NCBI GenBank assembly: GCA_035772405.1
Contig: JAYKKM010000174.1
Coordinates: 196,001 to 260,000, forward strand
Origin: Chrysogorgia sp. JL179-B06
Lineage: Eukaryota; Cnidaria; Anthozoa; Scleralcyonacea; Chrysogorgiidae
DNA: 64,000 nt
Reading direction: 5' to 3'
In this document: piece after piece, positions 1-64,000 of the stretch
Position numbering within the stretch: the stretch's first letter is position 1
How the letters are laid out: each line of letters begins with the position of its first letter
Position numbers and translations under genes: made by a program
The notes under the pieces: model-generated
The model's database searches: none
The model's input: the letters and a program-made list of their open reading frames with translations, nothing else
What the model was told of the DNA's origin: nothing

Positions 1-1114
1 TCTTGGGAAAACTAATAGGTATAGCCGAACTTAGGGATTTAGGGTGTAGGATTAGTATTAGGGTTACGATTTGGATGGACAAGGCTAATAGCGAGACTGG
101 ATTTGATATTAATAGCGAATTCGGAGTCGAGATATTTTTCCTACCTTATGTCTGACGAGCCAACACACCCTTCCGTTAATGAAAACTGTAAAGGTTAATC
201 ACGTTTGCCGATATATCATAGTGGCGGTGGTCTGTTATATTTCCAGCGAATGGCCTTCGTCTGAGACTGAGTGAAAATAAAGGCCGGTGTCACAGGAAAT
301 CCCGCCCCCCCCCCTCAGAAATTTGGTCCCCCCAAGAACACACTCCACTTTATCTCAGATAATGTGTGTAGATCATATACGCAGTGTAATATATTTTCGG
401 CCGTGAAATATATTTTCGGTAGTGCATTATGTTCTCTGCAGTAAAATATGTTTTCGGTAGTAAAATATATTTTCGGCAATGAATATTATTTTCGGCGGTG
501 AAATACGTTCTCTGCGGAACAGGAATGCATGGCATGTAGTAATATTTTTGACTACTCGAGTATCGCGCTTTTCGTTTGTGTCAGAATTATTTCGCAAGTC
601 TTCTAACCATTGACGATTGTGCTCTGTTTACGCGAAATGCTTTTGCGGTGGGCCAATTATTTGGGGGGCCAAATTTCCTGGGAGCCGGACCATGACTAGA
701 TAAAATAAACGGAGCTAACTAACATTTTACTCATGTAATACCATGATGACCTCGGGTTCTTTTGTTCTCGCCGGGTGGTTTAATCACGATATTCCCGGCT
801 TTAGCGGGGAGATCTCTAAATCTCCCGGCAAAGCCGGGCAGATTTCTAATTTCTCCCTGATTAAAATTCATGAGCCAAAATTCAAAGACACGACAAAGAG
901 TTTTGTTAATACGTTTTACACAACAAACAAAATAATTACACTACAATGTTAATGACAGTAAGATAAAGTGTTAACAATTATATTAATTTCCTACAATGGA
1001 AAATTGTTGAATACATCACTGATCATGCATTGTATTACACAATACTCCTACTATCAATTAGTTTTGTACAATGAAAACACTAGTTTCACCTCGGTCATCA
1101 TGGTATTACAAACT
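1..1114. other. repeat-rich intergenic DNA, no gene seen
   Basis: No coding exon could be supported here. At 380-520 there is a run of degenerate direct repeats built on TATTTTCGG and GAAATA. Around 800-850 there is a short palindromic stretch with CCCGGCTTTAGCGGGGAG and its complement. Confidence 0.5.
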
Positions 1115-1288
1115 AATACAATGGTTTTTAAGAATATAGTGATCAAATCTCCCGCAAACCGCGGAATGTTTGTGAAAGTCCCTCGGGACGCCTTCGGGCT
1201 TCGCCCTCATGCTTTCCCTCGGGACTTTCACAAACATTCCTCGGTTTGCGGGAGATTTAATCACTATATTCTTAAAAACCATTGTATT
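1115..1288. repeat. fold-back (hairpin) MITE
   Basis: The sequence from AATACAATGG to CCATTGTATT forms two inverted arms of about 70 bp. They are nearly perfect and run through CTCCCGCAAACCG and TTTGTGAAAGTCCC, around a roughly 30 bp loop. It would fold into one long hairpin. There is no coding capacity, which fits a non-autonomous fold-back element. Confidence 0.75.
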
Positions 1289-2885
1289 ACTTATAATAAA
1301 TTTCTGTGTCCACTACACGAAGTAAGAGCCCAAACGCCTCACCTCCGACACATACAACAATTATTTCGACAGCACAGCAATCTTTGTTATCTTACAGCAA
1401 TGTTTTGGCTAGGATTGCAATATTGCTAATTTCTCTTGCTCCGCCAAAACATTGAAAACATTGATCGCAGAGAAAGGAGTTCTATGACTCGAAAAAACAC
1501 ATTGCCCATACAACATTAGAACCATAAATATCTTTTCAAGTGGCTAAAAGTGTACATTTCCTGTCTGTGATCATGCGATGAACCTCATGAAATCGGCTAG
1601 TCACGTCAAATCTCAAGATTTGCCGTGACTAACTATTTATCTCTGTCTACACCTAGAAGCGGCAAATGTCGAATAAAAATGCTGATTCGACAAGTTCAGC
1701 TTCTGGTGTGCTTTGGGGGTCTTGCTAATAGACAAAATATAATCTAAAGATTGACAGCTCTAAAGCTCGAGCCATGAGTCGATAGACAATACAAAAGTGA
1801 AATCAAAAGAGATGACGTGAGATAAATGAAGCAAGAAAAGTGAAACAAGGAAAATAATCAAAGTGAGAAAAGTACAGTATAGAATGTAATGAGAGAAGAT
1901 GATTAAGAAATGTGATTTGAATTATTACGTGACAAGACAATTAAAAACAACATTTATGGTCAACTTATTATTTACAGGGTTTACTGGGTTGGGAATATTT
2001 TAAAACTAAATTCAAATATTTTCATGACCTGCTCTAACAGGGAATGCATTTTTTGAAGCATAATTGGTGAATTGTTGATTGAATTGTGGGTAAAAAATTG
2101 TGAATATTTGTTGACCTTGTGAGATCATGGGCACGTTGGCTGGTGCATTTCCACACTGGTGAGACAGTCTCGTCTCCTGTTTCACTCCAACCTCGTTCCC
2201 AGGGCATTTTGCCTCCACGGTGGAAGGTCGGCGAAAATGGCCCTGGGATCGGCTGGTCACATGATAATATCTGGGTGTTTTGATATGATAATTTATGATA
2301 ATTTATGATAATTTAGGTCATTTGTCTTTGTTTATGAAACACTCTGTAGACTTGTTCATGTAAAGCATTCATCCTAAAAGCAACTAATTCATAATACAGC
2401 CATGATTATCTCATAAATATTATTGAGGAACAAGTATATATCGAATGCAGTTCTTGACAATTAACCAAAGCCCTTATATTTCTTATTTGCGGTAAAATTT
2501 AAAGGCGAGAAAACTTCTTAACATGTGGATTTAGATGAATAAATTATACTCTAGCTGAATTAATCGAGTTTAAGAACTGGCCAATAAGAATATGGAATTG
2601 AGCAGCCGATCACAGGGCCATTTTCGCCAACCTTCCGCCGTGGAGGCAAAATGTCCTGGTTACGAGGTTGGTTTCACACATGAACAGAAATAATGTAAGA
2701 AGATTTCATTTACTGTTTTTACCTACCATATAGCTTTTGCTTTTTATTCATAGATCTGCTAGTTTTCCAACCCAAAAAATGTTTTGACATTTTTATAGAT
2801 GTGAATTTATTATACCTTAACTACATGAGCAAAATCAATAAAATATGACAGAAATTTCTATATTAAAATAGTAATGATCAATGTT
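1289..2885. other. intergenic DNA, downstream of cytochrome b5 copy A
   Basis: AT-rich sequence without a supportable exon. A short palindromic repeat with GGGCATTTTGCCTCCACGG lies at about 2178-2236. The same repeat recurs at 2608-2660 and 6843-6902, marking a small dispersed repeat family. Confidence 0.5.
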
Positions 2886-5863
2886 TTACTGTTTCTCTCC
2901 CACATTACGTGATGAAGACATCATTTTATACAGAGCTACTGCGATGATCCCAATACCGATTGCCACAGGGATAAACCATGCCAATACACTACTAAAGAAA
3001 ATGAAAAGATATACTAGGATATATCATCTTGTACATGGGTGAAAAAATATATATCATCTTGTACATGGGTGTTACACACCAGGCAAAATTTTGTGCAACT
3101 TGACTCACAAAGTTTTGCCATCTTTGTGTTTAACACAAGGTACACATGCACGTCCAGTCTCACAAGAGGAAAATTGCGAGACAAGTTGCAGATGGGGGTG
3201 TTACACAGTGTGCAACGCTGAAAATAGTTACTGCAATCATTGCCGAAAGTAGAACTACATTCTACTTTCTGCAACGATTGCAGCAACTTGTGTTGCAACA
3301 CTTTCCACCGTTGCAAGGTATGTTAAACTTTGCAATATTGGTTTGTGCAACTTGTCTCACAACGGCATTTGCGAAACAAGTGACACGAAAAATATCACAG
3401 TGTAACAGCGCCTTTAGACACAAGATGCACTCTGGGATGGTTTTTGCTCATCCAGCAAATAAATATATTCTTCAAAAATTGACTTAGTTTAGGGTTAATC
3501 TGATAGACAGGACTTAAGATATATTGTTAACCTATGAATGTGTTTTATTTTACAAATCTTATCCATTCTCCAAACACCTGCTATAATCATATTTACCTTT
3601 TTGAGCCATCTCGAGATTCCTCATTACTGCTAGGCCTTGAAAAGAAATTCAAAAAACCTGACATTGACCGGACGATACTTTCCCGTGATGCAACTCTACT
3701 GCACTGGTGTTATTTCTCTGAGTTATAATTCAAAAATATAGTAATAAGTCAAAAATGTTTTCAAAACATATTAGAATATTTTCCAGCTTTCACATGCAGA
3801 CATACCTTGTAGTCCTCTCTGTCTTCCTAAAAATATTGAAATGACAACAATTATTATAGTGCTGTGCGCCGGAGTGCCAGAGCGCTGCCAGAGCTCTGGC
3901 ATTTTTTGTGCAGACAGGCCGGAGCCGGGGTTGGGTTGTTTTTTTCCCGCTCAGGCTGGAAAGTCAGAATGACAAAAAATATGACAATTTCAACGAAGCG
4001 TAATTTGTTCACAAATAATGGCAACACTGAATTTGCTGAATGTGCATCCCTAATAGAAAAAGTCTATAGGCCTGCCTATATGCATGTCTATAGGCAACCT
4101 ATAGGATCCTATAAGAAACTTCTATAGGCAACCTATAGAGAAACCTATTAGCCTATACGTGTAGATGCCTATAGGTGCCTATAGGCTTCTATAGGCAATT
4201 GGAACATTGCCTATAGGTGACCTATAAGGTGCCTATAGACTTTTTCTGTAAGAGATATGATCTGAAGTCTTATCTGTTGAGTCAAACCATTTCAAAGTGG
4301 AGGGGTCAAATTTTCCAGAAGGGCATTGAAAAAAACCAACACATATTGATATAGTCCAATGCAGACAAACAAGATAGTATTTCTATTTTTGTTCACCATT
4401 TTTGAGTGCTTGTAGCAAAACAGGTCAATGTTTGAATCCCAAAATGGAAATTTCAGGAGGGAGGGGTTTCTAGACAAGTTGCCTTCTGTGGGGGGGAGGG
4501 AAAGGATATTTTCTAGAACTACACATTATATATATTATTCCTGTAGATACCACTTACCTCCCTTAAATCTCCAATATAATAATCCTTCATTAACTCACGA
4601 GCATCTTCCGAGTGTCCAACATCTTCAAATGCTTCTGTTGACAGTTGACCTGAATAATGTTATTTTAAAAAAGTAGAACTTGTAAAATCCTGTCACTAGT
4701 GGTTAATTAATATGGAATTGTATATATTGTTTTACCTGCTTGTTCTAACAATACCTCCTCACCACCTGGATGCTAGCGAAAATAAATCCAAACAAAAAAC
4801 ATTGTCAATGTTGTTTGATATATCGAAAAGAAGTTGATAAGTATAATAACAGCTGAACCTCACAAAAACTCACAGGAACTGTGGTACATCCTAGTTAATA
4901 GTACAGTAGTTAATAGTACATTACTTGATAGTTGATAATAGTAATATAAATAGTACAGTACAAAAAACATTGTCAATATTGCTTGATATATCGAAAAGAA
5001 GTTGATAAGTAATAACAGCTAAACCTCACAAAAACTCACAGGAACTGTGGGACATCCTAGTTAATAGTACAGTAGTTAATAGTACATTACTTGATAGTTG
5101 ATAATAGTAATATAAATAGTACAGTACAAAAAACATTGTCAATATTGCTTGATATATCGAAAAGAAGTTGATAAGTAATAACAGCTGAACCTCACAAAAA
5201 CTCACAGGAACTGTGGTACATCCTAGTTAATAGTACAGTAGTTAATAGTACATTACTTGATAATAGTAATAATAGTACAGTACAAAAAACATTGTCAATA
5301 TTGCTTGATATATCAAAAAGAAGTTGATAACAGCTGAACCTCACAAAAACTCACAGGAACTGTGGTACATGTATTATTATAAACACATGGGGAATTTCTG
5401 CCTAGTTAATAGATTCTTTTAGGATTCGAAATCAGCTGAACCCCATTGTATTATCGAGTATAAGTATTGTTCCGGGACATGTATCTTTTGAGACTCGTGT
5501 AAATATATTACTTACACAACATGCGGTACACTTGTACTACAACACTGTGCACACACATCCCGATAAGCTTTTTAAACTTTTATGCTTCACAAACTGGCAA
5601 ACTACCAACATAGCCATATTCTTTCAAACTTTCTTCAACTAGAAATAGCTAACCTCATCTTGCTATAAATGATTTCCACACCAATAAACTTGAGAACTAG
5701 ATATTTATTGGAACTGGAAGTCGACCCTCGGCCTCACCTCATCCACAAACTCCGTGACATCGTAAACCTTGTCATGTATTGCAAGCCACAAAGATTTCAA
5801 AGTGTTGTGTTTCTCGACTTCTTCGAGAGAGATCGTGGTTTTTGGTTCCTCGTTTGTCGACAT
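2886..5863 (-). CDS. cytochrome b5, copy A (6 exons, 134 aa)
   Basis: This is a membrane-anchored cytochrome b5, a heme electron carrier that normally sits on the ER and supplies reductases and desaturases. Coding exons on the minus strand are 5738-5863, 4736-4772, 4558-4649, 3806-3826, 3597-3619 and 2886-2991. All have AG/GT borders and consistent phases, giving 135 codons with the stop. Exon 1 carries [14 protein letters not shown]; exon 2 supplies the heme ligand motif HPGGEE; exon 3 carries the second heme histidine in EDVGHS. The fourth and fifth exons are micro-exons of 21 and 23 nt. The last exon encodes the C-terminal tail anchor (FIPVAIGIGIIAVALY) and a short luminal tail. Length and domain order match animal cytochrome b5. 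Assembly is by eye. Confidence is very high for exons 1-3 and 6, lower for the micro-exons. Confidence 0.9.
4064..4240. repeat. CTATAGG palindrome cluster
   Basis: Many copies of the near-palindrome CCTATAGG are spaced irregularly within an intron of cytochrome b5 copy A. The matching cluster in copy B is at 8337-8530. It is probably a degenerate minisatellite. Confidence 0.7.
4790..5372. repeat. about 166 bp tandem repeat, four copies
   Basis: Units begin near CAAAAAACATTGTCAAT at 4793, 4961, 5127 and 5283. Each contains AACTCACAGGAACTGTGG and TAGTACAGTAGTTAATAG. The array lies in intron 1 of cytochrome b5 copy A. Copy B has three units starting at 10099, 10267 and 10422. Confidence 0.9.
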
Positions 5864-5959
5864 ATTCAAAGTGACTACCACGGTGTTGCAATTTCGTGGA
5901 GTACTGAGAGGTACCAATCGGCGGGCGGCGAGCGGAGATAAGACCCTGGGTACGAGGTT

Positions 5960-6209
5960 GGTACCAGTGAGCTCTATATATATATATATATCTGGAGGGC
6001 TATCTGCCAGTCATTGGCCAGGCAAAAAGTGAAGCCCAAGATGGCCGACTTTGCACGTCAGTTTCAGTCCCCTACGCGGTTTATATATAAGTACAAACCG
6101 CGCAGGGGACTGAAACTGACGTGCAAAGTCGGCCATCTTGGGCTTCACTTTTTGCTCGGGCAGATAGCCCTCCAGATATATATATATATAGAGCTCACTG
6201 GTTGGTACC
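5960..6209. repeat. fold-back MITE
   Basis: Arms of roughly 110 bp run from GGTACCAGTGAGCTC through GGAGGGCTATCTGCC and CAAGATGGCCGACTTTGC to a short loop (TATATATAAGT). They are then repeated in inverse orientation and end GAGCTCACTGG. The element sits about 100 bp upstream of the start codon of cytochrome b5 copy A, so it could influence that promoter. Confidence 0.85.
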
Positions 6210-6223
6210 AATCCAGGCAGCCC

Positions 6224-6822
6224 GGACGTTGAGGGAGGCCGAGTCAGCGATGTATCAGCGGTTTCGCATAAAAAGTTCTTGAAAACAAAATCAGATACTC
6301 CAGCAGGAGAATATTTCTTGCCAAGATGGGATTGATTTAAAAAAATATAAATTGCTGTATAACTACAAATTTAGTACGATAACTGGAACTATAAAGGATC
6401 GTTGATGATGTTTAGACTTACATAAATTAATGATAACCCAGCAGTCCTTCACGTTGAAAGCCACAACTTATTGGAATTGTTAAGGCATTGTAAGCAGTAA
6501 ATTATTGGATTGTAACCGACCCCAAAACAACAAAGATCCTAACCCCCCGCCTAACGAGTTTTAAGACACGACCCAACTGATCCCCCACCCTCTTCTCCCA
6601 TAATTAGAGTCCTTAGTATATAGCGGGTAAGTAGGGTTAGAAAACTCGTTAGGAGGGGGGTTAGGATCTTTGTTGTTTTTGGGGTCGGTTACAATCCAAT
6701 AATTTACTGTTTAATACAATGTCAAGTAATTTGTGGCTTACAACGTGAGGGACGGCTGTGCTGTTGGAGTATCTGATGAACATTTTTATGCGAAATCGCT
6801 GACTCGGCCTCCCTCAACGTCC
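6224..6822. repeat. nested fold-back element, about 600 bp
   Basis: Outer inverted arms (GGACGTTGAGGGAGGCCGAG and complement) enclose a second inverted pair carrying GGATTGTAACCGACCCC and TTAGGATCTTTGTTG. There is no open reading frame of note. The structure fits a compound fold-back transposon. Confidence 0.8.
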
Positions 6823-7206
6823 GTGGAAGAGTTATACCCCTCCCAGGGCCATTTTTGCCGACCTTCCGCCGTGGAGGCAAAATGTCCTGGGAACGAGGTT
6901 GGTTTCACACATGAACAGAAATAATGTAAGAAGAAAATTTTTGGTTTTGTGTTTTTTCTGTTAGAAAACTGAAACTATGGGAGAAATTATATGAAATTAT
7001 ATTTAAAAGGAAAAAGGATGACAATTTCATTTACTGTTTTTACCTACCGTATTGCTTTTGCTTTTTATTCATAGATCTGCTATTTTTCCAACCCAAAAAA
7101 TGTTTTGACATTTTTATAGATGTGAATTTATTATACCTTAACTACATGAGCAAAATCAATAAAATATGACAGAAATTTCTATATTAAAATTGTAATGATC
7201 AATGTT

Positions 7207-10200
7207 TTACTGTTTCTTTTCCACATTATGTGATGAAGATATCATTTTATGCAGAGCTACTGCGATGATCCCAAATACCCATTGCCACAGGGATATAAAC
7301 CATGCCAATACACTAATAAAGAAAATGAAAAGATATACTAGGATATATCATCTTGTACATGGTGTTTTTGTGCAACTTGAATCACAAAGTTTCGCCATCT
7401 TTATGCACGTCCAGTCTCCCAAGAGGAAAATTGCGAGACAAGTTGCAGATGGGGGTGTTACACAGTGTGCAATGCTGAAAATAGTTGCTGCAATCATTGC
7501 CGAAAGTAGAACTACATTCTACTTTCTGCAACGATTGCAGCAACTTGTGTTCCACCGTTGCAAGGCATGTTAAACTTTGCAATATTGGTTTGTGCAACTT
7601 AATTGTCTCGCAACGGCATTGCGAAACAAGTTACATGAAAAATAGCATCGTGTAACAGCGCCTTTAGACACAAGATTGGTATGGTTTTTGCTCATTCAGC
7701 AAAGAAATATATTGGATGGTTTTTGCTCATTCAGCAAAGAAATATATTCTTCAAAAATTGACTTAGTTTAGGGTTAATCTGAGAGACAGGACTTAAGATA
7801 TATTGTTAACCTATGAATGTGTTTTATTTTACAAATCTTATGCATTCTCCAAACAACTGCTATAATCATACATATTTACCTTTTCGAGCCATCTCGAGAT
7901 TCCTCATTACTGCTAGTAGCCTTGAAAAGAAATTCAAAAAACCTGATATTGACTGGACGATACTTTCCCGTGATGCAACTCCACTGCACTGGTGTTATTT
8001 CTCTGAGTTATAATTCCAAAATATAGTTATAAGTCAAAAAGCTTACAAAACATATTAGAATATTTTCCAGCTTTCACAGACATACCTTGTAGTCCTTTCT
8101 GTCTTCCTAAAAATATTGAAATGACAAAAATTATTATAGTGCTGTGCGCCGGAGTGCCAGAGCACTGCCAGAGCTCCGGCATTTTTTGTGCAGACAGGCC
8201 GGAGCTGGGGTTGGGTAGTTTTTTCCCGCTCAGGCTGGAAAGTCAAAATGACAAAAAATATGACAATTTCTACGAAGCGTAATTTGTTCACAAATAATGG
8301 CAACACTGAATTTGCTGAATGCACACCCTAACAAAAAAGTCTATAGGCCTGCCTATATGCATGTCTACAGGCAACCTATAGGATCCTATAGGATCCTATA
8401 CGAAACTTCTATAGGCAATTGGAACATTTTCTATAGGCAACCCATAGAGAAACCTATTAGCCTATAGATGCCTATAGGTTTCTATAGGCAATTGGAACGT
8501 TGCCTATAGGTGCCTATACCTATAGACTTTTTCTGTAAGAGATATGATCTGAAGTCTTATCTGTTGAGTCAAACCATTTCAGCTACCGTAAATGGTCAAA
8601 TTAACAGAAACGGCAAAGTTAATACTCAGGAGTTATTGGACTATTGGTATCGCCACAAAAACGAATGCTTTGACACATCTAGCTCTCTCGTATTTTTCTT
8701 GTCCACTGTCCTCTGTCACTTCTTAACGATCTTTTCGTTGACGAGGAACATTGTCTCAAAGAAACGCTGCACACCTCTTCCAGGAAACAATGGTCACTTA
8801 GCGTTCATTATCACGTGAGAGAATCAAAAATGAAAAGCAAGTGTGTGTGAATTTGTTTTTTGAGAAACAATTATTTTCTCCTATAAAAACCATTGGCAAT
8901 TTACACTTGTATTTATTCGTAACTTATTCAGCTCTATAAAGTTTTCCTCATTTCTGGCATTCCTGGTTGTTTTAGCATTGTGTTTGCTTGAATTGAGTCA
9001 CTTGACAGTTTTACGGCTTTCACCAGCCTCATACCCAGACGTCTTTGGGAAAGTTCACTGGGAGAAGACCCTGGGTAAAAATTTGAGGCGAATAATATCC
9101 GGTTGGACTTTATCCCCAGCAAGCCGGAGCCGGATATCAGAGCTGCATGTATACAGCTGTAGTGGCCAGAGCCAGAGCTGAAAAACCAGAGTTTGCATAC
9201 CTCTAAATTATTATATAGGAATACTATATTGAAATACAATTTATGCTGCACTTTGACATGTGCATTTAACCACAATTCATTATATGAAGTAAATATTGTA
9301 TTTTGTAGAAATATATCAGAAGATGGGGCTTTATGTTATTTGCATGTTTGTTATCGTTACGGGGCCGTTATTTGGCCTGAGCCCTGGGGCAGTTGCCCTG
9401 GCTGTCCTCCTCTCAGCATGGCTGCATGGAATGTATTGGAAGGGAGGGTGTTGGACACCAACATTTCCAAAGGAGTGGCTGATCGTGGAGGGGTCAAATT
9501 TTCCAAATGGGCATTGAAAAAACAACACATACCTGTATTGATATAGTCCAATGCAGACAAACAAGATAGTATTTATATTTTTGCTCACCGTTTTTGAGTG
9601 CTTGTAGCAAAAACATTTGAGCACTTGAAGTAAAACGTTACAATGCTGAAACTATTTGTTTTCCCCCATGCCATTCAAACATTTTTGGAACGCTCAAAAA
9701 TTCCAGGGGTTAGGTCAATGCTTGAATCCCAAAATGGAAATTTCAGGAGGGAGGGCTTTCTAGAAAAGTTGCCTTCTGTGGGGGGGGGGGGGGGGGGGGA
9801 GGGAAAGGATATTTTCTAGAACTACACATTATATATATTATTCCTGTAGATACCACTTCTTACCTCCCTTAAATCTCCAATATAATAATCCTTCATTAAC
9901 TCACGAGCGTCTTCCGAGTGTCCAACATCTTCAAATGCTTCTGTTGACAGTTGACCTGAATAATGTTATTTTAAAAAAGTAGAACTTGTAAAATCCTGTC
10001 ACTAGTGGTTAATTAATATGGAATTGTATATATTGTTTTACCTGCTTGTTCTAACAATACCTCCTCACCACCTGGATGCTAGCGAAAATAAATCCAAACA
10101 AAAAACATTGTCAATGTTGTTTGATATATCGAAAAGAAGTTGATAAGTATAATAACAGCTGAACCTCACAAAAACTCACAGGAACTGTGGTACATCCTAG

Positions 10201-11004
10201 TTAATAGTACAGTAGTTAATAGTACATTACTTGATAGTTGATAATAGTAATATAAATAGTACAGTACAAAAAACATTGTCAATATTGCTTGATATATCGA
10301 AAAGAAGTTGATAAGTAATAACAGCTGAACCTCACAAAAACTCACAGGAACTGTGGGACATCCTAGTTAATAGTACAGTAGTTAATAGTACAGTACTTGA
10401 TAATAGTAATAATAGTACAGTACAAAAAACATTGTCAATATTGCTTGATATATCAAAAAGAAGTTGATAACAGCTGAACCTCACGAAAACTCACAGGAAC
10501 TGTGGTACATGTATTATTATAAACACATGGGGAATTTCTGCCTAGTTAATAGATTATTTTAGGATTCGAAATCAGCTGTGCTACCCCATTGTATTATTAA
10601 GTATAAGTATTGTTCCAACGACATGTATCTTTTGAGACTCGTGTAATATTACTTACACAACATGCGGTACACTTGTACTACAACACTGTACACACACATC
10701 CCGATAAGCTTTTTAAACTTTTATGCTTCACAAACTTGCAAACTACCAACATAGCCATATTCTTTCAAACTTTCTTCAACTAGAAATAGCTAACCTCATC
10801 TTGCTATAAATGATTTCCACACCAATAAACTTGAGAACTAGATATTTATTGGAACTGGAAGTCGACCTTCGGCCTCACCTCATCCACAAACTCCGTGACA
10901 TCGTAAACCTTGTCATGTATTGCAAGCCACAAAGATTTCGAAGTGTTGTGTTTCTCGACTTCTTCAAGAGAGATCGTGGTTTTTGGTTCTTCGTTCGTCG
11001 ACAT
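7207..11004 (-). CDS. cytochrome b5, copy B (6 exons, 134 aa)
   Basis: Tandem duplicate of copy A. Exons on the minus strand are 10879-11004, 10042-10078, 9864-9955, 8086-8106, 7880-7902 and 7207-7312. The splice phases are the same and the total is again 135 codons. The heme-binding part (HPGGEE, EDVGHS) is intact and almost identical to copy A. The last exon differs. Relative to A, one codon is lost at the acceptor, a 2 bp insertion shifts the frame inside the tail anchor, and a 1 bp insertion restores it, so residues around [11 protein letters not shown] replace the A version. The segment is still hydrophobic. It is probably functional. Whether the anchor still targets the same membrane is an open question. 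Confidence 0.87.
8337..8530. repeat. CTATAGG palindrome cluster (copy 2)
   Basis: Duplicate of the 4064-4240 cluster with an expanded GGATCCTATA motif. It lies in an intron of cytochrome b5 copy B. Confidence 0.7.
10097..10510. repeat. about 166 bp tandem repeat, three copies
   Basis: Same unit as 4790-5372, with one unit fewer. It lies in intron 1 of cytochrome b5 copy B. Confidence 0.9.
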
Positions 11005-11079
11005 ATTCAAAGTGACTACCACGGTGTTGCAATTTCGTGGAGTACTGAGACTGGTACCAACCCAGGCAGCCAGACAGCT

Positions 11080-12284
11080 TACCCCGGAAAAATTGGATGA
11101 AAGGGTAAATTTGAGGGAAATAAACTGTAAATTTGTGAATCTTGATGGCACAAACTCAGACAAGATGGAAATCTGTTGAAGAGTGTGATAGAGGGAAGAG
11201 ACTAAGAGGAAGAAAGAGAATGATGGTTGATAAGAGATCAAGGGTGGAAGGTCTTATTTCAATACCAAACAGGATGCAGAAGATAGAGATATTCTAGAGA
11301 GGAGCCAGCTTTGCTCTAACACCTGCAATGATGACTAGCTGAACACAAATGAGCTACTAGAAACAGGGACAGGACTAATCACATAGGCTGAATGTATCGC
11401 CTTTAACACAAACTACAAACAGCTACTTATATTAGAAAGTATGGTGGAATATAGACCTGCTTAACAGATCACAACAATTACCGACACCATACAAGAGACT
11501 TCTTTGTGTGCACCAAACAATAGACCTACCAACAAACAATACACGGTCCCACACCTGACGCAAAACCCACTCACATTGATTATGACACAAACAACCGATG
11601 ATGAGAAATATTGGCCCACGCTTAACGCATGACGCAAACCCTACTCACACTAATTATGACACAAACAAACAAATAAACAATGACATAATGACCAAGACGT
11701 GTATATAGGCAAACCCTGACAAACATGATTTACTCTGAAGATGACTGCCACTGAGGCTGTCGAAACATCAGTCACCAACAATATAGTCTTTCTGAAGACT
11801 ACAACCTGGACGATCAACTTCACACATCTAATGATGATAATATGATGGCACGACCCACATCATAATAGACATTCAGCAATCAGGGCATCTACGGTATAAG
11901 AGTGGGACTGTCACAAATTTCAAATGCCAAAATATATATCACTACCATATATTATATGAAACTTCTTATTGTTGAAACATTATAATTTTTATTTTATATG
12001 TGCTTAATCCTTTCGATCGCAGTCTTGACAATTGTCGAGGGTTAAGGAGATTACATGCATATGACTGATAAATAATTATTTTAAAATAAATTATTCCAAA
12101 AATTAAATTATACAATTGAATTATTAAAAATTACGTAAAAAGTCAACTATACATTATAATACATTTTGTAAAAAATTAGATCATAATAATCTGAGTTTCT
12201 AGATTTCTGTAAACTGTGAATACCAGCACAACCTTTTCTCTCTGTTTCATTCAAATTTGTGGAATACCATTAATGTTGTTACAC
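11080..12284. other. intergenic DNA between cytochrome b5 B and C
   Basis: No exon was recognised. The part at about 11500-11860 looks like the end of a retroelement: it contains a hammerhead-like core (see 11735-11766) and duplicated phrases such as GACGCAAAACCCACTCACA. The rest is AT-rich. Confidence 0.5.
11735..11766 (+). ncRNA. hammerhead ribozyme-like core (Penelope-type)
   Basis: CTGAAGA (the conserved CUGANGA box) is followed by a possible stem II, in which GACTGCC pairs with GGCTGTC with one mismatch, and then by GAAAC. Hammerhead motifs of this kind are known in the terminal repeats of Penelope-like retroelements. Stems I and III are not obvious, so catalytic activity is unproven. 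Confidence 0.4.
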
Positions 12285-15169
12285 CTAAAAATTATGTAAA
12301 TCTCCAATGTAATAATTAGTCATGAGCAGTTCTGCATCTTGAGAATGGCCAACGTCTTGGAATGCTATTGTTGCATCAGCACCTAAATTGCATAAATCAG
12401 TAGTAAATAGCTATTAAGTAGTAAATTTCAAACGTAAACAGACATGAAAAAAATCGCTCGCTTAACGGTCGCTTGCAAATGGCAGTATAGAAAGTAAAGT
12501 AGTTAATCGTATAGACTAACATACAGTGACTACAAGTAGTTAATAATTAATACAGAAAGTAAAGAAGTTAATCATATACACTAACATACAGTGGCTAAGT
12601 AATTAATAATTAACACAGCAAGCAAAGCAATTGATAATATAGTTGATAATGTAATTTAGTCTATATGGAAATATAATCATATAAAATAGTGGTTACCACA
12701 CATGTCTATGAGCTGGGAGACACAGGTTAAAATCCTGGGTCGTACCTCCACTCAGGGTCTTAAAAATAATTGAGGACTAAAGTGCTGCCTTTGTAATAAT
12801 ATCAGCAAATGGTAAGACTTTCGGGTCTTCTCGGATAACGACCTTAAATCGTAAGCCTTCGGAACCCCTATAATTGGGCTTCTAGCCTGTTGGGGTATTC
12901 TGTTCACCTAAAAGTGTGATAAATCTAATATACTAAACTAACACTGTACCTGCTTCTCCAAATAGAACGATTTCACCACCAGGATGCTAAACATCAGGAA
13001 AAGTACAAATTCAAATATTTATTTTCAATTGACTACATATGACGATTTTAGGTGGACCTACAGTAAATTAGTCTTAAAGTGCCCATGACCCCAAATACAA
13101 TATTACTGGTATAGATTCTACATGAAGTGAATAGTTGAATACCAAAATATTTTATGATTTGAGCTTTGCGTTGATGTGCTATAAAGGTTTGTTTCAACTG
13201 AAATTCTAATGATGTGACGTCATTTACGGCATTTGGCTTTCTTTTCTGCTTTCCGTGTGATAGACTGGTTGAGGATTTGAGTGAAAAAGTTGATAAAATC
13301 TTTACTATAGTGGTCAAGTACATCATCAACGTTTGAGTTAGATTAATTTGCTTTAACAGTAGAATAGTGTATCTGAAATGATGCCGTAAATGACGTCACA
13401 CTCATTAGCATTTCGGACAAATAAACCTTTATAAAACATCAACGCAAAGCTCAAATCATAAAATATTTTGGCATTCAACTATTTACTTGATGTAGAATCT
13501 ATATTAGTAATATCGTATTTGGGGTCATGGGCACTTTAAACATATGGCGCTTTCCCATTACACGGTCAGACCGGTCTGTCCGGCAATATTTTGCTAAATG
13601 GAACACGATACGTTTGAGGAGTGCGGCTGGTCTACCCGGAAAATTTGGTCCTAATCAAGAGAAGGTTCATATATTCTGGCCGAACTAACCAGTCTGACCG
13701 TGTAAATGGAAAGCCCCCATATTATATATTAACTATATTATATATGTTACATAATTGTTAACTCATCGCTATTAGTCTTAAACATATTATATATTAATTA
13801 TATTAATAATATGTTACATAATTGTTAACTCATCGCTATTAGTCTTAAACATATTATATATTAACTACATGTATATTAATAATATATGTTACATAATTGT
13901 TAACTCACTTAAACATATTATATATTAACTTTAACTATATTATATATGTTACATAATGGTTAACTCACTTAAACATATTATATATTAACTATATTATATA
14001 TGTTACATAATCGTTAACTCATCGCTATTAGTCTTAAACATATTATATATTAACTACATGTATATTAATAATATATGTTACGTAATTGTTAACTCACTTA
14101 AACATATTATATATTAACTATATTATATATGTTACATAATGGTTAACTCACTTAAACATGATATTATATATTAACTATATTATATATGTTACATAATTGT
14201 TAACTCATCGCTATTAGTCTTAAACATATTATATATTAACTACATGTATATTAATAATATATGTTACATAATTGTTAACTCACTTAAACATATTATATAT
14301 TAACTATATTATATATGTTACATAATGGTTAACTCACTTAAACATGATATTATATATTAACTATATTATATATGTTACATAATTGTTAACTCATCGCTAT
14401 TAGTCTTAAACATATTATATATTAATTATATTAATAATATGTTACATAATTGTTAACTCATCGCTATTAGTCTTAAACATATTATATATTAACTACATGT
14501 ATATTAATAATATATGTTACATAATTGTTAACTCACTTAAACATATTATATATTAACTTTAACTATATTATATATGTTACATAATGGTTAACTCACTTAA
14601 ACATATTATATATTAACTATATTATATATGTTACATAATCGTTAACTCATCGCTATTAGTCTTAAACATATTATATATTAACTACATGTATATTAATAAT
14701 ATATGTTACATAATTGTTAACTCACTTAAACATATTATATATTAACTATATTATATATGTTACATAATGGTTAACTCACTTAAACATGATATTATATATT
14801 AACTATATTATATATGTTACATAATTGTTAACTCATCGCTATTAGTCTTAAACATATTATATATTAACTATATTAATATGTTACGTAATTATTAACTCAT
14901 CACTGCCTCGTGATCAGCGCAAGGTTGATATCAGAATTTCAATAATTTGAATCATGTCTATGGTGTATTTGTTTTCGCGTCTATACAATGTAGTTTTTTA
15001 AATGTGTAAAGAAGTGGTGATGAAAAATCTAACTGTATTTATATTGTGCAGCAGCTTCGCGTACCTCATTTACGAAATTCGTAACGTCATACACTTTTCC
15101 GCTTATGGCAATCCACAAATCGTCTTTACTGTTGTGCCGAGATATCTGTTCTAAAGTAAAAACAGACAT
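12285..15169 (-). CDS. cytochrome b5, diverged copy C, no anchor (3 exons, 79 aa)
   Basis: Third cytochrome b5 of the cluster. Minus-strand exons are 15065-15169, 12950-12986 and 12285-12382. Exon 1 has WIAISGKVYDVTNF, exon 2 HPGGEIVL and exon 3 QDVGHSQDAE, so both heme-ligand histidines are present. Exon boundaries match those of copies A and B. In exon 3 the reading frame meets a TAG directly after GDLHNF. That TAG is also the last triplet before a possible GT donor, so splicing there would not remove the stop. No tail-anchor exon was recognised to the left. It is either a soluble cytochrome b5 or a gene decaying from the 3' side. The large first intron holds the AT-rich satellite and two fold-back elements. 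Confidence 0.75.
12685..12930 (+). repeat. tRNA-derived SINE
   Basis: The 5' part resembles a tRNA with an A-box-like TGGTTACCACACATGTC and a B-box-like GGTTAAAATCC. The 3' part ends CTGTTGGGGTATTCTGTTC. The same 3' part occurs inverted at 56090-56210, showing a dispersed family. Confidence 0.65.
13073..13540. repeat. fold-back MITE in cytochrome b5 C intron
   Basis: Inverted arms of about 150 bp begin TTAAAGTGCCCATGACCCC and end with its complement. They include TTTGAGCTTTGCGTTGATG. The interior has two copies of a GACGTCATTTACGGC-type motif in opposite orientation. Confidence 0.85.
13546..13718. repeat. short fold-back MITE
   Basis: GCTTTCCCATTACACGGTCAG at the left is matched by its near-complement (CTGACCGTGTAAATGG) at the right. 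This gives imperfect terminal inverted repeats of about 30 bp on an element of about 170 bp. Confidence 0.75.
13725..14910. repeat. AT-rich satellite with higher-order structure
   Basis: Tandem units of roughly 60 bp contain ATATTATATATTAAC, ATATATGTTACATAAT and GTTAACTCA, with or without TCGCTATTAGTC. Several unit variants recur in the same order, giving a higher-order period of a few hundred bp. The array lies in an intron of cytochrome b5 C. Confidence 0.9.
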
Positions 15170-17187
15170 GTCTACGAGCGTCGAGAGGATCAGTCCTGAC
15201 TCCTGGACTCTTTCAAACGAAGTTGAGCGTATTGTTTGACGAAGTCCTTCACGTTAAGTAAACATTCGAAGTTTTTAGAGTCGTTTATCTGGACCGCCGC
15301 CGTCTACTGTCAGATGATTAAGTGTAACATTTTCGCGAATAATTGTCAATTCGTAGTTTGTTTACCGCCAACCCGTGCATTTGATTGGCTAATTTCTACT
15401 TGTGACATTCTAACAGTGACATTTTGGCATATATATATATATAAGCCCTATTTATTTTATTTCCTCCGCGTCACTAAATTCTTGGCAGTTTACCACCTTT
15501 TCACTTTGCTCAATTATCACGAGTTCGCTCGTGGCACGTGCAATTAAACTCGAAAAACTTGAAACTTGAAAAATATACGGAAAAATTGACACTGAAAAAT
15601 TGAAAATATATTTTTATTTCTTATTAAATATCGGTATATAACATTACAATACCCGATAATGAATAAAGTTTTACAAGGTCATAATGAATAAAAATGTTTT
15701 ACAAAGTGTGATAATGAATAAAAATGTTTTAAGGTGATAATTGATAAAAAGGGCTGTCGTTTCATTTAAAGTATCCCGAATTTAAAACCAAACGGCCAAA
15801 CCTTACCCTAACCCTAACCCTAGACCTAATACTAACCCGAACTTTTACGATGATGCTTTTATATTTTAAAAATAACAACTGATTTTAATTTCGGGATTTA
15901 TATCCGCGTATAAATTGACTGCAAAATTACCAATTGCTTTAAAACTCTAACTAAAAATATATATAATGATTATACAAGTAGAATACTGTATTCGTTGAAA
16001 CAATGATGGATTATAAATAAAATATTAAACTACACGCGTTAAAATGTGTCACAAATGATAAAATGTGTCACAAATGTTAAAATGTGTCACTACCTGCGTC
16101 ACAACGCAGCCGCCTGTTTCCGGCGGAAACAGGCGGCTGCCGGGTTTGAAAAGGCCGGATGTGATGTAGCTAGTAAAAATGCAGAATCTGTTGCAGTCGA
16201 GAATTCAATATCTAAAATTTTAAAATCGAGACTTAAATATGTTGTAATGTTGGGTGCAGATGAATCCAATAGGTGTTTTATTATATCGAACAAAATATCT
16301 TAACGCAAAGATGTTTCTTCGCACGTAAACAGTGAAAAGGTTACTGTCCAATATGGTGCTGTATGATGTATCGTAAAATATTGCACTGTCACGTGTCGAC
16401 TGCGCATCAAAATGACATGTTCTGTGTCGGGATAAAACTTATTTTAATTCATAACATCAGGCTAAAACCACAATAGACATTTGTATTTCTATTTACATTT
16501 GCAAATTCGTTATACTGAATTCCCCAGCCTGATGTTATGAATAGCGTAGAGTCTGGCTGCTATTAATAGCTCAAAAAGCGGACAAACAAACCAAATTTGA
16601 CTCACAAATTATTGCAAATGAGCTATTTCTTTTGTTATGGCCGCACTAATTATGGGTAAAAGCGGACAAACATCGGTACTGACTACTGACGTCATCTTGA
16701 CGGAGCGCTATTGAAATAAGTTTTATCCCGACGCAGAACGCGTCATTTTGATGCGCAGTCGACATTATGAACTGTAGCTCTGTAAATCGGCAACACTACA
16801 TCGCACAGTGGATATTGGGACACTTGGTAAACTATTTCAAAAAGTTGTAAAATATGGCAAGTTTTTTGGACTTCGTAAACAACAAAAAATTCCATAAAAT
16901 CTGGTACATTTAACCATAATTCCTTGCGCGCAGTAAACATTGAATCTCGTAGATATAGCAGAGGATAGAGTTTCAAAAAGATTAAGTTTGGTAAAAAGGA
17001 AGCTTTTACGTATTTAGTTCATGTTTACAAGGTAAACAATGTTTAGCTGTTATTACAGGTGAGTTAAGGTCGCAAAGCATTCTGGTAAAATGTACCGCCG
17101 CCATCTTTTTCGGTACCGTCAATTAAAAACGGTAAAAATGAGTGAATAAATTACCCAGTCCACACATAAAAACTTATCAAACTATCT
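15170..17187. other. intergenic DNA between cytochrome b5 C and the ML-domain gene
   Basis: No gene was recognised. It contains a GC-rich hairpin at 16107-16141 (arms GCAGCCGCCTGTTTCC) and three AAATGTGTCAC direct repeats just before it. It also holds the fold-back element at 16395-16763. The ORFs here are short and low in information. Confidence 0.5.
16395..16763. repeat. fold-back MITE, TIR GTCGACTGCGCATC
   Basis: The left end GTCGACTGCGCATCAAAATG and its inverted partner at the right continue into GGGATAAAACTTATTT on both sides. An internal piece (TTGCAAATGAGCTATTTC, TTGTTATGGCCGCAC) is also found inverted near 45050-45130, so the family is dispersed. Confidence 0.8.
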
Positions 17188-20100
17188 CTAAATTTCGAAT
17201 TCAGCTTCGATTTTCCCTAAACATTTGTTATCTTGGTTGGTGACGTGTCCAATAGCCACAAAATACCCCTGAAAGAAATATGGAAAAATAAAGACTCAAA
17301 TTTCAGGGTTTCTGCTAGATTTATGTCAAAAAGTAGGAGAAAAGTAGGAATAAAGAAAACGTAATTAGGTTTCCTTGTCTGCCAAAAATTTCATCTTCAT
17401 GAACTTTTTTCCTGTTAAAGTTATATGAACGTGATGTCACAAGAGGCATTTTTGTGGCAAGTAACAAAAGAAAAGTGGTTTGGAATGGCTCTTGTGACAT
17501 CTCATCCGATAACTTTGACAGCAAAAAACTCCATGAAGATGAAATTTTCGGCTGACAATATATATTATGATTTTGCTCAGGAAGACCCAAATATTACGGA
17601 TATGTAAAATCCCCAAACGTGAGATAGATATAAAAGACAGGGATAAAATGCTAAAAGTTACCTTTGGAACATGACTTGGAAATGCCTTTGATTCGTAAAT
17701 AGAAATCAGGGTACCTTATGTCAGAGTAAAATGTCAATTGATTGGAACATTAATAATTAGACATAAGAATATCTATTGTTAAATATATTGCAATACTATA
17801 TATAGTAGAATTGTTCCACGATATATAGTATTGTAACGATTGTAACATATTCTTAGATATTGTTTGTTGTAATATATTCTTAGATATATGAAATATTTGC
17901 AAGCAAATAGGATTTTTATATCTTCCATCTGTCGAATTTATATTTTATTAAAGTGTCAATTTGAATAATGTAATAGCTAATGTTCGATGTCATATTACCA
18001 TAATCGGAAGGGGGTCTGTCGTGGCACGTGGGATTTCAGGTGTCATGTGATAACTCATTCACATGTCCAGCCTCAGTTGCCCTGTCCTTCAAGATATGGA
18101 TTCATCTACACCTCTAGGCGTCTCCCTCCCCCAAGAGCCTGCATTGCAGGCTACCTCTTGAAGGACAGGGCAACTGAGGCTGGACATGTGAATGAGTTAT
18201 CACATGACACCTGAAATCCCACGTGCCACGAATCAAAATATCATGTCTAGTTTGAGTCCAGGACTGGGGAATCAAACGCGCAACACGGCTCGTGATCATC
18301 GGTACAATCTCGTACCCGGATCTAGCTAGCTGCATTTAGTTACAAGGGCGCATATTGTAAACTTAAAATTCAGTCGTATCTTGAGTCCATGTGGCGATTA
18401 TTCAGATTCACACGCGCGGCCGGGGGCGCTTGGGTCTGGGAACGAGATTGCTATGGAGCACGAAGCAGTACGTACTTACCTTTTTTCATGGGACATTTAA
18501 TTGCTTCGACTCCCATGCGACAAACATCAAATGTCTCATTGTACAAAGCTCGTCCGTGATACATCGCAACTATATTCGCTTTTCCATTTACAAGGTCATC
18601 CGCTTCATAAAAAATATATATAATGAATTACTGAACTACAGTAAAAACCCGCGAGTAAGAACCTGCGTTTCCCCAAGTTAGCCTAAACAGGTTCTTATAT
18701 AAATGGTACTTAGCACAAATTGAGGCTATTTAGGTTCTTAAATAGGTTCTTACTTTCTAAAGAAAAAAATACATTGTAGCTAATAGAATTTAGTGGTATT
18801 CAGCCTGTATTCCTTATGATATAACATCTGCATACCATGTAAGTGTTTATAAAGAAATTCATGACAAAAACAGACTCTGTATAAACAATATATATATACA
18901 GTTACAGTAGTAGTGTATATATGCGGGTTCCAGCCCAAAATCTCATAAAAATCTCATTTTCTCGAGTACCACTTTATTTTCCCTGATTAAACCCTGATTA
19001 AATAGTCACTCGCTATTAGCCCCCCCCTCGTTTTCTCGAGTAAGAGATTCTCCAACAAGTTATCAGGGAAATTAGACGGAGCTTTTTATTCTCTTGACGC
19101 CCCGCCCCCAATCGAAAAAAAACTTAATCTCACTTTTTAATTTATTCACAAAACCACGTTCCATTCTAGGGCGTGGTACATTTCAAAAATAGACCCCGAA
19201 CTTATGCTAATTAGCTGTGACGTCATCATTACGCCCCGCCCACCTGTCAATCAAAACTTGTTTCGCGTTCCGTTTCAAAAACGGGTCCCGAACTTATGCT
19301 AATTAGCGATGACGTCATCATTACGCCCCACCCCCTTTTCTTTTGATTGACACCTGTCAATCAAAACTTGTCTCACATTTCACTATGCTAAATAGCAATG
19401 ACGCCCCGCCTCCTTTTCTTTTGATTGACACCCCTCAATCAAAACTTTGGTCAGCGGTCGCTCGCAAAACCTTGTTTCAATTTTCTGAAATCGAAATTTG
19501 GTCTTTAGTCTTTTAGAGAATCTCCTCCTCCTCCTCCTCGCGAGGTCTCCTCCTCCTCCTCCTCCTCGTTCCGATTTTCTGAAATCGAGATTTGACCCGA
19601 AGTCTTCTTGACCTAGGCAAAATGCCAACTCGAAAATCAAACCCTACAGGAATGGTGGCGTCAGACTATCTCTATTGTACTTGTGGCCACAAAGCGTCGG
19701 AAACTGGGATGAGACTCCACACGAAGGTCGCCCACGGCGCAAAGCCAAAAACGAGAGACTTCTTGTGTTTAAAGTGCAATGTCGTTATCCCTGGTGGAGG
19801 AAAGGAGTTTGCCAAACACGAAATGGAGACGCATCGAAGGGAGCACGACAATAATCCACAAAAGTGGTTCACCAGCGGTTAAAGATGACCTCTCGAAATA
19901 TAGTACCCTTTTCGTTTTGATTGACACCTGTCAATCAAAACTTTGGTCAACTCACTCCTCCTCCTCACTGTCGCTGTGGATCGTCTGCATCCTCTCGCTT
20001 GCAGCAACCACCGCTGACGATTTCTTGTCCGAAAAGTCAGCCAAATGCGCCACGCTCGTCTTTCTTCCTCGCTCAACGTCTCCGTCGACGAAGTCGCTAG

Positions 20101-23100
20101 TATTTTCAGACGATTGGCTTCCCCCAGTCCTTAGATCATAATTGCCACCACCTTATATCCAACCCACCCAGCACTAACGGCGAGCACCCCCTCTGTCACC
20201 GACAAGTACTTTTGCATCTCCGGTGATGGTGTGTAGTAGTCGTTCAACTCTGGTCTCTTTTGGAACTTTGCAGTCTTGCGAAGCGTCGCTGAAAGCACGT
20301 CGAGAGCCGCGTTCGTGTCGTTGATGCTGTGGTTTGCGTCCGACAAGGCGAGACGTAGTCGCGCAACTTTGTCTCTGTGAGCCACCTCTTGCTCGTTCCA
20401 CAATTCCCTATCTCGCGTGAGTTTCTCCATTGCGAGATTGTGGCGACTGATCTCCTCACCATATTTGTTCCCCTCGAGGTGTTTGAAAAGGAATCCTGCA
20501 CCTGCGAACGCAAGTGCGTTGAATAGTCCACCTGCCATCATTGCCATATCTTTATCTTACTGAGCAAATCTTGAGCAACTTTTGAGCAAATCTTGAGCAA
20601 AACCGATTTGCTTGCTTTTTGCTCACTTTCTAGTGAGCTTTGCTTTGAGCAACTTTTGAGCAAATCTTGAGCAAATCGACTTTGCTGCGTAGCAACTTTT
20701 GAGCAACTTTTGAGCAAATCTCAAGCAAACCCAAGCAAATCTTTGTGAGTAAGATAAAGATATGAGTGAAGCAACAGAGACAATCACGTCCCAAAAACCC
20801 AAGGATCCAAAGAAGGTTGAGGGAGGAAAGAGACTCGCCGCGATTAGCAAAGCTGCAAAGGCGAAGAAGGCTCAAGAAAGACTTGAGCAAAGCGAGGGAC
20901 AACGATCACGAGAGAGCAACCAACTCGTTGGTAAGCTTGGGTACGTTGTTGGAGCGATTGGTGTCGTTGGAGGGTTGTACTTTTACTTCAAACGTGACGA
21001 CGAGCCTCCACCTCGCCACGTCGTCTTCGACTCCTCGGAGGCAAACGCTCCATCGTGTTCTAGAGCATCTTCCGATGCAGACCAGGCCAAAGATTGTTCA
21101 GACCTTGAGTCTTTTGATTAAAAACTTTTCTCGTGTAATAAAAGGATGTCAGATCGAAAGGAAATAATGAACGAGGTGTACGACGCTCTGCTCTACACCA
21201 CCGCAGGAGTTGGTATTAGCATGGTGTCGAGGAAAATTCTCGGAGAATCTCTCAGCGCGCCAACCACGCTCGTGGGAACATTGAAACTCGCAGTCGCAAT
21301 CAGCGCTGGAACGATCGCTGTGAAATACGCACAACAAAAGAAGCTTATCCCAGACGACCCTTTCAAGTGAGTCGTTCGACGTGTCTCGTTTTATAAGCTT
21401 TTGCTTATAAAATCACCTTGTATCCTCAATAGACTGTGTCGCACTCTTCCTCTGAGTCTGACTCAAAGACGAATTCCATCGCTGCGTTGGCTGTCTCACG
21501 CTTTGGCTTTGACTCGACCACCTTTGGCTTTGACTCTCGAAGGGGTAGGAGACGTTTCATCCTCGTCCCACTTGGCTCCACCACGACCTCGTGCAACTTG
21601 ACTTGCAAGGAGATGCGAGCGCCAACAAAGATAGACTCAATCTTCACTGCACCGTTTGCCCAGCAGTGTTTTCCCATGAGTGACTGAACCTCCACCGGGT
21701 TGTTGTCAGGGTCAAAGAACTGCGTGAGGAACTTGTCTTGCTTTTTGTGATAGATCAGTTTCGCATACAGCGTTGGACCACGACCGGGGACCCTTTGAAG
21801 AGTGGTTTTCCCAGTCTTCTTGTCCTCAACCTTCTCCGTCTTCCAATAGAGGGGGTTTAGTCCACCTTTGGACTTGGTGAGATCGCTGTGCTCCAATTCG
21901 AATCGGTCGATCTCTTCGCGGTTTTCGACCAAGTGGTCGATACAATTGTCGACAATGGCGTCAAAGGTGTTCACCCAGACTTCCTCTTCTTTTGTAGGAC
22001 CATCGCGGTTCCACAAACACAGGGGAAAGGTAAAACCAGTGACCTTGCCAGTCTCTTGACTCGTGTTCTCCGAGACTCCAAACGAATACAGGCGCTCAGT
22101 GGGGATGATGAGCTCACCCTCCGTCCCGTCCTCGTTGCGAGTGGAAATGTTGATTCTCTTGAACGTAAGCTTGCTGTCTGGGATCTCTCCCGAAACAGGG
22201 TCAGAAAAGATCATGTGTTCTTTTGGGTCGTAACCCTTTGCGGATGTTAGCTGCGTGTTCTCGGTCATTTTGTTCCTACTCCTCGCAACTCCTTAAGCCG
22301 TTTTCAATTTCGTCTTTGAGCCGCTCGGCCTTTTTCCGCAAACCCTTCAAGTACCTCTTCCAACCATCAGCCATCGCCTTTTTGACTCGAGGACGTGTGT
22401 CTATCATCTCCTTTCTCTTCTAAACTCTTTTTCAAGCAATGTCGTACTCTAGCATCATGCTCTTGTTGATCCTTGAGATGTCGTCCGCCTCCAAGAAACC
22501 TTTCACGACTCTCAGACCATAGATCTCGCCTGACGTGCCTTTCGTTCTTTCCGTGCTCGCGAAACGTTCGTTGAAGAATATGGACCCGAACGGAGCACCA
22601 ATACTCTTAGTGTTCGCGTTAAAGGCTGAGCGAAACAACACCGTGTCGTTCACGCGTAGGTGACTACCTTTCATCAACCAATGACAAGATACGAGATGTT
22701 TGTCGGTCCCTACAAGACCAGGGGGTAGCGTACAATTGTACTCCTTTACAGGCCACCCCCCACCGTACGATAGTCGATTAGTAAGCCCTATTTTGTAACC
22801 TATAAATTTGTCGTGACTCCCATTGTCGTTACCAACGACGTACCCGTAACCACCGGACGACGGGATAGCCAACAACTTGAAAACCATAAATATAGAGACA
22901 TTGGTGTTCATAAGCGCTGGACAGTCGAAGACCATTCTGTCATTAACCAAATTCTTCACAGCGTCACCGTCGACATTTACGGTGGGACTTTTGAGGAACG
23001 TGTTTTGATGAAGACGAGATGTCCCGTCTTCTATTTGCTCCACCTTGTTGCTTCCTCCAGCGGCGTTATGATAGGTCACCTTTGCGTTTTTAACGTTCAC

Positions 23101-26100
23101 ATTAAAAACGGTCTCATAAGGTGGTCGTTCGTCTTTCTCTCTCTTTGGTTCGTCGTGTCCAAGGTACAAGCTCATTTATTACTACCGCCATTTTCTATAC
23201 ATGCTATCGATCAGGTTGAGAACCCTTTCCCACTCCTCCTCCGGAGTTGGTTTTTCGACTGGGAAGTAGTAGTTCACGAGCTCACTCACAAAAACTATGG
23301 TCATCATCATCCTTTCTCTAAAGGAGAAATTTGCTCACTATCACTCCTACCAACACCTCCAACGAAACGGGGAGCAACGAAGTCAAAGGAGACGAAGTCG
23401 TTGGTGACGTTGGTGTGTTCGGAGGAGCAGGAGTCGTGGGGGGAGTCGTTGTGCCCTTTACTTTGACCTTTGTCGCGTCTCCCTTTGCTTTGACCTTTGC
23501 GTGGGGAAGTTTCTCTAAATGTTCACCACCACTAGAGTGAGTTTTCACCGCTTCCTCCTTTGGCTTTGGACTTGAGAAGTTGAGCCCGTCGTTGTACCCA
23601 AATTTCATGTTCGTCTCAGTTGACTCTCTGAGTAAATTGTTGTACCCTGGGATAGGTGTTTTCAACAAGACCATGCTTCGCGGTATCAACCACGTGTTTG
23701 GCGTGACTGCCATGTCCAACTTGACGTTCGTGTCCTTGATGGCTTTGTTCATGAGATTAATCCACACGCTAGGTGAATACTGGACGACTGCGTCTTCTAC
23801 GATGTTCCTAAAGACTTGTTGGACTTCGCGAGCGCTTGCACGACCACCGACGATCGACTGCTTTGCCTTTGCTTGCGCGCCGAGTAACGCGTACACGTAA
23901 ACTTCGATCGACTCGTTAAGAAGCTCCTGACCTAACTCCGTTATCCCGTTGCTCACTCTCGAACAATAGCGTTTGTAATCTCCTTGGATATCTTTGATGT
24001 CGTTAACCCAAGGTCCGCTCAGAGCGAGGTGAGACCTCAACACTCTCCAATCTGGTACGTACAATCTGAGAATATTGGCGATGTCAGGTCCGCTTTTGTC
24101 GAGACGAAACATCACCCTCCTCATGGTGAAATACACGTGGAATCTCATGAGACTTGTGATCTGCTTTGGGATGTCCGGGTTTGGTGTCAGGTTTTGCAAC
24201 GAGACTCCCGACCGGTACGTGGCGATGTACATCGCAGCGATAGCTTGGTAATAGCTTTTGGACAAAGTCCACACTGTGTTCACGTTGTCCCCGTCCGGAC
24301 CATCTAGAAAACGCTTCTTCGTGTCTATCACTATCTTGGGGAGACTGGACGAAAAGGAGTTCTTGTCGTCGACGTAGATGAGGAAGTTGTTGACCGGGTA
24401 GTTGAGCGTGTACGGAGGATACGTGACATCGGAAGTCCCAGCTCGCTCCGTATGGATAAGTTTCTGCACTGTTCCACCACTGTTCCAAATCCTCGGGAAG
24501 GACACGTTGTTGTGGAGCCACTTCCACATGCTTTGGTCGTCCTTGAACGTGTCGCTGGTAATGTCAGTCGAGACAATGTCGCTATTTCGAAAGTACACGT
24601 CCACTCTCGTTACGTCACCTTCTTGTGTTTGAACTGGGTCAAACTCGAACTTGTCCATCGTCGCGTATGGGTACCTTTTCAAAAGATCCGACCTTGCTTT
24701 CTGGACAGCGATCTTTGAGTTCTTGATCACCTTGTCGTAGTTCTTTCCATAGTACGCGCGTATCGCGGACTCTATTTGGCTCGTCATTTTATTTGTATCT
24801 CTAAATAAAATGGTAAAGCTATCGGTGTTCCTCGAGAACGGGAAAAAGACAATCGCGTTGAACAGGAGTTTGATTCTCCCAAGGGGTTCGTCCCTGACCG
24901 TAAAGTCGGCTAGCGTGTTTTGGGGCTTTAAAAACGTGGTCAAAGACCTCAACGACCACATTCTCTTCAACGGAGTGAAGCACACGATACCCGAGGGTTA
25001 CTGGACTTTTGGGGATCTCGCGACGCGCTTTGCGGACGACGAAGACGTGAAAATAACGCTCACACACAACGTGCATGACCATACGTGCACGCTAAAGACC
25101 CTCCGCCCAGCGAAGCTTTATAAGTTTGGCGAGCTGCTGGGTTTCCCGACAAACACCACAATGGGCGCGATAAAGTCGGTTAGTCCTAACAGGATTGACA
25201 TCAACCGCGGACTAAGATTTGTCGAAATTCATTGCGACACCCTTGTGGACGAGACAATCGACGTGTCGGGAAAACGGAGTAGTGTGATCGCTGTTTTACC
25301 CATCACATCGGAGACGACACTCAGCGGAAGCGTGACAAATTTCCAAACGGTCGAGTCAAGTGTTCCTATCCGAAGCGGCACGTACAACACCCTATCTTTT
25401 TACACCAAGACGAACGTGAGTGGGGTAGACAAGGTGGGAGACGTTCTGCTGGATATAAACATTTTCTCTAATAAAAAGGATGGACAACGATGTTATAACT
25501 GAGCAAAGTCTAAGGGACTTGTACTATGATCCTGTGACTGGTTACCAGAGCAGGGAGAGACTCTATCAAAAAGCGCTGGAGGAAGGACTAAACGTGAGCA
25601 GAAACTCGATTAAGGAGTGGCTGGAGACACAAGACACTTACACACGGTACAAGCCTGTCGCGAGGCGACACAAGTTTCGAAAGACGTGGGTGTCAGGTCT
25701 CGGTGAGCAAGTCCAACTCGACCTTGTTGACATGGGAAAACTCAAGGATAAGAACAATGGCTACTATTGGGTGTTAACCTGCGTGGAGATCCTCAGTCGC
25801 TTCGCCTTTGCTATCCCCGTGTACCGCAAAGACACGAGAAACATGTCGAAAGCCGTGGGCAAGTTGCTACGCCAGTTCCACGAGAGATTTGGGATCTACC
25901 CCAAGCTCGCGCAGTTTGATGACGGACTCGAGTTCTACAACGTAGGTGTGAAGAGACTGTTGGAGGAGCACGGGGTCACGTATTTCTCGACAAAGTCCGA
26001 CAAGAAGGCAGCTGTGGTGGAAAGGTTCAATAGGACTTTGAAGACAAGCATGTGGAAATACTTCTACAACAAGGGGACATACAAGTGGGTAGACATCCTG

Positions 26101-29100
26101 GACGATCTCGTCGCAAACTACAACAACACAAAGCACAGTAGCACTCTCGTGAAGCCAGCGAATGTGACCAAGGACAACGAGAGTCAGGTGTGGACGACAC
26201 TCTTTGGCCACGACTTTGGTGAGTTTCCTCTCCCAAAGTTTAGACTTGGGCAAAAGGTGAGAATAAGCAAGTACAAGAGTATTTTCACCAAAGGCTACGA
26301 AGCAAATTTCACAGAGGAGATCTTTTCCGTGAGCAAGGTGGTTCGTGGAGATCCAAATGTCTATGTTCTCAACGACGAGAGCGGGGAAGACGTTATCGGG
26401 ACTTTCTACGAGGAGGAGATGTCCGCTGTCGAAAAGACGGAGGACGCCACATATCGTGTGGATAAAGTTTTGAAGAGAAAGAAGAAAATGGTCTTGGTCA
26501 AGTGGGCTGGATACGACGCAAAGCACAACTCTTGGATCCCTGTGAGCGACGTGGAAAAATTGTAGCTAAAGATAAAATGGCTGAAGGAGGTGAAGACTTT
26601 GAGATGGAAGAAAGGTTCCCAGAGTACGATAATCTAGACACTGAAGATCTTGACACAAGGCTTTTTGAACTTAACGAGAGTCTACTGACTAGTGATGACC
26701 TATTAGTCACCGAACGGATCACGTATATCGATCGGCTTCTTTTAGGCAGAGACGTAGCGGAGACGAGTTTTGGTGGGACTGACCCAGCGAGCGACGTGTT
26801 TGTCCAAGTGGACAAGTATGTCCAAGACTCCCGTGAGGGAAAGAGAATTAGCCCTCACTCGGAGAGTATTATCGAGCTTAGGAATAGGACCACCGTCAGA
26901 GACGGGAAGGTGTTTTTCAAAGAGAGATTAAGATCCGGTGGGTATTCTACCGTTGAGAGAATAGTCCTCAATAGTGTCGACGGATCGTACGTCAAGAACA
27001 CGGCAAAAAGGAACGCGAGAGCCGTGTCACAATTTGAGAAACTCGTTGACTTTGCAGTGGGTGAGACGACCACGAGCGACGAATTACCAATGACTCCTGT
27101 CGTTGGTCAGGTGATGATACCAGAGGACGTTCTCAGAAGGCTTAGTGCGGAGGATAGGCGTGTGATCAACGGTGTGTTGAACCCGTCCAACACGATCTTA
27201 CCCGAGAGTAGAATAGGTGACCGAGGAGCTATTCAACTCATGATTGATGACTTTCGTGAGCGGAGTGACGCAAATCTTGAGTTAGCAAGAGATAGTGAAT
27301 CGTACGGCGACGCTAGAGTGCATTTCCAAAAGTCGTTCGACGAAGACGCGGTGGTGGACGCCTTCGAACGACAACGAGTTCTAGAGGAGACACGAGCGGG
27401 ACAGGAGAGGGATGTGACACGTCTTGAGAAATTCAAAGAGTGGATTAAGAAAAATGCGCTCTCTCTATCCGCAATAGGGATCACAGTGGCTGGACTAGTT
27501 ACCACCATCATTGTTGGAGCAAGAGGCGCTATTGCGAAAGGAGCTGGCGCTGCGTTGTCGTTTGCCAAGGTGGTAAAAAACGCAATTGAAAAATTGGGAC
27601 CATGGGCGGTGGGGCTCGCCAACTTTGTCTATTCTGTGTTGAAAGCGGGAGCGAGTGGAATTGCATGGCTTGCGCAGAATCTACTCGTCGTTGTTATCGC
27701 TCTGGTCTGGCTGGCTATGGAGTGGTATCGGAAAAACAGAAAGTGAATTTCGTCGAGAGGTTAGGGAGAGGACATAAAAATGACCACAAGCGGAACGATC
27801 TACATGATATACAACACGGTTGACTCGGAGATTTACATTGGGTCTACACTCAAAACCGTAGAACAACGTCTCGCGAAGCACAAGACAGAGTCGAGAAGGT
27901 CGATTAATCGAAACATCAAATTGTACCGCAAAGCTCGCGAGATCGGATGGTACAATATGAGAATCTCCGAAATGGAGAAGCTACCTTGCTCTAACCTCGA
28001 GCTCAGAGTTCTGGAAGGATCATACATACAAAGAATGAAGCCTGAGCTAAACACATACAAGACCGGACTGTACTTCAACGAGTCTGGAGTGTTTGACGAG
28101 AAAAAGTATCAAAAAACGTACTACCAAACTAACACGGACAGTATCAAAGAATATCAAAAAGTGTACTACCAAACTAACAGCGAGACAATTTTAGAGAGGA
28201 CGAGAGCTAAAGTCGTCTGTGTGTGTGGTAGAGAGATTAGTCGCAGTGGCCTGTCAAAACATAAGAGGACTAGAGTTCACTTAGAAACCGTTGGCGAGTA
28301 GACCTACAACTTTTCGTAACCTTGGTGGTTACGAAATCTTTGACACACTAATAAAATGAACAGACTGACGAAGAAAGCCGGCGAGCTCAAAGTTGCGCTC
28401 GAGAAGTTTAGGGAGAACCTTTATCTCTTCATTGTGGGGGTATTATTTCTTATAAAAAATTTTTCTCGTAATAATAAATGAACAAGAACCTGTCCCATCA
28501 CGCGAAGAAGACAAAATTGTCTGACATCGTGGGATCACGTACGCGACATGTCGTGACTATGAACCCGAATAAGGCCAACCCAGGGGAGTCTCTCTACATC
28601 AACATCCCCAAACTGAAACCAGACTCTTGTCTGGTACCAGGGAGTTTAAGCATCTTGTTCGACTTTAAGAACGCCAACGTCAAGAGCTGGTTTAATAACA
28701 ACCTGTCGAAACTTTTGCAAGACCGACTTACGATCAACATGGCTGGAGAGGTCGTCTACGACAATGTGGGCGAATCGACCATCGAGGTGTACAAGGACCT
28801 TTGGAAACCCAAGATTGTGCGCGACGAAATGGTCGAGGTAGGAATCGCAGGAGAGAATCTCCGAAAGCTAATCTCCAAGGACGATAGTGGCGCCTCGAGT
28901 GGAGACGCTACGAAAGTAGCTGACGCACTCGTCTACAGTGTGTTTGGAACAAAACAGAAGATCTCCCTCGACAAGATTTTGGGGGACTCTGGGTTATACG
29001 CTCCGTACGCAATGAGCAACAACCCACAATTTGTTATCACCCTACCCCAAGCTTCTGACATTATGGTTGCGCAATCTGGTAGCGCCGTTGGCGGATACTC

Positions 29101-32100
29101 TCTTGAGAGTTTGGAGCTAGAGTACGAGACCATCGACAATATGGATCTGGCCAGTGAGATCACCAACCACTATATGGTTGGACGATCGCTCCCGTACGAA
29201 CACGTCACACTATTGAAAAAGAGTCCTTGGGGAAAGGGGGAAACATTGGTCAACGAGAACATTAACCTCCCTCGAAAGCACATGAAAGCTGTGGTGATGT
29301 TGTTCACCAAGGCTGCGACCACAAACTCGGAGGAGTTCGTCTACCCCAATATCGACAACGTGAAAGTTACCATCGAAGGTGTCCCCAACGAGGTGTACAG
29401 TCAGGGGATCCCCAAGACGCGGTACTTCTCCGAAGCCGAACGCCTCTTTGGACAAGTTGACCAGAGCGTAACACATCGGAAATTCTACAAAGACAAGTTC
29501 GCGTTGGTGGTGGACTTGCGGAGCACAAGTGACCAAACGGTTCACGGGTCGGGGAAAAGGATCATGAACACGCAGAGTGGGGTCTTGCTGGAGATTACGA
29601 AACGGGCGACAGCCACCGACTTGATTTGCAACATTTTTGTGCTGTCGGACGCTCTGTTGAACATTACGTCGGGAAACCTCAAAAGTATCCAGTACTAAAG
29701 ATGGACACTCCATTCAACATGATGATCGTAGGTCCAACCTATTGCGGAAAGACCTATTACCTTCTCGAGATGTTGGAGAAGAGACTCAAAGGAGTTTTTG
29801 ACTACATTGTTCTCCTTTGTCCCACCGTCCTCTGGAACACGACCTATCACGAGTGGAAATACTTTCACGACGAGGACTTTATCGTTCTCCCCGTGGAACA
29901 GGAGAGCGTTGACGATATGTTGAAATACGTGGTCGAGACGTTCACCGACACAAAGACGTTGATCATCCTCGACGATTGTGCGAGTGGGCAAGACGTAAAG
30001 AACAGGACGAGCGAGCTGGTGAAATTGGGTTACTCTGGTCGCCACTACGGACTCTCCACCATCGTGCTAACCCAGCAGATGACCAGCATCGCAAAACCCT
30101 ATCGAGAGAACATCTCAAGAATCACAAGCTTTCACAACACGAACCGAAAGGACATGTTGGAGCTGATCAACGACTATTTGAACGGTGTCTCAAAAGAGGA
30201 CGTGGCGTGGATTACGAAAGAGCTAAGGGAGAAGAAACACGCATGTCTAGAGATTAACCTCAGGCATCCCTACGGGCACAAAGTTATTTCTCCACCACAA
30301 TAAAGAATGAACCCTGAAGACTTTGTGAACAACGATGCGGAGGAGGAGACGAGTGACGCGAAGGAGAAGACAAACGGTGCGGAGGACGTCGCGAAAGACG
30401 TGGATAAGAAGAGAGAAGAACTCCTACTTTTGGCGAGCGATGGCGAGATCAAAAAGTCTGAAGCGTACGTTAGGAAAGCGAACGCGAAAACCATTCTAAA
30501 GTTATACGCAGAATACGAAGCCGACACACTAGAGAAGAGCACCTCGCTCTTGTGTGACTTGTTTTTGTCAAAGTTCTCCGCAATGATGGGCGGACTCGAC
30601 GCGGTGGAGAAGCCAGAGGAGATGGAGAAAGAACTGAAACGCGACCCTTATCTCAACAAGGATCTGAAAAAACTAATGTCCTATGTTACACCCATGATCC
30701 CGTTCCTTGGACTTTTGTCTGGTGGACTCACAGTGGGAACACATGTGTACAGCCATAAAAAGAAGGAGGACGAACCAATTTAAAAGGGACACGTCTCGTA
30801 GCAAAAATGAACGAATTGGGGCTAGAGAAAAAATACACGTCTGGATTTTTACTCTTTAACCAAGCTTTGCTCAAGTACGACACAAGAACCTCGGACCAGG
30901 GAGAGAGGAGCGGTTGTCTCCACGAGTCTCGAGAAGAGTACCACAATTTCACAATGGTTTGTGTTGAGTGTGGACTCGTTCTACCACGTACGGAGGAAGA
31001 TCCCGTGTACGTCCCTTTGAACCACGAGACGTACGGTATGAACAACATTAGGAGCTACAGAGACCCTCGCTGGGCAAACTCAGGCAATCGTCTCGCGAGT
31101 TTTGACAATCTACTAGCGAAAGTAAGAGAGAAGATCGACATTAGCGACCACATCCTCTCCAACGTGACGAGTGACTTTTACACTTTGGAGAGAGAGTTCA
31201 GTGACGGGAACGATTCGAACAAGAGATTTTTCAACGTCAACTTTGTCTTACAGAGACTCTTGGAACGCTACGGCGTGCATGTGGGGAGAGAACAAGGCGT
31301 TAAAATCCCAAAGAAGAACGACAGGATCGACGAGTTTGATGAGTGTTTTAATAAATGGCTGAGCTATCATGGAACAAGTACCACGACAACCTACTGAAAA
31401 AGTGGGCGGAGATGTCGAAGACCTATTCGATCATGCACTCCCTTTGTGCTCAATACTACTCGAAATGGCACGACAGACTGGGTATTCCAGTGGTCGTCCT
31501 CGGGGGTGTGACAGCTTCGTCGATTTTCTCTTCGGCTTCGCCACAGGAGGACTACCATAGGATATGGACTTATGTCAACGGTGTTTTGGCGTTGGTCGTA
31601 GCGGCGTTGGCTGGTGTCAACAATTTTTTGGGTACGGTTGAGAAGACAACAAAGCATCAAAACGCGTCGTTCAAGTACACGAAAATCGCGCTGGATATCG
31701 ACACGCTTCTCTCCTTTAGGCAAGACGAGCGTCCTTTCACCCCACAGGAGTTCATACAGTCGAAGAAACACGAGATGCTCGAGATTCGAGAGAACGTTCC
31801 GGAGGTTTTACCTTGGGTGATGGACGACTATTTGAGAAGGCTGGACAGGTCTCTGACGAACACAAAGTCAAAGGTGAACACTTACGTTGTGTCTGGGGGA
31901 AGCCAATCGTCTGAAAATACTAGCGACTTCGTCGACGGAGACGTTGAGCGAGGAAGAAAGACGAGCGTGGCGCATTTGGCTGACTTTTCGGACAAGAAAT
32001 CGTCAGCGGTGGTTGCTGCAAGCGAGAGGATGCAGACGATCCACAGCGACAGTGAGGAGGAGGAGGGGTAGAAAAAAGTCCTTACCAATGTGGTAAGGGC

Positions 32101-35100
32101 TTGTAAGCGTTAGGGAACTAATCATATGTCAAAGCGGATTCGTTAAACTCGAGCAATGTATCAGAAACCGTGTGAAGTAACATTACCAACTTGTTCTCAC
32201 CTAGTGGAACGTCTCTCGACTCACGCACGCATGTGCAAGCTTCTCGTATCAATGAGTTAATCAAGGCGATACTTCGCTCTAGGATCTCTTCGTTCACGAC
32301 ACTAGTCGTGGTCTCTCTGTTTACGTCTTTACTTTTGATCACTATCATGTTTGCCTGTTGTAGCGTGTCATCTCTCTCTTTTTTCAATTCCAAAAAAAAA
32401 AAAGAAAGGGTAGCAACAACGCCATCGCTAACTAGCGTAAGTTTGGGGTCTATTTGATAACCGCTGACCAAAGTTTTGATTGACAGGTGGGGCGTCATTG
32501 CTAATTAGCATAGTGAAATGTGAGACAAGTTTTGATTGACAGGTGTCAATCAAAAGAAAAGGGGGTGGGGCGTAATGATGACGTCATCGCTAATTAGCAT
32601 AAGTTCGGGACCCATTTTTGAAACGGAACGCGAAACAAGTTTTGATTGACAGGTGGGCGGGGCGTAATGATGACGTCACAGCTAATTAGCATAAGTTCGG
32701 GGTCTATTTTTGAAATGTACCACGCCCTAGAATGGAACGTGGTTTTGTGAATAAATTAAAAAGTGAGATTAAGTTTTTTTTCGATTGGGGGCGGGGCGTC
32801 AAGAGAATAAAAAGCTCCGTCTAATTTCCCTGATAACTTGTTGGAGAATCTCTTACTCGAGAAAACGAGGGGGGGGGCTAATAGCGAGTGACTATTTAAT
32901 CAGGGTTTAATCAGGGAAAATAAAGTGGTACTCGAGAAATTGAAATTTTTATGAGATTTTGGGCTGGAACCCGCATATATACACTACTTACAGTATTTAT
33001 ATGTAATTACAACAATAACAATTCTATTTGATTTTCAACATTGGCATTTACATTGTATTAAATTGGAGTAATAAGGCACTGTGTCTCCAAAAATGTTGAT
33101 CTGTATCTTATTCACCCAAGTGTACACATCTTTTTATATAGATTTTAGAAAATAAGAACCTGTTTCAAATTTTAGGCTAAACAGGTCCTTGTATAGACGG
33201 GGTATAACTGGCAAATTTTAGCCTAACAGGTTCTTAAAAACTAGGTTCTTACTCGCGGGTTTTTACTGTAGTCCCATTTTTTGTGCATGTCACTGAATAA
33301 TAGTATATAAGAGTGTTCAATACTAAGACTACTTACTACTTTTAACATTTGTTTTAATACTTACATAAAGTGATATTTGCCACAATTGTCCCCATTATTG
33401 ATTTTAATTTTTCGCTATAACCAAGAACGGCTTTTCCGACTTTTAAACGATCTTCGATCTTGGTATCTATACATGCAGTAAGAAATACTTCAGAGTGATG
33501 TTGTGTTTACCGGTAACAAGCACTCACCTCTTAGTAACCTGAGTACGCTAGCCCAGTTAGCCGGGCTGATTCGCTTAAACTACATTGGCAACAAAAATTA
33601 AGTTTGTCTAATATGAAAGAACTCGTAAAATGATAGAGTAACACCTTTTACAACTTTTCCGTATTTTACTTCGTTTTTGAAATATTTCTGTTTGTTTGAT
33701 ATGTAAATGAGATGGTCTCTGACGTCAGGTGCAGGGTAGAGAATTTTCACTCATTAAAACATTTTATATCTCAGTAATTGCTAAGTTTATAACGTTCATT
33801 ATCATGAGGAGTTATTATACGCACATTTTCAAGTAAATTTGTGGAACAAACTTGAAGATGAAACTAATATTTTAATGAGTGAAAATTCTCTACCAAGCAC
33901 CTGACGTCAGAGACCATCTCATTTACATATCAAACAAACTGAAATATTTCAAAAACGAAGTAAAATACCGAAAAGGTATAAAAGGTGTTACTCTATAATT
34001 TTACGAGTTCGTTCACTATAGACATCCAAAATTATATTTCAAATTAGCCTTCTCCGCAGGCAACTCTGTGTCATCCAGCTGCAATGTTTTCAGTCGATAG
34101 ACTGAGAACGTTGGAGCTAGGAAGACACAGAGAGTTGCCTGCGGAGGAGGCTAATTTCAAAGAAGAACTGGCTTTAGTTTCACTGTAGGAAGAGCATAAA
34201 GTGAATTCAAATAATCTTTTTGGGTCGAGGAAATATTTACGTAACACAACTCAGCCCCGGCTCATATAAACAGCCACCAAATAAGGTGGAAAGAATTCCC
34301 AGCGGACGTCCGCCCCTTAAATTATAAAGCCAGAATTAGCTCGCGGCGGACCGGTGGATATACTCGCGAGACCACCGAGACTGAGATATGTTATCATGCG
34401 AGATATAATCTCGTCATCTTTTAGTGAGGTTATACAATAATCAAGGTTAACAGATAGGTAACCGCGCGCGCCGCACACGATCGAGGCAAGCACGTGGTGA
34501 GAGGAGCTGGCCTGGGGACTGGCACGAACTGTCGCGCACTGCCATTAACGCACTTGTTTGAATATTGGTGTCACGCACCATCAAAATCTACAAAGTAAGT
34601 TAAATTTCCACCAATTTATTGGTGTAAAGGTGTATGTGTACCGAGTTTTCCTATAGGGCTAATAACCACTACTTTATAACAGCTTTTCCATAGTCACAAC
34701 AATACTCCCCGGAGGGCCGCTACGCAGGCTAAACAATATCCTGATTGACTTCGTTTATTTTGCCGCACACCGACCTGGAGAGGCTAGGCCTCTGGTGTAA
34801 ACGCGCAAGAACTGACCGGAAACTGACCTGGGTCTAAAATCAGTCACAGGTCAGGTCTTGCGCGTTTACATTTTAGTTTATGCTATTAATATATTCACTC
34901 CAAGAGTGCAAAGGTCAAAATCAATATTATATCTCATGATTCACTCAAGTGACTTGAAACGATGTTTTGCTTTCAAAAAAATAAACACCGGATTATCCCA
35001 GTCGGGTTCATGAATATTTTCCAAGTTGATTTCATGGTATTTTTAGGGGGATTATTTATGATCATCCGGGCTACTACCCACGCGACTAACCGGACTATGT

Positions 35101-35634
35101 CACGAAAATCTTTTCTCCTCCCCAAAAGATCATTTGAATTATCTTTATACTCTTCTTACAGCCAAAGCAAACCAGTTCTACTTTGAAATATGATTTTGGA
35201 TGTCTATAGTAGCTGTGAGAAGAACTATGTTAAGCTAATCAACCAGGCTAACTGAGCTAGCCAGCTCCTGCTGACGCAGCTATATCGGCTCTGGCGTGTT
35301 TACAGTTGCGCGTGACAAGTTAATGATCAATCAATTCAGAAGATAAAAACGACCCCTTTTGAAAGACTAAAAAAAACTCAGAATACTGACCGCATATATC
35401 GTAGACATCGCCAACAGACAAATAATTGTTCTGCTTCGTCCATCCATCCCAATCGAAACTCGAATGACTGCTTCTACCGGAAAACGCTCTGTGTACACTC
35501 CTTATGTCGGCGAAGTTCACTCTGAAGTACTCCTTGGCCACAAATAGCGCGAAAACTAACGTTAGAAAAAGAAGAAAGCACACGCGCTTTTTGTAACCGA
35601 TGTTATAATATCGCGATCTCAGAAGAGTAAACAT
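17188..35634 (-). CDS. ML-domain lipid-recognition protein (5 exons, 200 aa), split by a 14.8 kb intron
   Basis: Minus-strand exons are 35391-35634, 33365-33466, 18480-18602, 17662-17714 and 17188-17268. They have AG/GT borders and phases that fit throughout (201 codons with the stop). Exon 1 encodes a short basic cytoplasmic tail and one hydrophobic segment (FLLFLTLVFALFVAKEYF), read as a signal anchor or uncleaved signal. The rest resembles the MD-2-related lipid-recognition fold (NPC2/GM2 activator class). It has strand-rich segments, ALYNETFDVC, a following IKCPMKKG, and the last strands GYFVAIGHV and KCLGKIEAEFEI. Such proteins bind sterols or lipids in secretory or lysosomal lumens. The nested transposons at 18639-33268 lie wholly inside intron 2, so the frame is not broken. 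Expression across such an intron is untested. The family assignment is inferred from pattern. Confidence 0.8.
17383..17548. repeat. fold-back MITE in ML-gene intron
   Basis: AAAATTTCATCTTCATG at the left is matched by CATGAAGATGAAATTTT at the right. The arms continue through GTTAAAGTTAT and CACAAGAG with a few mismatches. Confidence 0.75.
18018..18231. repeat. fold-back MITE with long perfect arms
   Basis: TCGTGGCACGTGGGATTTC through CAGTTGCCCTGTCCTTCAAG is repeated as an inverted copy ending GTGCCACGA. Arms are about 80 bp, essentially identical, around a roughly 55 bp loop. It lies in the ML-gene intron and is recent by arm identity. Confidence 0.85.
18903..18908. repeat. target-site duplication TACAGT, left
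   Basis: TACAGT directly precedes the AGTAGTGTATAT tip of the left terminal repeat. The same 6 bp follow the right repeat at 32989-32994. A 6 bp duplication is the hallmark of Polinton/Maverick integration. Confidence 0.95.
18909..19458. repeat. terminal inverted repeat, left (about 550 bp)
   Basis: Matches 32460-32988 in inverse orientation with only a few substitutions and one roughly 20 bp length difference near the inner end. It contains two to three copies of a roughly 105 bp module. Each module has TGCTAATTAGC, TGACGTCATCATTACGCCCC and the hairpin arms TTGATTGACA/TGTCAATCAA. Confidence 0.95.
19622..19882 (+). CDS. small zinc-finger protein, 86 aa
   Basis: First gene inside the left repeat. 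The ATG at 19622 is chosen because the upstream in-frame extension has no ATG. Two cysteine/histidine clusters are visible: CTCGHKASETG followed by LHTKVAH at residues about 19-39, and CLKC followed by HEMETH at about 53-76. The second fits a C2H2 finger; the first has an unusual single-residue C-x-C spacing. The short length and basic composition suggest a DNA-binding regulator of the element (inference). The DNA between the repeat and this start (19459-19621) has (TCC)n runs and two copies of TTTTCTGAAATCGA. It converges on the fragment at 19955-20127, with the TTTTGATTGACA hairpin between them. Confidence 0.7.
   Translation: MPTRKSNPTGMVASDYLYCTCGHKASETGMRLHTKVAHGAKPKTRDFLCLKCNVVIPGGGKEFAKHEMETHRREHDNNPQKWFTSG
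19916..19941. terminator. perfect hairpin (TTTTGATTGACA arms)
   Basis: TTTTGATTGACA, a 2-nt loop and the exact complement form a 12 bp stem. It lies between the convergent zinc-finger gene and the SLATT-like fragment. The same hairpin is present in the terminal repeats. Its role as a 3'-end signal here is inferred from position. Confidence 0.5.
19955..20127 (-). pseudogene. inverted duplicate of the 3' end of the SLATT-like gene
   Basis: These 173 bp are the reverse complement of 31893-32066 with near-perfect identity. They correspond to the last ~58 codons of the SLATT-like gene near the right end. There is no start codon and no transmembrane part, and the 138-aa gene stops just upstream. 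It is a fragment, and it places a copy of one end's coding sequence at the other end of the element. That suggests terminal exchange or template switching between the two ends. Confidence 0.85.
20131..20547 (-). CDS. small membrane/coiled-coil protein, 138 aa
   Basis: Starts with a glycine-rich hydrophobic segment (FNALAFAGAGFLF, about 9-22). A charged helical stretch rich in E, K, R and D follows (about 30-95, likely coiled coil), and it ends with a second hydrophobic segment (GVLAVSAGWVGYKVVAIMI). The order TM, coiled coil, TM is typical of small virion or membrane proteins of Polinton-like elements; the specific function is unknown. The start is preceded by GTAAGATAAAGAT, exactly mirrored before the divergent gene at 20762, so the two share the iteron-bearing intergenic region. 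Confidence 0.75.
   Translation of the reverse strand: MAMMAGGLFNALAFAGAGFLFKHLEGNKYGEEISRHNLAMEKLTRDRELWNEQEVAHRDKVARLRLALSDANHSINDTNAALDVLSATLRKTAKFQKRPELNDYYTPSPEMQKYLSVTEGVLAVSAGWVGYKVVAIMI
20548..20761. promoter_or_regulatory. divergent intergenic region with GAGCAA iterons (candidate origin/operator)
   Basis: The 214 bp between two divergent genes holds about nine direct copies of GAGCAA, plus degenerate AAGCAA and inverted TTGCTC forms. Many are arranged as GAGCAAATCTT or GAGCAACTTTT at an 11 bp period, that is, on one face of the helix. Both edges carry the same GTAAGATAAAGAT box pointing outward to each ATG. Iterated sites in the main divergent region are what one expects of a replication origin or cooperative regulator-binding region; no binding protein is proven. 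Confidence 0.65.
20762..21121 (+). CDS. single-pass membrane protein, 119 aa
   Basis: A lysine/alanine-rich N-terminus (residues ~10-40) is followed by one hydrophobic segment (LGYVVGAIGVVGGLYFYF, about 58-76). After that come a basic stop-transfer stretch and a serine/aspartate-rich acidic tail ending DLESFD. The family is not recognised. It is the first gene of the rightward pair 20762/21146 and shares its control region with the 138-aa gene. It is probably a virion or host-membrane protein of the element. Confidence 0.7.
   Translation: MSEATETITSQKPKDPKKVEGGKRLAAISKAAKAKKAQERLEQSEGQRSRESNQLVGKLGYVVGAIGVVGGLYFYFKRDDEPPPRHVVFDSSEANAPSCSRASSDADQAKDCSDLESFD
21146..21370 (+). CDS. small membrane protein, 74 aa
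   Basis: Two mildly hydrophobic helices (LLYTTAGVGISMVS and LVGTLKLAVAISAGTIAV) are separated by a basic turn. Upstream is TTTTCTCGTGTAATAAAAGG, close to the motif before the capsid and integrase starts. A perfect hairpin follows the stop codon within 20 nt. Function unknown. Confidence 0.65.
   Translation: MSDRKEIMNEVYDALLYTTAGVGISMVSRKILGESLSAPTTLVGTLKLAVAISAGTIAVKYAQQKKLIPDDPFK
21389..21412. terminator. hairpin between convergent genes (TTTTATAAGC arms)
   Basis: A perfect 10 bp stem (TTTTATAAGC, loop TTTT, GCTTATAAAA) lies between the stop codons of the convergent genes ending at 21370 and 21426. It probably marks the 3' end on both strands. Confidence 0.65.
21426..22268 (-). CDS. candidate single-stranded DNA-binding protein, 280 aa
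   Basis: Sequence is beta-rich with patches such as FPLCLWNRDGPT, PTLYAKLIYH, FFDPDNN and MGKHCWANGAVKIESIFVG. A basic linker (ESKPKVVESKPKRE) follows, then a strongly acidic C-terminus (FESDSEEECDTVY) with a terminal aromatic. An OB-like body plus an acidic, aromatic-ended tail is the plan of T7 gp2.5-like ssDNA-binding proteins, also known in large DNA viruses. The assignment is by overall pattern, not a specific motif. If right, it is one of few replication-type proteins in an element with no polymerase. It is the last gene of the leftward operon-like run from 24787. Confidence 0.5.
   Translation of the reverse strand: MTENTQLTSAKGYDPKEHMIFSDPVSGEIPDSKLTFKRINISTRNEDGTEGELIIPTERLYSFGVSENTSQETGKVTGFTFPLCLWNRDGPTKEEEVWVNTFDAIVDNCIDHLVENREEIDRFELEHSDLTKSKGGLNPLYWKTEKVEDKKTGKTTLQRVPGRGPTLYAKLIYHKKQDKFLTQFFDPDNNPVEVQSLMGKHCWANGAVKIESIFVGARISLQVKLHEVVVEPSGTRMKRLLPLRESKPKVVESKPKRETANAAMEFVFESDSEEECDTVY
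22276..22407 (-). CDS. small basic protein, 43 aa
   Basis: ATG at 22407 is preceded by AGAGAAAGGAG. The stop lies 7 nt before the start of the 280-aa gene. The peptide is highly basic (WKRYLKGLRKKAERLKDE) and helical. Tight spacing in the leftward run supports it as real. It could be a nucleic-acid-condensing core peptide, a guess from composition alone. Confidence 0.55.
   Translation of the reverse strand: MIDTRPRVKKAMADGWKRYLKGLRKKAERLKDEIENGLRSCEE
22432..23175 (-). CDS. concanavalin/LamG-like beta-sandwich protein, 247 aa
   Basis: The middle and C-terminal parts show a LamG/ConA-like pattern: SIFMVFKLL, FIGYKIGLTNRLSYG, HLVSCHWLMKGSHLRVND, SGEIYGLRVV and then a short helix. The start at 23175 follows GTAGTAATAA. 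Such folds on viruses are common in attachment or capsid-decoration proteins; that role is inference. It belongs to the leftward run of structural-type genes. Confidence 0.55.
   Translation of the reverse strand: MSLYLGHDEPKREKDERPPYETVFNVNVKNAKVTYHNAAGGSNKVEQIEDGTSRLHQNTFLKSPTVNVDGDAVKNLVNDRMVFDCPALMNTNVSIFMVFKLLAIPSSGGYGYVVGNDNGSHDKFIGYKIGLTNRLSYGGGWPVKEYNCTLPPGLVGTDKHLVSCHWLMKGSHLRVNDTVLFRSAFNANTKSIGAPFGSIFFNERFASTERTKGTSGEIYGLRVVKGFLEADDISRINKSMMLEYDIA
23182..23310 (-). CDS. small protein, 42 aa
   Basis: ATG at 23310 lies 7 nt after the stop of the 489-aa gene and is preceded by TTTAGAGAAAGG. The peptide has a hydrophobic start (TIVFVSELVNYYF) and an acidic helix (PEEEWERVLNLIDSMYRK). 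It fits exactly between its neighbours with no slack, which supports translation. Function unknown. Confidence 0.5.
   Translation of the reverse strand: MMMTIVFVSELVNYYFPVEKPTPEEEWERVLNLIDSMYRKWR
23318..24787 (-). CDS. unassigned 489-aa protein with Pro/Thr stalk and C-terminal membrane anchor
   Basis: Start 24787 is preferred over upstream ORF extension because it carries the AAATAAAATG context mirrored by the divergent penton gene. The first ~390 residues are globular mixed sequence without a motif I recognise. Then come a lysine-rich stretch, a Pro/Thr/Ser-rich stalk (TTTPPTTPAPPNTPTSP) and a C-terminal hydrophobic segment (LLPVSLEVLVGVIVSKFLL). That layout suggests a surface or virion-membrane protein anchored by its tail. 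It heads the leftward run that continues to the candidate SSB. It is the largest unknown of the element and has no polymerase or protease signature. Confidence 0.7.
   Translation of the reverse strand: MTSQIESAIRAYYGKNYDKVIKNSKIAVQKARSDLLKRYPYATMDKFEFDPVQTQEGDVTRVDVYFRNSDIVSTDITSDTFKDDQSMWKWLHNNVSFPRIWNSGGTVQKLIHTERAGTSDVTYPPYTLNYPVNNFLIYVDDKNSFSSSLPKIVIDTKKRFLDGPDGDNVNTVWTLSKSYYQAIAAMYIATYRSGVSLQNLTPNPDIPKQITSLMRFHVYFTMRRVMFRLDKSGPDIANILRLYVPDWRVLRSHLALSGPWVNDIKDIQGDYKRYCSRVSNGITELGQELLNESIEVYVYALLGAQAKAKQSIVGGRASAREVQQVFRNIVEDAVVQYSPSVWINLMNKAIKDTNVKLDMAVTPNTWLIPRSMVLLKTPIPGYNNLLRESTETNMKFGYNDGLNFSSPKPKEEAVKTHSSGGEHLEKLPHAKVKAKGDATKVKVKGTTTPPTTPAPPNTPTSPTTSSPLTSLLPVSLEVLVGVIVSKFLL
24788..24809. 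promoter_or_regulatory. 22 bp bidirectional start region with mirrored AAATAAAATG
   Basis: Only 22 bp separate the start codons of two divergent genes. Each ATG is preceded by AAATAAA, so CATTTTATTT and AAATAAAATG form an inverted pair around a 9-10 nt centre. The promoter elements of both genes must overlap each other or the opposite coding regions. Confidence 0.7.
24810..25502 (+). CDS. probable minor capsid (penton-like) protein, 230 aa
   Basis: A beta-rich protein of the size of Polinton minor capsid proteins, with patches LPRGSSLTVKSASVFWGF, YWTFGDLATRFADD, RFVEIHCDTLV, SSVIAVLPI and TYNTLSFYTKTN. The alternation of short hydrophobic strands fits a single jelly roll. It lies near the integrase and in the same rightward run as the capsid and ATPase genes. 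The assignment is by size, strand pattern and context. The last 23 nt overlap the integrase start in another frame. Confidence 0.5.
   Translation: MVKLSVFLENGKKTIALNRSLILPRGSSLTVKSASVFWGFKNVVKDLNDHILFNGVKHTIPEGYWTFGDLATRFADDEDVKITLTHNVHDHTCTLKTLRPAKLYKFGELLGFPTNTTMGAIKSVSPNRIDINRGLRFVEIHCDTLVDETIDVSGKRSSVIAVLPITSETTLSGSVTNFQTVESSVPIRSGTYNTLSFYTKTNVSGVDKVGDVLLDINIFSNKKDGQRCYN
25480..26565 (+). CDS. retroviral-type (rve) integrase with C-terminal chromodomain, 361 aa
   Basis: Inserts the element into host DNA with 6 bp staggered cuts. An N-terminal helical region (1-70) is followed by the RNase H-like core with the catalytic acidic triad. These are D81 in VQLDLVDM, D147 in AQFDDGLEF and E181 in VVERFNRTLK. 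The D147-E181 spacing is 34, close to the canonical D,D-35-E. An SH3-like region follows (~250-320). The end is a chromodomain (RVDKVLKRKKKMVLVKWAGY, then NSWIP), which in Polintons and gypsy-like elements can read histone marks. Catalytic residues are intact. It overlaps the penton gene by 23 nt. It is the best single identifier of the element as Polinton-like. Confidence 0.95.
   Translation: MDNDVITEQSLRDLYYDPVTGYQSRERLYQKALEEGLNVSRNSIKEWLETQDTYTRYKPVARRHKFRKTWVSGLGEQVQLDLVDMGKLKDKNNGYYWVLTCVEILSRFAFAIPVYRKDTRNMSKAVGKLLRQFHERFGIYPKLAQFDDGLEFYNVGVKRLLEEHGVTYFSTKSDKKAAVVERFNRTLKTSMWKYFYNKGTYKWVDILDDLVANYNNTKHSSTLVKPANVTKDNESQVWTTLFGHDFGEFPLPKFRLGQKVRISKYKSIFTKGYEANFTEEIFSVSKVVRGDPNVYVLNDESGEDVIGTFYEEEMSAVEKTEDATYRVDKVLKRKKKMVLVKWAGYDAKHNSWIPVSDVEKL
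26577..27746 (+). CDS. 389-aa protein with C-terminal multi-helix membrane domain
   Basis: The start at 26577 (context GATAAAATGG) lies 11 nt after the integrase stop; the frame is open further upstream but only inside the integrase. The N-terminal ~270 residues are acidic and mostly helical. The last ~110 residues hold two or three hydrophobic segments: SAIGITVAGLVTTIIVGARG, then WAVGLANFVYSVLKAGAS and NLLVVVIALVWLAMEW. The end is KNRK. This C-terminal module with amphipathic glycine/alanine helices looks membrane-active. A role in virion entry or an internal membrane is possible but not shown. Confidence 0.7.
   Translation: MAEGGEDFEMEERFPEYDNLDTEDLDTRLFELNESLLTSDDLLVTERITYIDRLLLGRDVAETSFGGTDPASDVFVQVDKYVQDSREGKRISPHSESIIELRNRTTVRDGKVFFKERLRSGGYSTVERIVLNSVDGSYVKNTAKRNARAVSQFEKLVDFAVGETTTSDELPMTPVVGQVMIPEDVLRRLSAEDRRVINGVLNPSNTILPESRIGDRGAIQLMIDDFRERSDANLELARDSESYGDARVHFQKSFDEDAVVDAFERQRVLEETRAGQERDVTRLEKFKEWIKKNALSLSAIGITVAGLVTTIIVGARGAIAKGAGAALSFAKVVKNAIEKLGPWAVGLANFVYSVLKAGASGIAWLAQNLLVVVIALVWLAMEWYRKNRK
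27780..28301 (+). CDS. GIY-YIG endonuclease with C-terminal zinc finger, 173 aa
   Basis: The N-terminal nuclease core has TIYMIYNTVDSEIYIGST (the GIY and YIG strands), an arginine in VEQRLAKHK and the metal-ligand glutamate in LEGSYIQRM. Two near-identical repeats (YQKTYYQTN, YQKVYYQTN) follow. A C2H2-like finger (CVCGREISRSGLSKHKRTRVH) ends the protein. GIY-YIG enzymes nick or cut DNA in repair, recombination and mobile elements. Here it could process replication intermediates. A perfect hairpin lies directly downstream. Confidence 0.9.
   Translation: MTTSGTIYMIYNTVDSEIYIGSTLKTVEQRLAKHKTESRRSINRNIKLYRKAREIGWYNMRISEMEKLPCSNLELRVLEGSYIQRMKPELNTYKTGLYFNESGVFDEKKYQKTYYQTNTDSIKEYQKVYYQTNSETILERTRAKVVCVCGREISRSGLSKHKRTRVHLETVGE
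28312..28336. terminator. hairpin after GIY-YIG gene (TTTCGTAACC arms)
   Basis: TTTCGTAACC, loop TTGGT, GGTTACGAAA: a perfect 10 bp stem starting 10 nt after the stop codon. It separates the integrase-side genes from the capsid-side genes on the same strand. Confidence 0.65.
28356..28481 (+). CDS. 41-aa single-pass membrane peptide overlapping the capsid start
   Basis: ATG at 28356 has the context CACTAATAAA. A basic helix (NRLTKKAGELKVALEKF) is followed by a hydrophobic segment (LYLFIVGVLFLI) and a basic end (KNFSRNNK). Its TGA overlaps the ATG of the next gene as ATGA at 28478-28481. That arrangement allows coupled stop-start translation. Function unknown; the layout resembles small virion membrane peptides. 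Confidence 0.6.
   Translation: MNRLTKKAGELKVALEKFRENLYLFIVGVLFLIKNFSRNNK
28478..29698 (+). CDS. probable major capsid protein (double jelly roll), 406 aa
   Basis: Largest structural candidate, directly upstream of the packaging ATPase as in many Polinton-like viruses. It is beta-rich with SLYINIPKLKPDSCLVPGS, RLTINMAGEVVYDN, GGYSLESLELEYETIDN and NVKVTIEGVPNEVY. The last third has FYKDKFALVVDLRST and a final strand-turn segment IFVLSDALLNITSGNLKSIQY-like in composition. Length and strand content suit a compact double-jelly-roll capsid. No disorder or membrane segment is seen. The assignment rests on size, gene order and pattern. A structure prediction would settle it. Confidence 0.62.
   Translation: MNKNLSHHAKKTKLSDIVGSRTRHVVTMNPNKANPGESLYINIPKLKPDSCLVPGSLSILFDFKNANVKSWFNNNLSKLLQDRLTINMAGEVVYDNVGESTIEVYKDLWKPKIVRDEMVEVGIAGENLRKLISKDDSGASSGDATKVADALVYSVFGTKQKISLDKILGDSGLYAPYAMSNNPQFVITLPQASDIMVAQSGSAVGGYSLESLELEYETIDNMDLASEITNHYMVGRSLPYEHVTLLKKSPWGKGETLVNENINLPRKHMKAVVMLFTKAATTNSEEFVYPNIDNVKVTIEGVPNEVYSQGIPKTRYFSEAERLFGQVDQSVTHRKFYKDKFALVVDLRSTSDQTVHGSGKRIMNTQSGVLLEITKRATATDLICNIFVLSDALLNITSGNLKSIQY
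29701..30303 (+). CDS. genome-packaging ATPase (A32/FtsK-HerA-like), 200 aa
   Basis: Starts 3 nt after the capsid stop. Walker A is GPTYCGKT at residues 11-18, Walker B LIILDDC at 87-93. A sensor-type segment follows (STIVLTQQMTSIAKPYRENIS-like, with TQQ). The short size and the motif spacing fit the packaging ATPases of Polintons, virophages and large DNA viruses. These drive DNA into the capsid. All key residues are present. Adjacent capsid genes support the assignment. Confidence 0.9.
   Translation: MDTPFNMMIVGPTYCGKTYYLLEMLEKRLKGVFDYIVLLCPTVLWNTTYHEWKYFHDEDFIVLPVEQESVDDMLKYVVETFTDTKTLIILDDCASGQDVKNRTSELVKLGYSGRHYGLSTIVLTQQMTSIAKPYRENISRITSFHNTNRKDMLELINDYLNGVSKEDVAWITKELREKKHACLEINLRHPYGHKVISPPQ
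30307..30783 (+). CDS. 158-aa coiled-coil protein with one C-terminal TM
   Basis: Start preceded by CACAATAAAGA, 3 nt after the ATPase stop. Residues 1-50 are acidic and low in complexity; 50-120 are helical and charged. One hydrophobic segment (VTPMIPFLGLLSGGLTVGTHVY) lies near the C-terminus, followed by a basic-acidic tail. The family is not recognised. Its position in the capsid/ATPase block suggests a virion component. Confidence 0.65.
   Translation: MNPEDFVNNDAEEETSDAKEKTNGAEDVAKDVDKKREELLLLASDGEIKKSEAYVRKANAKTILKLYAEYEADTLEKSTSLLCDLFLSKFSAMMGGLDAVEKPEEMEKELKRDPYLNKDLKKLMSYVTPMIPFLGLLSGGLTVGTHVYSHKKKEDEPI
30807..31397 (+). CDS. zinc-ribbon protein, TFIIB/VLTF3-like, 196 aa
   Basis: A treble-ligand pattern C37-x-H39 and C52-x2-C55, the latter within MVCVECGLVLPRT, matches the N-terminal zinc ribbon of TFIIB-type factors (MxCxECGLV). 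The following region (SYRDPRWANSGNRLASFDNLL, FFNVNFVLQRLLERYGVHV) has a helical layout like viral late transcription factor 3. The likely job is transcription of the element's genes, perhaps recognising the shared TAATAAA-like start motif (inference). The 3' end overlaps the next gene by 43 nt in another frame. It is a good candidate but lacks a diagnostic full-length signature. Confidence 0.5.
   Translation: MNELGLEKKYTSGFLLFNQALLKYDTRTSDQGERSGCLHESREEYHNFTMVCVECGLVLPRTEEDPVYVPLNHETYGMNNIRSYRDPRWANSGNRLASFDNLLAKVREKIDISDHILSNVTSDFYTLEREFSDGNDSNKRFFNVNFVLQRLLERYGVHVGREQGVKIPKKNDRIDEFDECFNKWLSYHGTSTTTTY
31355..32071 (+). CDS. SLATT-like two-TM protein, 238 aa
   Basis: The N-terminal pattern is LLKKWAEMSKTYSIMH, then TM1 (about 43-60, GIPVVVLGGVTASSIF) and TM2 (about 73-93, YVNGVLALVVAALAGVNNFLG). 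After TM2 comes TTKHQNASFKYTKIALDIDTLL. This matches the SLATT/DUF4231 layout, with two helices followed by a conserved cytoplasmic helix. In bacteria SLATT proteins are predicted pore-forming effectors of nucleotide-signal defence systems. The C-terminus is charged, ending MQTIHSDSEEEEG. Start context TTTTAATAAATG; overlaps the zinc-ribbon gene by 43 nt. Its last 174 bp are duplicated in inverse orientation at 19955-20127. A hairpin follows the stop. Confidence 0.65.
   Translation: MAELSWNKYHDNLLKKWAEMSKTYSIMHSLCAQYYSKWHDRLGIPVVVLGGVTASSIFSSASPQEDYHRIWTYVNGVLALVVAALAGVNNFLGTVEKTTKHQNASFKYTKIALDIDTLLSFRQDERPFTPQEFIQSKKHEMLEIRENVPEVLPWVMDDYLRRLDRSLTNTKSKVNTYVVSGGSQSSENTSDFVDGDVERGRKTSVAHLADFSDKKSSAVVAASERMQTIHSDSEEEEG
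32076..32102. terminator. hairpin after SLATT-like gene (CCTTACCA arms)
   Basis: CCTTACCA, loop ATG, TGGTAAGG, extended by AAG/CTT across one mismatch. It lies 5 nt after the stop and between convergent genes. Confidence 0.65.
32118..32498 (-). CDS. 126-aa protein starting inside the right terminal repeat
   Basis: Open from an ATG at 32498, which lies in the right inverted repeat (32460-32988), to 32118. The later part is helical: VNEEILERSIALINSLIREA and VMLLHTVSDTLLEFNESA. A T12-13 run near residue 35 (SFFFLELKKE) is a slip-prone site. An internal Met is an alternative start. The equivalent ATG in the left repeat leads into different sequence. The family is not recognised; coding status is moderate. 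Confidence 0.45.
   Translation of the reverse strand: MTPHLSIKTLVSGYQIDPKLTLVSDGVVATLSFFFLELKKERDDTLQQANMIVIKSKDVNRETTTSVVNEEILERSIALINSLIREACTCVRESRDVPLGENKLVMLLHTVSDTLLEFNESALTYD
32460..32988. repeat. terminal inverted repeat, right (about 530 bp)
   Basis: Reverse complement of 18909-19458. Differences seen include AAATTTCAATT against AAATCTCATTT, one C/T in AACGGGTCCC and one A/T in GCTAATTAGC. The inner end is CCGCTGACCAAAG. Confidence 0.95.
32989..32994. repeat. target-site duplication TACAGT, right
   Basis: Directly follows the ...ACACTACT tip of the right repeat. Identical to 18903-18908. Confidence 0.95.
33617..34011. repeat. fold-back MITE in ML-gene intron 1
   Basis: GAACTCGTAAAATGATAGAG at the left pairs with its near-complement at the right. 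Arms of about 150 bp include TTTGTTTGATATGTAAATG and CTCTGACGTCAGGTGC. A related pair occurs at about 61060-61250 (ATTTCAGTTTGTTTGATATG), showing a family. Confidence 0.8.
34041..34157. repeat. short perfect fold-back
   Basis: AAATTAGCCTTCTCCGCAGG through AACTCTGTGTC is matched by its complement, ending GAGGCTAATTT. Arms about 32 bp. A second small inverted pair with AACGCGCAAGA lies at 34797-34868. Confidence 0.75.
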
Positions 35635-35790
35635 TGCGCGCACAATTGGGCACAGATCGAACTAATTTTGCCCTCAGGGAAAAGTGTCTCTGGCGATTTC
35701 TTGCGATCTGGACTGGACCTCAAATGACCTTTATTCGTCAGCGTTAGAAGGAAATCTTTGTTCTAATCAATATGGCCTTGTCTTCGTGTT

Positions 35791-38700
35791 GCGTTAATCC
35801 AAGTGCGACCAAACAGCGTTCGGGATACGCCAGTGCTAGAGAAAACCACAAAAATATGTTTTCCTCATATTGTACGTCGCAGCTGACCATGCTAAGCTTC
35901 CCCAAGGTGAACCGGAAGCGCATTTGTTTGCGCAGCAATACAATAAAAGCGATTTAATGCGCGTGATAAAAAGGTTGCTGTCACCGATAAGGACCATCAA
36001 ATACCCTGTGATCCTTTAGGACTCAGGAATGACACAGATATTCCGTGTTTTTACAATGAGATTTAAAATTCACTTTTTTTCATGATGAACATATTATGTG
36101 TGAAATACACTCAAGAAATAAAGTTTTAATCTATTAAATCTAATCTAATCCTGGTCACGTTACTGTCTCATCTCGTACCCAGACCCAAGGGGCTTCCCCT
36201 TGCGCAGGCGGTTGTTTTCGATCTGATAGAAAGCGCGCTAGTCATGACGCTGCCCCTGAAGGGGTTGCGTGCGAACTTGAAAAAATTCAGCCTGAATTTT
36301 TTCAAGAATGATGGCTTACGATTTACAATTGTTCCATACTCGGTGGTCGCAAGAAGAAGTTACAGGATCAATGTAAAGAAGCCAAGAAAAGATTGAACGA
36401 TTCCCCCTAAAAGGATCTACTTGATCGAAACAATATGCCAGTCATGGATTGATGCGAAATGCTTGGCTGGATGTAATTCCTGTAGTGACAGTAACTTTGC
36501 TCAGTATATAGCCAATCATATTCACTCTTGCGAGAGGTGCTACAACACCCATTTGTTTCACTTACCATGGATTCCATGTGTGCCGAAGGTCGAAGGACCC
36601 CTCGAAGAAAAACAGACTTGCGCATGTCACGACGCTGCCCCTTTAAAACAGAGCAGTCTTAAACATGGTTGAAGGTATGGTCAGCAGGACATGTGTCCCA
36701 TGTGAAGACCGACCTGACAAAAAATTACGGAATAGACATAAATTAAAGACAAGGACTAATACACTAATAACATATGATAGGACAGATTAAGAACAGCAGC
36801 TTAAATAATATGAACGGCACTTTAAGAGCAGTACGTTTTCCAAGTGCGCATTCTGTTTACATCGAAAGGAGAGTCTAATTGAGAAGAGTAGTATATCTAA
36901 AGTTGGTGTTTAAAAGAGAAAACAGACGTACTATTACGGATGATCGGATTGTTCCAGAGAAAGGAGTTCCTAAAAAGAGAAGTCCTGCAAGGATTGACTT
37001 GAAGCAAATTGTCCTTGCTACTAACGGGTGCGAGACGAGAGGTGAGAAGAAAAGGTAACAAAAGAGGAGATGTCTAGATCGCAGAGGCCTTGTTTACATT
37101 TAAAAAAAAAAGATGAGAGCTTCTCTCAGACTATCTTACAAATAGCAAGTAAGGGTCTTATTATATTTTGGTAAAACAAAATTAGCGGACAGTTTTTGTT
37201 TTTAAAAAGTTTTAAGTGGGTCAAGGGTTAAATACTGTTTTATACCACCCACAGACTTCAACTTGCGTTAATCCAAGTGCGACCAAACAGCGTTCGGGAT
37301 ACGCCAGTGCTAGAGAAAACCACAAAAATATGTTTTCCTCATATTGTACGTCGCAGCTGACCATGCTAAGCTTCCCCAAGGTGAACCGGAAGCGCATTTG
37401 TTTGCGCAGCAATACAATAAAAGCGATTTAATGCGCGTGATAAAAAGGTTGCTGTCACCGATAAGGACCATCAAATACCCTGTGATCCTTTAGGACTCAG
37501 GAATGACACAGATATTCCGTGTTTTTACAATGAGATTTAAAATTCACTTTTTTTCATGATGAACATATTATGTGTGAAATACACTCAAGAAATAAAGTTT
37601 TAATCTATTAAATCTAATCTAATCCTGGTCACGTTACTGTCTCATCTCGTACCCAGACCCCAAGGGGCTTCCCCTTGCGCAGGCGGTTGTTTTCGATCTG
37701 ATAGAAAGCGCGCTAGTCATGACGCTGCCCCTGAAGGGGTTGCGTGCGAACTTGAAAAAATTCAGCCTGAATTTTTTCAAGAATGATGGCTTACGATTTA
37801 CAATTGTTCCATACTCGGTGGTCGCAAGAAGAAGTTACAGGATCAATGTAAAGAAGCCAAGAAAAGATTGAACGATTCCCCCTAAAAGGATCTACTTGAT
37901 CGAAACAATATGCCAGTCATGGATTGATGCGAAATGCTTGGCTGGATGTAATTCCTGTAGTGACAGTAACTTTGCTCAGTATATAGCCAATCATATTCAC
38001 TCTTGCGAGAGGTGCTACAACACCCATTTGTTTCACTTACCATGGATTCCATGTGTGCCGAAGGTCGAAGGACCCCTCGAAGAAAAACAGACTTGCGCAT
38101 GTCACGACGCTGCCCCTTTAAAACAGAGCAGTCTTAAAACATGGTTGAAGGTATGGTCAGCAGGACATGTGTCCCATGTGAAGACCGACCTGACAAAAAA
38201 TTACGGAATAGACATAAATTAAAGACAAGGACTAATACACTAATAACATATGATAGGACAGATTAAGAACAGCAGCTTAAATAATATGAACGGCACTTTA
38301 AGAGCAGTACGTTTTCCAAGTGCGCATTCTGTTTACATCGAAAGGAGAGTCTAATTGAGAAGAGTAGTATATCTAAAGTTGGTGTTTAAAAGAGAAAACA
38401 GACGTACTATTACGGATGATCGGATTGTTCCAGAGAAAGGAGTTCCTAAAAAGAGAAGTCCTGCAAGGATTGACTTGAAGCAAATTGTCCTTGCTACTAA
38501 CGGGTGCGAGACGAGAGGTGAGAAGAAAAGGTAACAAAAGAGGAGATGTCTAGATCGCAGAGGCCTTGTTTACATTTAAAAAAAAAAGATGAGAGCTTCT
38601 CTCAGACTATCTTACAAATAGCAAGTAAGGGTCTTATTATATTTTGGTAAAACAAAATTAGCGGACAGTTTTTGTTTTTAAAAAGTTTTAAGTGGGTCAA

Positions 38701-41686
38701 GGGTTAAATACTGTTTATACCACCCACAGACTTCAACTTGCGTTAATCCAAGTGCGACCAAACAGCGTTCGGGATACGCCAGTGCTAGAGAAAACCACAA
38801 AAATATGTTTTCCTCATATTGTACGTCGCAGCTGACCATGCTAAGCTTCCCCAAGGTGAACCGGAAGCGCATTTGTTTGCGCAGCAATACAATAAAAGCG
38901 ATTTAATGCGCGTGATAAAAAGGTTGCTGTCACCGATAAGGACCATCAAATACCCTGTGATCCTTTAGGACTCAGGAATGACACAGATATTCCGTGTTTT
39001 TACAATGAGATTTAAAATTCACTTTTTTTCATGATGAACATATTATGTGTGAAATACACTCAAGAAATAAAGTTTTAATCTATTAAATCTAATCTAATCC
39101 TGGTCACGTTACTGTCTCATCTCGTACCCAGACCCAAGGGGCTTCCCCTTGCGCAGGCGGTTGTTTTCGATCTGATAGAAAGCGCGCTAGTCATGACGCT
39201 GCCCCTGAAGGGGTTGCGTGCGAACTTGAAAAAATTCAGCCTGAATTTTTTCAAGAAATGATGGCTTACGATTTACAATTGTTCCATACTCGGTGGTCGC
39301 AAGAAGAAGTTACAGGATCAATGTAAAGAAGCCAAGAAAAGATTGAACGATTCCCCCTAAAAGGATCTACTTGATCGAAACAATATGCCAGTCATGGATT
39401 GATGCGAAATGCTTGGCTGGATGTAATTCCTGTAGTGACAGTAACTTTGCTCAGTATATAGCCAATCATATTCACTCTTGCGAGAGGTGCTACAACACCC
39501 ATTTGTTTCACTTACCATGGATTCCATGTGTGCCGAAGGTCGAAGGACCCCTCGAAGAAAAACAGACTTGCGCATGTCACGACGCTGCCCCTTTAAAACA
39601 GAGCAGTCTTAAACATGGTTGAAGGTATGGTCAGCAGGACATGTGTCCCATGTGAAGACCGACCTGACAAAAAATTACGGAATAGACATAAATTAAAGAC
39701 AAGGACTAATACACTAATAACATATGATAGGACAGATTAAGAACAGCAGCTTAAATAATATGAACGGCACTTTAAGAGCAGTACGTTTTCCAAGTGCGCA
39801 TTCTGTTTACATCGAAAGGAGAGTCTAATTGAGAAGAGTAGTATATCTAAAGTTGGTGTTTAAAAGAGAAAACAGACGTACTATTACGGATGATCGGATT
39901 GTTCCAGAGAAAGGAGTTCCTAAAAAGAGAAGTCCTGCAAGGATTGACTTGAAGCAAATTGTCCTTGCTACTAACGGGTGCGAGACGAGAGGTGAGAAGA
40001 AAAGGTAACAAAAGAGGAGATGTCTAGATCGCAGAGGCCTTGTTTACATTTAAAAAAAAAAGATGAGAGCTTCTCTCAGACTATCTTACAAATAGCAAGT
40101 AAGGGTCTTATTATATTTTGGTAAAACAAAATTAGCGGACAGTTTTTGTTTTTTTAAAAAGTTTTAAGTGGGTCAAGGGTTAAATACTGTTTATACCACC
40201 CACAGACTTCAACTTGCGTTAATCCAAGTGCGACCAAACAGCGTTCGGGATACGCCAGTGCTAGAGAAAACCACAAAAATATGTTTTCCTCATATTGTAC
40301 GTCGCAGCTGACCATGCTAAGCTTCCCCAAGGTGAACCGGAAGCGCATTTGTTTGCGCAGCAATACAATAAAAGCGATTTAATGCGCGTGATAAAAAGGT
40401 TGCTGTCACCGATAAGGACCATCAAATACCCTGTGATCCTTTAGGACTCAGGAATGACACAGATATTCCGTGTTTTTACAATGAGATTTAAAATTCACTT
40501 TTTTTCATGATGAACATATTATGTGTGAAATACACTCAAGAAATAAAGTTTTAATCTATTAAATCTAATCTAATCCTGGTCACGTTACTGTCTCATCTCG
40601 TACCCAGACCCAAGGGGCTTCCCCTTGCGCAGGCGGTTGTTTTCGATCTGATAGAAAGCGCGCTAGTCATGACGCTGCCCCTGAAGGGGTTGCGTGCGAA
40701 CTTGAAAAAATTCAGCCTGAATTTTTTCAAGAATGATGGCTTACGATTTACAATTGTTCCATACTCGGTGGTCGCAAGAAGAAGTTACAGGATCAATGTA
40801 AAGAAGCCAAGAAAAGATTGAACGATTCCCCCTAAAAGGATCTACTTGATCGAAACAATATGCCAGTCATGGATTGATGCGAAATGCTTGGCTGGATGTA
40901 ATTCCTGTAGTGACAGTAACTTTGCTCAGTATATAGCCAATCATATTCACTCTTGCGAGAGGTGCTACAACACCCATTTGTTTCACTTACCATGGATTCC
41001 ATGTGTGCCGAAGGTCGAAGGACCCCTCGAAGAAAAACAGACTTGCGCATGTCACGACGCTGCCCCTTTAAAACAGAGCAGTCTTAAACATGGTTGAAGG
41101 TATGGTCAGCAGGACATGTGTCCCATGTGAAGACCGACCTGACAAAAAATTACGGAATAGACATAAATTAAAGACAAGGACTAATACACTAATAACATAT
41201 GATAGGACAGATTAAGAACAGCAGCTTAAATAATATGAACGGCACTTTAAGAGCAGTACGTTTTCCAAGTGCGCATTCTGTTTACATCGAAAGGAGAGTC
41301 TAATTGAGAAGAGTAGTATATCTAAAGTTGGTGTTTAAAAGAGAAAACAGACGTACTATTACGGATGATCGGATTGTTCCAGAGAAAGGAGTTCCTAAAA
41401 AGAGAAGTCCTGCAAGGATTGACTTGAAGCAAATTGTCCTTGCTACTAACGGGTGCGAGACGAGAGGTGAGAAGAAAAGGTAACAAAAGAGGAGATGTCT
41501 AGATCGCAGAGGCCTTGTTTACATTTTAAAAAAAAAGATGAGAGCTTCTCTCAGACTATCTTACAAATAGCAAGTAAGGGTCTTATTATATTTTGGTAAA
41601 ACAAAATTAGCGGACAGTTTTTGTTTTTAAAAAGTTTTAAGTGGGTCAAGGGTTAAATACTGTTTATACCACCCACAGACTTCAAC
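35791..41686. repeat. 1.47 kb tandem repeat, four near-identical copies
   Basis: Units start at GCGTTAATCCAAGTGCGACC at 35791, 37265, 38740 and 40216 (periods 1474, 1475, 1476) and the last ends near 41686. Copies differ only by 1-4 bp indels, for example CCCAAGG/CCCCAAGG and the length of T and A runs. Short ORFs recur in every unit on both strands but end without motif. Unit 1 is flanked on the left by the first exon of the ML gene, and unit 4 ends about 310 bp before the GABARAP start codon. The sequence at the left junction differs from the inner junctions, which read ACTTCAACTT. The array is probably a recent amplification; no RNA gene was recognised in it. Confidence 0.95.
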
Positions 41687-41855
41687 ATACATTGGAGATT
41701 TCCTGTGCTAGAACATTACACGACTAAGGACCTGGAAACTAGGCCTGAGCACTATCTCGTTCCCAGAGCCTTCTTCGCGCTGCTGAGTCACTATACATTA
41801 CGTCACCAAAGTAAATTTAGCTGAGAATATTTCTGAGTTATGACGTAGTGATAAA

Positions 41856-41865
41856 GTCACGTGAT
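41856..41865. promoter_or_regulatory. E-box/CLEAR-like element upstream of GABARAP
   Basis: GTCACGTGAT lies about 130 bp before the ATG and differs by one base from the palindromic CLEAR consensus GTCACGTGAC. TFE-type bHLH factors use that site to control lysosome and autophagy genes. TGACGTAG, a CRE-like site, lies 16 bp upstream. Confidence 0.45.
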
Positions 41866-41996
41866 AACAACACTAAAACGCACTAGAAAGAAGAAAGATT
41901 GATCTTATAATTAGGTTTCCTTTCATTTTCAACAAAGAAAAGTGCTGAATTTAGCCTTGTGCACATTCATATTACCCTGATCTACCTCCGAGCAAC

Positions 41997-44430
<2,434 letters not shown>

Positions 44431-45327
44431 ATGAAACCATGGTTGGAACAGAATTTCTTGATTTTTTATTTACTTTGAGTGGCATGGAACCTTGAACACT
44501 TTGGATATGTAATAGAACGATGGAACTGTATCTCAATTTTATTCTGTTGTAACCAAAAACACTTTGTAAATATTTGAATTTTTTTGGTAACGTATTACCT
44601 TGAACTGTAAGAAACAGTCAATATAATTATGGTCTAAAGAAGGGTGATTGAATTGGAAAGAAAACTTGTGTAGATTTACTGTATCTTTAGAGAATCCTGT
44701 AATAGTTGTCCAGGTGTCGGATGATTTAGCAACCTTATAATGTATTTCACTTTTAGTTTAGTATCATGTAACTTTCAGCCTAAGGTATTGTAAAATAGAA
44801 TTATAAGTCAGTAACTGGTTTAACTTGTTCTCATTTTTCACAACTGCAGTACCGTCGATTATGTATAAGGATGTTAGCTACTCTAACACCAATGTTCAAC
44901 GTTTTCCAGGAGCATTTGACAGGTTTCTTTCCAATCAACCAATCACATTCAACCAATCTGTGTTAGTTTCAAAAAAAAACCTGTTGTAATAGCACTTTGT
45001 TGAGATGACATCAGTATCCATGTTTGTCTGCATTTATACCCATAATTATTGCGGCCATAACAAAAGAAATTAGCTCATTTGCAATCATTTGTGAGTCAAA
45101 TTTGTCAGCATTTTGAGCTATTTAATAGCAACCAAAGGGCTATTGCTGGAGTTGGATCTCAACATAAGTATTATAGATATTTATTGACAATCCTATAACT
45201 GCTTTATTATCAAATACTTGCAAATGGTGTGTTCTAAAACTGCTCAATATCAGACATTTAAGTTTGACATCAGCATAGATGTGTTGGTGGTGTTTGTCCT
45301 AGATGCAATTGACAGGTAATTGCAGTA
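44431..45327. other. intergenic DNA between convergent GABARAP and ADAT1
   Basis: Holds the 3' untranslated regions of both genes. Near 45050-45130 there is a copy of the inner part of the fold-back element found at 16395-16763. No additional exon was recognised. Confidence 0.55.
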
Positions 45328-48300
45328 TTACGAGAACATCTCAAAGTGAGATGGTTTTCTCAACCATGTGTTGAAAACTTTATACAATTGTTCCTTTGCT
45401 GTATTGTAGATTTTGGCTTCATTCTTGAATTGTTTGTAGGTTTTCTGATTGTCACATGTACTAAAAGAGAATGTTTACACACACATTTAGAAAAACAGCT
45501 AATTATGCCACATATGTATACATATTTACAATGTTAACTGTATTACTAGTATATCTGACCACCACGGTAATTAAACATATATTATTATTGTTATATCAGT
45601 TTACAATAGTTGCTTGCACGAGAGTCGATTGTATTTTAAAAAGGTGATAAAGTAATTGTAGCCAATTACTTTTTTACATGTATTTACCTATTTCTACCAT
45701 TAGGAACAAGTAGTTGTTGCATGGACATTATTATGACCATCAGGTTACTGCCAATGACCTTTTATTATATATTTTCACAATTTACTATGCTTATTGCAAT
45801 TAATTAAACCTTCATATTACCTAAGCAAGTTCTTGTTTGGTACCAGAGACATTACTTTCTTAAATTCAGAAAACAATTCTGCTTTGCAGATACAAACTCT
45901 GAATAAAAACAGCAATAGAAAAACAGGTTTTTGATGGAGTTTACTCCCCCTCTCGTCTTTGTGGACCTAACCCAAACATGGCAAACAGTTTCTTCAATTA
46001 TCTCTAACAAGCATTTATAAATAATATTACTTTTATTAGACCTTTTCATGTTTTGTAATCAAGGGGCATGACAAACCTTGATTTTGGTGATTCTCTGTTA
46101 GCTTTTGTGACTCCTTGTTTCAAACCATTCACAAAAATGTCATAAAAAGATGGTTTATCTATCCAAATTATAGCTACAAGAAATTAGAAAGTCATTCCCA
46201 AAAATTTAAATATTTTTAATATTTCTGCATATTGCCAAATGGTATAACTTTGTGTCAAGAATAGTGTTTTGGCTGATGGTTGGAGTATCCTACTGTTGAC
46301 CAACTTTACCCAAAGGTTAAAGAAATAGTGAATAAATGTACAGTACCTGCAGGTGAGGGCACTAATTTCTGATCCCTTCTCTCTTGCGATCTTGCTTCTT
46401 CCACTTTTCTCTTGCTATGTTCAAACTCAAAATCTGCTTGCAAAATCCTTGGTTGTTTAAGTGAATACCCATCAGGAAGTCCTGTCACTTTACGAGCTCG
46501 AAGAAAAACAGCTCGCTTCATTGCTTCTTCATTATAAGCGCACTTTCCAATCACAAATGATGAAAAGTATATTGGCTTTTGTAGAAAATGAGAAATAAGT
46601 GCTCCTTGACATCCTAAGATGCACCATTTCATCAATTTATCACTACAAGACATAGATATCGTAGGGTCACCCCTTCCTGGTTTGGTTCGTAATGCACCAA
46701 CATTGTGGTACCCTGTTCCAATGTCGTGCGAGTCCTGAATACCACCTGGGACACACTTTGCACCAGTTCTGTAAATGTCTTGCACTTGAACAGTACAACT
46801 CTCAATGTCATTTGCCGACATGCAACCCTTGTTTTCATGGCAAACAAAATTTCGATCTGTTGTAGTTTGCACCATCATACCAGAAAGCGATTCAGAATTG
46901 GGAGGAATTATTTCCGTTTCACTTTTCCTACCAGTTAGTTTTGTCATTTCCATGTCATTTTTAATATCTGGGCTACTCTCATTTTCAATTGATTTGCAAA
47001 AAGGAGATTTTGACAGCACATCCAAATGTGGAGCAGCTAGTTTTCGTTTTCTTTGAATACGTTTTTCGACAGGTATTTTTTCATCACCACTCTTGGGAAA
47101 TATTGAGGCATCTCCACCTTAATCACCAATGGTGATAGAATTAAACTTTCAAACTAATTAAGTTTTTAACCAAATAGACAACAAAACAGTCACTAATCTC
47201 CAACTCGGTTCTGGAAATTGAAAGAAGGAAATACACTGTATAGCCATACTTTGTATCGTTTGATAGAATTCCATTTTCCTTTGATTACCTTTCCCCTCTC
47301 CCTAGCTACCTCGGTATGCCTGCCCTTTCAAGCCTCATAGTGTCCTGGCCTAATGTTTCTGCAACGATAAACCTGCTGCCATGTTTTCCAACTACTTTTT
47401 AAAAGCTTATTGTCCTTACTGAAACTGCATACAAAAAAGGCAAAAGTACTTGCACATGTACGGTAGTAGTAGAGACTCAATTTCACACAACTTACACGGT
47501 ATATGAGATACAAAAAGATGAAAAGTGATTCCATTTTTTAATGTGCATGTGCCAGTTTGTTCTTCCACTTTAAATATACTTGCCTTTGAGCCGTATGCCA
47601 GTTGTAACTGATGGTAAAGATATCTAGAAAAATGAACAATAATTACAGTATATAAATCCTTGTAAACAACCCCAAAGTATTTGAGGTACACTTGTTCTAT
47701 TTTGGAGAGAATTACCTTAGAAATCCTCTTCGAACAATAACTTCTGCATGGCTATCATTGACAAGATTTCCTATGTTAATTTAAAATGAAGTTAATAAAT
47801 TAATTAACAAAGTAAATACACAGTACCTATGCATTTGCAGCCTCACCAAAGGGAGCCCAACTCTGATGCCTGTGACGTATTTCTCTGTGTTTCTCTGTTT
47901 TATTCAATATTATGGAAATTCTGATGTTTTATTCAATGAAAGATGAGACCTCAGCCCTTATGTAAATTACACGCACTACCGCACGTGCAATTTACATAAG
48001 CACCGCAGTCTCATAAGCGCAGTGGTCTTATAAATGCCGCAGTCTCATCTTTCATGAAATAAAACATCAGAATTTCCATAATATAGAATAATAATGATAA
48101 TAAAGACGTATTAGGAGCATTATACACCTACAATAGTCTCAATGCTCTTACAACAATATATTCTTAATGTTACTTATAAAACTAATTATAGTTTCATTAT
48201 AAAACTAATTACAGTTTCATTATAAGAATAAAACAGAGAAACACATCACAAGTGTCAGGGTTGGGCTCCCTGTGGCCTCACGAACAAACAAATTCTGCAC

Positions 48301-48869
48301 ATGTACTGTTATTGTTCTTTTGTTATTCACCAAATAACACATAATTAACATATAAATTATTTAAATAAATAAATACTTAATATATAATATATACATAAAA
48401 TAGAATGTATAATAATAAATTAGAAATAAAGATAATTTATTCACCTTTGCTAAATAATTATTCTTCTATTTTTACATCACTATAGCATTTGTTCTGTAAT
48501 ACAATCTTACCTGATGAATTTAACTGATTTTTTCCAAGACATTTTGACCCAGTACCCAGTGATATTAACTCCATCCTACCATCTAATAATTTAATTCATT
48601 TCCTTCACTATTGCACACGACAAAACAGGAGTATTTTGATATATAATAAAAATGGGTTTATCCTGGCCACTGGTGCCCCTCTGTGATGCAATACCTTCTT
48701 GTTGTTCAAACACACCAACAACAGCGGCCAATATTGTCCATTCTCTTGCAAATTCTGGTTTTCCTTTTTTCCCTAAAACGTTATACTTCTCGTAAACTAG
48801 CTTGCAGACGTTATTGGAGAATTCAGGATCCTCACACCAAAGCATTTTCGCGAAAACACTCCCAAACAT
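45328..48869 (-). CDS. ADAT1: tRNA-specific adenosine deaminase 1 (8 exons, 489 aa)
   Basis: Converts A37 to inosine in tRNA-Ala. Minus-strand exons 48695-48869, 48511-48582, 47716-47770, 47496-47623, 46347-47117, 46077-46173, 45844-45898 and 45328-45444 all have AG/GT borders. Phases fit, giving 490 codons with the stop. Exon 1 has [18 protein letters not shown]. Exon 2 has ISLGTGSKC. Exon 3 carries the catalytic zinc site [11 protein letters not shown] (H and E). Exons 4-5 supply the first cysteine ligand in SHIPCGDASIFP and the editase block [18 protein letters not shown], with the second cysteine. The C-terminal part has [26 protein letters not shown] and the last exon [13 protein letters not shown] fold-back element lies in intron 2. 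The start Met could also be residue 9. Confidence 0.95.
47847..48283. repeat. fold-back MITE in ADAT1 intron
   Basis: Ends AAAGGGAGCCCAAC and GTTGGGCTCCCTG are inverted. Inner inverted blocks are ATTATGGAAATTCTGATG and GAAAGATGAGAC. The centre has several TGCAATTTACATAAG-type palindromes. Confidence 0.75.
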
Positions 48870-49136
48870 TCAATTCAACCGAGCGGGGCCTGGGGATGAC
48901 AACGCTTCACATTTTTACTGGAGACCTGGGAACTAACTACAGGTCACATGATTTGCCATTCTCGGCGCATTTATAAATCAAGAATATGCGTTAATTCTGT
49001 TGTTTGCGCAAAGTGATATAGCTCGCCCAGAATTTTAAATGGCAACTCATTTGAAAAATATATTGAGTGACATTTAATAATTGTAAGACCAGTAACTGTT
49101 TTCGACTGTGCATTTGCGTTTTATTGAGATTGCTAC
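48870..49136. other. short intergenic spacer 5' of ADAT1
   Basis: 267 bp between the ADAT1 start codon and the stop of the astacin-ShK-discoidin gene on the same strand. It must contain the ADAT1 promoter. No motif stands out. Confidence 0.5.
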
Positions 49137-52100
49137 TTAGATATAACATCCATAAATTTCAGCTCTAATACAGATGCCTGCATAGAACGTCTTAGGGTGG
49201 AATTTCACATATCGTGCACGGACTGCATTTGACAGTTTGTTGATGACGGGTGTGACATGGTCGCAGTTTCCAGTGAATACCTGTTGAACATAGGAAGAAG
49301 GAAGACATTAATTTCACGAGGTGTAACTGTATACCTGATCAGTCCTGTATCCAATATATAATGGCAAAAATAAGACATATAATATAAAATGTATGTGGCT
49401 GGATACGCCACTGACTAACCTTAACAATGTTATTTTCTTTGTACTGTTCCCACGTTGAACCATCGTCGCTAAAAGACAATTCGTATGATTTCACGTGTTC
49501 AAAATAACGATCACGACCTTCAGAAGAAAGCAAAATAGATCAAGTTAGATCTGTGCCAAACTAAGGAAATATCAAAAGTAATATTTGGCATTTCACTCGA
49601 TTAAACTACATGTTGTAAGGATTTATGGTGAAGGAAAATTTCGAGTGTTGCAATATATACATTTTAGCCGCCAAACCGAGACCAGTTGCGAGAATTGCAA
49701 CTTCAAGGCCTTCCGGCTGGAATTGAACCCGCGACCCTGCGATGTTAGTGCAATGCTCTGACCACTGAGCTACGGAAGCCATTGCTGAGAGCCTAGTCAC
49801 GAGTTCTGTATATATAAGACACTGGCAGTGAAGCCAATGAAATGAGGCGGGGCTTTCCTCAAAAATGATTTCAACGAAAACTGGCGAGTCGTCGGTAAAG
49901 AGGCAACCAAAGTAGTACAGGAACTCTGACTCTTGTTGGTGAAATTTGATCCATCAGACTAGTACCTTGGGTAGCAACAGCAGTTACTAGTTTCACTTTG
50001 CCAAGATCAATCTTCAACCACTGGTTGTCGTAGTGACCATAAGCTGCGCACCAGGCCCCTATACGTTTTGTCGAGTGGTCATCTCTCATGTAAAGCCGCG
50101 CATTTCTAGCACCAGCAACCCAGCCACCACCTATAATAAAAGAAATAACAGGGAATAAAAGCATCCATTACCCATATGATCTATCTGTTCGACCAGTCTT
50201 CCATATGTAAGTCCATCCATCTATCAATCCCAGCATCCATCCATCAGTTTTCCTCCCATCCATCCATTTATCTAGTATTCACATCCATTATTTTTCCGCC
50301 CATCCACACACACAACTATCCATTCATTCATTCTTCTATCCATCTATCAGTCTTCCGCCCATCCATCTAGCTATATCCATCCATCCATACAAAGAAACAA
50401 CGTTCAGCCAATGAATGAAAAAACCCAGACAACTTAGTAAGCTTACCTGGATGGAATTCAGTTGAAGCTTGGAAGGAATGATCTGGGAGAGCGCGATCCC
50501 AACCTAAGCCTTGTGGTTCAGAACATGTCCCTGAATAATGAAAAGATTTAAAAAATACTGAATAGGATGAAGGAAAGAAGGAAGGAAGGAAAGGAGGTAA
50601 GGGAGGGAGAAAGGAAGGAGGGAGGGAAGGAAAGGAGTGAACGAAGGAAGGAAACGAAGGGAGGGAAGAAGGAAGGGAGGGAGGAAGGAAGGAGGGAAGG
50701 GAGGAGGGAAGGAAGGAAGGAAGGAAGGAAGGAAGGAAGGAAGGAAGGAAGGAAGGAAGGAAGGAAGGAAGGAAGGAAGGAAGGAAGGAAGGAAGGAAGG
50801 AAGGAAGGAAGGAAGGAAGGAAGGAAAGAAGGAAGGGAGTGAGGGAGGGAGGGAGGGAGGAAGGAAGGAAGGGAAGGAAGGAAGGGAGGAAGGAAGGAAG
50901 GAAGGAAGGAAGGAAGGAAGGAAGGGAGGGAGGGAGGAAGGAAGGAAGGAAGGGAAGGAAGGAAGGAAGGAAGGAAGGGAAGGAAGGAAGGAAGGAAGGA
51001 AGGAAGGAAGGAAGGAAGGAAGGAAGGAGGGAGGGAGGAAGAAGGAAGGAAGAAAGAAAGAAGGAAGGAATCTACCTAATGGCCTCGGTTCGGCAACGTC
51101 GCATAAATCAATTCTATTGCAACTCTTCAAACAATGCTTTCCAACCCATTCGTCCGTTTTACAGTACCCTTTCGCTGCCATGTTTGGGCATCTTGAATCA
51201 GCATCGACACATTTGATACCTGTAGCAAATTAATAAAGATGGTCTGTCCTTTATGCAAGACCCGAAAGCCATATAGAAATGACCGATATTCATAAAAACA
51301 CATGCTTGATTCGCCATACCTCTATATTTAGGTTTGGTTGGTGGATTGATCGTTGGTTTCGTTGGTGCTTTTGTTTTTTGTGTGGTAGGTGATGGCCGAC
51401 TTGTTGTTGTTTGACGAGATGTTGTTGGAGAAGGCGTGGAAGGTCCTAACAAAATATTAAAACTATGTTAAATACTTGTGAAGTGAGGGTGAAGTGGTCT
51501 GAAGTGAGGTTGAGGTGATTTGTAAAATGACTCCATAGCCAGCGAAATGGTTTCGAGTTTCGATAGCCAGCGAAATGGTAAATGACATCATTTACCTGGC
51601 TTGCAGATCTGGCAGCTAGCCTTGCAGTGCTTCAACATGTACGAGGGATTGATATAACAGTGATTATATTTCGCCCAGTCTTTGCAGTAAACGTTCTCAT
51701 CAACACACGGCCCACAGTTTCCGCAACTTTTCCTACACACCATCAATAATGGGTCCGCCGCCGTCACACAGTAACCAGCCTTGGCCCAAGACGGGCATGT
51801 CACTTGGTCGTCGGTACAAGAAGCTGGAAAATATACAAGGAAATTGCAGGGAGGTATACAGCGACGTTATCAAAACTAAAATCCTCTGAAACGTTTTGAT
51901 AGTTTAAGACCCCTGCCCACATGAGATTGCATTAGTGATAGCTTAACATAAAAAAAAAACCCAATAACTTACCATCAGCAGATAGGACAACAGGCGCTCT
52001 TTGCACCAACTTTAATTTCTCATTGCGTTGCCTCACAACATCTACAATAAAAATACAAAATGATTTATTTTATGTTAACCCACAAAGGTGAAGGAGACGA

Positions 52101-52145
52101 CTATGCAGTGCACTAGCAGGTCTGTCTGTCTACGGTCTGTCTACG

Positions 52146-52202
<57 letters not shown>

Positions 52203-52204
52203 CG

Positions 52205-52253
<49 letters not shown>

Positions 52254-52275
52254 CGTCTGTCTACGGTCTGTCTAC

Positions 52276-52319
<44 letters not shown>

Positions 52320-52428
52320 GCGGTCTGTCTACGGTCTGTCTACGGTCTGTCTACGGTCTGTCTACGGTCTGTCTACGGTCTGTCTATGGTCTATCTACGG
52401 TCTGTCTACAGTCTGTCTACGGTCTACG

Positions 52429-52459
<31 letters not shown>

Positions 52460-54776
52460 CCTAATCAATATAATATATGACATTACCAGAACACTTATAC
52501 ATGATGTTTGCTTGTCTTGCATCGGAGTCTGTCAGTTCCACATACGGGGTTTTGCCATTTAACGGTCGCTTAGGAACAATAGTGTCTTTGTTCCAGTCCT
52601 TGGAGAAGGCGTTGAAAGGGTAGTGCATGATACTAGCGTAGTCATATGGCTCGTTAACACTGTCCACTGCACCATCAACCACTTTGTCAAAGTTATATTT
52701 CATAGCTAAAACACAGGGAAATAGAAACATCATATATATATATATATATTGGTGTATACTGTTGTGGCAAGCATGCCTTTGATTGGTTTAAGGCGAAGCT
52801 CAATACATATACTACACGAAGTAGCATCTCTTACAATCAATCACATTGTCCCAGATGATCTCAATGTAGTTGTCACGGTCGGGCCGACTTTGCTCATGCC
52901 AAAACCCAATCACGTGACCAAGCTCGTGGACCATCACGTGTTTATAATCACATCTATCTCCAATGGAAACTTGAGTTTTAACACCTTGGTATCCCACGTA
53001 ACTTGCCCAACAACTGGAAAAAAAAACACGCACATCCTTTTTATTAGGGACCTTAAGATCTATCTGCACGACGGCAACCTAGGACGGCGAGAACGGTGTC
53101 GATTGACTAGCGTATTTGACACTCAAAGCTTATTTTATGATCTCCAAAACGCTTCAATATTTCTAAAACAATTATAGTGTCTGTGTTTAAGTCAATCGTA
53201 AAGTCATACCGTGATCACATAGGAATTGTGATGGCGGTAAATAAAAAGCGCAAAGTGTTTTGAAAGCTAATTATAGATTAATGATAGAGTGAATTGCATT
53301 CTAGGCCTCACCCTCCAGATCTGAAAAACTCCAGGTAATTCTTTTGGTCGGTTCTTTCGACAAAACGAATACATGTTCTCTTTTCCCACACAGCGATGGC
53401 CTCCCTGATAGATGTAAGAACACTTGGCAGGTTGACTAAATAAATAAATAGAGAAGAAGAGTTGTGGTTAATTGTTGTTGTTGTTGTTGCTGTTGTTATT
53501 GCTGCTGCTGCTGTTGTTATTGCTACTGCTGCTGTTGTTGCTCTGCTGCTGTTGTTGTTGCTGCTACTGCTGCTGTTGTTGTTGCTACTGTTACTGTTGT
53601 TGCTGTTGTTGCTCTGCTGCTGTTGTTGTTGCTACTACTGCTGCTGTTGTTGCTACTGTTACTGTTGTTGTTGTTGTTGCTACTGCTGCTGTTGTTGTTG
53701 CTACTACTGCTGCTGTTGTTGCTGTTGTTGCTACTGCTGCTGTTGTTGTTGCTACTACTGCTGCTGTTGTTGCTACTGTTACTGTTGTTGTTGTTGTTGT
53801 TGTTGTTGCTACTGCTGCTGTTGTTGCTACTACTGCTGTTGTTGCTGTTACTGTTATTGTTGTTACTGCTGCTGTTGTTGCTACTGTTACTGTTGTTGTT
53901 GTTGTTGTTGTTGCTACTGCTGCTGTTGTTGCTCTGCTGCTGTTGTTGCTACTGTTGTTGCTTCTGTTGTCGTTGTAATTGCTGCTTCTGTTGTTGCTCT
54001 GCTGCTGTTGTTGCTACTGTTGTTGCTTCTGTTGTCGTTGTAATTGCTGCTTCTGTTGTTGCTCTGCTGCTGTTGTTGCTACTGTTGTTGCTTCTGTTGT
54101 CGTTGTAATTTTGCTCTGCTGCTGTTGTTGCTACTGTTGTTGCTTCTGTTGTCGTTGTAATTGCTGCTTCTGTTGTTGCTCTGCTGCTGTTGTTGCTACT
54201 GTTGTTGCTTCTGTTGTCGTTGTAATTGCTGCTTCTGTTGTTGCTCTGCTGCTGTTGTTGCTACTGTTGTTGCTTCTGTTGTCGTTGTAATTGCTGCTTC
54301 TGTTGTTGCTACTGCTGCTGTTGTTGTTGTTCCTACTATTGTTGTTCCCTATTGTTGTTGTTTTTCTTGTTATTATTGCTGTTGTTATTGCTGTTGTTTT
54401 TACTTACTGACACTGCAGTCAAAAACGTAAGGTATAATAGCCCCTGGCCACCTCTCACTCTCACGGCCTGATGCGGCCCGTCCTGGTGGTCCGTAGATAT
54501 TGTTATACAATTTTATATTCACTTTCTGTTTATCCGTCAGTTTAATGTCTCCTTCAACTAGACCACTCTCAATTGGCGCAGGGCTGTATTTGGGATCTAA
54601 CGATGGAGGAAAGAAAGAGAAGAGTTGCGGGAGATTCCCTTGGTTACAGGTTTCCGTTTATAACTATGGGTGTAACAACCGTGGGTCTAACCTTGTGATA
54701 GGTTGAAGGGTCCTTTCGCTGCCTCTGCAACATACACTAGAAGTAGCATCAAGGTAATGACTTTCCGCAGGAACAT
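49137..54776 (-). CDS. secreted astacin metalloprotease with ShK and discoidin domains (13 exons, 617 aa)
   Basis: Minus-strand exons 54692-54776, 54408-54596, 53312-53435, 52835-53013, 52487-52705, 51973-52041, 51596-51823, 51320-51445, 51076-51219, 50447-50530, 49966-50130, 49420-49517 and 49137-49280 are all in phase (618 codons). Exon 1 is a signal peptide ([14 protein letters not shown]); exon 2 a propeptide ending in the astacin start [13 protein letters not shown]. Exon 4 has the zinc site [11 protein letters not shown] followed by EQSRPDRD, exon 5 the Met-turn SIMHY. Exon 7 holds two ShK domains, exon 8 a Pro/Thr linker, exon 9 a third ShK. Exons 10-13 form one F5/8 type C domain. Catalytic residues are intact. 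Related proteins act in development, matrix processing or venom; which applies here is unknown. Confidence 0.93.
49707..49780 (-). repeat. tRNA-Val-like SINE head
   Basis: On the minus strand GGCTTCCGTAGCTCAGTGG, an AAC anticodon region and the B-box GGGTTCAATTCC are followed by GGAAGGCC. It resembles a tRNA but has stem mismatches and lies inside a protein-gene intron, so it is read as a SINE rather than a tRNA gene. Confidence 0.6.
50565..51070. repeat. GGAA microsatellite
   Basis: About 500 bp of (GGAA)n with GGGA interruptions, in an intron of the first astacin gene directly next to the third ShK exon. The long K/E/G/R reading frames over it are repeat artefacts. Confidence 0.95.
52122..52462. 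repeat. GTCT microsatellite with TCTACG variant
   Basis: About 340 bp of (GTCT)n interrupted by CTACGGTCTGT units. Lies between exons 5 and 6 of the first astacin gene. Confidence 0.95.
53472..54360. repeat. TTG/CTG trinucleotide tract with 65 bp higher-order repeats
   Basis: About 890 bp of mixed TTG, CTG, CTA and TTA triplets in the intron between exons 2 and 3. The right half is organised in four or five copies of a roughly 60-65 bp unit containing GTTGTCGTTGTAATTGCTGC. The poly-Leu/Cys/Val frames are artefacts. Confidence 0.95.
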
Positions 54777-55040
54777 CTTCGAAAACCTATGAATACAAGA
54801 ACATCGTGAATTTCCAAGCATCTTAATTTGAAATCAAACTTACGACTTCGAACAAAGCAGGACAACGCTCGAGGAGATTTGTTGATTATGGAGCTCGGTG
54901 TTGTTAAACGATTGTTAGAATGCGATTAAGTTGGTCCTCTTTGATCTTTTACGGGATTTATATCCCACGAAGAAACCTCTGAAAAATCAAGTTACCTTTT
55001 CAACTTGGCGGAATTTCCTAAGTAACTTTCTTTAACGTCG

Positions 55041-55260
55041 GTTAATCGTCAGCTTTAAGCCATGGACGTGCATCAGGCCCACTTCTTAATCGTTAGCTTT
55101 AAGCCATGGACGTGCATCAGGCCTACTTGTTAATCGTTAGCTTTAAGCCATGGACGTGCATCAGGCCTACTTGTTAATCGTTAGCTTTAAGCCATGGACG
55201 TGCATCAGGCCTACTTGTTAATCGTTAGCTTTAAGCCATGGACGTGCATCTGGCCTACTT
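55041..55260. repeat. 44 bp tandem repeat, five copies
   Basis: Each unit contains CGTTAGCTTTAAGCCATGGA and CGTGCATCAGGCCTACTTG. The array lies about 260 bp upstream of the start codon of the first astacin gene, within its probable promoter. Confidence 0.9.
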
Positions 55261-56089
55261 TGGAGTAGGCCATCAAATTCATTTCACAACACCAAGCAGC
55301 AATCTCTCAAACCTTCCATATTCAACGAACATTCCTACAGTCAAATCCACTCAAACCTACCTTGCACCTACCTTTTGAAGCGTTGTTCCGGACTCAAAGG
55401 GAAGAACACGGTTATATTAAGCAATCCAAACACAAACCTTTATAATCACCATCAGTTCCTGATTACATTTGCACGAAGTATTGACACATATGGACAAATC
55501 TAATCATCTTCCAACAAAGCCATGTTGGATGGAGCACACACTTCGTTTGTAACACATTGTGTAATATAAATACACATGTTGTTTTTTAAACAAATAAATA
55601 ATTTGTGTACACATTCCTGCTTGCTTGCCTGAAATCAAAGCGCTGCATGCCTCCTTAGGCTACACATTCCAAGAAAACCCGAAGGATCTTTTTCATTTTT
55701 CATCGTCATTAGAATTACTACGTAAAACACCAAATAACTAACTTGATATTAAAGCAAAATAATCAATTTAAGGCTACAAACTTGAGCTTCTTTTTATGGA
55801 AAACAACGAAATTGCAACCGAATTTTGCAACCGAATGTGTTTAAAAAAGGTAAACTGGCAAACCAAACAAAAATGCTTCAGTGCTGTGCATCACTTTTAA
55901 CTAAATAATTCGTTAAAAAAGCTGTGTCAATAACCAATCAAAGACTATGGTAACTAATACATATTTATTCCTTTCTAATTGGCTAACAGATGTATACTAT
56001 TTCATAATTATTTTCTTTGCAAAAAAGGGATTTTCGTTGAGACATGTTACAATACGTATAATGAAGATAAGGGGGAAGTTTAGTTTAGT

Positions 56090-56210
56090 TTATTAGATTT
56101 ATCACTATCTTTTAGGTGAACGGAATACCCCAACAGGCTAGAAGCCCAATTGATAGGGGTTCCGAGGGCCTACGAGAGCAAATCCCGAGTTAAGGTGACT
56201 CGCGGATAGG
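56090..56210 (-). repeat. SINE 3' fragment
   Basis: Inverted partial copy of the SINE at 12685-12930, sharing GAATACCCCAACAGGCTAGA and AGCCCAATTGATAGGGG. Confidence 0.7.
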
Positions 56211-56379
56211 TGAAAATGACCAGTTTTTATCGCTTTAGTTTAAGGACAAAAGACACTTTTTTGTGATAATTTTTTATGGGTAGAAGTAAGGCTCTCAAGT
56301 TTTATTTAAATGTTAAAAACTGCACAAACCATGACCCTCATATTTTTAATTATTCTTTAATCGTATCGTCCTCTTGGTA

Positions 56380-63432
<7,053 letters not shown>

Positions 63433-64000
63433 CTTGAATTGTAAAAAAAAAATATTGTAAGACAATAATTATAAAATTGTAAATAAAATAAAGACGGCAT
63501 AAATAAACAATTAATATAATATAATACTCATTAATAATTTACCAAGAAAAGACAAAGGAAATCAATGATGGAGCTTGTATATCTGATAGAACCACTGGAT
63601 GCAGGATACAACCACTATAGTAGTTGTATCCGTAAATTACCACAAACATTTCCTTCGATTTTCTCGGCCAAAATTATGAATATTATCGCTAAACATGAAC
63701 GTTCACATGCTACATTCGCCCGTGTTATATCGGATATACAATCTGTCGCCTTCGGCTCGAGCTTGTTTATATCCGATACAACACTTCACAACATTCTAAA
63801 AAGTAAATTATAATTCCTATAAAGCTGGTTGTTTTATATGTTTTGTTGACCCTTATAACAAGTCTTCCTTGAAAAGTTTAGGTCGATACAATTGTTCCTT
63901 CTTGAGTCACGGAGGACTCTGTCTCCATGTGTGCATGTCCTCAAATATGGGTGTGTCTATACATGTCTTTATAACTATATAAGCCTATATAAGCCTATAG
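63433..64000. other. intron of the second astacin-type gene, no exon seen
   Basis: AT-rich with a small inverted repeat (TTATATCGGATATAC and its complement) at about 63722-63785. An 82-codon ORF here shows no family pattern. The window ends in TATAAGCCTATA repeats like the CTATAGG clusters. Confidence 0.5.

What the first reader, a model, noticed from the sequence alone, without database searches (positions are those of the whole stretch)
18909..32988. Complete, young Polinton-like element with capsid, ATPase and integrase but no DNA polymerase B
Seen: 6 bp direct repeats TACAGT, 530-550 bp inverted repeats starting AGT, an intact rve integrase with chromodomain, packaging ATPase and probable capsid genes, with nearly all frames open. 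Known: classical Polinton/Maverick elements carry a protein-primed PolB of about 1000 residues and often a protease. Here about 19 ORFs fill the element and none is long enough for PolB. This could be a lineage that replicates without its own polymerase, a virophage-like dependent of another element, or a user of host replication.
Basis: partly seen in the sequence, partly recalled or inferred. Interest (0 to 1): 0.9.

Follow-up and report, generated by a model that had tools for sequence, protein, structure and literature searches.

The report
Polinton copy that lost its polymerase
This virus-like jumping element lacks a DNA polymerase because its polymerase end was replaced by a copy of its other end; most close sister copies in the same genome carry a polymerase gene there, and some small sister copies have the polymerase but not the presumed capsid genes.

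Summary
In detail: window 18909-32988 is a 14,080-bp element with a 6-bp target duplication (TACAGT), ~503-bp inverted ends starting AGT, an rve/chromodomain integrase, an A32-type packaging ATPase and no polymerase. Ten of ten opened sibling elements of 16-17.7 kb carry an uninterrupted 1,211-1,243-codon PolB just beyond the point where this copy has its junction (20127/20128). Of 83 close sibling capsid loci, 69 show PolB sequence of one of two kinds in that slot (60 a complete open frame, 9 seen in pieces); 6, this one included, were read as lacking a whole PolB; 8 are unsettled. Here the left end carries an inverted copy of the right end (173/173 bp identical) where siblings have PolB; four siblings have the same kind of end duplication with other breakpoints. 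The genome also holds small PolB-bearing elements without the capsid/integrase block (one read almost whole, 11 more from junction sequence). So this is a defective, presumably helper-dependent member of a large Polinton family with a swappable replicase slot. The capsid identity of the 406-aa protein stayed unproven.

The parts
18903..18908 (.). target-site duplication TACAGT, left
   Evidence: sequence read; same 6 bp at 32989-32994
18909..19411 (+). left terminal inverted repeat, starts AGT
   Evidence: 98.8% over 504 columns against 32485-32988
19412..19954 (.). left subterminal region of the kind found at the SLATT-side ends of siblings C504 and C476; holds an 86-aa ORF (19622-19882). Its first ~130 bp also match PolB-side ends
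   Evidence: 84% to C504 (L012/L024) and 79% to C476 (L014); about 92% over ~130 bp to L026/L028; 86-aa ORF 83% to C504
19955..20127 (-). inverted copy of 31893-32065 (3' end of the SLATT gene); lies where siblings go on to PolB
   Evidence: 173/173 identical; junction 20127/20128 bridged only by the window among 40 scored candidates
20131..20547 (-). 138-aa ORF, last gene before the replicase slot
   Evidence: no family match above cut-off
20762..21121 (+). 119-aa ORF, unknown
   Evidence: 66% match in the capsid-less C504 element
21146..21370 (+). 74-aa ORF, unknown
   Evidence: 92% match in C504
21426..22268 (-). DUF2738 protein, 280 aa; acidic C-terminus, possibly an ssDNA-binding protein (function recalled, not tested)
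   Evidence: Pfam PF10927 E 8.6e-64
22432..23175 (-). 247-aa ORF, unknown
   Evidence: no match
23318..24787 (-). 489-aa ORF (547 from the first ATG), unknown, C-terminal hydrophobic stretch by eye
   Evidence: no match above cut-off, no PDB match better than E 0.68
24810..25502 (+). 230-aa ORF, unknown (minor capsid candidate by position only)
   Evidence: no match
25480..26565 (+). rve integrase with C-terminal chromodomain, 361 aa
   Evidence: PF00665 31.5 bits, PF00385 26.4 bits; IS481-type transposase model E 1.2e-13, below its cut-off
26577..27746 (+). 389-aa ORF, unknown, hydrophobic C-terminal part by eye
   Evidence: no match above cut-off
27780..28301 (+). GIY-YIG nuclease, 173 aa
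   Evidence: PF01541 39.4 bits
28478..29698 (+). 406-aa protein, presumed major capsid protein (unproven)
   Evidence: position before the ATPase; 102 of 102 scored copies open (capped list); dN/dS about 0.04 in 28 pairs of the 8 best-scoring copies
29701..30303 (+). A32-type packaging ATPase, 200 aa
   Evidence: PF04665 55.9 bits
30307..30783 (+). 158-aa ORF, unknown
30807..31397 (+). 196-aa Zn-ribbon protein, weakly like VLTF3
   Evidence: PF04947 E 0.03, below cut-off; C504 homologue E 0.018, below cut-off
31355..32071 (+). SLATT_4-domain membrane protein, 238 aa
   Evidence: NF033632 75.5 bits, cut-off 55; Pfam PF18186 below its cut-off
32118..32498 (-). 126-aa ORF between SLATT and the right repeat; 32066-32484 has only tiny matches in the sibling ends compared
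32485..32988 (-). right terminal inverted repeat
32989..32994 (.). target-site duplication TACAGT, right

Best explanation
The element is a PolB-less derivative of a large Polinton family in its own genome. Full siblings (16-17.7 kb) have a replicase slot between the 138-aa gene and the left terminal repeat. In this copy the slot and left end were replaced by an inverted copy of a right end, probably when a replicating genome switched strands between its homologous termini. The shortened linear genome, still with both terminal repeats and integrase, was then inserted with a 6-bp target duplication. To replicate it would need PolB from a full or capsid-less sibling acting on the shared termini. 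Shown: the slot, sibling PolBs, the inverted copy, termini and target duplication, and recurrence. Inferred: strand switching, loss before insertion, supply of PolB in trans. The confidence given is for derivation from PolB-bearing siblings by end replacement; the order of loss and insertion is weighed under the first rival.
For: PolB of 1,211-1,243 codons without stop in 10 of 10 opened 16-17.7 kb siblings, between the 138-aa gene and the left repeat. Type-1 PolB carries YADFES, HNLSGYD, YLKTDV, D-NNLYG, MNNSVFGK and FTDTDS (motif roles recalled). Type-1 PolB is 38% identical over about 1,030 residues to a viral contig that also holds an rve integrase. Type-2 PolB in the same slot hits PF03175 DNA_pol_B_2 (E 2.6e-21, 3e-24 and 5.6e-15 for three pieces). 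The two kinds align collinearly but weakly (two of three pieces, E 2.4e-4 and 5.5e-4). Census: 69 of 83 close capsid loci show PolB sequence. Inverted copy 173/173; four other PolB-less copies carry the SLATT 3' part inverted at the left end, with breakpoints 31453, 31606, 31645 and 31692 against 31893 here, and match neither kind of PolB. Exact 6-bp target duplications here, in C504, C476 and C452.
Against: None of the other scored places (40 candidates) bridges this copy's junction, so there is no sign that this PolB-less form has had offspring, and loss after insertion is not excluded. The distal left part (19412-19954) matches other elements' ends, not this copy's own right end, so more than one exchange is needed. 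C384 and C461 share their left breakpoint region, so the five end duplications need not be five independent events. Type-1 PolB has no Pfam PolB hit, no PDB sequence hit, and its poor model had no PDB match at E below 0.001; its naming rests on motifs, the weak profile link and its size.
Confidence: 0.84

Rival explanations
1. Same derivation, other order: a full element inserted first and lost PolB afterwards in place, by gene conversion or ectopic exchange with another copy's end. It is then a dying fossil, not a helper-dependent mover.
For: The junction is private among the scored places; the left subterminal part resembles other elements' ends; the genome holds at least 102 scored copies to recombine with.
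Against: Five copies show the same kind of change with different right breakpoints, which a replication-linked process explains more simply; terminal repeats and target duplication are undisturbed.
Confidence: 0.35
2. A true polymerase-independent lineage that uses host replication.
For: 6 of 83 close capsid loci were read as lacking a whole PolB and 8 more showed none in a 1.2-kb sample (C360 among the 8 has a 25-residue trace of type-2 PolB). The window encodes a DUF2738 protein that might bind ssDNA (function recalled).
Against: Siblings with PolB sequence are the majority, 69 of 83. The PolB-less copies read have differing structures, so they do not look like one lineage.
Confidence: 0.04
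3. Assembly artefact: the left end was mis-joined among similar repeats.
For: A 780-Mb assembly with more than 100 copies; the left and right ends share 98.8-100% sequence.
Against: Exact target duplication on both sides, an independent outer 30-bp inverted repeat flanking the insertion (18635-18664 / 33243-33272), siblings only about 78-93% alike to the window in DNA over the matched stretches, and four other copies with the same kind of structure.
Confidence: 0.06

Closest known systems
Polinton/Maverick elements (intact vertebrate Mavericks: PMC8097293, passages seen)
   Same: 6-bp target duplications, terminal inverted repeats, integrase, ATPase, size range (12.7-24.6 kb there), purifying selection on core genes.
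   Different: This copy has no PolB; no protease or recognisable capsid was found. In that vertebrate survey most copies (96%) are defective and the most intact copies in one genome is 38; here 60 of 83 close capsid loci pair with a stop-free PolB frame, and 85 of 109 DUF2738 matches are near full length without stops. 'Intact' there asks for more genes than I checked per copy.
Animal 'adintoviruses/meldviruses' with swapped replicase and virion modules (PMC11071296, passages seen)
   Same: That preprint reports adenovirus-class virion genes joined with genomes that lack recognisable PolB and integrase, and PolB/integrase joined with poxvirus-like virion proteins.
   Different: Here the swap or loss is seen among about 80 close siblings in one genome, at one fixed slot.
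Transpovirons and cytoplasmic linear plasmids (PMC11071308, abstract, outline and one section seen)
   Same: Loss of the morphogenetic module while PolB is kept, as in the C504-type small elements.
   Different: The small elements here keep the family's termini and sit integrated in the same genome as full and PolB-less siblings.
Adenovirus defective-interfering genomes with duplicated ends (recalled, no call)
   Same: One end replaced by an inverted copy of the other, termini conserved.
   Different: Here found integrated in a genome; origin during replication is only inferred.

Membership tests
Polinton/Maverick | 6-bp target duplication and terminal inverted repeats starting AGT | tested here: met
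   (the AGT rule is recalled)
Polinton/Maverick | rve integrase with chromodomain | tested here: met
   rve 31.5 bits (cut-off 32.6), Chromo 26.4 (cut-off 25.1)
Polinton/Maverick | A32/FtsK-like packaging ATPase | tested here: met
   PF04665 55.9 bits
Polinton/Maverick | protein-primed PolB | tested here: not met
   absent from the window copy; present in siblings in the adjoining slot
Polinton/Maverick | double jelly-roll major capsid protein | tested here: inconclusive
   406-aa protein without any match; model failed
Polinton/Maverick | adenovirus-like cysteine protease | tested here: inconclusive
   no such Pfam match in the 18 ORFs scanned of 36 listed in and around the element; a very diverged one is not excluded
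Virophage (helper giant virus) | dependence on a giant virus helper | not testable with these tools
   no virion or infection data; VLTF3-like match is weak

The most novel reading that the evidence does not exclude
The Polintons of this genome work as a population with divided labour. PolB-less capsid-and-integrase elements (the window type) and capsid-less, integrase-less PolB elements (the 8-kb C504 type) share termini and are replicated, packaged and inserted by each other's products or by full siblings' products. The replicase slot is a swap site in which two PolB kinds without clear BLAST similarity, on opposite strands, replace one another.
Probability: 0.3. Interest if true: 0.8.

Novelty: new variant of a known kind. 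Interest (0 to 1): 0.52.

Why it matters
It turns an apparent oddity (a Polinton without polymerase) into a readable case of how virus-like transposons lose and swap their replicase. The same genome holds full, PolB-less and capsid-less forms with related termini and mostly open genes among the copies scored, so helper dependence and module exchange among animal Polintons could be measured directly there.

Tried and rejected
A shared upstream motif TTTCTCGTNATAA as late promoter: 9 matches against 10.6 expected, dropped. Structure prediction of the 406-aa protein (single sequence, pLDDT 29) and of 842 residues of type-1 PolB (5 rows, pLDDT 39), with a Foldseek search of the latter that gave no match at E below 0.001: uninformative. 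IMG/VR scans with the DUF2738, 406-aa, ATPase and integrase proteins and with a PolB alignment: no relatives. A degenerate pattern of PolB motif B gave 16 contigs, of which 1 (L056) encodes relatives of PolB and integrase. A first dN/dS run misread three reverse-strand copies and was redone for the 406-aa gene. My first count of 13 siblings without PolB in the sample was wrong: 5 of them hold a different PolB. Of the remaining 8, C360:10923841 may be an interrupted or rearranged copy: its sample has a 25-residue type-2 PolB trace (E 1.7e-4), and a PolB (10896750) and a DUF2738 gene (10902639) lie on the same contig. The 19 capsid loci of the 83-84% group pair with none of the PolBs listed; the one opened (C32) has a PolB-like gene 64-74% identical, lying in two overlapping frames.

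Literature: six phrases for non-autonomous, nonautonomous or defective Polintons or Mavericks and 'Polinton derivatives' gave 0 papers in the held library; searches are the other searches. I make no claim beyond those searches.

Full report
What is there. Window 18909-32988 is a complete inserted element of 14,080 bp. It lies between two copies of TACAGT, has inverted ends of about 503 bp (98.8% over 504 columns) and 17 ORFs that cover 83.4% of its length. It landed inside a host repeat with its own 30-bp inverted ends (18635-18664 / 33243-33272). Family matches: rve/chromodomain integrase, A32-type ATPase, GIY-YIG, DUF2738 (E 8.6e-64), SLATT_4 (75.5 bits) and a weak, below-cut-off VLTF3-like Zn-ribbon protein. 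The 406-, 389-, 489-, 247- and 230-aa proteins have no match above a cut-off, so the word capsid remains a guess from gene order.

No polymerase. No stop-to-stop frame is longer than 559 codons. Type-1 sibling PolBs match the window no better than E 8.8, and pieces of type-2 PolB no better than E 0.32 (20 residues at 19443-19502).

The genome. The window lies in a 780,986,399-base assembly. The 406-aa protein has 102 scored copies, all 102 without stops: 83 at 89-100% identity and 19 at 83-84%. The list holds the best candidates only (3,982 in the first look), so it is a lower bound and would not show decayed copies. The DUF2738 search scored all 129 candidates: 109 matches, of which the best 85 are near full length without stops and 24 are partial. 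Among the 8 best-scoring copies of the 406-aa gene (28 pairs) mean dS is 0.391 (0.334-0.487) and mean dN 0.016, ratio 0.041. I infer that these copies descend from long replication under constraint on the protein rather than from one recent burst.

Siblings keep PolB. The terminal-repeat search showed paired ends 16-17.7 kb apart for many siblings, about 3 kb more than here. I opened the left ends of ten such elements; ten of ten hold one open frame of 1,211-1,243 codons between the 138-aa gene and the left repeat, in the orientation opposite to the 406-aa gene. It starts some 430 bp beyond the point that corresponds to the window's junction (L017). It carries exonuclease and palm motifs of family B polymerases, an N-terminal D..CF and HY pattern that may be the vOTU protease described for polinton PolBs (PMC11071308; assignment mine), and an endonuclease-VII-like zinc motif. 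It has no Pfam PolB match. A viral contig (L056) has a 38% identical protein beside an rve integrase.

Census of the slot in the 83 close loci. 57 have a stop-free type-1 PolB at the expected place by script, with PolBs taken plus C452. One search adds 3 by hand comparison of coordinates (C143:2029075, C476:744097, C477:297939). Of the remaining 23, 17 were sampled by 1.2 kb: 4 hold type-1 PolB sequence, 5 hold type-2, 8 neither, apart from a 25-residue type-2 trace in C360. The other 6 (window, C437, C439, C384, C461, C3) were read at their left ends: five carry an inverted copy of the right end, and C437 keeps only the two ends of PolB. So 69 of 83 show PolB (60 complete, 9 partly seen), 6 lack a whole one, 8 are unsettled.

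A second polymerase in the same slot. In C96, C421, C227, C242 and C54 the slot holds a different PolB on the other strand. Three pieces, from C227 and C96, match PF03175 DNA_pol_B_2; the other three loci match these pieces at 98-100% in protein. The pieces of the five loci are 95-99.8% identical to each other in DNA, while siblings match the window at about 78-93% in DNA over the stretches compared (other siblings, other genes). BLASTP between the two kinds gives nothing better than E 0.015, and profile comparison finds collinear weak matches for two of three pieces. This looks like recent spread of one replicase cassette through the family.

How this copy lost PolB. The 173 bp at 19955-20127 are an exact inverted copy of 31893-32065, the 3' end of the SLATT gene. 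Outside them the left end resembles the SLATT-side ends of C504 (84%) and C476 (79%), not this copy's own right end. C439, C384, C3 and C461 have the same kind of structure with other right breakpoints; C384 and C461 share the left one. A query across the window's junction was bridged only by the window (40 candidates scored). I read this as recurrent end-to-end copying, as in defective genomes of linear viruses with inverted ends (recalled), after which the product was inserted; loss in place is the main rival.

The mirror image. C504 (8.6 kb, 7.8 kb of it read) has the same termini (96% to the window's, the closest found) and an exact target duplication GAATTG. It has an open 1,241-codon PolB, SLATT, the Zn-ribbon protein, four small genes (86, 74, 119, 158) and part of the 138-aa gene, but no match for integrase, 406-aa, DUF2738, 489-, 247-, 230-, 389-aa, GIY-YIG or 126-aa genes, and only the end of the ATPase. 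Of 10 further PolB loci without a listed 406-aa partner (11 of 37, C504 included), 7 show SLATT-side genes within about 3 kb of PolB (C54, C22, C87, C143, C205, C294, C61), and 3 have the usual DUF2738 side. A junction query matched both sides at 7 loci (C504, C120, C185, C54, C143, C117, C237; 40 candidates scored). That makes 12 capsid-less loci, 11 with a listed open PolB (C237 none listed). With, 20 of 80 listed PolBs have no listed 406-aa partner; 6 of these (C483, C144:2855410, two on C100, C360:3990250, C360:7352732) were not examined. Only C504 was read nearly whole; the rest rest on junction-region sequence. Four junctions align at 83-90% identity, so this form is old or recurrent.

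Verdict. What stands is a PolB-less, probably helper-dependent member of a high-copy Polinton family with a swappable replicase slot and a complementary capsid-less form. Not shown: virions, movement of any copy, dependence on a helper, identity of the capsid protein, and the name of the host.

Noticed in passing
L075, L091, L090 (C227, C96) and L072, L077, L079, L088, L089: A second, Pfam-recognised PolB on the opposite strand fills the replicase slot in five siblings and is 95-99.8% identical between them in DNA, more alike than the sibling-to-window matches elsewhere in the element.
   Followed up: partly
L024 (C504) and C54, C22, C87, C143, C205, C294, C61, C185, C120, C117, C237: Capsid-less, integrase-less small elements (8.2-8.6 kb for the two whose both ends were found) with the family's termini where seen; 11 of 12 loci have a listed open PolB. 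Only C504 was read nearly whole.
   Followed up: partly
G000:C142:1873077-1949527: Seven partial DUF2738-like matches on one strand, five with an open frame of the same length (213 aa) and six of them about 9.8 kb apart: looks like a tandem array of another element or virus-derived unit.
   Followed up: no
G000:C100:966540-976149: Two open PolB genes in divergent orientation, 2.2 kb apart, without a listed 406-aa partner.
   Followed up: no
G000:C162:433976 and 449453: Two 83-84% subfamily copies 15.5 kb apart on the same strand with equal scores: perhaps tandem.
   Followed up: no
L070 (C32): In the one opened copy of the 83-84% subfamily the PolB-like gene lies in two overlapping frames (689 and 563 codons) rather than one; whether other copies share this was not checked.
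   Followed up: no
window 32066-32484: The stretch with the 126-aa ORF between SLATT and the right repeat has only tiny matches in the sibling ends compared; origin unknown.
   Followed up: no
window 20560-20740: 11-bp repeats (TTGAGCAAATC and variants) in several short runs between two divergent genes; possible origin or control region.
   Followed up: no
window 50500-52800 and 60500-61000: Host-side frames that look by eye like ShK-type cysteine domains and an astacin-type protease (recalled), hinting at a cnidarian-like animal host; not tested.
   Followed up: no
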